From Sphingomonas sp. (GTDB taxonomy: Bacteria; Pseudomonadota; Alphaproteobacteria; Sphingomonadales; Sphingomonadaceae), in the NCBI GenBank assembly GCA_025356055.1, contig JANXUU010000150.1, positions 1-42,255 of the forward strand: a stretch of DNA of 42,255 nt, in the 5' to 3' direction. The notes beneath the pieces are model-generated. The model worked only from the letters and a program-made list of their open reading frames with translations, was not told the origin of the DNA and ran no database searches. Numbering within the stretch: the stretch's first letter is position 1; each line of letters starts with the position of its first letter. The translations under genes were made by a program, and so were the position numbers. Positions 1 to 42,255 of the stretch are shown piece by piece.

Positions 1-1
1 G

Positions 2-1012
2 CGCGCCGGGGTGATCTTCCTGTCGATCTCGGAAGCGATCCGCGAATATCCGGAGCTCATCAAGAAGTATCTGGGCTCAGTCGTCCCGCAGCGCGACAAT
101 GTCTTCGCCTGCCTCAACGCGGCGGTCTTCTCCGACGGGACGTTCGTGCACATCCCCGAGGGCGTCCGCTGCCCGATGGAATTGAGCACCTATTTCCGCA
201 TCAATGCCGAGAACACCGGCCAGTTCGAGCGCACTTTGATCGTCGCCGAAAAGGGCAGCTATGTCAGCTACCTCGAAGGCTGCACCGCCCCGATGCGCGA
301 CGAGAATCAGCTCCACGCCGCGGTCGTTGAAATCTTCGCGCACGAGGACGCCGAGGTGAAATACTCGACTGTCCAGAACTGGTATCCGGGCGACGCGGAA
401 GGGCGGGGCGGTATCTTCAACTTTGTCACCAAGCGGGCGCTGTGCAGCGGTGCGCGGAGCAAGGTCAGCTGGACCCAGGTCGAGACCGGCTCCGCGATCA
501 CCTGGAAATATCCGTCGTGCATCTTGAAGGGCGAGGGCAGCGTCGGCGAATTCTATTCGGTCGCGCTGACCAACAATCGCCAGCAAGCCGACACTGGCAC
601 CAAGATGATCCACATCGGGTCCAACACCCGCTCTACGATCATCTCGAAGGGGATCAGCGCGGGGCGCTCGAACAACACTTACCGTGGGCTGGTGCGGGTG
701 TTGCCGGGCGCCGAGAATGTCCGCAATTTCACCCAGTGCGACAGCTTGCTGCTCGGGTCCGAAAGCGGCGCGCACACCGTCCCCTATATCGAGGTCAGGA
801 ACCCGACCGCGACGATCGAGCATGAAGCGACGACCAGCAAGATCAGCGACGACCAACTCTTCTACGCCCAGGCCCGCGGGCTGGACACGGAAAGCGCGGT
901 TGCCCTGATCGTGAACGGCTTCGCCCGCGAAGTGCTCAAGCAACTCCCAATGGAATTCGCCGTGGAAGCGCAGAAGCTGCTGGGGATTAGTCTTGAGGGG
1001 AGTGTAGGGTGA
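2..1012 (+). CDS. sufB: SufB, Fe-S cluster scaffold subunit (5' end outside window)
   Basis: C-terminal 336 codons of SufB, the core of the cytosolic SufBCD scaffold on which Fe-S clusters are built. The frame is open to the left edge, so about 140-150 N-terminal residues lie outside. The text follows SufB closely: [16 protein letters not shown] near the start, [25 protein letters not shown], the [14 protein letters not shown] block and the end [20 protein letters not shown]. The Cys in the FTQCDS motif, which matches the cysteine implicated in cluster assembly in E. coli SufB, is present. No intein is seen in this part. The stop overlaps the next start as GTGA, so the downstream ORF is probably translationally coupled. 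Confidence 0.97.
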
Positions 1013-1398
1013 AGGCCAACAAGTACGTTCTGGCAGCATCGGTCATTTTGGTGGCGCTTCCCACGATCGCCAGCGCTCGTAGCCCAAAGATGTCCGACGC
1101 AGACATCGAATGGTACGCTACAGGTATTGCCTACAAACAATGCGCAATTTCTAAAGCCGCCCGATTCGAATCCTCCGGGGAATCCCCACAGGACATAGCC
1201 GTTGCCGCTTTGACGGCATGCAAAGCTATCCGCGAGCATCTGTTGGAACAGATACAATCCCGCATCAAACATGACCATCCCAACTTCAGCCTACAAGATC
1301 AATTCCGTGTCGCAAAGATAGCAATCGAAGGCACCGACACCGATAGAATAAATGATGCCAAGTTAGCGGTGATTCAAGCAAGGTCGCGAAAACACTAA
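1009..1398 (+). CDS. Small exported protein of unknown function inside the suf operon
   Basis: A 129-aa protein I do not recognise. It starts with a typical Sec signal (KANKY, then a hydrophobic stretch [17 protein letters not shown], cleavage likely after ASA). The mature part is polar and probably helical, with two cysteines (YKQCAIS and LTACKAI) that could form a disulfide. The GTG start is supported by a strong GAGGGGAG Shine-Dalgarno 6 nt upstream and by a GTGA overlap with the sufB stop; its own TAA overlaps the sufC ATG by one base. Base composition is visibly more AT-rich than its neighbours, suggesting acquisition. A periplasmic product is odd within a cytosolic Fe-S assembly operon. 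No function is assigned. Confidence 0.75.
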
Positions 1399-2240
1399 TG
1401 CTCAAAATTGAAAACCTCTCCGCCACCGTCGCTGGCAAGCCAATCCTCGACGGCTTGTCGCTGACCGTCCCGGCGGGCGAAATCCATGCGATCATGGGGC
1501 CCAATGGCGCGGGCAAGTCGACGCTCGCCTATGTGCTCGGCGGGCGGCCCGGGTATGAGGTGACGGGGGGCACGGTGACGTTCACCGCTGCTCGTCATCA
1601 CGGGCTTGAGCCGGGACCCACCTTGTTGGGAGAACAGGGCGAAGGCAAATGGGTCCCGGGTCAAGCCCGGGATGACGATGGTGGGGCGGTCGATCTTCTA
1701 TCCCTCGCGCCGCACGAGCGCGCTGCCGCGGGGCTGTTCCTCGGCTTCCAGTATCCGGTCGAAATCCCCGGCGTGTCCTACCTCCAGTTTCTGCGCGAAA
1801 GCCTCAATTCGCAACGTCGGGCGCGCGGCGAACCCGAACTCAGCGGTGCCGAATTCATCCGCCTTGCGAAAGCGCAGGCGGCGCTGCTCGGGATGGACCC
1901 CGACATGCTCAAGCGCCCGGTCAACGTCGGCTTCTCGGGCGGCGAAAAGAAGCGCGCCGAGATGGTTCAGATGGGCATCATGGCGCCCAGGCTCGCGATC
2001 CTCGACGAGACCGACAGCGGGCTCGACATCGACGCGCTCAAGGCCGTCGGTGCCGGAATCAATTCGATCATGCGCGCGCCCGACAAGGCGGTGTTGCTGA
2101 TCACTCATTATCAGCGCCTGCTCGACTATGTTCGCCCCGACCGGGTGCACGTGCTCCGCGCCGGGCGGATCGAACGTTCGGGCGGCCCCGAACTCGCCCA
2201 CGAGCTCGAACGCGAAGGCTATGCCGAGGTGGCGGCGTGA
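1398..2240 (+). CDS. sufC: SufC, Fe-S assembly ATPase, with an in-frame insertion
   Basis: ABC-type ATPase of the SufBCD complex, which drives conformational change during Fe-S cluster assembly. Walker A GPNGAGKST is at residues 34-42, the Q-loop in LFLGFQYP (Gln about 118), signature FSGGE, Walker B LAILDE and the H-loop in LLITHYQ. At 280 aa it is about 30 residues longer than usual SufC (about 250). The excess lies between Walker A and the Q-loop, about residues 64-97, where the family has only a short link between the TVTF strand and the DLL segment. DNA for residues 66-94 is an 85-bp palindromic element listed separately. All catalytic motifs and the frame are intact, so the protein is probably functional with an extra surface loop. 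Confidence 0.95.
   Translation: MLKIENLSATVAGKPILDGLSLTVPAGEIHAIMGPNGAGKSTLAYVLGGRPGYEVTGGTVTFTAARHHGLEPGPTLLGEQGEGKWVPGQARDDDGGAVDLLSLAPHERAAAGLFLGFQYPVEIPGVSYLQFLRESLNSQRRARGEPELSGAEFIRLAKAQAALLGMDPDMLKRPVNVGFSGGEKKRAEMVQMGIMAPRLAILDETDSGLDIDALKAVGAGINSIMRAPDKAVLLITHYQRLLDYVRPDRVHVLRAGRIERSGGPELAHELEREGYAEVAA
1593..1677. repeat. 85-bp palindromic repeat element inside sufC
   Basis: Two 28-nt arms, 1593-1620 and 1650-1677, are reverse complements at 26 of 28 positions and are separated by 29 nt. The arm core reads GGGCTTGA.CCGGGACCCA, a motif recalled as common in intergenic palindromes of sphingomonad genomes. Here the element sits within the sufC reading frame without breaking it and adds about 29-32 residues. 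It is comparable in principle to Rickettsia palindromic elements, which also insert in frame into protein genes. In mRNA it could form a long, stable hairpin. Confidence 0.9.
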
Positions 2241-2255
2241 TGCGCGCGGGGCACT

Positions 2256-2374
2256 TCCTCCCCTCCTCGAAGAGGGAGGGGACCGAGGGGTGGGTTCGCA
2301 CGTCTGTGCGCTTCAATGACTCCTCGACTGCCGAAGAACCCACCCCCGTTCCCTCCCTGGAAGGGAGGGGAGGA
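2256..2374. repeat. Two-hairpin inverted repeat between sufC and sufD
   Basis: The sufC-sufD gap holds two G/C-strand-biased arms. The left arm (about 2256-2297) and right arm (about 2336-2374) match in inverted orientation over TCCTCCCCTCC and over the GGGGGTGGGTTC part. Each arm also folds on itself; the right arm has a perfect 7-bp CCCTCCC/GGGAGGG stem with a TGGAA loop at 2351-2369. The right arm ends at the sufD ATG, so its AAGGGAGGGGAGG serves as the sufD ribosome binding site. Likely a REP-like mobile palindrome; effects on sufD translation or mRNA stability are inferred. Confidence 0.8.
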
Positions 2375-3111
2375 TGACTGCCCTCCCGACGCGCAAGCTC
2401 GAAGCCTATCGCTACGCCGACATCGACGCGCTGGCGTTGGTGTGGAGCGACCTTTCGCCGCCTCAAACGATCGCAATTGCCGCCCGGCAAAAGCTTCAGC
2501 AAATCTGGTTGCCGAGCGCCGGCGACGTGCAAATCCGCCGCGTCGAACTGACCGTCCGCGAACGCGCATCGGCGAGCATCTTCGCGCTCAACACCGCGTC
2601 GCGTTATGGCCGGATCGAACTCGACGTGCGCCTGCACGAAGGCGCGCATTTCGCGTTTCACGCCGCCAATATCGGCGCGGGCAAGGCAACGCTCGAAATC
2701 GTCACCACCGTCCGCCACCTTGCGCCCTCGGCAACCTCGCGCCAGGTCGTCCGCAGCGTGCTCGGCGGCAAGGCGACCGGCACCTACCTCGGCAAGGTCG
2801 CCGTCGCCCGCGACGCCCAGCACTCCGACAGTGAACAATCGATCAAGGCCATGCTGCTCGACCGCGGCGCAACCGCCAATGCCAAGCCCGAACTCGAAAT
2901 CTACGCCGACGACGTCAAGTGCGCCCACGGCGCGACCGTCGGCGAACTCGACCGCGAGCAATTATTCTATGCCGCCGCGCGCGGAATGGACCCGGCCTCC
3001 GCTCGCGCCCTCCTTCTCGAAGGCTTCATCGGTGGCCTGTGGAACGATATCGACGGCGACGATGACGGCATCCCGGTCCTTGCCCGCGCCGCCCTGAAGG
3101 CGATCGCATGA
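2374..3111 (+). CDS. sufD: SufD, Fe-S cluster assembly scaffold partner
   Basis: A 245-aa SufD-type protein, paralogue of SufB and partner in the SufBC2D complex. It is shorter than E. coli SufD (about 420 aa), as in many alphaproteobacteria, keeping mainly the beta-helix core and C-terminal helical part. Diagnostic segments are KLEAYRYADI near the N terminus, the conserved KCAHGATVGELD motif with the histidine that corresponds to the functionally important SufD His, and EQLFYAAARGMDPASARALLLEGF at the C terminus. The ATG follows the purine-rich right arm of a palindromic element that acts as Shine-Dalgarno. It overlaps sufS by ATGA. Confidence 0.93.
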   Translation: MTALPTRKLEAYRYADIDALALVWSDLSPPQTIAIAARQKLQQIWLPSAGDVQIRRVELTVRERASASIFALNTASRYGRIELDVRLHEGAHFAFHAANIGAGKATLEIVTTVRHLAPSATSRQVVRSVLGGKATGTYLGKVAVARDAQHSDSEQSIKAMLLDRGATANAKPELEIYADDVKCAHGATVGELDREQLFYAAARGMDPASARALLLEGFIGGLWNDIDGDDDGIPVLARAALKAIA

Positions 3112-4304
3112 ACGCGCTGATCCACCCCGCCGCCGCGCTCGACGTGCGCTCGCAATTCCCTGCACTCCCCGCCGGTTGGCACTATCTCGACACTGCCGCC
3201 ACCGCGCAAAAGCCGCAAGCGGTGATCGACGCGATCACCGACGGCTATGCCCGCGACTATGCCACCGTCCATCGCGGCGTGTACCAGCGCTCGTCGAACA
3301 TGACGCTCGCCTACGAAGCCGCGCGCGCCGCCATCGCCAGCTTCCTCGGCGCGGCGACCCCCGACGAAATCGTCTTCACCAAGGGCGCGACCGAAGCGAT
3401 CAACCTCGTCGCCCATGCGCTCCCCAAGGATGGCCGCGACCGCGTCCTGCTCTCCGCGCTCGAGCATCACAGCAACATCGTGCCGTGGCAGCTGGCGGGC
3501 TACCAGATCGACGTCTGCCCGCTGACCGCCGACGGCCAGATCGACCTCGACGCGGCGGAAAGCCTCGTCACCGACCGCACCCGCGTCGTCGCCTTCGCCC
3601 ATGTCTCGAACGTCCTCGGCTCGATCCTCGACGCCCCCCGCGCCGCCGCCATCGCCCATGCGCACGGCGCGTTGCTCCTCCTCGACGGCTGCCAGTCGGC
3701 TCCGCGCCTGACGGTCGACGTCGCCGCGCTCGACTGCGACTTCTACGCCGTCTCGGGCCACAAGCTCTATGGCCCGACCGGCATCGGCGCGTTGTGGGGC
3801 CGCGCTGCGCTGCTCGACACCATGGCCCCATGGCAGGGCGGCGGCGCGATGATCGACCGAGTCACGTTCGAAGCGACGACCTACGCTCCGCCCCCGGGTC
3901 GGTTCGAGGCGGGCACTCCGCACATCGTCGGCGCGGTCGGGCTTCACGCCGCGATCGACTGGATCGAGAGCATCGGCGTCGAGGCTATCCATGCCCACGA
4001 AACCGCGCTGACCCGCACCGCGCGTGAGGCACTGCGCCAGATCAACAGCATCACGCTGTTCGGCCCCGATCACAGCGCTGGCATCGTCTCGTTCGCCTAT
4101 GAGGGGGTGCATCCACACGACGTCGCCACCATCCTCGACGATGCGGGCGTGGCGATCCGCGCGGGGCACCATTGCGCGCAGCCGCTGATGGACTTGCTCG
4201 GCGTCCCCGCCACGGCGCGCGCGTCGTTCGCCGCCTACAGCAATGCCGACGATGTCGAGGCTCTGGTCGACGGCCTGAAACGAGTGAAACGGATTTTCGG
4301 ATGA
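3108..4304 (+). CDS. sufS: SufS, type II cysteine desulfurase
   Basis: PLP-dependent group II cysteine desulfurase (398 aa) that takes sulfur from L-cysteine as a persulfide for Fe-S assembly. The PLP Schiff-base lysine is in SGHKLYGPTG (K219) and the persulfide-carrying cysteine in RAGHHCAQP (C356), typical of SufS/CsdA rather than IscS. HYLDTAATAQKP near the N terminus and the SALEHHSNIVPW block are also characteristic. No SufE is visible in the window. It overlaps sufD (ATGA) and the next gene by a few bases, consistent with one transcript. Confidence 0.97.
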   Translation: MNALIHPAAALDVRSQFPALPAGWHYLDTAATAQKPQAVIDAITDGYARDYATVHRGVYQRSSNMTLAYEAARAAIASFLGAATPDEIVFTKGATEAINLVAHALPKDGRDRVLLSALEHHSNIVPWQLAGYQIDVCPLTADGQIDLDAAESLVTDRTRVVAFAHVSNVLGSILDAPRAAAIAHAHGALLLLDGCQSAPRLTVDVAALDCDFYAVSGHKLYGPTGIGALWGRAALLDTMAPWQGGGAMIDRVTFEATTYAPPPGRFEAGTPHIVGAVGLHAAIDWIESIGVEAIHAHETALTRTAREALRQINSITLFGPDHSAGIVSFAYEGVHPHDVATILDDAGVAIRAGHHCAQPLMDLLGVPATARASFAAYSNADDVEALVDGLKRVKRIFG

Positions 4305-4774
4305 TGGACGAACCCAATCGCATTGTCGTCGAAAGCGTTGACTCGGTCGAGCCGCCCGCGCGCGCTCGCGTCGAGCCGGAACCCGTCGCCGACACCTTCG
4401 CCCGCAAGCGCGATTACCTGACCGGCTTCCTCGCCGAGGAAAAGCCGGCGCCGCCGGTCGGCGGGGCGGGGGGTGCGCTCCAGGAAACGGTGATCGAAGC
4501 GCTCAAGACGATCTACGACCCGGAGATCCCGGTCGATATCTACGAACTCGGCCTGATCTACGATGTCGCGGCGAGCGAGGATGGCGATGTCGTCGTCACC
4601 ATGACGCTGACCACGCCCAACTGCCCGGTCGCCGAATCGATGCCCGGCGAGGTCGAAATGCGCGTGCTTTCGGTTCCCGGCGTGCGCGACGCCGAGGTCA
4701 AGCTGGTGTGGGAGCCCGCCTGGGATCCGTCGAAAATGAGCGACGAAGCCCGCCTTGAATTGGGAATGCTGTAG
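4301..4774 (+). CDS. sufT: SufT-like MIP18 (DUF59) family Fe-S maturation protein
   Basis: 157 aa. The C-terminal half is a MIP18/DUF59 domain with the hallmarks DPEIPVDIYELGLIYDV and TTPNCPVAESMPGEV, including the conserved Cys in NCPV, and the end motif WEPAWDPSKMSDEARLELG. SufT proteins help mature Fe-S proteins and usually sit at the end of suf operons, as here. The first 60 or so residues are Pro/Arg/Glu-rich and not conserved. Start chosen at the tandem ATGATG overlapping the sufS stop; an upstream in-frame ATG would lie inside sufS and is unlikely. Confidence 0.9.
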   Translation: MMDEPNRIVVESVDSVEPPARARVEPEPVADTFARKRDYLTGFLAEEKPAPPVGGAGGALQETVIEALKTIYDPEIPVDIYELGLIYDVAASEDGDVVVTMTLTTPNCPVAESMPGEVEMRVLSVPGVRDAEVKLVWEPAWDPSKMSDEARLELGML

Positions 4775-4776
4775 CC

Positions 4777-5133
4777 ATGAATGTCCAGACCCGCCGCCCG
4801 CGTCCCGCCGCGATCACGCTCACTGCGGCGGCCGAGGCACGCATCGCCGAGCTCATGGCCAAGGCCCCGACCGACGCCATCGGGGTCAAGCTGTCGACCC
4901 CGCGCCGCGGCTGCTCGGGCCTCGCCTACTCGGTCGATTACGTCACCGAGGCTAACGCGTTCGACGAGCGCATCGACACGCCCGGCGGGGCCTTCTTCGT
5001 CGACGGCGGCTCGATCCTCTACCTGGTCGGCAGCAGCATGGACTGGGTCGAGGACGACTTCGCCGCGGGCTTCACCTTCGCCAACCCCAACGCCAAGGGC
5101 GCTTGCGGCTGCGGCGAGAGTTTTACAGTTTAA
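4777..5133 (+). CDS. sufA: SufA/IscA-type Fe-S carrier protein
   Basis: 118-aa HesB/IscA-family A-type carrier that accepts Fe-S clusters from the SufBCD scaffold and hands them to apoproteins. The three ligand cysteines are present: one in RRGCSGLAY and the CGC pair in KGACGCGESF at the C terminus. SSMDWVEDDFAAGFTFANPNAKGACGCG is the family signature region. It starts 3 nt after the preceding stop and ends the suf operon; 27 nt later the convergent protease gene ends. Confidence 0.95.
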   Translation: MNVQTRRPRPAAITLTAAAEARIAELMAKAPTDAIGVKLSTPRRGCSGLAYSVDYVTEANAFDERIDTPGGAFFVDGGSILYLVGSSMDWVEDDFAAGFTFANPNAKGACGCGESFTV

Positions 5134-5160
5134 TTCCGTTCCGTTCCAAGGACGAGGGAA

Positions 5161-7464
5161 TCAAAATCCCAGCGTGAAGCGGATTGCGCCGCCGAGGTCG
5201 TTGTCGGCAGCCGCGATGTGCCCCGGCTGGCGGCGCATGAACAGGTTTCCGCCAAGCCAGCCGCTTCCCGTAACCGGCCGCCCATAGGACAGCTCCGCGT
5301 CGAGCTCGCGCCCGGTCGGGGAGAGCGAAAATCGCTCGAGACTGTTGGTGGCCTGCATCGTCGAATAATTATACGCCGTGGGCAGCATCGTCGCGAAGCC
5401 GCCGGTGGCAATGCGCAACGGCTGCGCCAGTCGGAAACCAATGCGGTCGTTGCCACTCAGCAATCCGGTCTTGGCAAGGTCGACCGCATAAGCATCGCTC
5501 TGGAATTTTCCCGCGCCGAAACTCGTCCATCCACGCCGGCTGGCAAGGCTCGCGCTCCACCCGTTGCCAAGCTCACGTCGCGCCTCGAGGTCGAGGAACA
5601 GGCTCGTCGACCCGCCTCCGCCCAGCGCCCCGCCAAGCCGCCCGCCAAGCAGCGTCTGATGCTCGTCGAGCCGACTGATCCCGCCCGACAGCCAGGTGCG
5701 GCCAAGGCGCTGGTCGACCGCCACCGCCATCAGCTTGTAGGGCGATCCGGTCGCGGTCGTCGCGACGTCCTGCCACACCCGGCCATTTTCGGCCGACAGC
5801 GTGACGCCGACCGCTCCGACCTGGCGGCGAAGCGCCATGCTCGCCCCGCGCCGGGCTGAAAAACCATTATCCGCCGACGAATCCCTGGCGATCAGGAACG
5901 CCCCAGCCTCGGCCCCCGACAAGCGCCGCTCCATCGCTTTCGCGCCCTCGGCAAAACCAAACGCCGCTGCGGTCTTGCCGTCGATCCGCGCAATCGCCGA
6001 CCCCGCGATCAGCCGCGCACGCCGCGCATCGCCTGGCCCGATCCCGAGCCGTGCGAGCTCGACTTCGCGCTCCCGCCCCGGGGTCAGCGAAACGGTCATT
6101 GCGACGCTGAACTTGCCCACCGCCGAGCCGGCGACCTGCGTCATCCCGCCCAGCGCGCGCTCGAGCGGGCGCGACTGGTCGGCCACGCGCAGCGTCTTCG
6201 CAAGGTCGACCGCATAAGCGCGCGAATAACCATCGAGCACGATCGCGCCATAGCTTGCCGTCGTTGTCGCATCACCCGCCGCCGCGGGCATGCTGCCATT
6301 GCTGCCGGTGACCGCAATCTGGCTTCCCGCCAGGCTGGTGGTGCCGATCGGCTGGAACGCACGCGCGATGTTGAGACGTCCGTGGCCGAACACCGTGTCG
6401 GTCCCGGTTGCGCCAAGGTCATCGGCGCTCTTGAACAGGATGTCGACGATCTGCTTGCCCGTGAGGTTGGGGAAAGCCTGCGCCAACAGCGCCACCGCCC
6501 CGCTGATCGTCGGCGCCGAGAAACTGGTGCCCGACCAGTAATAATATTTTCCGTCGGTGCTGATCGCCTGATCGCGATAGCCAAGTGCGGTGAGGTAATA
6601 GTTCGCGCCCGTCCCGGCCTTGTTGGAAAAGATCGACAGCTGGCTTGCATCGGTGCCGCCCGCGCCGTCCGAAACTCCAACCGATCCCGCGATGATGACA
6701 TTGCCGCTACCGGCCGCGGCGGGGACCAGCGCAAAGGGATCAGGATTGACGCCCTCGGGCTTTTCGCCGTCGTTACCGGCCGAGATGACGATAACGATCC
6801 CGGCGCTGGTTGCGTTGGATATGGCGTTGAGCAGCAGCGTTCCCGGCGCGGATCCTCCAAGGCTCAGATTGATCACCCGTGCACCCGCGAGCCGTGCCGC
6901 GTCGATTCCGGCGGCGATCGCGCTGTCGAAGAAATTGCACCCGCCGCCCGTGTCGGTCTTGGGCGTGGCGCAGCTGCCCGGATCGTCGGCGCGCAGGGCG
7001 ACGATCGTCGAATTGAACGCGACGCCTTGAATGCCAAGGTCGTCCTTGAGGCCAGCCGCGACGTCCGCGACGGCAGTCCCGTGGCCGTCTTCGTCGGAAA
7101 GGGCACGAGTCCCGGCGACATCGCGGCTGGCGGGGTCGATCTTGCCCGCAAACTCGCTCAGCGCGGGGTTGATGCCCGAATCGACGACTCCGATCTTGAT
7201 GCCCGCGCCCGTCGCGCCGCTATTATAGGCGGCGATCGCATTGGCGGCGACCGCCGCATTGCTGCGGCGATATTCAGCGGTGTCGTAACTACCCGTCGGT
7301 GTTGGCGTGGGCGTCGGAGCCGGAGTCGACGTTGGCGTCGGGGTTGAAGAAATCGGCGCAGGAATCGGCGCTGGTGACAGACCGCCGTTACCGCCACTGC
7401 AAGCTGCGACGCTGAGTGCCAGCGCGAGCGCACTGCTTACCGAACTTAACAGTCGGGTGTTCAT
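5161..7464 (-). CDS. S8 (subtilisin-like) serine protease lipoprotein, autotransporter-like
   Basis: A 767-aa exported protease. The signal ends in a lipobox (SVAAC, Cys22), followed by a Pro/Thr linker (about residues 31-58). The catalytic domain carries Asp95 (VVDSG), His128 (DGHGT), oxyanion Asn231 (SAGND) and Ser314 (GTSFSAP). The C-terminal 350 or so residues have alternating beta-strand-like segments and end in Phe (FTLGF), resembling an outer-membrane barrel, so this may be a surface-displayed autotransporter protease. The start is at 7464, preceded by GGGAG, rather than the longer in-frame ATG at 7518. A 20-bp stretch coding for AYAVDLA is repeated at 5474-5493 and 6200-6219. Substrate unknown. 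Confidence 0.88.
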   Translation of the reverse strand: MNTRLLSSVSSALALALSVAACSGGNGGLSPAPIPAPISSTPTPTSTPAPTPTPTPTGSYDTAEYRRSNAAVAANAIAAYNSGATGAGIKIGVVDSGINPALSEFAGKIDPASRDVAGTRALSDEDGHGTAVADVAAGLKDDLGIQGVAFNSTIVALRADDPGSCATPKTDTGGGCNFFDSAIAAGIDAARLAGARVINLSLGGSAPGTLLLNAISNATSAGIVIVISAGNDGEKPEGVNPDPFALVPAAAGSGNVIIAGSVGVSDGAGGTDASQLSIFSNKAGTGANYYLTALGYRDQAISTDGKYYYWSGTSFSAPTISGAVALLAQAFPNLTGKQIVDILFKSADDLGATGTDTVFGHGRLNIARAFQPIGTTSLAGSQIAVTGSNGSMPAAAGDATTTASYGAIVLDGYSRAYAVDLAKTLRVADQSRPLERALGGMTQVAGSAVGKFSVAMTVSLTPGREREVELARLGIGPGDARRARLIAGSAIARIDGKTAAAFGFAEGAKAMERRLSGAEAGAFLIARDSSADNGFSARRGASMALRRQVGAVGVTLSAENGRVWQDVATTATGSPYKLMAVAVDQRLGRTWLSGGISRLDEHQTLLGGRLGGALGGGGSTSLFLDLEARRELGNGWSASLASRRGWTSFGAGKFQSDAYAVDLAKTGLLSGNDRIGFRLAQPLRIATGGFATMLPTAYNYSTMQATNSLERFSLSPTGRELDAELSYGRPVTGSGWLGGNLFMRRQPGHIAAADNDLGGAIRFTLGF

Positions 7465-7578
7465 TGTCCGCTCCCGCCTCAAACCGCTGATTGCGAACGG
7501 CTTTCCTGCGTCGTTCATTGACGTGCAATGCTTTCATTTTGCTGAAGGCAAGAAACCTCGCTAGGCGCGGGAACGATC

Positions 7579-8268
7579 ATGAATGCATCGCTTCCCCCGC
7601 CGTTTTCAGCCGTCACCGACTGGATCTTCGATCTCGACAATACGCTCTACCCGGCGTCGACCCGGCTGTTCGACCTGATTGACGAGCGAATGAGCGCTTA
7701 TGTCCAGCGTCTGCTCGGTTGCGACCCGGTCGAGGCGAAGCGCGTCCAGAAGGGATATTTTCGCGATCACGGCACGACGCTTGCGGGGCTGATGAAGCAT
7801 CATGCCGTCGATCCCCACCATTTCCTCGATGACGTTCACGACATTGCACTCGACCGCCTCGCGCCTGATCGGCGGCTGGGCGAAGCGCTTCGCCGCCTCC
7901 CCGGCCGACGGTTTGTCTTCACCAACGGCAACGATGCCTATGCGCAACGGGTCCTGGCCGCGATCGGCATCGACGACGATTTTCACGGAATGGTCGATAT
8001 TCACGCCTGCACCTATCGCCCGAAGCCCGATCCGACCGGCTATGAATTGCTGGTCGAGCGGTTCGGGATCGACCCGACGCGCGCCGTGCTGGTCGAGGAC
8101 ATGGCAAAGAACCTCGCGCCGGCCAAGGCCATGGGCATGACCACCGTGTGGGTCGACAATGGCTCGGACCATGGCAATCACCTGCACGATCCCGCCAACA
8201 TCGACCTCACCGTCACCGACGTCGCCGACTGGCTGACCGAGCTATTGGAGCCGACCCATGGCAAATGA
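7579..8268 (+). CDS. HAD-family pyrimidine 5'-nucleotidase
   Basis: 229-aa haloacid dehalogenase-like hydrolase. Motif I is [10 protein letters not shown] (nucleophile Asp18, acid Asp20), motif II FTNGN, motif III Lys in RPKPDP and motif [11 protein letters not shown], the pattern of pyrimidine 5'-nucleotidase/SDT1-like enzymes that hydrolyse UMP/CMP-type nucleotides. Its 3' end overlaps dapD by 11 nt, so the two are probably cotranscribed. Exact substrate is inferred from family. Confidence 0.88.
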
Positions 8269-9085
8269 CCTGCAAGCGATCATCGACGCCGCGTGGGATG
8301 ATCGCGACGCAATCGGTGCTGGAACGAAAGGCGAAATCCGCGACGCCGTTGACGAGGCGCTGCGCCAACTTGATTCGGGCGAAGTGCGCGTCGCCACTCG
8401 CGAAAGCGTCGGCCAGTGGACCGTCCACCAATGGCTCAAGAAAGCCGTCCTCCTGTCCTTCCGCCTCAATCCGATGGAAGCAATATGCGGCGGCCCCGGC
8501 GGCGCGGCGTGGTGGGACAAGGTGCCGAGCAAGTTCGACGGCTGGGACGCCGCCCGCTTCACCAGCGCGGCGTTCCGCGCGGTCCCCGGCTGCATCGTCC
8601 GCCGCGGCGCCTTCATCGCGCCCGGGGCGGTCCTGATGCCAAGCTTCGTCAATCTGGGTGCCTACGTCGGCGAAGGCACGATGATCGACACCTGGGCGAC
8701 GGTCGGCAGCTGCGCCCAGATCGGCCGCAACGTCCACATCTCGGGCGGCACCGGCATCGGCGGCGTGCTCGAACCGCTTCAGGCCGGCCCGGTGATCATC
8801 GAGGACAACTGCTTCATCGGCGCCCGCTCCGAAGTCGCCGAAGGGGTCGTCGTGGAAGAGGGCGCAGTCATCTCGATGGGCGTATTCCTTGGTGCCAGCA
8901 CCAAGATCGTCGACCGCGCGACCGGTGACGTGATCTACGGCCGCGTCCCCGCCTATTCCGTCGTCGTCCCGGGCACGCTTCCGTCAGACAAGGGCGGCCC
9001 CAGCCTCGCCTGCGCGGTCATCGTCAAGCGCGTCGACGAGAAGACGCGCAGCAAGACGAGCATTAACGAATTGCTGAGGGATTAG
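8258..9085 (+). CDS. dapD: DapD, tetrahydrodipicolinate N-succinyltransferase
   Basis: 275 aa, normal for DapD. It transfers succinyl from succinyl-CoA to tetrahydrodipicolinate in the meso-diaminopimelate/lysine pathway. The N-terminal helical region is followed by a left-handed beta-helix of hexapeptide repeats ([35 protein letters not shown] and onward) and the family signatures [12 protein letters not shown] and [11 protein letters not shown]. The C terminus [14 protein letters not shown] is typical. It overlaps the upstream nucleotidase gene. Confidence 0.97.
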
Positions 9086-9282
9086 GGGCGCCGAGCTCGC
9101 CGCTACGACAGTCGCTTGCGACCCGTTGCGGACTTTAGCTCCTCCCTCCCGTCGCCCCGGTCATGACCTACTTGCGAACATGTGTGAACATTCGCGGCAC
9201 CGCGGCGATCTTAAATAGGCTGCGAGGAGCTGACTTTGAACTGACCTTCCGGCTTTCCCGTCATGGCCGGTCGTTACCAGCG

Positions 9283-9846
9283 CTATTTCGCTTCAGCTAA
9301 ATCCTTCGCTGCCGACGCGCTCGTCCAGTCGCGGTCGCCGATGAAGCGCCACACTTCGATGCCCTTCGAATCGTAAAGGATGCTGGTCGGCAGAACGGGC
9401 GAACTCGTCTTTTCGCTCATCGCCATGTCGGCGTCCTGATAGGTTTCGAGCGTCTTGATGCCGTGCTCGGTGAGGAACGCCGAGACCGATCCGATCGGCC
9501 CGATGTCCTGTGACAGCGCCACGATCTTGACCGGCCCCTTTTGCGCCGCAAGCCGGTCGAGCGTCGGCAATTCCTTGACGCACGGCACGCACCAGCTGGC
9601 CCACAGATTGACCAGCACCGGGGCGCCCTTGAACTCGCTCAGCGCGGTGTCTTCGCCGTCGCCGTCCTTGATGACGATATCGGGTGCGGGCTTGCCGGCG
9701 TTGCCGCGGTCGAGGCCTTTGCGCGGGCCCTGATCGGCGCCACCCGCGGCGGACGTGGCGGGCGTCGCTTGCCGCTCCGAAGCCTTTTGCCTATCGCAGC
9801 CGCCGAGCAGCACGAGCCCCATAAGGAGCATGACGATCAGTCGCAC
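9283..9846 (-). CDS. TlpA/ResA-like thioredoxin-fold lipoprotein
   Basis: 187 aa. The start is taken as GTG at 9846, giving [16 protein letters not shown], a compact lipoprotein signal with lipobox LGGC, and a GGAG ribosome site about 8 nt upstream; the longer in-frame ATG at 9936 would run deep into argH. After a low-complexity linker comes a thioredoxin-like domain with active site WCVPC in [14 protein letters not shown] and the cis-proline region SPVLPTS. Likely a membrane-anchored periplasmic disulfide reductase or cytochrome-maturation helper. Divergent from argH with only 16 nt between starts. Confidence 0.88.
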
Positions 9847-9862
9847 GAGCAACTCCAATACG

Positions 9863-11227
9863 ATGTGGGGCGGGCGCTTTGGGGGCGGCCCGGCCGCGGT
9901 GATGCGCGAGATAAATGCCTCGATCGCAATCGACAAGCGATTGTGGCGTGAGGATATCGCCGCCAGCCGCGCTCACGCCGCGATGCTGGGACAACAAGGC
10001 ATCCTTTCCGCCGAAGACGCCAGCGCGATCGATTCCGGTCTGAGCCAGGTCGCCGCCGAAATCGCCGCTGGCAAGCTGGTCGAGGACCCCGCGCTCGAAG
10101 ACATTCACATGCATGTCGAGCACCGGCTGGCCGAACTGATCGGTCCCGCTGCTGGCCGCCTCCACACCGCCCGGTCACGCAATGATCAGGTCGCGACCGA
10201 TTTCAAGCTGTGGGTGCGCGGTGCGATCGACGAAGCGCTCGTCGGAATCGACGCATTCGAAGACGCGTTGCTGGCCCGCGCGCAGGAGCATGCAGCGACC
10301 GTCATGCCCGGCTTCACCCATCTCCAGTCGGGCCAGCCGGTTACGCTTGGCCATCACCTGATGGCCTACCGCGAAATGCTCGTCCGCGACCGCAGCCGGT
10401 TCGCTGATGCCCGCGCCCGCATGAACGAAAGCCCTCTCGGATCGGCTGCGCTCGCCGGAACCGGCTTCCCGCTCGATCGCGCCGCGACCGCCTCGGCACT
10501 AGGTTTCGATCGCCCGACTTCCAACAGCCTCGACGCCGTTTCCGACCGGGATTTCGCCGTCGATTATCTTCACGCCGCCGCGCTGACCGCCGTCCACTTG
10601 TCGCGGCTGGCGGAGGAAATCATCTTGTGGGCCTCGCAGCCGTTCGGCTTCGTCAGGCTGCCCGATGCCTGGTCGACCGGCTCGTCGATCATGCCCAATA
10701 AGCGCAACCCAGACGCCGCCGAACTGGTGCGTGGCCACTCAGCGCGCATCATCGGCGACCTCGTCACGATGCTCGTCCTGCTGAAAGGCCTGCCACTGGC
10801 CTATGCCAAGGACCTCCAGAACGACAAGCCGCCGGTCTTCGACGCCCACGACCTGCTCTCGCTCAGCCTAGCCGCAATGGCGGGGATGATTGCCGACCTC
10901 GAGTTCGTGCCGGAGACGATGCGCTCTGCCGCCGCCGCCGGTCACGCCACTGCGACCGACCTCGCCGACTGGCTGGTGCGCGAAGCCGACGTGCCGTTCC
11001 GCGAGGCCCACCACATCGCCGGCCGCGCCGTCGCCGTTGCCGAACTTGCCGACAAGCCGCTCGACGATCTCACGCTTGCCGAATTGCAGGCCGTCGACCC
11101 GCGCATCACCCAAGCCGCACTGGCCTGCCTCTCGGTCGAATCCTCGGTCGCCTCGCGCACTTCGGCTGGCGGCACCGCGCCGGTCCGCGTAAGGGAGGCC
11201 ATCGCCGCCGCCCGGAGTGCCAAGTGA
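9863..11227 (+). CDS. argH: ArgH, argininosuccinate lyase
   Basis: 454 aa. Cleaves argininosuccinate to arginine and fumarate, the last step of arginine synthesis; argG is in this window at 25.6-26.8 kb. It has MWGGRF at the N terminus, [18 protein letters not shown] and the fumarase/aspartase signature [12 protein letters not shown]. The start at 9863 fits the conserved N terminus; an upstream in-frame ATG at 9830 has AAGGAG only 1 nt away, which is too close. No clear Shine-Dalgarno precedes 9863. It overlaps the next gene by ATGA-type spacing. Confidence 0.96.
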
Positions 11228-11541
11228 AGCGTCTCGTCCTCTTGTCGATCCTCCTCGCTCTCGCCGCTTGCGGCAGAATCGCCCCGCTCGAGCCCGCACC
11301 TGGACACTCGCTACCGGTCAAGCCGGCGATGGCCGCGCGCCAGCCGACCGCGGAGGAACTGCTTGCACCGCGCACCGATGCCGCTCCGTCGCGGGTCGAT
11401 GAGCTGATCCGCAAATCCGCCCCGCGCCGCGCTGACCGCTTCGACCTTCCTCCGCCCGACGGCGGCGCACCGACGCTTCCCGCCGCGACCGAACCGGCCG
11501 CGACCTCATCCAACAAAACCGGACCAGAACAACCCAAATGA
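11224..11541 (+). CDS. Small LptM-like lipoprotein
   Basis: 105 aa. A signal peptide, [15 protein letters not shown], ends in lipobox LAAC, followed by GRIAPLEP, which resembles the CGxxGPLxPP start of LptM (YifL) lipoproteins. The rest is Pro/Ala-rich and disordered-looking. In many proteobacteria such a gene sits between argH and lysA; here it follows argH (4-nt overlap) but galU takes the lysA position, overlapping by 4 nt. An LptD-assembly role is inferred from family only. Confidence 0.8.
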
Positions 11542-12413
11542 CCGCCATCCGTCCTGTCCGCAAAGCCGTCTTCCCCGTCGCTGGCCTCGGCACCCGCCTG
11601 CTTCCCGCGACCAAAACCATGCCCAAGGAAATGCTGACGGTCGTCGATCGCCCGCTGATCCAGTACGCCGTCGACGAAGCGCGCGACGCCGGGATCGAGC
11701 AGCTGATCTTCGTCACCGGCCGCGGCAAGTCGAGCCTGGTCGACTATTTCGATTTGGGCTTCGAGCTTGAGGCGACGATGGAAAAGGCTGGCAAGAGCCG
11801 CGCCGCCCTCGATGGATCGCGCACCACCCCGGGCGAGCTGATCTCGGTCCGCCAGCAGCAACCATTAGGTCTCGGCCATGCGGTATGGTGCGCCCGCCAC
11901 GTCGTCGGCGACGAGCCGTTCGCGGTGATCTTGCCCGACGACCTGATGGTCGGGGGGCTTGGAGTAGGCGGCGCGCTCCGCCAGATGGTCGAGGCGTATA
12001 ACCAGGTCGGCGGCAACATCGTTTGCGCCGCCGAAGTCCCCGCCGACAAGACCGCCAGCTATGGCATCGTCGATCCCGGCGAGACTCGCGGCAATCTTAC
12101 CGAGGTTCGCGGCATGGTCGAAAAACCGCGGCCCGGCGACGCCCCCTCACGCCTCGCGATCATCGGCCGCTACATCCTCCAGCCCGCGGTCATGGACATC
12201 CTCGACGCCAAGGAGACCGGCGCAGGCGGCGAGATCCAGCTGACCGACGCGATGGCCAGGCTGATCGGCCGTCAGCCGTTCCATGCGGTCAAGGTCGATG
12301 CGGTGCGTCACGACTGCGGCGACAAGGCTGGCTTCGTCCTCGCCAACCTCGCGATCGCAATGGACAACCCCGAGCTGGGGCCGATTATCGAGGAATATCT
12401 TGCTAGCCGCTAG
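11538..12413 (+). CDS. galU: GalU, UTP-glucose-1-phosphate uridylyltransferase
   Basis: 291 aa, the usual size. Makes UDP-glucose from UTP and glucose-1-phosphate for polysaccharide and glycolipid synthesis. The nucleotide-binding signature KAVFPVAGLGTRLLPATKTMPKEML is at the N terminus; FAVILPDDLMV holds the metal-binding DD, and GMVEKP and GGEIQLTDAM are typical. Its TAG stop shares a CTAG palindrome with the convergent stop of the receiver gene, a 4-nt overlap. Confidence 0.97.
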   Translation: MTAIRPVRKAVFPVAGLGTRLLPATKTMPKEMLTVVDRPLIQYAVDEARDAGIEQLIFVTGRGKSSLVDYFDLGFELEATMEKAGKSRAALDGSRTTPGELISVRQQQPLGLGHAVWCARHVVGDEPFAVILPDDLMVGGLGVGGALRQMVEAYNQVGGNIVCAAEVPADKTASYGIVDPGETRGNLTEVRGMVEKPRPGDAPSRLAIIGRYILQPAVMDILDAKETGAGGEIQLTDAMARLIGRQPFHAVKVDAVRHDCGDKAGFVLANLAIAMDNPELGPIIEEYLASR

Positions 12414-12952
12414 CCGGTTCGAACCAGTTCCGTCAGCCGTGCCAGCTCGCTTCTGCTCGCCGCCAGTGCGGCGCGCATTTCGCCAAGCTCGATCGCCCGC
12501 GTCACTACCCGCGCATCGAGCGTTGCATTGTCGGCGCGCAAATCCTTGAAGCCCCGCGCCCGCGCCAGCTGCCGCGCGATCCGCGCTAGAAGCACTTCAT
12601 GATGGAATGGCTTGACCACGATATCGTCGGCCCCCGCCTCAAGCGCGCGCACCGCGCCCGTCCGGTCGCTCCGCCCCGCAATCAGGATCACCGGCAGGTC
12701 GTGCAGCGCCGTGTCGTCGCGGATCAGCCGCACCAGCTCGATCCCGGTCATCAGCGGCATTGCGATCTCGGCCAGCACCAGGTCGACTGGTAGCCGATGC
12801 AATTCGGCGACCGCCGCCTGCGCGCCTTCCGCCGCCGCCACTCGATAGCCCGACTCACCGAGACGCCGCACGAGCACCCCCATCGCGCTGCGATTGGGCT
12901 CGACCAGCAGGATTCGTGGCTCCAGGCGCAATTGGGGTTCGGGCAAGTCCAT
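12410..12952 (-). CDS. Response-regulator receiver protein with degenerate active site
   Basis: 180 aa. A CheY-like receiver domain (about residues 12-122) followed by a helical, coiled-coil-like tail and no DNA-binding or enzymatic output domain. The fold pattern is clear (RILLVEPN, VDLVLAEIAMP, PVILIAG, GADDIVVKPF), but the usual acidic pair is Glu18-Pro19, the phosphoacceptor Asp is Glu62, and the switch Thr/Ser is Ala92. Lys114 is kept. It is therefore probably not phosphorylated conventionally and may be a constitutive or phosphorylation-independent adaptor. Its gene lies downstream of the HNH gene on the same strand, 42 nt apart. Confidence 0.85.
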   Translation of the reverse strand: MDLPEPQLRLEPRILLVEPNRSAMGVLVRRLGESGYRVAAAEGAQAAVAELHRLPVDLVLAEIAMPLMTGIELVRLIRDDTALHDLPVILIAGRSDRTGAVRALEAGADDIVVKPFHHEVLLARIARQLARARGFKDLRADNATLDARVVTRAIELGEMRAALAASRSELARLTELVRTG

Positions 12953-12994
12953 ATGAGTTCGCGATTAAACGCGAATGGTTAAGGTCGCCTTAGC

Positions 12995-13561
12995 TTACGC
13001 CTCGAGCTCGATGTCCCAATAGAGATAATCGCGCCAGCTGGTGTGCAGATAATTGGGCGGGAAGCTCTTGCCATGGTCCTGCAACTGCCAGCTCGTCGGG
13101 CGGATCGGTTCGCGATGGATCGGCATCTGCGCCTGCCTTGGCGTTCGTCCCCCCTTCTTCAGATTGCACGGCGCGCAGGCGGTCGCGACATTCTCCCACG
13201 TCGTCCGCCCACCCTGCGCGCGCGGCACCACATGATCGAACGTCAGCTCCTTATGGCTCCCGCAATAGACACACCGAAACCGATCGCGCAGAAACAGATT
13301 GAACCGCGTGAACGCCGGATATTCGTTGGGCCTGACGAACTGGCGAAGCGCGATCACCGACGGCAGCTTGAGCGACCGCGTCGGCGAATGCACCTCGCGG
13401 TCGTACAGCGCAACGACGTCGACCCGCTCGAGGAACATCGCCTTGACCGCGGTTTGCCACGGCCACAGGCTCAGTGGATAATAGGACAAGGGCGTATAGT
13501 CGGCGTTGAGCACCAGCGCCGGACATCCGTCGGGATGACGCATGAGGTCGGGATGATACAC
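12995..13561 (-). CDS. HNH endonuclease family protein
   Basis: 188 aa from GTG 13561, which gives the N terminus YHPDLMRHPDGCPALVLNADYTPLSYYPLSLWPW conserved in alphaproteobacterial HNH proteins; the longer in-frame extension upstream overlaps gluQ and is unlikely. The HNH domain has zinc cysteines C97/C100 (CVYC) and C129/C132 (CAPC), the DH pair at 109-110 and Asn124. A chromosomally conserved, stand-alone gene of this type is often annotated simply as HNH endonuclease; biological role uncertain (repair or processing nuclease). Confidence 0.9.
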   Translation of the reverse strand: MYHPDLMRHPDGCPALVLNADYTPLSYYPLSLWPWQTAVKAMFLERVDVVALYDREVHSPTRSLKLPSVIALRQFVRPNEYPAFTRFNLFLRDRFRCVYCGSHKELTFDHVVPRAQGGRTTWENVATACAPCNLKKGGRTPRQAQMPIHREPIRPTSWQLQDHGKSFPPNYLHTSWRDYLYWDIELEA

Positions 13562-13664
13562 GAGCGCGCGAACCCTTTCGTTCGAACCCCGCACAACTCC
13601 GGCCCTGTCGCACGCAAGGAGGAGAGGGCGAAGCCCGCTTCCCTTGTGACGCGCCGGCTGCCCA

Positions 13665-13692
13665 AAAATACTACAAAGGGCCGACGTGACAA
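13665..13692 (-). promoter_or_regulatory. Candidate sigma70-like promoter for the HNH gene
   Basis: On the minus strand, TTGTCA (-35-like, 5 of 6 to consensus) and TATTTT (-10-like, 4 of 6) are spaced by 16 nt, about 100 nt upstream of the HNH GTG start, in the 173-nt divergent gap shared with gluQ. Seen by eye only. Confidence 0.3.
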
Positions 13693-13734
13693 GAGCATGA
13701 CAGCACGGCGAATGATTCCACGTCAAGAGTTCTC

Positions 13735-14565
13735 GTGAGCGAAATTTCGCGCTTCGCGCCTTCGCCGACGGGACTGCTTCATCTTGGACACGCTTTTTCG
13801 GCCGTGCTCGCGGCGGAAGCGGGGCGCTTCCTGCTCCGTATCGAGGACCTCGATCAGGGTCGCACCCGGCCGGAATTCGTCGCCGCGATCGACGAGGATC
13901 TGGCGTGGCTCGGCCTCGCCCCCGCCGAGCCGCCACTCATCCAATCCAAGCGAAGCGAGCTCTACGCCGCGGCGCTCGACCGCTTCCGCGCCGCCGGCCT
14001 CGCCTACCCTTGCTATTGCACACGAGCCGACATCGCCGCCGCGCTTAGTGCCCCCCACGGCGATAGCCCCCGGTACCCCGGCATCTGCCGCGACCTCCCC
14101 GACGACCCCGCCCGCCGCGCCTCAGACCCCCACAGCTGGCGGCTCGACGTCGACAAGGCCCTCGCCCGCACCGCCCTCCCGACCTGGCGCGAAGGCGAAA
14201 CCGACCACACCGCCACCCCCTCCGACCTCGACGACATCATTCTCGCGCGCAAGGATGCTCCCGCCGCCTACCACCTCGCCTGCGTCATCGACGATGCCGC
14301 TTCAGGCGTGACCATCGTCACCCGTGGCGTCGATCTTCGCTCCTCGACCGCTGTCCAGCGCCTCCTCCAGACCCTCCTCGACCTCCCCGAGCCGACCTAC
14401 CGCCACCACCCCCTCGTCACCCATTCCAACGGCTGCCGCCTTGCCAAGCGCGACCACGCTCCGACCCTCGCCGCGATGCGCGCCGCAGGGATCGACGGTG
14501 GCACCCTCGCCGCCGACTTACGCGCCCATCGCCTCCCCCTAGGATTCGCCCTCGCGCACGCCTAA
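13735..14565 (+). CDS. gluQ: GluQ, glutamyl-Q tRNA(Asp) synthetase
   Basis: 276 aa. A truncated glutamyl-tRNA synthetase paralogue that lacks the anticodon-binding domain and attaches glutamate to queuosine in tRNA(Asp). RFAPSPTGLLHLGH carries the HIGH-like motif, CYCTR plus the Cys of PGICR form the zinc site, and RLAKRD is the KMSKS-like loop. Length and missing C-terminal domain separate it from GltX. GTG start at 13735; no strong Shine-Dalgarno. Confidence 0.93.
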   Translation: MSEISRFAPSPTGLLHLGHAFSAVLAAEAGRFLLRIEDLDQGRTRPEFVAAIDEDLAWLGLAPAEPPLIQSKRSELYAAALDRFRAAGLAYPCYCTRADIAAALSAPHGDSPRYPGICRDLPDDPARRASDPHSWRLDVDKALARTALPTWREGETDHTATPSDLDDIILARKDAPAAYHLACVIDDAASGVTIVTRGVDLRSSTAVQRLLQTLLDLPEPTYRHHPLVTHSNGCRLAKRDHAPTLAAMRAAGIDGGTLAADLRAHRLPLGFALAHA

Positions 14566-14574
14566 ATAAGGTCC

Positions 14575-14781
14575 ATGACCATCCTCCTCATCCTCGCTCT
14601 CGTCGCCGCCATGGGCGCGACGGCCTACGTCCTCGTCCGCGGCGTCATCGCGATGGCCAACGGCAAGGAAAACAACGGCGCGAAACAGCAGGAATGGATG
14701 CGCAAGCGCGTGCTCTATCAGGGCATCGCCATCGCCATCGTCGCGGTCATCCTGCTCATCGCCGGCGGCGGGCGCAGCTAG
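14575..14781 (+). CDS. HIG1-like two-helix membrane protein
   Basis: 68 aa with two transmembrane helices (residues about 2-25 and 48-64) joined by a polar loop containing QQEWMRKRVLYQG, the conserved HIG1-domain segment. In alphaproteobacteria these small proteins typically sit directly upstream of the PduO-type cobalamin adenosyltransferase, as here. Roles in respiratory-complex support are known for some HIG1 proteins; not established for this one. Confidence 0.8.
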   Translation: MTILLILALVAAMGATAYVLVRGVIAMANGKENNGAKQQEWMRKRVLYQGIAIAIVAVILLIAGGGRS

Positions 14782-14799
14782 CCGGCGCGAGCCCGACCG

Positions 14800-15375
14800 A
14801 TGGTCAAGCTTAACAAGATCTACACCCGCACCGGCGACGACGGCACCTCGGGCCTTGTCGACGGATCGCGCGTGTCGAAATCGAGCCCGCGCATGGTCGC
14901 GATCGGCGATGTCGATGAGGCCAACAGCGCACTTGGCCTCGCCATCGCCCACCTCGGCGACCACCCCCTCGCCCCCTCGCTCCTTCGCATCCAGAACGAG
15001 CTGTTCGACCTTGGCGCCGACCTTGCGACGCCGGTCACCGACGAAGCCGACCTCGACTGGGCGCTGCGCATGATCCTGGAACAATCGACCCGCCTCGAAC
15101 GCGAGATCGACGCGATGAACGAAAGCCTCGCTCCCCTCGCCAGCTTCATCCTCCCCGGCGGCTCATCCGCCGTCGCCGCGCTCCACCTCGCCCGCGCGAT
15201 CGTCCGCCGCGCCGAGCGCGCCACGGTCGAACTTGCCAAGGCCGAGCGCATCAATCCTCCCGCCGCGACGTATCTGAACCGCCTGTCGGACCATTTGTTC
15301 GTCTCCGCGCGTTCGGTTGCAGCAGGCGAGGGAGACGATGTGCTGTGGCGACCCGGTGCAACCCGAGATCAGTGA
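14800..15375 (+). CDS. PduO-type cob(I)alamin adenosyltransferase
   Basis: 191 aa. Transfers the adenosyl group from ATP to cob(I)alamin to make coenzyme B12. The ATP-binding motif TRTGDDGTSGLVDGSRVSK is at residues 8-26, GDVDEANSALGLA follows, and the signature ARAIVRRAERATVEL lies near the C terminus. The last codons overlap the GTG start of egtB (GTGA), suggesting cotranscription despite unrelated functions. Confidence 0.94.
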   Translation: MVKLNKIYTRTGDDGTSGLVDGSRVSKSSPRMVAIGDVDEANSALGLAIAHLGDHPLAPSLLRIQNELFDLGADLATPVTDEADLDWALRMILEQSTRLEREIDAMNESLAPLASFILPGGSSAVAALHLARAIVRRAERATVELAKAERINPPAATYLNRLSDHLFVSARSVAAGEGDDVLWRPGATRDQ

Positions 15376-16574
15376 CTGACGAACTGGCGGCGCGGTTCCA
15401 CGCAACCCGCCAACTGACGCTCGACCTCGCCGCATCGCTGAGCGACGCCGACGCCACGATCCAGCCCAACCCCGACGCCTCGCCCGCCAAATGGCATCTC
15501 GCGCACGTCACCTGGTTCCTCGAAACCTTCATCCTGCGCGACCTCGGCCAGTCCCCATTCGACGAGCGCTTCGCGTTCCTCTTCAACAGCTACTACGAAG
15601 GCGAGGGCGAGCGATTGGCGCGCGACCGCCGCGGCATGATCTCGCGCCCCACCCTCGACGCGATCCGCGACTGGCGAACCCATGTCGACGACGCCATCGA
15701 CCGCGCGCTTCCAACCTTGTCGCCCGATGGCCTGGCCCTCGTCGAACTTGGCATCCAGCATGAGCAGCAGCACCAGGAGCTGTTCCTCACCGACATCCTC
15801 GCCACCTTCGCCGCCAACCCGCTCGAGCCGATCTACGCCAAAGCACCTCCCGCGCTGACCACCGCCACTGACTTGAGTTGGACTTCGCACCCCGGCGGAA
15901 TCGCGCTGATCGGGGCGGGGGAGGGCCGCTTCGCCTTCGACTGCGAGCAACCCCGTCACCAGACCCTGCTCCACCCCCACGCGCTCGCCACCCGCCCGGT
16001 TACCAACGCCGACTGGGACGAATTCATCGCGGACAGGGGCTACTCCAGTCCCACCCTTTGGCTGTCCGAAGGCTGGGACTGGGTCCGCCGTCAGGGCATC
16101 GCCGCCCCGCTCTACTGGCACGAGGATGGCACCGCCTTCACGCTGGCCGGCCGCATCGAGCGCAACCCCGCCGCGCCGGTCGCGCACATCAGTTTCTATG
16201 AAGCCGATGCCTTCGCCCACTGGGCCAGCGCCCGCTTGCCCCGCGAGGAGGAATGGGAAGCCGCCGCCCATGCCGCCGATCCCACCGAAGGTCAGCAACT
16301 GGATCAGGCCATCGCCACCGTCCCCGCGCCCAAATCGACCCTCTTCGGATCGGTCTGGGAATGGACCGGATCGGCCTTTCTCGCCCACCCCGGCTTCGCC
16401 CCCGCGAGCGGCACTGTCGGCGAGTACAACGGCAAATTCATGTCCGGCCAGTTCGTCCTGAAAGGTGCCAGCTGCGCCACGCCAAGAGGGCACTCGCGTG
16501 CGAGCTACCGTAACTTCTTCCCGCCCGCCGCGCGCTGGCAATTCACTGGAGCCCGCCTTGCTCGAGACCTCTGA
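15372..16574 (+). CDS. egtB: EgtB, ergothioneine sulfoxide synthase
   Basis: 400 aa. A non-heme iron enzyme that joins hercynine to a cysteine-type thiol donor in ergothioneine synthesis. The N-terminal DinB-like domain has the iron-ligand histidine in WHLAHVTWFLE and the HxxxHxE motif in QHEQQHQEL; the C-terminal FGE-sulfatase domain has GEGRFAFDCEQPRH, LWLSEGWDWV and FGSVWEWT. Start chosen as GTG 15372 in a GTGA overlap with the upstream stop rather than ATG 15345. It overlaps egtD by 17 nt. No egtA, egtC or egtE is visible nearby. Confidence 0.95.
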   Translation: MTDELAARFHATRQLTLDLAASLSDADATIQPNPDASPAKWHLAHVTWFLETFILRDLGQSPFDERFAFLFNSYYEGEGERLARDRRGMISRPTLDAIRDWRTHVDDAIDRALPTLSPDGLALVELGIQHEQQHQELFLTDILATFAANPLEPIYAKAPPALTTATDLSWTSHPGGIALIGAGEGRFAFDCEQPRHQTLLHPHALATRPVTNADWDEFIADRGYSSPTLWLSEGWDWVRRQGIAAPLYWHEDGTAFTLAGRIERNPAAPVAHISFYEADAFAHWASARLPREEEWEAAAHAADPTEGQQLDQAIATVPAPKSTLFGSVWEWTGSAFLAHPGFAPASGTVGEYNGKFMSGQFVLKGASCATPRGHSRASYRNFFPPAARWQFTGARLARDL

Positions 16575-17556
16575 CGCGTCCTTTGCCGACGCTGCGCCAA
16601 CCACTGCGAGCGACCCCCCGGTCGACCCCGCCTTCCGCGACGATGTGCTTCGCGGGCTCGCCGAGCCGATCCCGTCGATCCCCGCGCGCTGGCTCTACGA
16701 CCGGCGCGGGTCGGAGCTGTTCGACGAGATTACCCGCCTCGATGCTTATTACCCCACCCGCACCGAGACCACGCTGCTCAAGTCAATCATGCCCGAGATC
16801 GCCGCCGCGCTCCCGACCGGGCTTGCGGTCGTCGAATTTGGCGCCGGTTCCGCGACCAAATCCCCCCTCTTGCTCGAAGCGATCCACCCCTCCGCCTACG
16901 TCCCGATCGACATTTCGGGCGATTATCTCCACGAAAGTGCGGGCGCGGTCGACGATCGCTTTGGCTTCCCCGTCCTCCCCGTCGTCGCGGATTTCACCAA
17001 GGCCCTCGCCCTCCCGCCGGAAATCGAAGCCGCCCCGAAACTCGGCTTCTTCCCCGGTTCGACGATCGGCAATTTCGTCCCCCGCAGCGCGACCGACCTC
17101 CTGCGCCATTTCCGCAGCCTGCTCGGCACCGGATCGCGGCTGCTCATCGGCATGGACCGCGTGAAGCCCGTCGATCGGCTGATCGCCGCCTACGACGACC
17201 CGCAAGGGGTGACCGCCGCCTTCAACACGAATCTCATCACGCGCATCAACCGCGAGCTTGGCGGCACCATCCCCGACGCCGCCTTCATCCACGAAGCGCG
17301 CTGGAACGACATGATCGGCCGCATCGAGATGCACCTGGTCGCCACTCGCGATGTCGATCTCACCATCGAGGGCCAGCCGTTCCACTTCGCGCAAGGCTCC
17401 TCGATCCACACCGAAAACAGCCACAAATACGGCCAGCGCGGCAGCCGCCTGCTGCTCCTCGCCGGCGGCTGGACCCCGGTCGCCGAATGGAGCGACCCCG
17501 CGGGCGACTTCGCTCTGATCCTCGCCGAAGCCCAGCACAACCGTTTTGCCCCCTAA
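16558..17556 (+). CDS. egtD: EgtD, histidine N-alpha-trimethyltransferase
   Basis: 332 aa. SAM-dependent methyltransferase that converts histidine to hercynine, the first step of ergothioneine synthesis. The domain has the SAM motif [18 protein letters not shown], the early [16 protein letters not shown] signature and [14 protein letters not shown] 16558 is preferred: GGAG lies 6 nt upstream and the length then matches EgtD proteins (about 320-330 aa); the longer in-frame ATG at 16465 lies deep inside egtB. Coupled to egtB by overlap. Confidence 0.95.
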
Positions 17557-17592
17557 GTTGTGCGGGTCCCGCCGCCCGGCTAGGACGCGCGC

Positions 17593-17904
17593 ATGAACAT
17601 TCTTCTCTCGCTTTTCTCGATCGTAATCATGCTGCTCAACGTCCGGTGGTGGATCATCATCATCCAGGCGATCCTGAGCTGGCTGCTTGCCTTCAACGTG
17701 CTCAACGTGTCCTCGCCTGCGGTGCGCCAGATCGCGCTTGCGCTCGAGAAGTTGACCGCTCCGCTCTACCGCCCGATCCGCCGGATCCTGCCCGATTTCG
17801 GCGGGATCGATTTCTCGCCGATGGTCGTGCTCCTGATTATCCTCGTCCTTCAAAAGCTGCTCGCCGGCGCGGCAATGGACATCGCGACCAGCACGACGGC
17901 CTGA
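17593..17904 (+). CDS. YggT family membrane protein
   Basis: 103 aa with two hydrophobic segments (residues about 5-37 and 75-96) around the conserved amphipathic loop [31 protein letters not shown], the YggT hallmark. YggT proteins are small inner-membrane proteins linked to envelope and osmotic functions, related to chloroplast CCB3. It lies 37 nt after egtD and 2 nt before folD. Confidence 0.93.
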
Positions 17905-17906
17905 TC

Positions 17907-18800
17907 GTGACCGCCCGAATCATCGACGGCAAAGCCGCTGCCGCCACGCTCCGCACCGAAGTTGCCGTTGAAGTCGCGCGCTTCACCGCCGCGACCGGCC
18001 GCGCCCCCGGCCTCGCGGTCGTGCTCGTCGGCGAGGATCCGGCGAGCGCGGTCTATGTCCGCAACAAGGGCATTGCGACGCGCGAAGCCGGGATGCTCAG
18101 CTTCGAGCACAAGCTCGACGCCGAGACGACCTCGCAAGCCGACCTCCTCGCGCTTGTCGACCGCCTCAACGCCGACCCGGCGGTCGACGGAATCCTCGTG
18201 CAGCTGCCCTTGCCCCCGCAGATGGACGCCGACGCCATCCTGACCCGGATCGATCCCGACAAGGATGTCGACGGCTTCCACCCGGTCAACGCCGGGCGCC
18301 TCGCGACGGGCCTCCCTGGCTTCGTCCCGTGCACCCCCTATGGTTGCCTTCTTCTCCTGCGCGCCGAACTCGGCAACCTGTCAGGCAAATCCGCCGTCGT
18401 CATCGGCCGCTCGAACATCGTCGGCAAGCCAATGGCGATGCTCCTGCTCGCCGACAGCTGCACCGTCACTATTGCCCACAGCCGCACCAAGGACCTCCCG
18501 GCCGTCGTGCGCCAGGCCGACATCGTCGTCGCCGCAGTTGGGCGGGCCGAGATGGTCAAGGGCGACTGGCTCAAGCCCGGCGCGATCGTCATCGACGTCG
18601 GCATCAACCGCGTCCCCGCGTCCGAACCCGGCAAGACCCGCCTCGTCGGCGACGTCGACTTCGCCTCGGCGAGCCAAGTCGCTTCGGCGATCACCCCCGT
18701 TCCCGGCGGGGTTGGCCCGATGACCATCGCCTGCCTGATCCGCAATACCCTCGTCTCGGCCGCCCGGCGCGAGAACTTCAAGCTGGAGAACCCTCTGTGA
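17907..18800 (+). CDS. folD: FolD, methylenetetrahydrofolate dehydrogenase/cyclohydrolase
   Basis: 297 aa. Bifunctional enzyme interconverting methylene-, methenyl- and formyl-THF. Signatures: [13 protein letters not shown] with the catalytic Tyr/Lys, [41 protein letters not shown] and the end [17 protein letters not shown] 17907 gives the canonical N terminus [11 protein letters not shown]; the upstream in-frame ATG would overlap egtD and yggT. Its stop overlaps the next start as GTGA. Confidence 0.97.
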
Positions 18801-19426
18801 TCGCCCTGCTCCTCGCCGCCGCGCTCAGTGCTCATGCCCCGACCGCGATCGACGCCGAACGCGCCTTCGCCCGCGATGCGCAAAAGATCGGTCAATGGGC
18901 TGCCTTCCGCAAATACGCCGCCCACGACGCGGTGATGTTCACCCCCCAGGCGGTCTGGGCGCGCGATTCCCTCCGCAGCCGCAAGGAGCCGGCCCGCGCC
19001 GCAACCTGGTCCCCGTCCGCCTCGATCATGTCGTGCGACCGCAGCGTGGCGGTCAACGCCGGCCCCTATGCTACCGCCGACGGCCACCACGGCCGCTTCA
19101 CGACCGTCTGGCTCAAGGGCAAGCGCGGCTGGAACTGGATCTTCGACGGCGGCGAGCCGACCGCCCAGGCTGTGCCGTCAGGCCCCGTCCCGATCGTGAG
19201 CCACGCCGCGTGCACCGGCCACCCGACCGGTGCCCCGGTCGCCACCCCGCCCGCGCTCTCGCCGCCGAGCACGGGCAAGCCCAACGACTATGGTCGCGGC
19301 GAATCCGCCGACCGGACGCTCGGCTGGGACTGGAAGGTCGACAAGACCGGCACACGCATTTTCCGCGTCTACCAATGGACCGGCCGCCACTATGCCCAGC
19401 GGGTCTATCAGCGCGTCGCGCCGTAA
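18797..19426 (+). CDS. Exported NTF2/DUF4440-like protein
   Basis: 209 aa from a GTG overlapping the folD stop. A very short signal ([13 protein letters not shown]) is followed by [35 protein letters not shown], which resembles the start of SnoaL/DUF4440-type NTF2-fold domains. Two cysteines (MSCDR, HAACTG), a Pro-rich spacer and a Trp/Tyr-rich C terminus follow ([20 protein letters not shown]). Probably periplasmic. No enzymatic motif recognised. Confidence 0.75.
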
Positions 19427-20053
19427 ATGTTCGCGATTTTCAGTACCGCGCTGGTCAGCTTCCTCGTCATTATCGACCCGCCGGGGTGCGCCCCGATCTT
19501 TGCTTCGCTGACCGCCGGGACCAGCGCCGATCATCGCCGGAAGATGGCGGTGCGCTCGTCGCTGATCGCACTTGGCATCCTGCTGTTCTTCGCGCTGCTC
19601 GGGCGACCGCTGCTCCACACCCTCGGAATCACGCTTGCCGGCTTCCGCCTCGCTGGCGGGATCATGCTGTTCATCATCGCGCTCGAAATGGTGTTCGAAA
19701 AGCGCACCGCCCGCCGCGAGGAGCGGGCGAACGCCGTCGAGGCCGAGGGCGCCGAGGACATCTCGGTCTTCCCGATGGCCATCCCCATGATCGCGGGCCC
19801 GGGCTCGATCGCGACCGCGATGCTGCTCGTCTCGCGCGCAGAAGGCGTTGGCGAGACGGTCGCCGTGCTCGGCGCGATGGCGCTGGTCATCGCGCTCACC
19901 TTGCTGTCGATGCTCGCCGCTGGTCCGCTGATGCGGCTGATCGGCGCCAAGCTTGAGGCGATGATCACCCGCATCCTCGGCGTCATCCTCGCCGCCCTTG
20001 CCGCCCAGTTTGTTATCGACGGACTGAAACAGAGCTTTCCCGGCCTCTCCTGA
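19427..20053 (+). CDS. MarC family integral membrane protein
   Basis: 208 aa with six predicted hydrophobic segments and MarC (UPF0056) features: SFLVIIDPPGCAPIFASLT at the N terminus, RLAGGIMLFIIALEMVF in the middle and FPMAIPMIAGPGSIATAMLL after the cytosolic loop. The family is widespread; transport substrate unknown. It starts immediately after the previous stop and ends this plus-strand run, 17 nt from a convergent gene. Confidence 0.92.
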   Translation: MFAIFSTALVSFLVIIDPPGCAPIFASLTAGTSADHRRKMAVRSSLIALGILLFFALLGRPLLHTLGITLAGFRLAGGIMLFIIALEMVFEKRTARREERANAVEAEGAEDISVFPMAIPMIAGPGSIATAMLLVSRAEGVGETVAVLGAMALVIALTLLSMLAAGPLMRLIGAKLEAMITRILGVILAALAAQFVIDGLKQSFPGLS

Positions 20054-20070
20054 GAAAAGCCAACCTTAGC

Positions 20071-21849
20071 CTAACCGATAATCCTGTACATTTTCAGTGG
20101 GTTGTCCTTGGGAAATGGGATCTCCTTGAGCCATGCCGGAACCTGTCCCCGCGACAACTGGCCGTAAAAGCCATTCGGCGCTTCGGCCATAAAGATCGTC
20201 GTCTGCGACATCGCCGGGCAGGTCAAGAGATAGTCAGCATGGTGCGCTAGTATGATCGCATGCGCCTCGTCCGCCGTCCCGCGAAAGGCGTGCATGACGT
20301 CACCGATCGCGTCGCCGTTGCGATGATAGGGCCCGGCGATCGACTTGTGGTGAGTGACCGTGATCAGCCGCGGTGCAAGATCGACGAAGGTGAACACCGT
20401 CCCCGCCGGCTGCAGCGCAACGGGCCTCATTGCCCACATCGTCGGGCACAGATTGTTCGCCCTGTTGATCGATTGCTCAACCTTGCTGTTCTTCTTGGCC
20501 GGAACGAAGCTGATCAAGGTTGGGACCAGCGCCCCGAACCCAAGCAGTGCAATGGCGGTCGTGCCGAGCACCCGCACGATGCTGTTCTGCGACGCGAAGG
20601 CACGCGGGGCGAGCAACCACGGGATCGCCACCGCACCGACCACGCCCAGCATCTGCGCCGCGGGTCCGGTGCGCGTCTGCCACGCTAGCAACGCCGTCGC
20701 CGCCACGGCTGGCGCCGCGACCGACAGCAAGGCGCGCAACCGCTCGCGGTCTTGCCTGAGCGTCCAGCCTAGCAGCGCATAGCCAACGATCCCGGTCACC
20801 GGCAGCGCGAGGATCAGCGAGGCGATCTGCCAGCCATTGGCCCACACCGGCCGCGCCTCGCGGACATGGCTCAGCCACAGCTGCGCGACCTCGGGCGACA
20901 CCCCCTCCAATCGCGCCAGGCAGTGCGGCCACATCAGCGCATGGAACGCCGCCACGATCGCCCCCGCAGCCAGTGCGAGCGCGAGCCGCACGGTCCACTT
21001 CTCGACCCGCAGCATCGCCAGCCCGAGCAGCAAGGCGCCGCCGACCAGCGCATCCGACAGCCACACCGGCGACAGCGCGTCGCACACCGGCAGCCGGTTG
21101 GCGTAGGATGCGAACCCCGCGAACCCCAGCGCACAGCCCCCGCCGATGCTTACCGCGAACGCCGCCAGCCGCCGCCGTTCGTCGCGGTCGTCGACCCACG
21201 ACAGCGCCGTCGCGATCCCCGACAGCGCGATGTAGATGATCATCTCCAGCCCGATGGTCAGAGACAGCGCCCCCGCGAGGCCCGTCGTCAGCCCGCCGCG
21301 CGCGCGTTTCGGGTCGGTCATCCCGCTCACCCCGATCGCCAGCAGCGCGAGCTGCCAGCCGTGGTGATCGATCCTCAAGGGCGTCACCATACCCAAGGTC
21401 GACCCGGCGAAGAATAGCGCGATGATCGCCAGCGGCCACGCCAGCGGCGCCATCAGCCGCCGCGCCGTCAGCACGATCGCGACCATCATCGGCAGCAGCG
21501 GCAACAGCGGCGCCACCGCGACCGCCACCTGCTCGGCAACGCGCCCGCCGACCAGCGGGCGCAGCGCCAGGATGATCCCCGCAATCGGCAAATCGACCAG
21601 CCGCGACCAGTGGATGTTGGCCCCGAACGGCGGGTTCATCTTGTACTGACGAAGGTCGAACCAGTCCTGCCCGGCAAGCAGTGCGCGAACCTGGCTCATC
21701 CGCATGTTATCGTCGGTATCGCCCAGCGCGAACCCACGAATCCGCGCCCACTCGTTGAACAGGAACCACGCCGACACGCCCAGCCAGGCGACGAACACCC
21801 CCCACCGCCAATGGCGGTCCAACTGCTCGAAAATCTTGTCCACCCGCAC
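20071..21849 (-). CDS. Large GT-C-like membrane protein (putative glycosyltransferase)
   Basis: 592 aa with an N-terminal transmembrane helix, a first periplasmic loop containing the acidic motif GDTDDNMRMSQVRALLAGQDW and HWSRLVDLP, then about ten hydrophobic segments and a soluble C-terminal domain of about 150 residues. An acidic D-x-D/DD motif in the first loop plus many helices is the pattern of GT-C glycosyltransferases (STT3/PMT/ArnT class), which use polyprenyl-phosphate sugars. Starts at GTG 21849 (or GTG 21843). Divergent from gtrA across 57 nt. Assignment is by architecture, not by close family recognition. Confidence 0.7.
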   Translation of the reverse strand: MRVDKIFEQLDRHWRWGVFVAWLGVSAWFLFNEWARIRGFALGDTDDNMRMSQVRALLAGQDWFDLRQYKMNPPFGANIHWSRLVDLPIAGIILALRPLVGGRVAEQVAVAVAPLLPLLPMMVAIVLTARRLMAPLAWPLAIIALFFAGSTLGMVTPLRIDHHGWQLALLAIGVSGMTDPKRARGGLTTGLAGALSLTIGLEMIIYIALSGIATALSWVDDRDERRRLAAFAVSIGGGCALGFAGFASYANRLPVCDALSPVWLSDALVGGALLLGLAMLRVEKWTVRLALALAAGAIVAAFHALMWPHCLARLEGVSPEVAQLWLSHVREARPVWANGWQIASLILALPVTGIVGYALLGWTLRQDRERLRALLSVAAPAVAATALLAWQTRTGPAAQMLGVVGAVAIPWLLAPRAFASQNSIVRVLGTTAIALLGFGALVPTLISFVPAKKNSKVEQSINRANNLCPTMWAMRPVALQPAGTVFTFVDLAPRLITVTHHKSIAGPYHRNGDAIGDVMHAFRGTADEAHAIILAHHADYLLTCPAMSQTTIFMAEAPNGFYGQLSRGQVPAWLKEIPFPKDNPLKMYRIIG

Positions 21850-21875
21850 CCGTCCCGCAAAAAATGGCTTCCGTG

Positions 21876-21897
21876 CTCTAGTGGCTCGCGTCTAGAG
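21876..21897. promoter_or_regulatory. Candidate operator palindrome in the divergent glycan promoter
   Basis: Perfect 6-bp inverted repeat CTCTAG-N10-CTAGAG in the 57-nt gap between the GT-C gene (-) and gtrA (+). The spacing suits a dimeric regulator, but a six-base match can occur by chance. Confidence 0.25.
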
Positions 21898-21906
21898 AGC
21901 AAGCCA

Positions 21907-22338
21907 ATGCGCGCGCTTGCCCTTCTCATCCCATCCTCGTTCATGGGGGAACGCCGCGCGGTCCTCCTCCAAGCGATGCGCTATGCCATCGCTGGCGGGA
22001 TCATCACGCTGCTGGTGGCAGCGAGCTACTGGGCGGTGGCGACCTGGCTTCACGTCGACGCCAATCTTGCGCTCGCATTAGTATTCGTCTTCTTCTCGGG
22101 CGTAAGTTACGTCACGCACGGCAAGTACAGCTTCCAGGACCATGGGACACGCGATCGCCAGCATGTCCGAGCGGTGCGTTTCTTCATCATCAACCTGCTC
22201 GGCTTTGCGCTCAATCAGCTGTTCGTGTGGTTCTTGGTCAAACATCTGGGCGGACCGACTTGGTGGCCGATCCCGTTGATTGTCGTGCTGACTCCGTTGG
22301 TCACCTTCTCGCTTCATCGCCGCTGGGTCTACGCGTGA
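21907..22338 (+). CDS. GtrA family membrane protein
   Basis: 143 aa with four transmembrane helices. RYAIAGGIITLLVAASYWAV, FVFFSGVSYVTHGKYSFQD and the C-terminal HRRWVY are characteristic of GtrA/DPMS-type proteins, which are thought to flip or help use polyprenyl-phosphate-linked sugars. ATG 21907 follows a purine-rich AGAGAGC. Its stop overlaps the GTG start of the glycosyltransferase (GTGA), so the pair is translationally coupled. The longer in-frame ORF upstream overlaps the divergent gene and is rejected. Confidence 0.88.
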   Translation: MRALALLIPSSFMGERRAVLLQAMRYAIAGGIITLLVAASYWAVATWLHVDANLALALVFVFFSGVSYVTHGKYSFQDHGTRDRQHVRAVRFFIINLLGFALNQLFVWFLVKHLGGPTWWPIPLIVVLTPLVTFSLHRRWVYA

Positions 22339-23279
22339 ATAGCCTCACCCTGTCAATCATCGTTCCGGTGATGAATGAGGAGGAGACGATCGGCGTCTTC
22401 GTCGAGCGCCTCACTCGAGTGCTCTCCGCTCTCGATGACCCGGCGAAGGACTCATACGAGATCCTCTTCGTCGATGACGGCAGCCACGACCGCACCCTCG
22501 CTACCATCGTCGCCGCCAACACGCTCGACCCGCGAGTCCGCGGCCTTTCTCTGTCGCGCAATTTCGGCAAGGAAGCCGCGCTTTCGGCGGGCCTCGACCA
22601 TGCCCGTGGAGAAGCCGTAGTGCCGATGGACGTCGACCTCCAGGACCCGCCCGAAGTGCTCGGCGACATGCTTCGCGAATGGCGCGCTGGCAATGACATC
22701 GTCTACGGCGTGCGCGACAACCGGGAAAGCGACAGCCTGCCCAAACGGCTCACCGCCGACCTTTATTACCGCGCGCACAATTGGCTCAGCCAGGACAAGA
22801 TCCCCGAACATGCCGGCGACTTTCGGCTGCTTGACCGCAAGGTGGTCGAGGTCATCCGCCGCTTGCCCGAACGCAACCGTTTCATGAAGGGACTTTTCGC
22901 CTGGGCGGGGTTCAAGCAAGCTTCGGTCCGCTACCACCGCGAGGCGCGCACGGTCGGCACAACCAAGTTTCGTTATTGGAAGCTCTGGACGCTGGCGATT
23001 GACGGTATCACCTCTTCCTCGACCGTCCCGCTCCGCGTTTGGAGCTATCTAGGCGGCTTCGTCGCAATGGGCGCGATCTGCTATTCGATCCTGATCATCG
23101 TGCGCACCTTGCTCTATGGGGTTCAGGTTCCGGGTTACGCCTCGCTGCTCGTAGCGATTCTGTTTCTCGGCGGGCTCCAGCTGCTCTCGCTCGGCGTGCT
23201 CGGCGAATATGTCGGACGAATTATGATCGAGACCAAGGGCCGCCCGATCTACGTCATCCGCTCGACCATCGGGGAGTAA
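22335..23279 (+). CDS. GT2 polyprenyl-phosphate glycosyltransferase (GtrB/DPM-like)
   Basis: 314 aa. The GT-A domain starts LSIIVPVMNEEETI, has FVDDGSHDRT (first Asp pair), SRNFGKEAALSAGLDHA and the DxD motif in PMDVDLQDPPE (Asp99/Asp101), then RLLDRKVVE and two C-terminal transmembrane helices. This is the GtrB/ArnC/DPM1 class, which loads a sugar onto undecaprenyl phosphate. GTG start overlaps gtrA. Which sugar is used cannot be read from the sequence. Confidence 0.93.
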   Translation: MNSLTLSIIVPVMNEEETIGVFVERLTRVLSALDDPAKDSYEILFVDDGSHDRTLATIVAANTLDPRVRGLSLSRNFGKEAALSAGLDHARGEAVVPMDVDLQDPPEVLGDMLREWRAGNDIVYGVRDNRESDSLPKRLTADLYYRAHNWLSQDKIPEHAGDFRLLDRKVVEVIRRLPERNRFMKGLFAWAGFKQASVRYHREARTVGTTKFRYWKLWTLAIDGITSSSTVPLRVWSYLGGFVAMGAICYSILIIVRTLLYGVQVPGYASLLVAILFLGGLQLLSLGVLGEYVGRIMIETKGRPIYVIRSTIGE

Positions 23280-23282
23280 TCA

Positions 23283-24023
23283 ATGGAGCGACAAGCTTTC
23301 GACCGGATGGCCGAACTCGATTCAACCCACTGGTGGTACGTTGCGCGGCGCCGCATTCTTGCTAGCCTGATCGAGCGCGAGGTGCGCTTGCCCGTCAGGG
23401 CCGACATTCTCGAGATTGGCTGCGGCACTGGACACAACCTCGAAATGCTCAGCCGCTTTGGCGCACTGGGAGCGGTCGAGCTCGACGACGATGCCCGCGC
23501 GCTTGCCAGCAAACGTTTCGGCCGTCCCGTCCGCGCCGGCAAATTGCCCGACATCGCCGACGAGATCGATACAACCTTCGATCTCGTAACCCTGCTCGAC
23601 GTGCTCGAACATATTTCCGATGACCGCGCGGCACTTGCCGCGATCGTCCGCTTGATGAAGCCCGGCGGAAAGCTGCTGCTGACTGTCCCCGCCAACCCGT
23701 GGATGTGGAGCGCGCACGACACCGTTCACCATCACCACCGCCGCTATCGCAAGCGAGAGATCGCCGCCCTGGCGCGCGAGGCCGGGCTTCAAGTCGACTT
23801 GCTCAGCCCGTTCAATTCGCTGCTCTACCCGCCGATCGCCGCGGTCCGGCTACTTGGTCAGTGGCGCGGCAAAGAAGATTCCGACGACCGCATGCCCGCC
23901 GCTCCGATCAACAGATTGCTCTCGGCGGTGTTCGGGTTGGAAAGCGCACTGGTCGGTAGGGTGCCGTTCCCTGTCGGCGTCTCGCTTGTCGCCATACTGC
24001 GTCGTCCCGTCGCGGTCCTGTAA
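23283..24023 (+). CDS. Class I SAM-dependent methyltransferase
   Basis: 246 aa. Begins with ERQAFDRMAELDSTHWWYVARRRIL, a lead often found in methyltransferases of polysaccharide loci, followed by the SAM motif ILEIGCGTGHNLEML, DVLEHISDD and LMKPGGKLLLTVPANPWMWS. Starts 3 nt after the GT2 stop, so it is part of the same operon and may methylate a lipid-linked sugar. Its last 166 nt overlap the convergent membrane-protein gene. Confidence 0.9.
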   Translation: MERQAFDRMAELDSTHWWYVARRRILASLIEREVRLPVRADILEIGCGTGHNLEMLSRFGALGAVELDDDARALASKRFGRPVRAGKLPDIADEIDTTFDLVTLLDVLEHISDDRAALAAIVRLMKPGGKLLLTVPANPWMWSAHDTVHHHHRRYRKREIAALAREAGLQVDLLSPFNSLLYPPIAAVRLLGQWRGKEDSDDRMPAAPINRLLSAVFGLESALVGRVPFPVGVSLVAILRRPVAVL

Positions 24024-25558
24024 AGCACCGAGTCCCGGTCCTCGTAGAGCTTCTCCCAATCCTTGACGAGATTGGGGTCGTAGGGGAATTTCTGGACAAT
24101 CCAGACATAGTCGAATTTGGCCCGAGGGAATGTCGCGAGCGCCCGGTCAAGCCCGTAATTGAGCGAATTGCCGCACTCGTTGGGATGGACCTGCTGCGAT
24201 GGATCAAAGGACCAGCGACCGAGCTGGAGGTCGGGCCGCACGGTCAGCAGTTGCGCCCCGGGCATACGCCACTCGCTGTTGACGAGTGCGTTTTTGCGCA
24301 AAATGACCATTGCTCCCAGCTGGCTTTTACGCGGCAAGGCCCATTCCTTGAAGCAAGGCAGCCCGTTGAGGAACAGAACCCGCGAGCCGGGCACCACATT
24401 ATCAAGCGCGTTAAATTCGCGCTGCATTTCGTCCGACACGCGCGCCAAGCTCACGGTCGTCGTGGTGATCCGCAGCAGGAAGAATAACAACCCAGCAACG
24501 GCAAACATCCGCGCCATCGGCAAGTGCGTCTCGCCGCGGAAGCGGATGGCAATCAACGCAACTGCAAATAAATAAGGGATCAGTCGCATGTCGGCGTAGG
24601 CCGATCCAAACACGATTCGCGGCAGGAGCGCGAAGATTGCCACCAGCACCAAAACTGAAAAGCCGAGATTCCGTGAAAAGCCCAGTCGTTTGACGAGCAG
24701 GGCAAGGACTAGCACTAAGCCAGCGAGCCGCACGCAGTTGCGATCGTAACTGAGCCAGCGATCCCGCAGCGCGGATTCGATCCACAAGCCTTTTAGCGAC
24801 CAATTGAACCAGTCTCCGGTATTGCCGCTGCCCTGGGCCTCGTGCCGCCAGAGGATCAGGAGCAGCAACGGACCCGCAAGGCACGCCGCGTGCAGCGTCG
24901 CATTGAGCGCGGCTCTCCACCAGCTTCTCCCCTGGTCATGCTGACGCACAGCTTCTGCCGAGAAGCACATCAGCCCTAGCGCGCCCCAACCGAAGGCGTG
25001 GCAGATGAACATGATGAAGGAAATTGGCACGAACAGCGCCAGCCTCAGGCGCTCTTTCCCCAGGCGCCCGAGCCTCAGCCACAATCCGAAGGCCAGAAAC
25101 GCCAGCGCCATCGACAGCGCGAAATTTACAAAGCCGAACATAAACGGATGCCCGAACGCAAAGGGCAACGCGAACAGCGCCGTGGGTGGAATGCGGTTAT
25201 GAACTTCGCGTGCGACCCACAGGAAACCGGCTACGGTTAACGGAGGGATGCACATCACGATCAACTTCGTACCGAGCTCAAGTCCGAAAAGCTTGGCCAT
25301 CGGGATAATCAACAGGTCGACGCCTAGGTTCCCGACCAGCGCCCAATGATATTCATAATAGCGCTGGAGCAGTGGCGAATGCGCCAGCTCCATCTGGACA
25401 TGGAAGCGTCCCATATGTCCCGGCAGATCGACCAGCGGCGGGATCGGGGGGTAGAGCAGGGGCACGAAGGCGAGCAGGATCATCGCCGCGACGAACCATC
25501 GGGTCTCCCACCACGGATGGGGGTCGGCAGGCGAGGGTGGGGCTGCGGCAGTGATCAA
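23858..25558 (-). CDS. Second large GT-C-like membrane protein
   Basis: About 566 aa if started at TTG 25558, just past the argG stop; an ATG at 25672 inside argG would add 38 low-complexity residues. The first helix (WFVAAMILLAFVPLLYP) is followed by a loop with LVDLPGHMGRFHVQMELAHS, whose Asp/His pattern suits a GT-C catalytic loop, then about ten helices and a soluble C-terminal domain. The last 47 or so residues (after the TATGRR region) are low complexity and lie opposite the methyltransferase 3' end. Composition is somewhat less GC-rich than neighbours. Likely the acceptor-specific transferase of the glycan locus; inferred. Confidence 0.7.
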   Translation of the reverse strand: MITAAAPPSPADPHPWWETRWFVAAMILLAFVPLLYPPIPPLVDLPGHMGRFHVQMELAHSPLLQRYYEYHWALVGNLGVDLLIIPMAKLFGLELGTKLIVMCIPPLTVAGFLWVAREVHNRIPPTALFALPFAFGHPFMFGFVNFALSMALAFLAFGLWLRLGRLGKERLRLALFVPISFIMFICHAFGWGALGLMCFSAEAVRQHDQGRSWWRAALNATLHAACLAGPLLLLILWRHEAQGSGNTGDWFNWSLKGLWIESALRDRWLSYDRNCVRLAGLVLVLALLVKRLGFSRNLGFSVLVLVAIFALLPRIVFGSAYADMRLIPYLFAVALIAIRFRGETHLPMARMFAVAGLLFFLLRITTTTVSLARVSDEMQREFNALDNVVPGSRVLFLNGLPCFKEWALPRKSQLGAMVILRKNALVNSEWRMPGAQLLTVRPDLQLGRWSFDPSQQVHPNECGNSLNYGLDRALATFPRAKFDYVWIVQKFPYDPNLVKDWEKLYEDRDSVLYRTATGRRSMATSETPTGNGTLPTSALSNPNTAESNLLIGAAGMRSSESSLPRH

Positions 25559-25561
25559 CCG

Positions 25562-25616
25562 CGGTCGCGCCGTCCGAGGTGGCCCGAAGCCGGGATCATC
25601 GGTCGCGCCGTCCGAG
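25562..25616. repeat. Direct repeat at the argG 3' end
   Basis: A 17-bp sequence (CGGTCGCGCCGTCCGAG) occurs at 25562-25578 and 25600-25616, a 38-bp period, with the intervening parts also partly alike. The copy at 25600-25616 encodes the end of argG (LGRRDR); the other copy lies just downstream of the argG stop and again runs in its own frame to a nearby TGA. It also spans the probable start of the next minus-strand gene. Confidence 0.8.
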
Positions 25617-26813
25617 CAAGCGAAGCCGCAGTGCGTTGAGCTTGATGAAACCTTCGGCGTCGCGCTGGTCATAGGCGCCGGCGTCGTCCTCGAAGGTCAC
25701 GACTTTCTCGCTGTAGAGGCTCCTCGGCGAACGGCGACCGGTGATATGGGTGCCGCCCTTGTAGAGCTTCATGCGGACCTCGCCCTCGACCTTGGCCTGG
25801 CTATGGTCGATCGCCGCCTGGAGCATCTCGCGTTCGGGGCTGAACCAGAAGCCGTTGTAGAGCAATTCCGCATAACGCGGCATCAGCTCGTCCTTGAGGT
25901 GCGCTGCGCCGCGGTCGAGCGTCAGCTGCTCGATCGCACGGTGCGCGGCGTGGAGGATCGTGCCGCCCGGTGTCTCGTACATCCCGCGCGACTTCATTCC
26001 CACGAAGCGGTTCTCGACCAGGTCGAGCCGGCCGATGCCGTGGCGCTTGCCAAGCTCGTTCAATTTCATCAGCAGATTTGCAGGTGACAGCGCCACCCCG
26101 TTGACCGCGACCGCGTCACCGCGCTTGAACTCGACGGTAATCTCCTCGGGCGTATTGGGCGCCGAGATCAAATCGTCGGTGCGTGAATAGACATAGTCGG
26201 GCACCTCGACCCACGGGTCCTCGAGCACCTTTCCCTCGGACGAGGTGTGCAGCATATTGGCGTCGGTCGAAAACGGGCTTTCGCCGCGCTTGTCCTTCGG
26301 CACCGGGATCTGGTTCTTCTCGGCAAATTCGATCAGCGCGGTTCGGCTGGTCAAATCCCATTCGCGCCACGGAGCGATGACCTTGATGTCGGGCGCCAGT
26401 GCGTAATAGCCGAGCTCGAAGCGCACCTGGTCGTTGCCTTTGCCGGTCGCGCCGTGGCTGACCGCGTCGGCGCCGACTTGCCGCGCAATCTCGATCTGAC
26501 GCTTGGCAATCAGCGGCCGCGCGATCGACGTGCCAAGCAGGTATAATCCCTCGTAGAGCGCATTGGCGCGCATCATCGGGAAGACATAGTCCCCGACAAA
26601 TTCCTCCTTGAGGTCGTCGATGAAGATATGCTCGGGGCGGACCCCCATAAGCTCGGCCTTGGCGCGCGCGGGTCCAAGCTCCTCGCCCTGACCCAGGTCA
26701 GCGGTGAAGGTCACGACTTCGCAGCCGTAGGTGACTTGCAGCCACTTCAAGATGACGCTGGTGTCGAGCCCGCCCGAAAAGGCAAGCACCACGCGGCGCA
26801 GGCGGTCGGCCAT
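25596..26813 (-). CDS. argG: ArgG, argininosuccinate synthase
   Basis: 405 aa. ATP-dependent condensation of citrulline and aspartate in arginine synthesis. ATP pyrophosphatase motif [18 protein letters not shown] is at the N terminus; [23 protein letters not shown] and the C-terminal YNGFWFSPE region are typical. Start at 26813 (ADRLRRVVL), preceded by GAGGGG 9 nt upstream; the longer in-frame ATG at 26867 is less likely. Divergent from the EF-hand gene. Confidence 0.97.
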
Positions 26814-26929
26814 GTGCAATTTACCCCTCAACGGACGCGGGCGCACTGCCACCAGCGCGCGCGCCATTCAAGCAGCATACAGCCTCCGATGCTAAACGCG
26901 TCCATCGATTCCCCGTGGAGAACGTCGTC

Positions 26930-27538
26930 ATGAACAGGTTTCTGCTTTCCGTCGCGGGCTTCGTTGCAGCCCCGGCACTCGCCCAGACGGCGCCAATGAT
27001 CCACACGCCGCCAGCCGGAATGATGGCCACCAGGGTCGAGGCCCGCGCCGAGATCGTTGCCCGCACCCAGCGGATGTTAGCCATGCTCGACACCAACCAC
27101 GACAATGTTCTCGACCAGGCTGAGCTCGCCGCGGCTGGGAAGCGCTGGAATGGCGCGCGTGAAGCTGGCAGCGGTATGGCAACCGGCCGCATGCCGCTCG
27201 ACCGAAACGCGATGTTCGACATGATCGACGCCGACCATGACGGCACGATCAGCCGCGACGAGTTCGCCCGCGCACCGACGCATCACGGCGAAGGCGCCGG
27301 CATGGAAGGCCACCGCGAGGGCATGGGCAAGGCTACCTTGGGAATGGGAATGGGCGGCGCCATGGCGCGGATGTGGACGATGGCCGACGCCAACCACGAC
27401 GGCCGGGTCACGCTGCAGGAGGCAACCGACCTCGCGCTGGCGCACTTCGACCGCATGGACGCCAATCATGATGGCCAGTTGACCCCCGACGAGCGTGCCG
27501 CCGGGCGCGCTGAGATGGGCCAGATGCGCGGCCAGTAA
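26930..27538 (+). CDS. Exported protein with four EF-hands
   Basis: 202 aa. Signal peptide NRFLLSVAGFVAAPALA. Four calcium-binding loops are visible: DTNHDNVLDQAE, DADHDGTISRDE, DANHDGRVTLQE and DANHDGQLTPDE, arranged as two pairs separated by a Gly/Met/His-rich linker (HHGEGAGMEGHREGMG and onward). Each loop has Asp at positions 1, 3 and 5 and Glu at 12; position 3 is Asn in the first, third and fourth. Likely a periplasmic calcium buffer or sensor; function unknown. GGAG lies 9 nt upstream; an ATG at 26915 is less likely. Confidence 0.85.
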   Translation: MNRFLLSVAGFVAAPALAQTAPMIHTPPAGMMATRVEARAEIVARTQRMLAMLDTNHDNVLDQAELAAAGKRWNGAREAGSGMATGRMPLDRNAMFDMIDADHDGTISRDEFARAPTHHGEGAGMEGHREGMGKATLGMGMGGAMARMWTMADANHDGRVTLQEATDLALAHFDRMDANHDGQLTPDERAAGRAEMGQMRGQ

Positions 27539-27557
27539 TTCTGGTCAACTTCACGAA

Positions 27558-27586
27558 GGGCCCGGTGCTTGCGCCGGGTCCTTTTT
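27558..27586 (+). terminator. Rho-independent terminator after the EF-hand gene
   Basis: An 8-bp stem, GGGCCCGG pairing with CCGGGTCC (one G-U), an 8-nt loop and a run of five T follow the EF-hand stop by 20 nt. This is the best intrinsic terminator seen in the window. Confidence 0.85.
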
Positions 27587-27627
27587 GCTGCTCCGATGCG
27601 AAAAGTACACGTACGCTGGAGTAGCTC

Positions 27628-29673
27628 ATGCGCCTCACCACCCGCTTTGCCCTGATCGGCACGATGCTCTCGCTCCCCCTCGCCGCCGCGCGTGCCGATG
27701 AAGGGATGTGGACCTTCGATGCCTTCCCCACAGCCAAGATGCGCGCGGACTATGGCTTTGCTCCCGACCAGGCCTGGCTCGACCGCGTGCGCTCATCGGC
27801 GGTTCGCCTGACCGGAGGCTGTTCGGCCAGCTTCGTCAGCACCAGCGGGCTCATCCTCACCAACCACCATTGCGTCGCGGGCTGCCTTCAGGACTTGTCC
27901 GATCCCGCCCATGACTACCTTGCCCGAGGCTATACTGCGAGCGGACGCGCGGAGGAGCGTCTCTGTCCCGGCCAGCAGGCCGAAGTCGTCACCTCGATCC
28001 GCGACGTCACGGCCCAGGTGAAGGCGGCCACTGGCTCGCTCGCCGGCCTGGCCGCAGTCAAGGCACGCACCGCCGTTACGGCACAGATCGAGAGTGCCGG
28101 CTGCCCCGACACAAAGATCACCCGCTGCCAGGTTGTGACCCTCTACGGCGGCGGCCAGTTCAAACTCTACACTTACCGAAAATATTCGGATGTTCGAATC
28201 GTCTGGGCACCCGAATCGCGTGCGGAACAGTTCGGCGGCGACCCCGACAATTTTAACTTCCCGCGCTACGCGCTCGATGGCAGCTTCCTGCGCGCGTACG
28301 AGAACGGCAAGCCGGTCGCGACCCCGCAGCATCTGACTTGGGCAGCGCGCGCGCCGATCGACGGCGAGGCGACCTTTGTCGTCGGCAATCCTGGTACAAC
28401 CGAACGGCTGCTCACCGGATCGCAGCTAGCCTTCGCCCGCGAAGTGACCGCGCCACTCGACTCGCTCCTGTTCTCCGAACTTCGCGGTCGCCTTATCGCG
28501 TCGATGGCGCAAAGCCCGCAGCGCGCGCGGGAAGGCAAGGAAGACCTCGACGGGGTCGAGAACAGCCTCAAGGTCTACATCGGCCGCGTCAAGGCGCTTG
28601 GCGACCCCGCGCTGAGCGGCAAGCTCGCCGCGGCGGAGACGGATCTTCGCGCCCGCTCGCGTGGCAATGCGGCCATCGGTGACCCCTGGGCTGACGCCGA
28701 TCGCGCTGTCGCCGTCTATCGCAACCTTTACTTCGCTCAGCGCTTTCTCCGTCCGCGCAGTGATCTCTACGGCTATGCCGCGCGCCTCGTCCGCGCTGCC
28801 GAGGAGCGGACGAAGCCGAACGGCGAGCGCCTTCCCGGCTACAGCGACAGCGCGCTCCCCTTGCTCGAAAAACAGTTGCTCGACCCGACCCCTGTCACAC
28901 CTTGGGTCGATCAACTCAAACTCGAGTTCTGGCTGTCGAAGGCGCGTGAAATTCTTGGGCCTGACGACGCCGACACCAAGCTTATCCTTGGCCGCGAATC
29001 CCCCGAGGGGCTGGCTGCGCGGCTGGTCGCGGGTACGCGCTTGAGGGACCCCGCCTATCGCCGTTCGCTATGGCAGGGCGGCAAGGCAGCGATCAACGCC
29101 TTGACCGACCCGATGATCGTCCTCGCGCGGAAACTCGATGCCCGCGATCGTCAGGTGATCGCATTGGTCGACGAGCAATACACCGGCCCGATCACGGCCG
29201 CTCGCGGCAAGATCGCCGACGCGCGTTTCGCCGCTTATGGCGACACCCTCTACCCCGACGCGACCTTCAGCCTGCGCATCAGTTACGGCAAGGTCGCAGG
29301 CTGGATGGAGCGAGGGAAAATGGTCCCGACGCGCACACTGATGGGCGGAATCTACGACCGCGCGACTGGCGCCGCGCCGTTCGACCTGCCGACTGCCTTC
29401 GTCACCAACCGAGCAAGGCTTAATCCCGGCGTCACCTATGACTTTGTCACCACCAACGACATCATCGGCGGCAATTCGGGATCACCGGTCATCGATCGCG
29501 CGGGCAACGTCATCGGCGCGGCGTTCGATGGCAATATCCACAGCTTGGCGGGCGATTACGCCTATAACGGCGATGATAACCGCACGGTGGCGGTCTCGAC
29601 TGCGGCGCTCGAAGAGGGACTGCGTGTGCTTTATCCGGCGCCCGCGCTCCTTGCGGAACTGCACGCGAAATAG
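27628..29673 (+). CDS. S46 family dipeptidyl peptidase (DPP7-like)
   Basis: 681 aa, exported by a signal RLTTRFALIGTMLSLPLAAARA. The chymotrypsin-type double domain carries His in LTNHHCVAGC, Asp in DPDNFNFPRY and Ser in GGNSGSPV. Enzymes of this family (DPP7, DPP11) remove dipeptides from the N terminus of oligopeptides in the periplasm. The specificity position after the Ser region is FDGN with Gly, as in DPP7, whereas DPP11 has Arg there; this suggests preference for non-acidic P1 residues. Starts 42 nt after a terminator, so it is separately transcribed. Confidence 0.94.
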   Translation: MRLTTRFALIGTMLSLPLAAARADEGMWTFDAFPTAKMRADYGFAPDQAWLDRVRSSAVRLTGGCSASFVSTSGLILTNHHCVAGCLQDLSDPAHDYLARGYTASGRAEERLCPGQQAEVVTSIRDVTAQVKAATGSLAGLAAVKARTAVTAQIESAGCPDTKITRCQVVTLYGGGQFKLYTYRKYSDVRIVWAPESRAEQFGGDPDNFNFPRYALDGSFLRAYENGKPVATPQHLTWAARAPIDGEATFVVGNPGTTERLLTGSQLAFAREVTAPLDSLLFSELRGRLIASMAQSPQRAREGKEDLDGVENSLKVYIGRVKALGDPALSGKLAAAETDLRARSRGNAAIGDPWADADRAVAVYRNLYFAQRFLRPRSDLYGYAARLVRAAEERTKPNGERLPGYSDSALPLLEKQLLDPTPVTPWVDQLKLEFWLSKAREILGPDDADTKLILGRESPEGLAARLVAGTRLRDPAYRRSLWQGGKAAINALTDPMIVLARKLDARDRQVIALVDEQYTGPITAARGKIADARFAAYGDTLYPDATFSLRISYGKVAGWMERGKMVPTRTLMGGIYDRATGAAPFDLPTAFVTNRARLNPGVTYDFVTTNDIIGGNSGSPVIDRAGNVIGAAFDGNIHSLAGDYAYNGDDNRTVAVSTAALEEGLRVLYPAPALLAELHAK

Positions 29674-29677
29674 GGGG

Positions 29678-30898
29678 TCAGGCGGAGGCTCGATAACGAG
29701 CTTCCGCCTCCACCATATAATCGCGCGTGATCGGCAGCGCATATCGATCGCGGACATATTGCACTTGGTAATTGCACGCCGCTCCGGCCTCGAACATCAC
29801 GATCCCGCCCGCCAGATAGAATTGCCACATGCGGAAAAAGCGCTCGTCGTACAGCGCGACGATCTCTGCCCTGCGCGCCTCGCACCGCTCGAGCCAGGCG
29901 CGCAGCGTATAGGCGTAATGAATCCTCAGCGTTTCGACATCGCTCGCGATCAACCGCACTTTCTCGCTCGCCGCCGACATCTGAGACAGGGACGGCAGAT
30001 GATAGCCCGGGAAAATCCACTTGTTGGTGAACGGATCGGGCGCGCTTTCCGACCCGAGCCTGCCGATGGTGTGGAGCAGCATCACCCCGTCGCGCGTCAG
30101 CAGATTGCGACATGTCGAATAGAATTCGTCGTAATGCGCCGCGCCGACATGCTCGAACATCCCGACCGACACGATCCGGTCGAACGTTCCGGTCAGGCTG
30201 CGATAGTCGACCAGCTCGAACTTTACCCGGTCGGCGACCCCAGCCTCCTCGGCTCGTAGCCGCGCTACCTTGAGCTGTTCTTCGGACAGCGTTACGCCGA
30301 GCACGTCGACGCCCGCGACCTTGTTGAGGTATAGCGCCATCCCGCCCCACCCGCAGCCGATGTCGAGCACGTGCTGTGCCGGCTGGAGGTGCAGCTTCGC
30401 TGCGATATGCGCCTTTTTGTCAGCCTGAGCCTGCTCCAGGCTGTTCTTTGGGTCAGTGTAATAGGCGCAACTATACTGGCGGTCGTTGTCAAGAAACAGC
30501 TCATAGAGCTGGTCGCTAAGGTCGTAGTGATGCGCAACATTCTGTTTGGACTTTGCCGACCGATTGCGCCGGAACAGTTGGGTAATCTCGCCCATCTTGC
30601 CCTTCGAGATCATTTTGCGACCCTTGCCACCGTCCTCCCAGCGGTTGGCGCCGACGATCATCTCCAGCAGTTCGAGGATCGTCCCGTTCTCGATTACCAG
30701 CCTTTCGTCCATATAGGCTTCGCCGAACGCCAGCCGCGGATTGCGTGCGATGGCGAAACCGACAGTGCGGTCAGCAAAGCGGATCGTGAGTTCGGCGCCG
30801 TCGCCCGGGCCGAAGGTTTCGCGCTCGCCGCCGGGCGTGATCAGCGTCAGCCGACCGCGTGTGATAAGGGTCCCGAGCAATTTTCCGATCAACGACAT
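29678..30898 (-). CDS. cfa: Cyclopropane-fatty-acyl-phospholipid synthase
   Basis: 406 aa. SAM-dependent addition of a methylene bridge to unsaturated phospholipid acyl chains. The N-terminal domain (to about residue 110) precedes the methyltransferase core: VAHHYDLSDQLYELFLDNDRQYSCAYY, HVLDIGCGWGGMALYLNK, GVTLSEEQL, RIVSVGMFEHVG and the C-terminal MWQFYLAGG. A 28-nt hairpin lies in its last codons near the convergent S46 stop. Confidence 0.95.
   Translation of the reverse strand: MSLIGKLLGTLITRGRLTLITPGGERETFGPGDGAELTIRFADRTVGFAIARNPRLAFGEAYMDERLVIENGTILELLEMIVGANRWEDGGKGRKMISKGKMGEITQLFRRNRSAKSKQNVAHHYDLSDQLYELFLDNDRQYSCAYYTDPKNSLEQAQADKKAHIAAKLHLQPAQHVLDIGCGWGGMALYLNKVAGVDVLGVTLSEEQLKVARLRAEEAGVADRVKFELVDYRSLTGTFDRIVSVGMFEHVGAAHYDEFYSTCRNLLTRDGVMLLHTIGRLGSESAPDPFTNKWIFPGYHLPSLSQMSAASEKVRLIASDVETLRIHYAYTLRAWLERCEARRAEIVALYDERFFRMWQFYLAGGIVMFEAGAACNYQVQYVRDRYALPITRDYMVEAEARYRASA
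29681..29708. terminator. Possible bidirectional terminator hairpin between S46 peptidase and cfa
   Basis: GGCGGAGGCTCG, ATAA loop, CGAGCTTCCGCC: a 12-bp stem with one mismatch, starting 8 nt after the S46 peptidase stop and lying inside the final codons of cfa. No T-run follows on either strand, so intrinsic termination is uncertain. Confidence 0.35.
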
Positions 30899-30956
30899 GC
30901 AGCACTAACCTCGCTAGAAACCTGCCGTCTGCCGGTCGCGCCGCCTTGGCGCAAGC

Positions 30957-31067
30957 CTAGCGCGGGACGTTGCCGAACGCCCAGCGAACCGTCCCCGCCA
31001 GTCCAACGGCCGCCCCGCGCACCACCGGCAGCTCGCCCCGATCAAGATCGTTGAACGGCGCGGACAC
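30957..31067 (-). CDS. Possible 36-aa protein between rlmN and cfa
   Basis: GTG-started ORF of 37 codons on the same strand as both neighbours, in an otherwise empty 205-nt gap. It encodes SAPFNDLDRGELPVVRG, then AAVGLAGTVRWAFGNVPR, with codon usage like neighbouring genes. It could be the remains of a longer gene. No clear Shine-Dalgarno and no family recognised. Confidence 0.25.
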   Translation of the reverse strand: MSAPFNDLDRGELPVVRGAAVGLAGTVRWAFGNVPR

Positions 31068-31103
31068 GGCCAATCAGTGCGAAGCCGGGCGCGTTGGCGG
31101 GGT

Positions 31104-32315
31104 TCACTCCGCTTCCACCGCCACCTGTTTCTCGTCGGCAAGCCGGTCGAGCTCGGCGCGAGACTTCTTTTCCGATGCGGTCTTCAACTGCCCGCAGGCC
31201 GCATCGATGTCGCGACCACGCGGGGTGCGCACCGGCGCCGAAATCCCGCCTGCGAAGATGATATTAGAGAAGCTGCGGATCCGCTCCGGCGTCGAGCATT
31301 CATAGGTCGCGCCCGGCCATGGATTAAACGGGATCAAATTGACCTTCGCGGGCAGGTCATAATGCTTGATCAACCGCACCAGCTCGCGCGCCTCGGCATC
31401 GCTGTCGTTCTTGTCCTTGAGCATGACATATTCGAAGGTGATCCGCCGCGCGTTGTTCGCGCCGGGATAGTCGGCGCAGGCCTGAAGCAGCTCCTCGATG
31501 CCGTACTTGCGGTTAATCGGCACGATCTCGTCGCGCACTTCCTTGGTCACCGCGTGGAGCGACACCGCGAGATTGACCCCGATCTCCTCGCCCGCCCGCG
31601 CCATCATCGGCACCACGCCGGAAGTCGACAAAGTGATCCGCCGCTTGCTCAGGCCCAGCCCGTCACCGTCCATCACGATCTTGAGCGCATCGCGAACATG
31701 CTCGAAATTGTAGAGCGGCTCGCCCATCCCCATCATCACGATATTGGTCAGCATCCGGCCTTCGGGAGCGGAAGGCCACTCGCCGAGGGCGTCCCTCGCC
31801 AGCATCACCTGCCCGACAATCTCGGCCGGCTCGAGGTTGCGCACCAGTCGCATCGTCCCGGTGTGGCAGAAGGTGCAGTTGAGCGTGCACCCGACCTGGC
31901 TAGATACGCACAGCGTGCCCCGATCGGCGTCGGGGATGAACACCATCTCATAGTCATGCCCGTCGTGGGTCCGCAGCAGCCACTTGCGCGTGCCGTCGGT
32001 CGATACTTGAGCCTCGACGACTTCGGGGCGGGTGATGACGAACCGCTCGGTCAGCCACGGCTGCTGCACCTTGGCGATATCGGTCATCAACCCGAAGTCG
32101 GTCACGCCGCGATTATAGACCCAGTGCCAGATCTGCTTGGCGCGGAGTTTCGCTACCCGCGGCTCGAGCCCGGCCTCCTCGAGAGCAGTCAGAATTGCGT
32201 CTCGCGCGCGCCCGATTAACTCGATTCGGCCATCCGCGCGAAGCACGAGGGGCCGTCCCACGGGAACGGGGTCGATCGGGCCGGGAATCGGCATCAGGGA
32301 GGTGTCGGCGCTCAT
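31104..32315 (-). CDS. rlmN: RlmN, 23S rRNA (A2503)/tRNA C2-methyltransferase
   Basis: 403 aa. Radical-SAM enzyme that methylates C2 of A2503 in 23S rRNA and A37 in some tRNAs. The cluster motif CTLNCTFC lies within [19 protein letters not shown], and the conserved C-terminal catalytic Cys is in [23 protein letters not shown] and LAVSLHA are standard. Start set at ATG 32315, because the longer ORF to 32402 overlaps the upstream gene. Confidence 0.97.
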
Positions 32316-32352
32316 GGCGAGCCGCCCATCTAGCGACGAATGACCGCTTTTT

Positions 32353-32838
32353 CTAGCGTCTCGCTGCGCACGCCGCCGCAGCGTCGATAGCGCCCGCTGC
32401 ACCGTCCAAAGAATAGCGGTCGACGAACCGCCTGCCGCTCGCTGCGCCCGCCTCGACCTTCATCGCGCCGCCACCGCGCATCGCGGCAATGATCGCTGTC
32501 TCCTGCGCCGCGCCCCGGCTCCACGCGAACGATGAGCGTGAGATCAGCAGGAACGGCTGGTCGCGGACCGTCAGCAGGACCGTAGCGTCGGGCCTCGGCG
32601 GCTTGCCGAGCCGAAGGGCCAGCACGCCTTGCCGCTCGCCGCCGCGTGCAAACAATATCGCCGCGCTTGCCTGCTCGCCGCGCTCGCTCGTCACCCGCAA
32701 CGCCCGGCTTCCCGCCTCGCAGCGTGTGCCCCGATCGAGCGCCGCCCATGCCCCGTCGGCAAACACGATCCGCGGTGCCGCCCCGCCCAGCGCCAGAGCG
32801 GCGAGCGGTAAACTCCATCTTAGAGAATGCGTCCCCAT
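32353..32838 (-). CDS. Exported IalB-like protein
   Basis: 161 aa with a signal peptide (about residues 1-21). The mature part has [19 protein letters not shown] near the start, [10 protein letters not shown] in the middle and a C-terminal segment [25 protein letters not shown] with a second Cys. This layout resembles invasion-associated locus B-type periplasmic proteins often found upstream of rlmN in sphingomonads. Assignment is tentative and rests on layout and context. Confidence 0.6.
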
Positions 32839-32988
32839 CGCCTCACCTTATCGGGTGCTGCGTCGGCGTCCACCTCCCGCCACCGTATTCGCCGCATGAT
32901 TGTTGCCCGCTCCCAGATGTGACACTTTTCTCGCTGCTCGGATCTGCAGCCCTTGGGGGGGCCATGTACCGAGTCGTCATTGCCTGAC

Positions 32989-34356
32989 ATGGGGTTTGCC
33001 CCGATCCTGACCGCGCTCGCCGAGGAGCTCGCGCTGTTCGCCGGCGTCGGCTTCGCGCTGTTCGCGCTCGACGACCTCGCGGTCGATCTCATCTATTTCG
33101 CCCGTCGGCTGTGGCGCGGCGCGACCGTCTACACCCGCTACCCGCGAGCCTTTGCCCAGACGATGATCGGGCCCGACCATGGCGGTTGGATGGCGGTGTT
33201 CATCCCCGCTTGGGACGAAGGCGCAGTCATCGCCCCGATGCTGCGCGAAACGCTCACCCGCTTCGGTCCCGGCGACTATCGCCTCTTCGTCGGCCACTAT
33301 CCCAACGACCCTGCTACGGCGCAGGCGATAGCCTTGGTGTGCGACCCGCGCATTGTCCCGGTGACCGTCCCGCACCCCGGCCCGACGACCAAGGCCGATT
33401 GCCTCAACCACCTCTATGCAGCGCTTCAGCACGAGGAGGCGGCGAGGGGGCCAGCGCACGCAATCGTGCTCCACGATGCCGAGGACGTCGTCCACCCGTG
33501 CGAGCTGACCCTGTTCGCCCGGCTGATCAAACGCGCCGCCGCGATCCAGCTGCCCGTCGTCCCCTTGCCCGACCCGACCAGCCCGTGGATCGCGGGCCAT
33601 TATTGCGACGAGTTCGCCGAGAGCCACGGCAAGGAGCTGGTCGTGCGCGAAGCCGTCGGCGCCGCCATCCCACTCGCCGGCGTCGCCTGCGCAATTGAAC
33701 GTGGCGCGCTTGCGCGGCTTGCCGAAGGGCACAATGGCCGCCCCTTCGCCTCTGACAGCATGACCGAGGATTATGAAGTCGGCCTCCGCCTCGGCGCGCT
33801 TGGCCTCAAGACGATATTCGTGCGCATCCCCGCTGCGCCCGGAGACCGAGCGGCCATTGCCAGCCGGGGTCATTTCCCGGCGACCCTCGATGCCGCCGTC
33901 CGCCAGAAAGCCCGTTGGATCGGCGGGATCGCCTTTTCAGGCTGGGACCGTCTCGGCTGGCACGGCGGGCTCGGCGAGCGATGGATGCGCCTACGCGACC
34001 GGCGCGGGCCGCTGGCGGCGCTGCTGATGCTCGCCGGCTATGGCGCAATGCTGTTGTGGGGCCAGCTCGCGCTCGCCCAGTCGCTCGGCGCCTCGATCGC
34101 GCTCGTCGTCGGACCCAGGCTCGCATTGCTGCTCAAGCTCAACTTCGCGCTGCTGCTGTGGCGCATTGTCATGCGTTTTGGTTTCACCGCCGCCGCCTAT
34201 GGCCTTTCCGAGGGGCTGCTCTCGGTCCCGCGGCTGGTCGTCGCCAACCTCATCGCCATCCTCGCTGTCCGCCGCGCGCTCGCACTCCACGGTGCGCCGG
34301 GCCCGCGCGAATGGGACAAGACCCGTCACATTTTTCCCAAGGAGCTTGGCGCATGA
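32989..34356 (+). CDS. NfrB-like processive glycosyltransferase
   Basis: 455 aa. One N-terminal transmembrane helix, a GT2 domain with PAWDEGAVI, DxD motif DAED (163-166), TED (259-261) and RQKARW (305-310), then two or three C-terminal helices. This matches the catalytic part of NfrB (N4 adsorption protein B), an inner-membrane enzyme for exopolysaccharide, but the C-terminal MshEN c-di-GMP-binding domain of E. coli NfrB is absent. It overlaps the next gene by ATGA, forming a pair. The start lacks a strong ribosome site; ATG 32953 is possible. Confidence 0.85.
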   Translation: MGFAPILTALAEELALFAGVGFALFALDDLAVDLIYFARRLWRGATVYTRYPRAFAQTMIGPDHGGWMAVFIPAWDEGAVIAPMLRETLTRFGPGDYRLFVGHYPNDPATAQAIALVCDPRIVPVTVPHPGPTTKADCLNHLYAALQHEEAARGPAHAIVLHDAEDVVHPCELTLFARLIKRAAAIQLPVVPLPDPTSPWIAGHYCDEFAESHGKELVVREAVGAAIPLAGVACAIERGALARLAEGHNGRPFASDSMTEDYEVGLRLGALGLKTIFVRIPAAPGDRAAIASRGHFPATLDAAVRQKARWIGGIAFSGWDRLGWHGGLGERWMRLRDRRGPLAALLMLAGYGAMLLWGQLALAQSLGASIALVVGPRLALLLKLNFALLLWRIVMRFGFTAAAYGLSEGLLSVPRLVVANLIAILAVRRALALHGAPGPREWDKTRHIFPKELGA

Positions 34357-35561
34357 CCGCTTCGACCCGCTTCCTCGGCTTCGCCGTACTCGCCTGGGCC
34401 GGGGTGCGCGCCGTCAGTCTCGGGCTCGTCCCGGGCAGTGGCGCCGTCGCCAGCAGCCTTCCAACGGCCGCACTCGCCGCGCCGACGCCCGGCGCTATCG
34501 CGACGACCGAATTCGCCCCGCTCGATCCGGTGACCGCTCCGCCCAAAAGCGGGGAAGGGGGCTATGAAGCCGGGGAAGGGAGCAATGCAGCGCCGACTTA
34601 CGCCCCGCGCGCCGATGTTGACGCGCCTTACCCTCGGCGCCGCGACGCCCGCCGCGTTCGCCGCCTCGCCTACGCCGAGCCGCGCGAATATGCCTACGCC
34701 GACGCCACCCCACGCCAGTCCCGGGCACGCATCCGTTACCTTCACGATGATGGTCGATCCTATGTCAGCGACACGCTCATGCCCGAACCGCGCCGCCTGC
34801 CGTTCAGTGGTGATCCGATGCCTCCCGAGCCTGCGCCGATGAAGCTTGCGTCGACCTCGATGCCGACTGCCCACGGGCCGTCCCCGGCGAGTGCGGCCGA
34901 CCCCGCGGCTCCGCCGCTTCTACGCAAATCAAATCGCCTCGAGCTTTCGAGCTGGGCTATGATGCGCGGCAAGCCGGGCGATATCCTCGGCCCAAACAGC
35001 CTCGCCGCGACCGGCGCGACGCTCGGCGGCAGCCAGGCTGGCGCGCGCATCACGTATTGGGCGACCCCTCACCTCGCCGCCAGCCTGCGCATGTCGAGTC
35101 CGATCGGCGGCGCGCGCGGCGGCGAGATGGGGCTCGGGGTGCGCTTTCGGCCGTGGTTGTCGGTCCCCTTCGCGATCACCGCCGAACGGCGCCAGCGGTT
35201 CGGCCGCGCGGGGGGACGCAATGACTTCGCGCTGTCCGCCGAGGGTGGCTTGTGGGACAAGCCGATGCCGATGGGCTTCCGCCTCAACGCCTATGCCCAG
35301 GCCGGGGTCGTCGGGATCAAGTCTCACGACCTGTTCGGCGACGGCGCGTTCACCCTGACGCGCCCGATCTGGCGCAACATCTCCGCCGGCTTCGGCATGT
35401 GGGGCGGGGCGCAGCCGCATTTGTTCCGCCTCGACGCCGGCCCCCGCCTGACGATCGCGATGAAGCACGGCATCCGCGTCCATGCCGACTATCGCCAGCG
35501 CCTGCGCGGCACCGCCTTTCCTTCGTCGGGTCCGTCAGTCACCATCGCGGGCGATTTCTGA
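34353..35561 (+). CDS. NfrA C-terminal-domain outer-membrane protein
   Basis: 402 aa. N-terminal signal-like helix (TRFLGFAVLAWAGVRAVSLGL), a Pro/Ala/Arg-rich disordered stretch to about residue 190, then a beta-rich domain beginning LELSSWAMMRGKPGD and ending VTIAGDF, which resembles the C-terminal domain of the N4 receptor NfrA. The large TPR part of E. coli NfrA is missing. Together with the upstream NfrB-like enzyme it probably makes and exports a polysaccharide across the outer membrane. Assignment moderate. Confidence 0.75.
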   Translation: MTASTRFLGFAVLAWAGVRAVSLGLVPGSGAVASSLPTAALAAPTPGAIATTEFAPLDPVTAPPKSGEGGYEAGEGSNAAPTYAPRADVDAPYPRRRDARRVRRLAYAEPREYAYADATPRQSRARIRYLHDDGRSYVSDTLMPEPRRLPFSGDPMPPEPAPMKLASTSMPTAHGPSPASAADPAAPPLLRKSNRLELSSWAMMRGKPGDILGPNSLAATGATLGGSQAGARITYWATPHLAASLRMSSPIGGARGGEMGLGVRFRPWLSVPFAITAERRQRFGRAGGRNDFALSAEGGLWDKPMPMGFRLNAYAQAGVVGIKSHDLFGDGAFTLTRPIWRNISAGFGMWGGAQPHLFRLDAGPRLTIAMKHGIRVHADYRQRLRGTAFPSSGPSVTIAGDF

Positions 35562-35613
35562 CGCCAGCGAGCATTGCGACCGCAGCGCTCGGCCCCTAGC
35601 ATCGTGTCCGGTT

Positions 35614-36522
35614 ATGCACGTCTATCTTCCTATCGCCGGTCAATCGGTCAACGCTTTGCTGATCATCGCCCTGGGGGCACTGGTCGGCGTGCTGTCGGGG
35701 CTGTTCGGGGTCGGCGGCGGGTTCCTCACGACTCCGCTCCTCATCTTCTATGGCATTCCCCCGACCGTCGCGGTCGCCTCCGCCACCACCCAGATCACGG
35801 GCGCGAGCGTTTCTGGCGCGCTCGCCCATTGGCGGCGCGGCGGAGTCGACCTGAAGATGGGACTGGTCATGATCGGCGGTGGCCTTGCCGGATCGCTGGC
35901 CGGCGCCGCGCTGTTCCGGATTCTCCAGACCACTGGTCAAGTCGACCTCGTCGTCGGATTTCTCTACGTCGTGCTTCTCGGCTCGATCGGAATCCTCATG
36001 CTCAAGGACGCGGTGTTCGCGCTGGGCTGGCTAATACGCGAGCGGCCGAAGATCCAGCCGCGCCACAATCGCTGGGTCGCCAGTCTCCCGTTCCGCACCC
36101 GCTTCTATGCCTCTGGGCTATACCTCTCGCCGCTCGCCCCCGCGCTGCTCGGCTTCGGTGCGGGAATTCTGACCGTGCTTCTGGGCGTCGGTGGCGGCTT
36201 CGTTCTGGTCCCGGCGATGATTTACCTTCTTGGCATGGCGGCGCGCGTCGTCATTGGCACCAGCCTTCTCATGATCCTCGTGGTCAGCGCCGCGACCACG
36301 CTCATCCAGGCAATGACCAGCGGCGCGGTCGACATCGTGCTGGCCGCGCTGCTCCTCGTCGGCGGCGTGATCGGCGCGCAATATGGTGCGCAACTCGCGA
36401 CCCGCCTGAAGCCCGACCTGCTCCGCCTCGCGCTGGCTGTCATCATCCTTCTCGTCGCGCTGCGCATGGCGCTCGGTCTCGCCTGGCACCCCGACGAAAT
36501 CTTCACGATCGAGCTGTTGTGA
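35614..36522 (+). CDS. TauE/SafE family permease
   Basis: 302 aa, about eight hydrophobic segments in two homologous halves. Each half starts with the family motif: LGALVGVLSGLFGVGGGFLTTPLL and FGAGILTVLLGVGGGFVLVPAMIYL. TauE/SafE permeases export organosulfonates, sulfite or related anions. ATG 35614 is chosen. Its stop codon lies in a 30-bp tandem repeat. A TIGR02186 gene follows, the usual partner in alphaproteobacteria. Confidence 0.92.
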   Translation: MHVYLPIAGQSVNALLIIALGALVGVLSGLFGVGGGFLTTPLLIFYGIPPTVAVASATTQITGASVSGALAHWRRGGVDLKMGLVMIGGGLAGSLAGAALFRILQTTGQVDLVVGFLYVVLLGSIGILMLKDAVFALGWLIRERPKIQPRHNRWVASLPFRTRFYASGLYLSPLAPALLGFGAGILTVLLGVGGGFVLVPAMIYLLGMAARVVIGTSLLMILVVSAATTLIQAMTSGAVDIVLAALLLVGGVIGAQYGAQLATRLKPDLLRLALAVIILLVALRMALGLAWHPDEIFTIELL

Positions 36523-36573
36523 AGCAGCGCGACGATCAAACTGCTGTTGTGAAGCAGCGCGACCGTCAATTCC
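36514..36573 (+). repeat. Tandem repeat (30-bp unit) over the permease stop codon
   Basis: Units 36514-36543 and 36544-36573 share CTGTTGTGAAGCAGCGCGAC and differ at a few later positions; each contains the LL-TGA end. A third, degraded start (CTGCTGTGAGGCGC) follows at about 36573 and holds the GTG start of the next gene. The duplication places a second in-frame stop ten codons after the first. Confidence 0.9.
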
Positions 36574-36577
36574 TGCT

Positions 36578-37330
36578 GTGAGGCGCGCCGTGCTCCTCGC
36601 GCTCCCGCTGCTCACCGCCGCGACCAAGCCCGAGCTCGTCCCCGACGTTTCCGCGCGAGAAGTCGAGATTCGCTACAGCTTCACCGGCGCGCAGCTGCTC
36701 CTGTTCGGCGCAGTGCTCTACCCCGGCGGCCGCGTCCCAAATCGCCCCGCCGATGTCGTCGTCGTCCTGCGCGGCCCCGACCAGCCGATCCTCATCCGCG
36801 AGAAGTCCAAGGTCGCCGGCATCTGGATGAACACCGACCAGAGCCGCTTCCGCTCGGCCCCCAGCTTCTACTCGGTTGCTTCGTCGCGCCCGCTGCGCGA
36901 TCTCGTCGACGACCGCACCGCCTCGATCTACGAGCTCGGTCTCAAGAACCTGCAGCTTTCTCCTGGCGGGGGAGCGCTTCCTGGCCATGAACGCCATTTC
37001 GAGGCTGGCTTGCTCGAACTGCGCCGCGGCCAGGGCCTCTACGCCGAAAACCCCAGGGGGATCGAGGTTACTAACGGCGTCCTCTACCGCGCCGCGATCG
37101 CCATTCCGAGCTCGGTCCCGGTCGGTACCTACACCGCCGAGACTTTCCTCATCGACCACGGCCGCGTCCTCGCCGCCGCCACGCGCGACGTGAAGATCGG
37201 CAAGTCAGGGTTCGAACGCTATGTCGCGCTCGTCGCCCGCCGGCACGCCTTCGTCTACGGCATCGCCGCGATCCTGCTGTCCTTGGGGCTGGGCTGGGCT
37301 GCTGCGGCAGCCTTCCGCCGCCGCGGGTAG
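36578..37330 (+). CDS. TIGR02186 family membrane-anchored protein
   Basis: 250 aa. A cleavable signal (RRAVLLALPLLTAA), a beta-rich domain with VEIRYSFTGAQLLLFGAV and the C-terminal helix HAFVYGIAAILLSLGLGWAAAAAF. This is the TIGR02186 type, which regularly accompanies TauE/SafE permeases, so it is likely a periplasmic partner of that transporter. GTG start at 36578, created within a degraded repeat copy. No enzymatic motif is seen. Confidence 0.85.
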   Translation: MRRAVLLALPLLTAATKPELVPDVSAREVEIRYSFTGAQLLLFGAVLYPGGRVPNRPADVVVVLRGPDQPILIREKSKVAGIWMNTDQSRFRSAPSFYSVASSRPLRDLVDDRTASIYELGLKNLQLSPGGGALPGHERHFEAGLLELRRGQGLYAENPRGIEVTNGVLYRAAIAIPSSVPVGTYTAETFLIDHGRVLAAATRDVKIGKSGFERYVALVARRHAFVYGIAAILLSLGLGWAAAAAFRRRG

Positions 37331-37400
37331 AGCGTCCTCTAACCCTATCTTAACCGCGATCGCCTATCCCCATGCCATTCAGCATCTGGTGAGCGCGCGC

Positions 37401-39092
37401 ATGGACGATAATTCGAGTCTCAAGCAATTCCTCGACGAAATCGGCAGCTATGGCGATGCGGAAAGCGTGCCGGGGCGTGCCGCCCAGGCCCCGTCTGCGC
37501 CGCAGTTGGCGATCGGCCGAGTTCTCGAGATCGCCGGATCGGGCTCTGCCGTGGTCATGGACGCCGCCGCACTCCACGCGCTCGCGACCAACGTCGACCC
37601 GTCGCTCGCCATGTCGGGCCAGGTCGGCAGCCAAATCAAGATGCACGTCGCGGGCGCCTGGCTGATCGCTAACGTTCGCACGCTGCGTGTCGGTGATGAG
37701 CCCGGCACGGTCTGCGCCAAGGTCGATTTCCTCGGCGAGGGCAAGCAGGCCGACGACGGCAGACTGGTCAGTTTCCGCCGCGGCGTGACCCGCTACCCGA
37801 TCCCCGGCGACGAGCTGTTCCCGGTCTCGACCAACGACATGCAGGGCATCTTCGCCGCCGACGACAGCCCGCACATCGAGATCGGCACCGTGTACCCGAC
37901 CGACGACATCCGCGGCACGCTTTACGTCGACCCGATGCTGTCGAAGCATTTTGCGATCCTCGGCTCGACCGGCACCGGCAAGTCGACCTCGGTCGCGTTG
38001 ATTCTTCACCGCATCTCGCAATTGTCGCCAGAAGGTCACATCGTGATGATCGATCCGCACGGTGAATATTCGGCAGCGTTCAAGGATTGCGGCGAGCTGT
38101 TCAATGCCGACAACCTCCAGCTGCCCTACTGGCTGCTTAACTTCGAGGAGCATTGCGTGGTCCTGCTGACGACCGACGGCGCCGAGCGCCAGCGCGACAG
38201 TGACATCCTTGCCAAATGCCTGCTCGGCGCCCGCAGCAAGGGCAAGACAGGCGAGCAATATGGCCGGATTACCGTCGACTCGCCGATCCCGTATCTATTG
38301 TCGGATCTCAACACGATTCTGGTTAACGAAATGGGCAAGCTCGACCGCGCCGGCGACACGCTGCCCTACCAGCGGCTCAAGACCAAGCTCGACGAACTGA
38401 AGGCCGACCCGCGCTATTCGTTCATGTTTTCGGGCATGCTCGTGTCGGATTCGATGGCGACCTTCCTCGCGAAACTGTTCCGCCTGCCGAGCCATGGTCG
38501 GCCAATCTCGATCGTCGATGTGTCGGGCATTCCGTCCGAAGTCACCTCGGTCGTCGTCTCGGTGCTCGCGCGCATGGTGTTCGATTACGCCATCTGGTCG
38601 CGTACCGAAGCCCAGCGCCCGATCCTGCTCGTGTGCGAGGAAGCCCATCGCTACGTTCCCAAGGACGATCAGGCGAGCGGCCAGGCGGTGCGCAAGATCC
38701 TTGAGCGAATCGCGAAGGAAGGACGTAAATATGGCGTCTCGCTCGGCCTCATCACGCAGCGCCCTTCGGACCTTGCCGAAGGCGTGCTGTCACAGTGCGG
38801 CACGATCATCGCCATGCGTCTCAACAACGAGCGCGATCAGGCCTGCGTCCGCGCCGCCATGCCTGAAGGCGCGCGCGGCTTCCTCGACGCCATTCCGGCC
38901 CTGCGCAACCGCGAATGCATCGTCTGCGGCGAAGGGGTGGCGATCCCGATCCGGGTGCGCTTCGACGACCTCGAGCCCGAGAAACGCCCGGCCTCGTCCG
39001 ACCCGAGCTTTGCCGTCTTGTGGCGCGAGACCGGCGGCGAGGAAGGCATCATCCAGCGCACGATCAAACGCTGGCGCGGCCACGGCCGCTAG
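37401..39092 (+). CDS. HerA-like DUF87 ATPase
   Basis: 563 aa. An N-terminal barrel-type domain (residues about 35-175) is followed by a HerA/FtsK-class ATPase core: Walker A GSTGTGKST (188-196), MIDPHGEYS, Walker B ILLVCEEAH (about 409-417) and SLGLITQRPSDLAEGVLSQCGTII. HerA is a DNA translocase that normally works with NurA nuclease in end processing; no NurA is visible here. ATG 37401 is the best start; the longer ORF overlaps the previous gene. It ends in KRWRGHGR with three copies of that segment in the DNA. Confidence 0.92.
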   Translation: MDDNSSLKQFLDEIGSYGDAESVPGRAAQAPSAPQLAIGRVLEIAGSGSAVVMDAAALHALATNVDPSLAMSGQVGSQIKMHVAGAWLIANVRTLRVGDEPGTVCAKVDFLGEGKQADDGRLVSFRRGVTRYPIPGDELFPVSTNDMQGIFAADDSPHIEIGTVYPTDDIRGTLYVDPMLSKHFAILGSTGTGKSTSVALILHRISQLSPEGHIVMIDPHGEYSAAFKDCGELFNADNLQLPYWLLNFEEHCVVLLTTDGAERQRDSDILAKCLLGARSKGKTGEQYGRITVDSPIPYLLSDLNTILVNEMGKLDRAGDTLPYQRLKTKLDELKADPRYSFMFSGMLVSDSMATFLAKLFRLPSHGRPISIVDVSGIPSEVTSVVVSVLARMVFDYAIWSRTEAQRPILLVCEEAHRYVPKDDQASGQAVRKILERIAKEGRKYGVSLGLITQRPSDLAEGVLSQCGTIIAMRLNNERDQACVRAAMPEGARGFLDAIPALRNRECIVCGEGVAIPIRVRFDDLEPEKRPASSDPSFAVLWRETGGEEGIIQRTIKRWRGHGR

Positions 39093-39153
39093 GGCAAACG
39101 CTGGCGCGGCCACGGGCGCTAGGCAAACGCTGGCGCGGCCGCGGGCGCTAGGG
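39065..39153 (+). repeat. Triplicate tandem repeat (30/29/30 bp) over the herA-like stop codon
   Basis: Units at 39065-39094, 39095-39123 and 39124-39153 all read CAAACGCTGGCGCGGCC, then a variable A/G and C/G pair and GCTAGG. Each encodes KRWRGxGR followed by TAG. The third unit ends 1 nt before the stop of the convergent TonB receptor gene. Copies differ by 1-2 substitutions. Confidence 0.95.
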
Positions 39154-39154
39154 C

Positions 39155-41218
39155 TCACTTCATCGTCACTTCGAGCCACATCGTGCGCGGCAGGGCGCGC
39201 TCGATCGATCCGTCGGTGGAGATGCCCGCTTCGACCTGTTCGTCGAAAAGGTTTTCGCCGCGCAGGCCAATCGCAAGGTGGCGGCTCAACGGGAGTTCAG
39301 CGAAGGCATCGACGGCGAAGGCGGGTTTCAGCCTGCGCTGATTGAGGTCGTCCTCATATTGGCTCGAACTTTGGCGTGCCGTCAGCGATAGGCGAAGGTC
39401 GCGAGGAGAAGTCCAGCCGACCGTCGCCGAGACTTGGTGTTCGGGGGTTTGCGCCGGGCGAAGGCCTTCGAGCGCGCGGCCCGCGCCGTCGTCCCGCACC
39501 TTTGCATCGACGTACCCGTAAGAAAGATGGGCGTCGAACGGGCGGCGGCGGAGGTCGAAGCCGAACTCGGCACCGCTTGTGGCGATGGCGTCGAGATTCT
39601 CTCGCAGACGAAAACTGCCTGAGGCGCTGACGAAGCCAACACCCGGAAAAATGCCGGGTCCGCGCGCGACGGTGACGTTCGCGATCGCACCGTGCAGCCG
39701 GGCGGTGAAAAAGGTGAAAGTCGCCTTGGCATAGGGGGACGGCGACCAGTCGACTCCGGCCTCGGCGCCGGTCAGCGTTTCGGGATCGAGCGCGGCATTC
39801 GCGGCAGTGGCGTCCGCCCCCGCGCGGAACGGGCGATAGAGTTCGTTGAGCGTCGGCAAGCGCCACCCGCGATAAGCAGCGGCGCGCAGCGTGAGGCCAC
39901 TCCCCGGACGGTAGGCGAGCGCGACGCGGCCGGTCGGCTGCCAGCCGTCGCGGTCGGCGAATTTGGTGTTGGTCAGGGTCATACCGGCCAGCGTTTGTTC
40001 GAACAGCCGACCGTTGCGGATCGACCAATGATCGACGCGGCCCGAGAGGCTGGCGGTTAGCGCGCCCTTGGTCAATGTCGCGTCAGCGAAGGCTCCCGAG
40101 GTCAGCGAGCGGCCGCCGGCGACTCGGCGACGGGTCGCCGAGCCGGCGACATATTGATAAAATTCGCGAGTCTCGCCGCGCACCGCGCGCAGGTCGGCGC
40201 CGAGGCGGAGCTCGAGGTCGCCGCTAAGCGGAACGACATCGGCACGCGCGCCCCATCCCGTCGAGGGTACGGCATATTGGTCGAGGACCAGGGTCGAGCT
40301 CGAGCGGCCGGCATTGATCGCGGCGGACTCGCTGGCGAAGCGGCGTTTTTGACCATAGCCGAGCAGCGACCAGCGCAGCGCACCCTTGCCGACGAGGCGC
40401 AGCGACCCGTCGACGCCGTGGCCGCGGTTGTCGGTGTGGTCGATGCCTCGGTTGCGGCGGTCATCGAAGGCGGACAGGTTGGCCTGGAGCTCGGTTGCTG
40501 GGCCGAGCGCGGTAACGGCGCGGACGGCGCCCGAGACCTGGCGATAAGGCGCGGCATGGTCGGCCGGTCCCCGATTGGCGGCGACGATGGGGATGAATCC
40601 GTCACCCGTGGCGAAGGCGCCCGACGCGGTGATGAAGCTCGACCGACCCATGATCGTGAGCGAACCGCGGGCGTCGCGCGAATCGCGACTGCCGATCGCG
40701 AGACGTGCGTCGATCGGGTCGAGGTCGCCCGGTGCTGCGCTCTCGATCTCGACCGTCCCCCCGATCGCGCCCGGACCCCATAGGGCACTGCCACCGCCGC
40801 GGGTCACGCGAATGTGGCCGATTCGGTCGGTGGCGATAGCGGGGAAGCTGATCCAGCCGCCGAACGGGTCGGCCTGGGGGACGCCGTCGAGGATGAGCAG
40901 CGCGCGGCTGGAGGCGTTGCCGCCGAGGCCGCGCAGCGTGATCGACTGGCTGGTGGCATTGGCCGAGCGGGAGTCCGAACGGCGGAAGCCCTGCACGCCC
41001 GCGACGTCGCGCAGCACGTCTTCAAGGCGGCCGCTGGCGGATTGGAGAATTCGCGCGCGGTCGATCGTGGCGATGTCATAGGCGGCGGCGGCTTTGGGCG
41101 GCGCGAGGCCCCGGCCGGTGACGATAATCGGGTCGCCGAGCATGGGCACCTCGGCAACGAGCGGCGAGGCAGTCAATAACAAGATGGCGATCAGGACGCA
41201 CACACGAGCGGGGACCAT
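39155..41218 (-). CDS. TonB-dependent outer-membrane receptor
   Basis: 687 aa. Signal peptide VPARVCVLIAILLLTASPLVAE, a TonB box-like DPIIVTG, the plug domain (LEDVLRDVAGVQGFRR, ITLRGLGGNASSRALLILDGVPQADPFGGW, IRVTRGGGSALWGPGAIGGTVEI) and a 22-strand-type barrel ending in LRGENLFDEQVEAG and LPRTMWLEVTMK. Imports an unknown ligand (siderophore, cobalamin or glycan). GAGGCTGG precedes the start. No riboswitch signature was recognised upstream. Confidence 0.95.
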   Translation of the reverse strand: MVPARVCVLIAILLLTASPLVAEVPMLGDPIIVTGRGLAPPKAAAAYDIATIDRARILQSASGRLEDVLRDVAGVQGFRRSDSRSANATSQSITLRGLGGNASSRALLILDGVPQADPFGGWISFPAIATDRIGHIRVTRGGGSALWGPGAIGGTVEIESAAPGDLDPIDARLAIGSRDSRDARGSLTIMGRSSFITASGAFATGDGFIPIVAANRGPADHAAPYRQVSGAVRAVTALGPATELQANLSAFDDRRNRGIDHTDNRGHGVDGSLRLVGKGALRWSLLGYGQKRRFASESAAINAGRSSSTLVLDQYAVPSTGWGARADVVPLSGDLELRLGADLRAVRGETREFYQYVAGSATRRRVAGGRSLTSGAFADATLTKGALTASLSGRVDHWSIRNGRLFEQTLAGMTLTNTKFADRDGWQPTGRVALAYRPGSGLTLRAAAYRGWRLPTLNELYRPFRAGADATAANAALDPETLTGAEAGVDWSPSPYAKATFTFFTARLHGAIANVTVARGPGIFPGVGFVSASGSFRLRENLDAIATSGAEFGFDLRRRPFDAHLSYGYVDAKVRDDGAGRALEGLRPAQTPEHQVSATVGWTSPRDLRLSLTARQSSSQYEDDLNQRRLKPAFAVDAFAELPLSRHLAIGLRGENLFDEQVEAGISTDGSIERALPRTMWLEVTMK

Positions 41219-41781
41219 AATTAAAAGCCAGCCTCTTCTGATGGCCGCGGAAGCGCCGGGGCAAGCTGCCGAATTGCAGCAGGATTACCTTAGAAAAGAA
41301 ATATGGTGTTGCCACCCAGTTACCGATCGAATTCGCGAAAGGCGTCCTCCGCGCCTCGTCGCTCAGACGCGAGCCCGGACCAATGTTAATCACTGCGCCG
41401 GCAGTCTACCCGCTCGCCCACTGGCTTTAGCGGAAGTGAGCGATAGAGGGCGATCGGCGGCGATCCGGGCGGCGTTGGCGCGCGAAGCAAAACAGCATCG
41501 CCTCGCCTCCGAAACATTACGCCGGCCGACGCCCACGCGGGACGGATTGAAACGGCGCGGATCGCGTCCGAGGCGTTGATGATCGCGTTGGTTAACCGCG
41601 GGCGGCGCGACAAAAATCGTCTCTGGTGGCGTCGATGCCTTGCCAAGTAATCGTCCAGCCGCCGCTTAACCCGCCACGTCATCGGCTGCGTCTCCCGCAA
41701 TCGACATGCGTGAACCGGGCGCGGACGCGATGAGGAACGGTGAGCAAGGGCCCGCGTTCTTGGCATCAGGAGAAAGAGATT
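41219..41781. other. 563-nt region between the TonB receptor and ybiI
   Basis: Divergent region. The 200 nt nearest the TonB gene are more AT-rich and may hold its promoter. The rest contains only a tentative Arg-rich ORF on the minus strand (41386-41682). No tRNA or riboswitch signature was recognised. Confidence 0.4.
41386..41682 (-). CDS. Possible Arg-rich 98-aa protein
   Basis: A minus-strand ORF starting with TWRVKRRLDDYLARHRRHQRRF and ending VDCRRSD, very rich in arginine. Supported by GGGAG 9 nt upstream of ATG 41682, but codon use is not clearly coding and no family is recognised. A longer version (to 42000) would run antisense through ybiI and is rejected. Confidence 0.3.
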   Translation of the reverse strand: MTWRVKRRLDDYLARHRRHQRRFLSRRPRLTNAIINASDAIRAVSIRPAWASAGVMFRRRGDAVLLRAPTPPGSPPIALYRSLPLKPVGERVDCRRSD

Positions 41782-42045
41782 ATGGCTGGTGGATGGACGC
41801 GGGATGGCGCGGTGCAGGAGCAGATCGACGACACGGTGAAAGATGCTGTGGACGCTGCACGCGCCCGACTGCGCACTGGCAAGGGTGCCGAAGACTGCGA
41901 CGACTGTGGCGAACCAATACCTAAACCACGACGGCAAGCCCAGCCAGGAACGCGGACCTGCATCGGATGTCAGTCGATCCGCGACAAGCTGGTCGTCCAT
42001 TCAGCGATCAATCGGCGGGGCAGCAAGGATAGCCAGCTACGCTGA
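41782..42045 (+). CDS. ybiI: YbiI-like DksA/TraR C4-type zinc finger protein
   Basis: 87 aa. The four zinc cysteines are in CDDC and CIGC, and both ends match E. coli YbiI: MAGGWTRDGAVQEQID at the start and NRRGSKDSQLR at the end. The family is related to DksA/TraR, which modulate RNA polymerase, but YbiI itself is poorly characterised. ATG 41782 is preceded by AGGAG; a longer ATG at 41740 is less likely. It stands alone next to an IS3 fragment. Confidence 0.93.
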   Translation: MAGGWTRDGAVQEQIDDTVKDAVDAARARLRTGKGAEDCDDCGEPIPKPRRQAQPGTRTCIGCQSIRDKLVVHSAINRRGSKDSQLR

Positions 42046-42178
42046 CGAACTCCAAATTGCGCGCTGAGCTTGCTAAGCGATTACCACATTGAAACGCAAT
42101 TTCTTCGCGGTCGGAACAGAGGTGGCTCGGTTTGTTTGAACAGGCTCGCGCGATTATTAAGTGGAGCGTCTGCCGGTT
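42046..42178. other. Intergenic stretch up to the IS3 transposase end
   Basis: No gene is seen. A short inverted repeat AAATTGCG / CGCAATTT spans about 42052-42098. The part after about 42115 probably belongs to the insertion sequence and should contain its terminal inverted repeat, but I cannot place the exact end. Confidence 0.4.
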
Positions 42179-42255
42179 TCATGCCGCTGCGAGAAGCGGT
42201 TGGTTGAAGTAGGCCTGATCGGGTGTCTTGCGGTCAAGTGAAGAATGCGGCCGTC
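42179..42255 (-). mobile_element. IS3-family transposase, C-terminal fragment cut by the window edge
   Basis: On the minus strand the frame reads RPHSSLDRKTPDQAYFNQPL then LAAA and TGA at 42179-42181. This is the typical C terminus of IS3-family OrfB transposases (rve/DDE integrase domain). The gene runs out of the window to the right, so whether it is intact cannot be said. Confidence 0.9.

Follow-up and report, generated by a model that had tools for sequence, protein, structure and literature searches.

Palindromic repeats of several families at one point of SufC in the Sphingomonadaceae

REPINs are inverted pairs of REP units with a spacer and go with RAYT transposases, and Rickettsia palindromic elements (RPEs) are spread over many genes. 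The CGTC REPs described by Di Nocera, De Gregorio and Rocco (2013, PMC3733652) carry a CGTC (or TGTC, CCTC) tag, an 8-9 bp stem, a 4-5 nt loop and a CCA tail; according to the parts of that paper covered here, they are mainly alphaproteobacterial, often form inverted dimers and lack a dedicated transposase. The same parts record that S. alaskensis and E. litoralis have CGTC or GTAG REPs inside genes, treat RPE-6 and RPE-4 as equivalent to CGTC-1 and CGTC-4, respectively, of R. conorii, and report same-site REP insertion for recB of two Xanthomonas species only.

Here we analyse a palindrome in the sufC gene of a Sphingomonas draft genome, within a stretch of 42,255 nucleotides (the window). 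With REPINs the element shares the inverted REP pair and the spacer. As an in-frame palindrome within a conserved protein it also resembles RPEs but, in a comparison of described properties, it differs in that RPEs occupy many genes and the inserts studied here one place in sufC. With CGTC REPs (PMC3733652, as far as covered) it shares the CGTC tag, the short stem with a 4-5 nt loop, the CCA tail, the dimers and the intragenic copies; in contrast to the recB case in two Xanthomonas species, however, one site in sufC holds about eight families, several of which are not CGTC REPs. A preliminary description of this DNA had likened the insert to RPEs, which holds at the level of the superfamily, since RPE-4 and RPE-6 fall within the CGTC group; its view that known sphingomonad palindromes are intergenic was too strong, given the intragenic copies cited above. 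In-frame capture of REPs is thus known, and what seems to be new is the repeated capture of unrelated families at the same site. We found no published report of a palindrome hot spot in SufC in the open-licence literature, a search that covered PMC3733652 apart from its list of intragenic REPs (Additional file 3), which could name SufC.

The sufC insert and its operon

The features of the window that the analysis rests on are as follows.

1..1012, + strand: 3' part of sufB, the gene upstream of sufC (TIGR01980, 495.3 bits over 11-1009)
1398..2240, + strand: sufC, 280 codons with an in-frame insert (TIGR01978, 308.2 bits; split match to E. coli SufC)
1584..1691, + strand: the insert, residues 63-98, 36 codons replacing 3 of uninserted relatives (Walker A-to-FQ comparison)
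1593..1620, + strand: left REP unit, CGTC tag outward and CCA tail inward
1621..1649, + strand: spacer between the REP units, 29 nt
1650..1677, - strand: right REP unit, inverted (arm and consensus match)
2374..3111, + strand: sufD, the gene downstream of sufC (TIGR01981, 177.9 bits, under the cut-off of 222)

Gene order runs from the sufB part through a 129-residue orphan ORF to sufC, the sufD-like gene and a last gene that we take, by eye, to be cysteine desulfurase-like. SufC is identified by its TIGR01978 score, against a cut-off of 212.8, and by these suf operon neighbours; a Foldseek search with the modelled protein returns E. coli SufC structures as the best matches. For the sufD-like gene, TIGR01981 is the best model, at a score under that model's cut-off. 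The orphan ORF (1009-1398), between sufB and sufC, has a signal-peptide-like start by eye and gave no match in NCBIfam or Pfam at E 0.001. The sufC-sufD spacer of the window holds a second long hairpin (2256-2374; -79.4 kcal/mol, z -4.7), with an ungapped palindrome score below 15. Spacer palindromes scoring above 15 occur in 20 of 167 relatives, and 12 of these 20 are insert carriers.

Aligned to E. coli SufC, residues 1-63 and 98-276 match and the stretch between them does not; HMM and PDB matches likewise split around residues 64-97, and the reading frame stays open through all 280 aa. The distance from Walker A to FQ is 74 residues, against 41 in uninserted relatives, a net gain of 33 aa that bears out the roughly 30 residues first proposed to be read through in frame. 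The replaced position consists of three codons between the V-x-F strand and D-L-L. From general ABC anatomy we take Q118 to be the Q-loop residue, which places the insert between Walker A and the Q-loop.

The inverted-repeat arms (1592-1620 and 1650-1678) are 29 nt each, 27/29 (93%) complementary and 29 nt apart; trimmed to 28 nt they match at 26/28 positions, as in the preliminary description. On its own, either arm also forms a small palindrome (in the right unit, TCCCGGG-CTTGA-CCCGGGA), so that the element is better described as two REP units in an inverted dimer than as a simple hairpin. The right unit pairs well, and the two differing bases lie in the left unit. One consensus fits both arms (shuffling the window 100 times gives an expected 0.00 matches), with CGTC at the outer end of both units and, judged from sequence, an 8-9 bp stem, a 4-5 nt loop and a tail fitting CCA.

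The arm recurs elsewhere in the 2.52-Mb draft genome, as had been anticipated, at low copy number: five further hits with at most 3 mismatches fall in four other places, against 0 for the reversed control. All four look intergenic on inspection of ORFs. One of them, at C136, is a dimer whose spacer is about as long as that of the window element, and the other three hold one unit at this mismatch limit. Genome repetition and inverted-dimer organisation are thus both as in CGTC REPs. A match to Y1_Tnp (PF01797), the RAYT-type transposase expected of a REPIN/RAYT system, was sought in the draft genome (97.42% complete) with 0 found, the control search being positive in 5 of 14 genomes; in this the element differs from REPINs. 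An Rfam search returned 10 matches at E <= 1, every one under its gathering score.

AlphaFold2 recovers the SufC fold (mean pLDDT 79.6) and gives insert residues 67-94 values below 50, between strands 53-63 and 97-99. In this model the insert forms the tip of a beta-hairpin, is disordered and lies at the protein surface. At the RNA level, a hairpin within the sufC transcript is predicted: positions 1577-1693 fold at -76.1 kcal/mol (z = -8.34), and none of 200 shuffles is equally good. It could be this mRNA hairpin that is maintained, through an effect on stability or translation along the suf operon, and besides the very stable predicted fold in the window, pairing between the two flanks is stronger in carriers (-17.1 kcal/mol) than in uninserted genes (-14.6 kcal/mol). 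Yet a gene's own left and right flanks do not pair significantly better than exchanged ones (p = 0.10, flank co-adaptation test), and in the Sphingopyxis insert L186 the stem has decayed with the peptide largely kept. We regard this role as quite unlikely.

One position and many palindromes

In a survey of 397 genomes of the family, 380 had a SufC match at E <= 1e-60 and 17 did not. Inserts are present in 37 of the 380 (about 9.7%), the window's genome included, and all 37 were read (the window, L133-L147, L177-L193 and L194-L197). Carriers were called by a best E <= 2.4e-111 together with a match running through the insert; the other 343 genomes have a best E >= 1.8e-101 (E-values from the complete per-genome table, extents among the matches listed) and were counted as uninserted from this match pattern, one of them, G143, being a fragment that does not reach the site. 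Among 70 uninserted loci fetched, 66 were readable by motif search, which missed 4, and all 66 are of ordinary length. The preliminary description had expected close relatives to lack the segment, and it is absent from all ten congeners read. It had also weighed the case that most sphingomonad SufC proteins carry the segment with no palindrome in the DNA; about 90% of the family's SufC proteins are without the segment, and 39 of 44 distinct inserts score as inverted repeats above all 200 shuffles. The observation is thus confirmed and its extent is larger than was claimed, and the interpretation then given is supported. The five remaining inserts are L186 (p 0.01), L026 (0.015), and L181, L187 and L183 (0.10-0.16).

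The 44 distinct inserts come from family genomes and database loci together, four duplicates having been dropped; the comparison set holds 129 distinct SufC without an insert and 2 whose loop is short. The best 80 relatives from the database, a biased set because the pattern used for the search came from the insert, divide into 11 genes with long inserts, 2 with short ones and 67 with none. All 44 inserts lie at one identical point of SufC. Sorted by motif in a scheme of our own, they fall into eight palindrome families: B (16 inserts; motif CCGTTCGTGCTGAGCCTGTCGAAG), C (9; motif CCCCGGCGAAAGCCGGGG), A, the CGTC type of the window (6), D, E and H (3 each), and F and G (2 each). Family H may be a variant of A, which would make seven. 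The genus g54 alone carries inserts in 7 of 10 genomes, and these seven span six families. In locus L197 (genome G369), a second palindrome is nested inside an E element within the coding sequence, giving 50 extra residues. Locus L030 has a short loop without a palindrome at the insert site, perhaps a scar.

We note that in two uninserted genes of genus g29 (L156 and L209) the strand end and turn usual in other genes give way to LNF-LNF, which has the look of a 9-nt duplication at the insert site.

To look beyond the family, 387 genomes of the class, of which 6 belong to the family of the window, were judged by best E-values; 269 lay above the SufC cut-off and 118 were hardly informative. No palindrome carrier was seen outside the family in this set, in which seven odd-scoring genomes were looked up and L215-L218 read; this is weak evidence. 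L215 is without an insert, L218 ends at a contig edge, and the Walker A pattern was not found in L217. L216 (about 1487-1520; genome G705, from another family of the class) has a 7-base tandem repeat, AATCACG three times, at the SufC site, with the frame broken in the draft genome; it may be a phase-variable tract or an error.

These data point to a place in a core gene where palindromic repeats land again and again. We put the probability at roughly 0.55 that the SufC loop is a permissive site at which palindromes recurrently land and are exchanged. A translated inverted dimer of CGTC-type REPs would occupy the beta-hairpin tip in the window; the loop would accept some 24 to 50 additional residues, probably disordered, and this tolerance would be the main reason why inserts persist; palindromes of about eight families would have entered it, and could nest, decay or be replaced. 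Alternatively, the DNA itself might steer palindromes to this codon, as a transposase target or as a site of replication slippage or template switching. The single point used by all 44 inserts and the few cases of nested palindromes speak for such a mechanism, which the different ends of the eight families, the variation of the uninserted DNA at the site across species and the absence of a Y1_Tnp transposase from the window's draft genome nevertheless make unlikely. That no mobilising enzyme was found, Y1_Tnp being absent from the draft genome, counts against the landing-site reading as well.

Descent and shared flanks

Carrier status was mapped on a sufC tree of 176 rows with the insert columns removed (a quick search on one gene, with carriers over-represented by choice). 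It needs 32 changes, 16 of them forced by well-supported branches. Shuffled carrier labels need 39.4 on average, and 0 of 500 shuffles as few as 32, so there is some clustering by clade. The window's clade (13 rows) nevertheless contains three carriers from families A, B and D, and L193, with a family C insert, is only 1.4% apart from L171, with three plain codons, in the compared part of sufC. The L039 insert resembles that of L193. The presence of the insert in L193 may reflect a gain by transfer or, equally well, a loss in L170 and L171.

With carriers scattered on the tree and sisters differing, a single ancestral insert with vertical descent was rejected as the whole story. Its extended form, in which one ancient insert was lost many times and its palindrome changed by decay, could draw on the clustering and on the flank codons common to carriers. 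However, each loss would have to restore three ordinary codons, yet a short leftover loop occurs in only 2 of 175 distinct genes, and unrelated palindrome families sit inside one genus; we hold it to be highly improbable.

The residues next to the insert differ between carriers and uninserted genes. The second residue after F is P in 33 of 44 carriers and G in 126 of 129 uninserted genes, and the residue before DLL is I/V/L/M in 43 of 44 carriers and Q, E or A in 98 of 129 uninserted ones. In 44 matched pairs, CTC encodes the first Leu of DLL in 17 carriers whose partner lacks it, against 1 pair with the reverse; at the third Leu, where the alternative is often Met, CTC favours carriers by 21 to 3, and GGG does so by 17 to 2. 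As 21 codon features were tested, only the strongest are trustworthy. The stretch 18-54 nt right of the insert shows no carrier sharing (0.23, against 0.25 shuffled), which argues against a simple haplotype.

The shared flank codons hint that insert-bearing segments also spread by short-tract recombination, by which the stretch probably moves between species; selection on the flanks is the alternative. These codons and the likeness of L193 and L039 leave it unproven that every insertion was independent. For the landing-site reading the flanking residues of carriers are awkward, since independent insertions need not produce a lost turn, with P as second residue after F, or I/V/L/M before DLL. 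A tentative variant, which we would not favour, makes the hairpin tip a selected cassette site: an old long-loop sufC allele would be traded from species to species in very short recombination tracts, with unrelated palindromes swapped repeatedly because the long loop or the mRNA hairpin tunes iron-sulfur assembly.

Frequency, translation and tolerance

LptB, a fellow ABC ATPase, gives a broken match in none of 149 genomes (best matches span nearly the whole model, E 3.8e-110 to 1.9e-104), 13 of which have the SufC insert. In 800 kb from three genomes of g54, a carrier-rich genus, 42 palindromes lie outside genes called by a home-made heuristic and 33, mostly weak, inside. A few strong ones stand in frame in real genes, among them two in locus L228 (genome G053).

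L228 15843-15920: family C-like palindrome, in frame, in a presumably NAD(P)H-hydrate dehydratase-like protein (named by eye)
L228 7085-7157: family C-like palindrome, in frame, in a class V aminotransferase

The aminotransferase was considered as a second hot spot and rejected: of 16 relatives aligned (20 fetched, 4 filtered out), the congener G129 alone has the insert. In-frame capture occurs elsewhere too; of the three genes compared, SufC alone has so far shown recurrence at one site.

As a rough noncoding yardstick, 20 palindromes were counted over 15,068 nt of sufC-sufD gaps, in a sample where carriers are over-represented. Applied to a target of 9 nt in each of 380 genomes, and with reading frame ignored, this density predicts about 4.5 palindromes, against 37 genomes observed, a number inflated by kinship; the 16 forced tree changes exceed the expectation too. 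Passive tolerance, which predicts near-noncoding density, looks a little short as the sole explanation of insert frequency, and this excess counts against the landing-site reading.

Of the 44 inserts, 35 would also be open in frame +1 and 8 in frame +2, so openness alone is weak evidence. Synonymous changes exceed others in 4 of 5 comparable insert pairs, as expected if the insert is translated. The synonymous to nonsynonymous counts are 9:2, 14:6 and 12:7 in three Sphingopyxis pairs, which share sequences and are not independent, 8:7 in L193-L039 and 2:4 in L063-L071. Judged by these substitutions, the Sphingopyxis pairs would fit a translated and constrained peptide, L193-L039 would fit weakly and L063-L071 would not; the insert peptide is probably made. 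The weak or missing constraint in L193-L039 and L063-L071 is a further point against the landing-site reading.

Taken together, frequency and constraint raise the possibility that a long hydrophilic loop is useful to SufC, in docking, ATPase regulation or stress sensing, with palindromes as a handy in-frame source. Selection would then account for an insert frequency above the noncoding yardstick and for the T/R/S-P and I/V/L residues that carriers share beside the insert, and the few amino-acid changes in Sphingopyxis inserts would follow. Against this, unrelated sequences would have to serve one job, about 90% of the family, close sisters included, manage with no insert, the loop is modelled as disordered, and constraint is weak or missing in 2 of 5 pairs. 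We consider such usefulness possible but doubtful, and a benefit to cells is unproven.

Small palindromes are mostly viewed as intergenic passengers. In the core gene sufC, gains or losses of such elements have occurred many times at a single codon. The palindromes at this codon come from unrelated families and close relatives are still uninserted, which provides natural before-and-after pairs. Such pairs of carriers and non-carriers bear on how palindromes enter proteins, on whether such loops are neutral or of use to the cell, and on the speed of turnover, at an insertion point of SufC that nature has already tried with many sequences.
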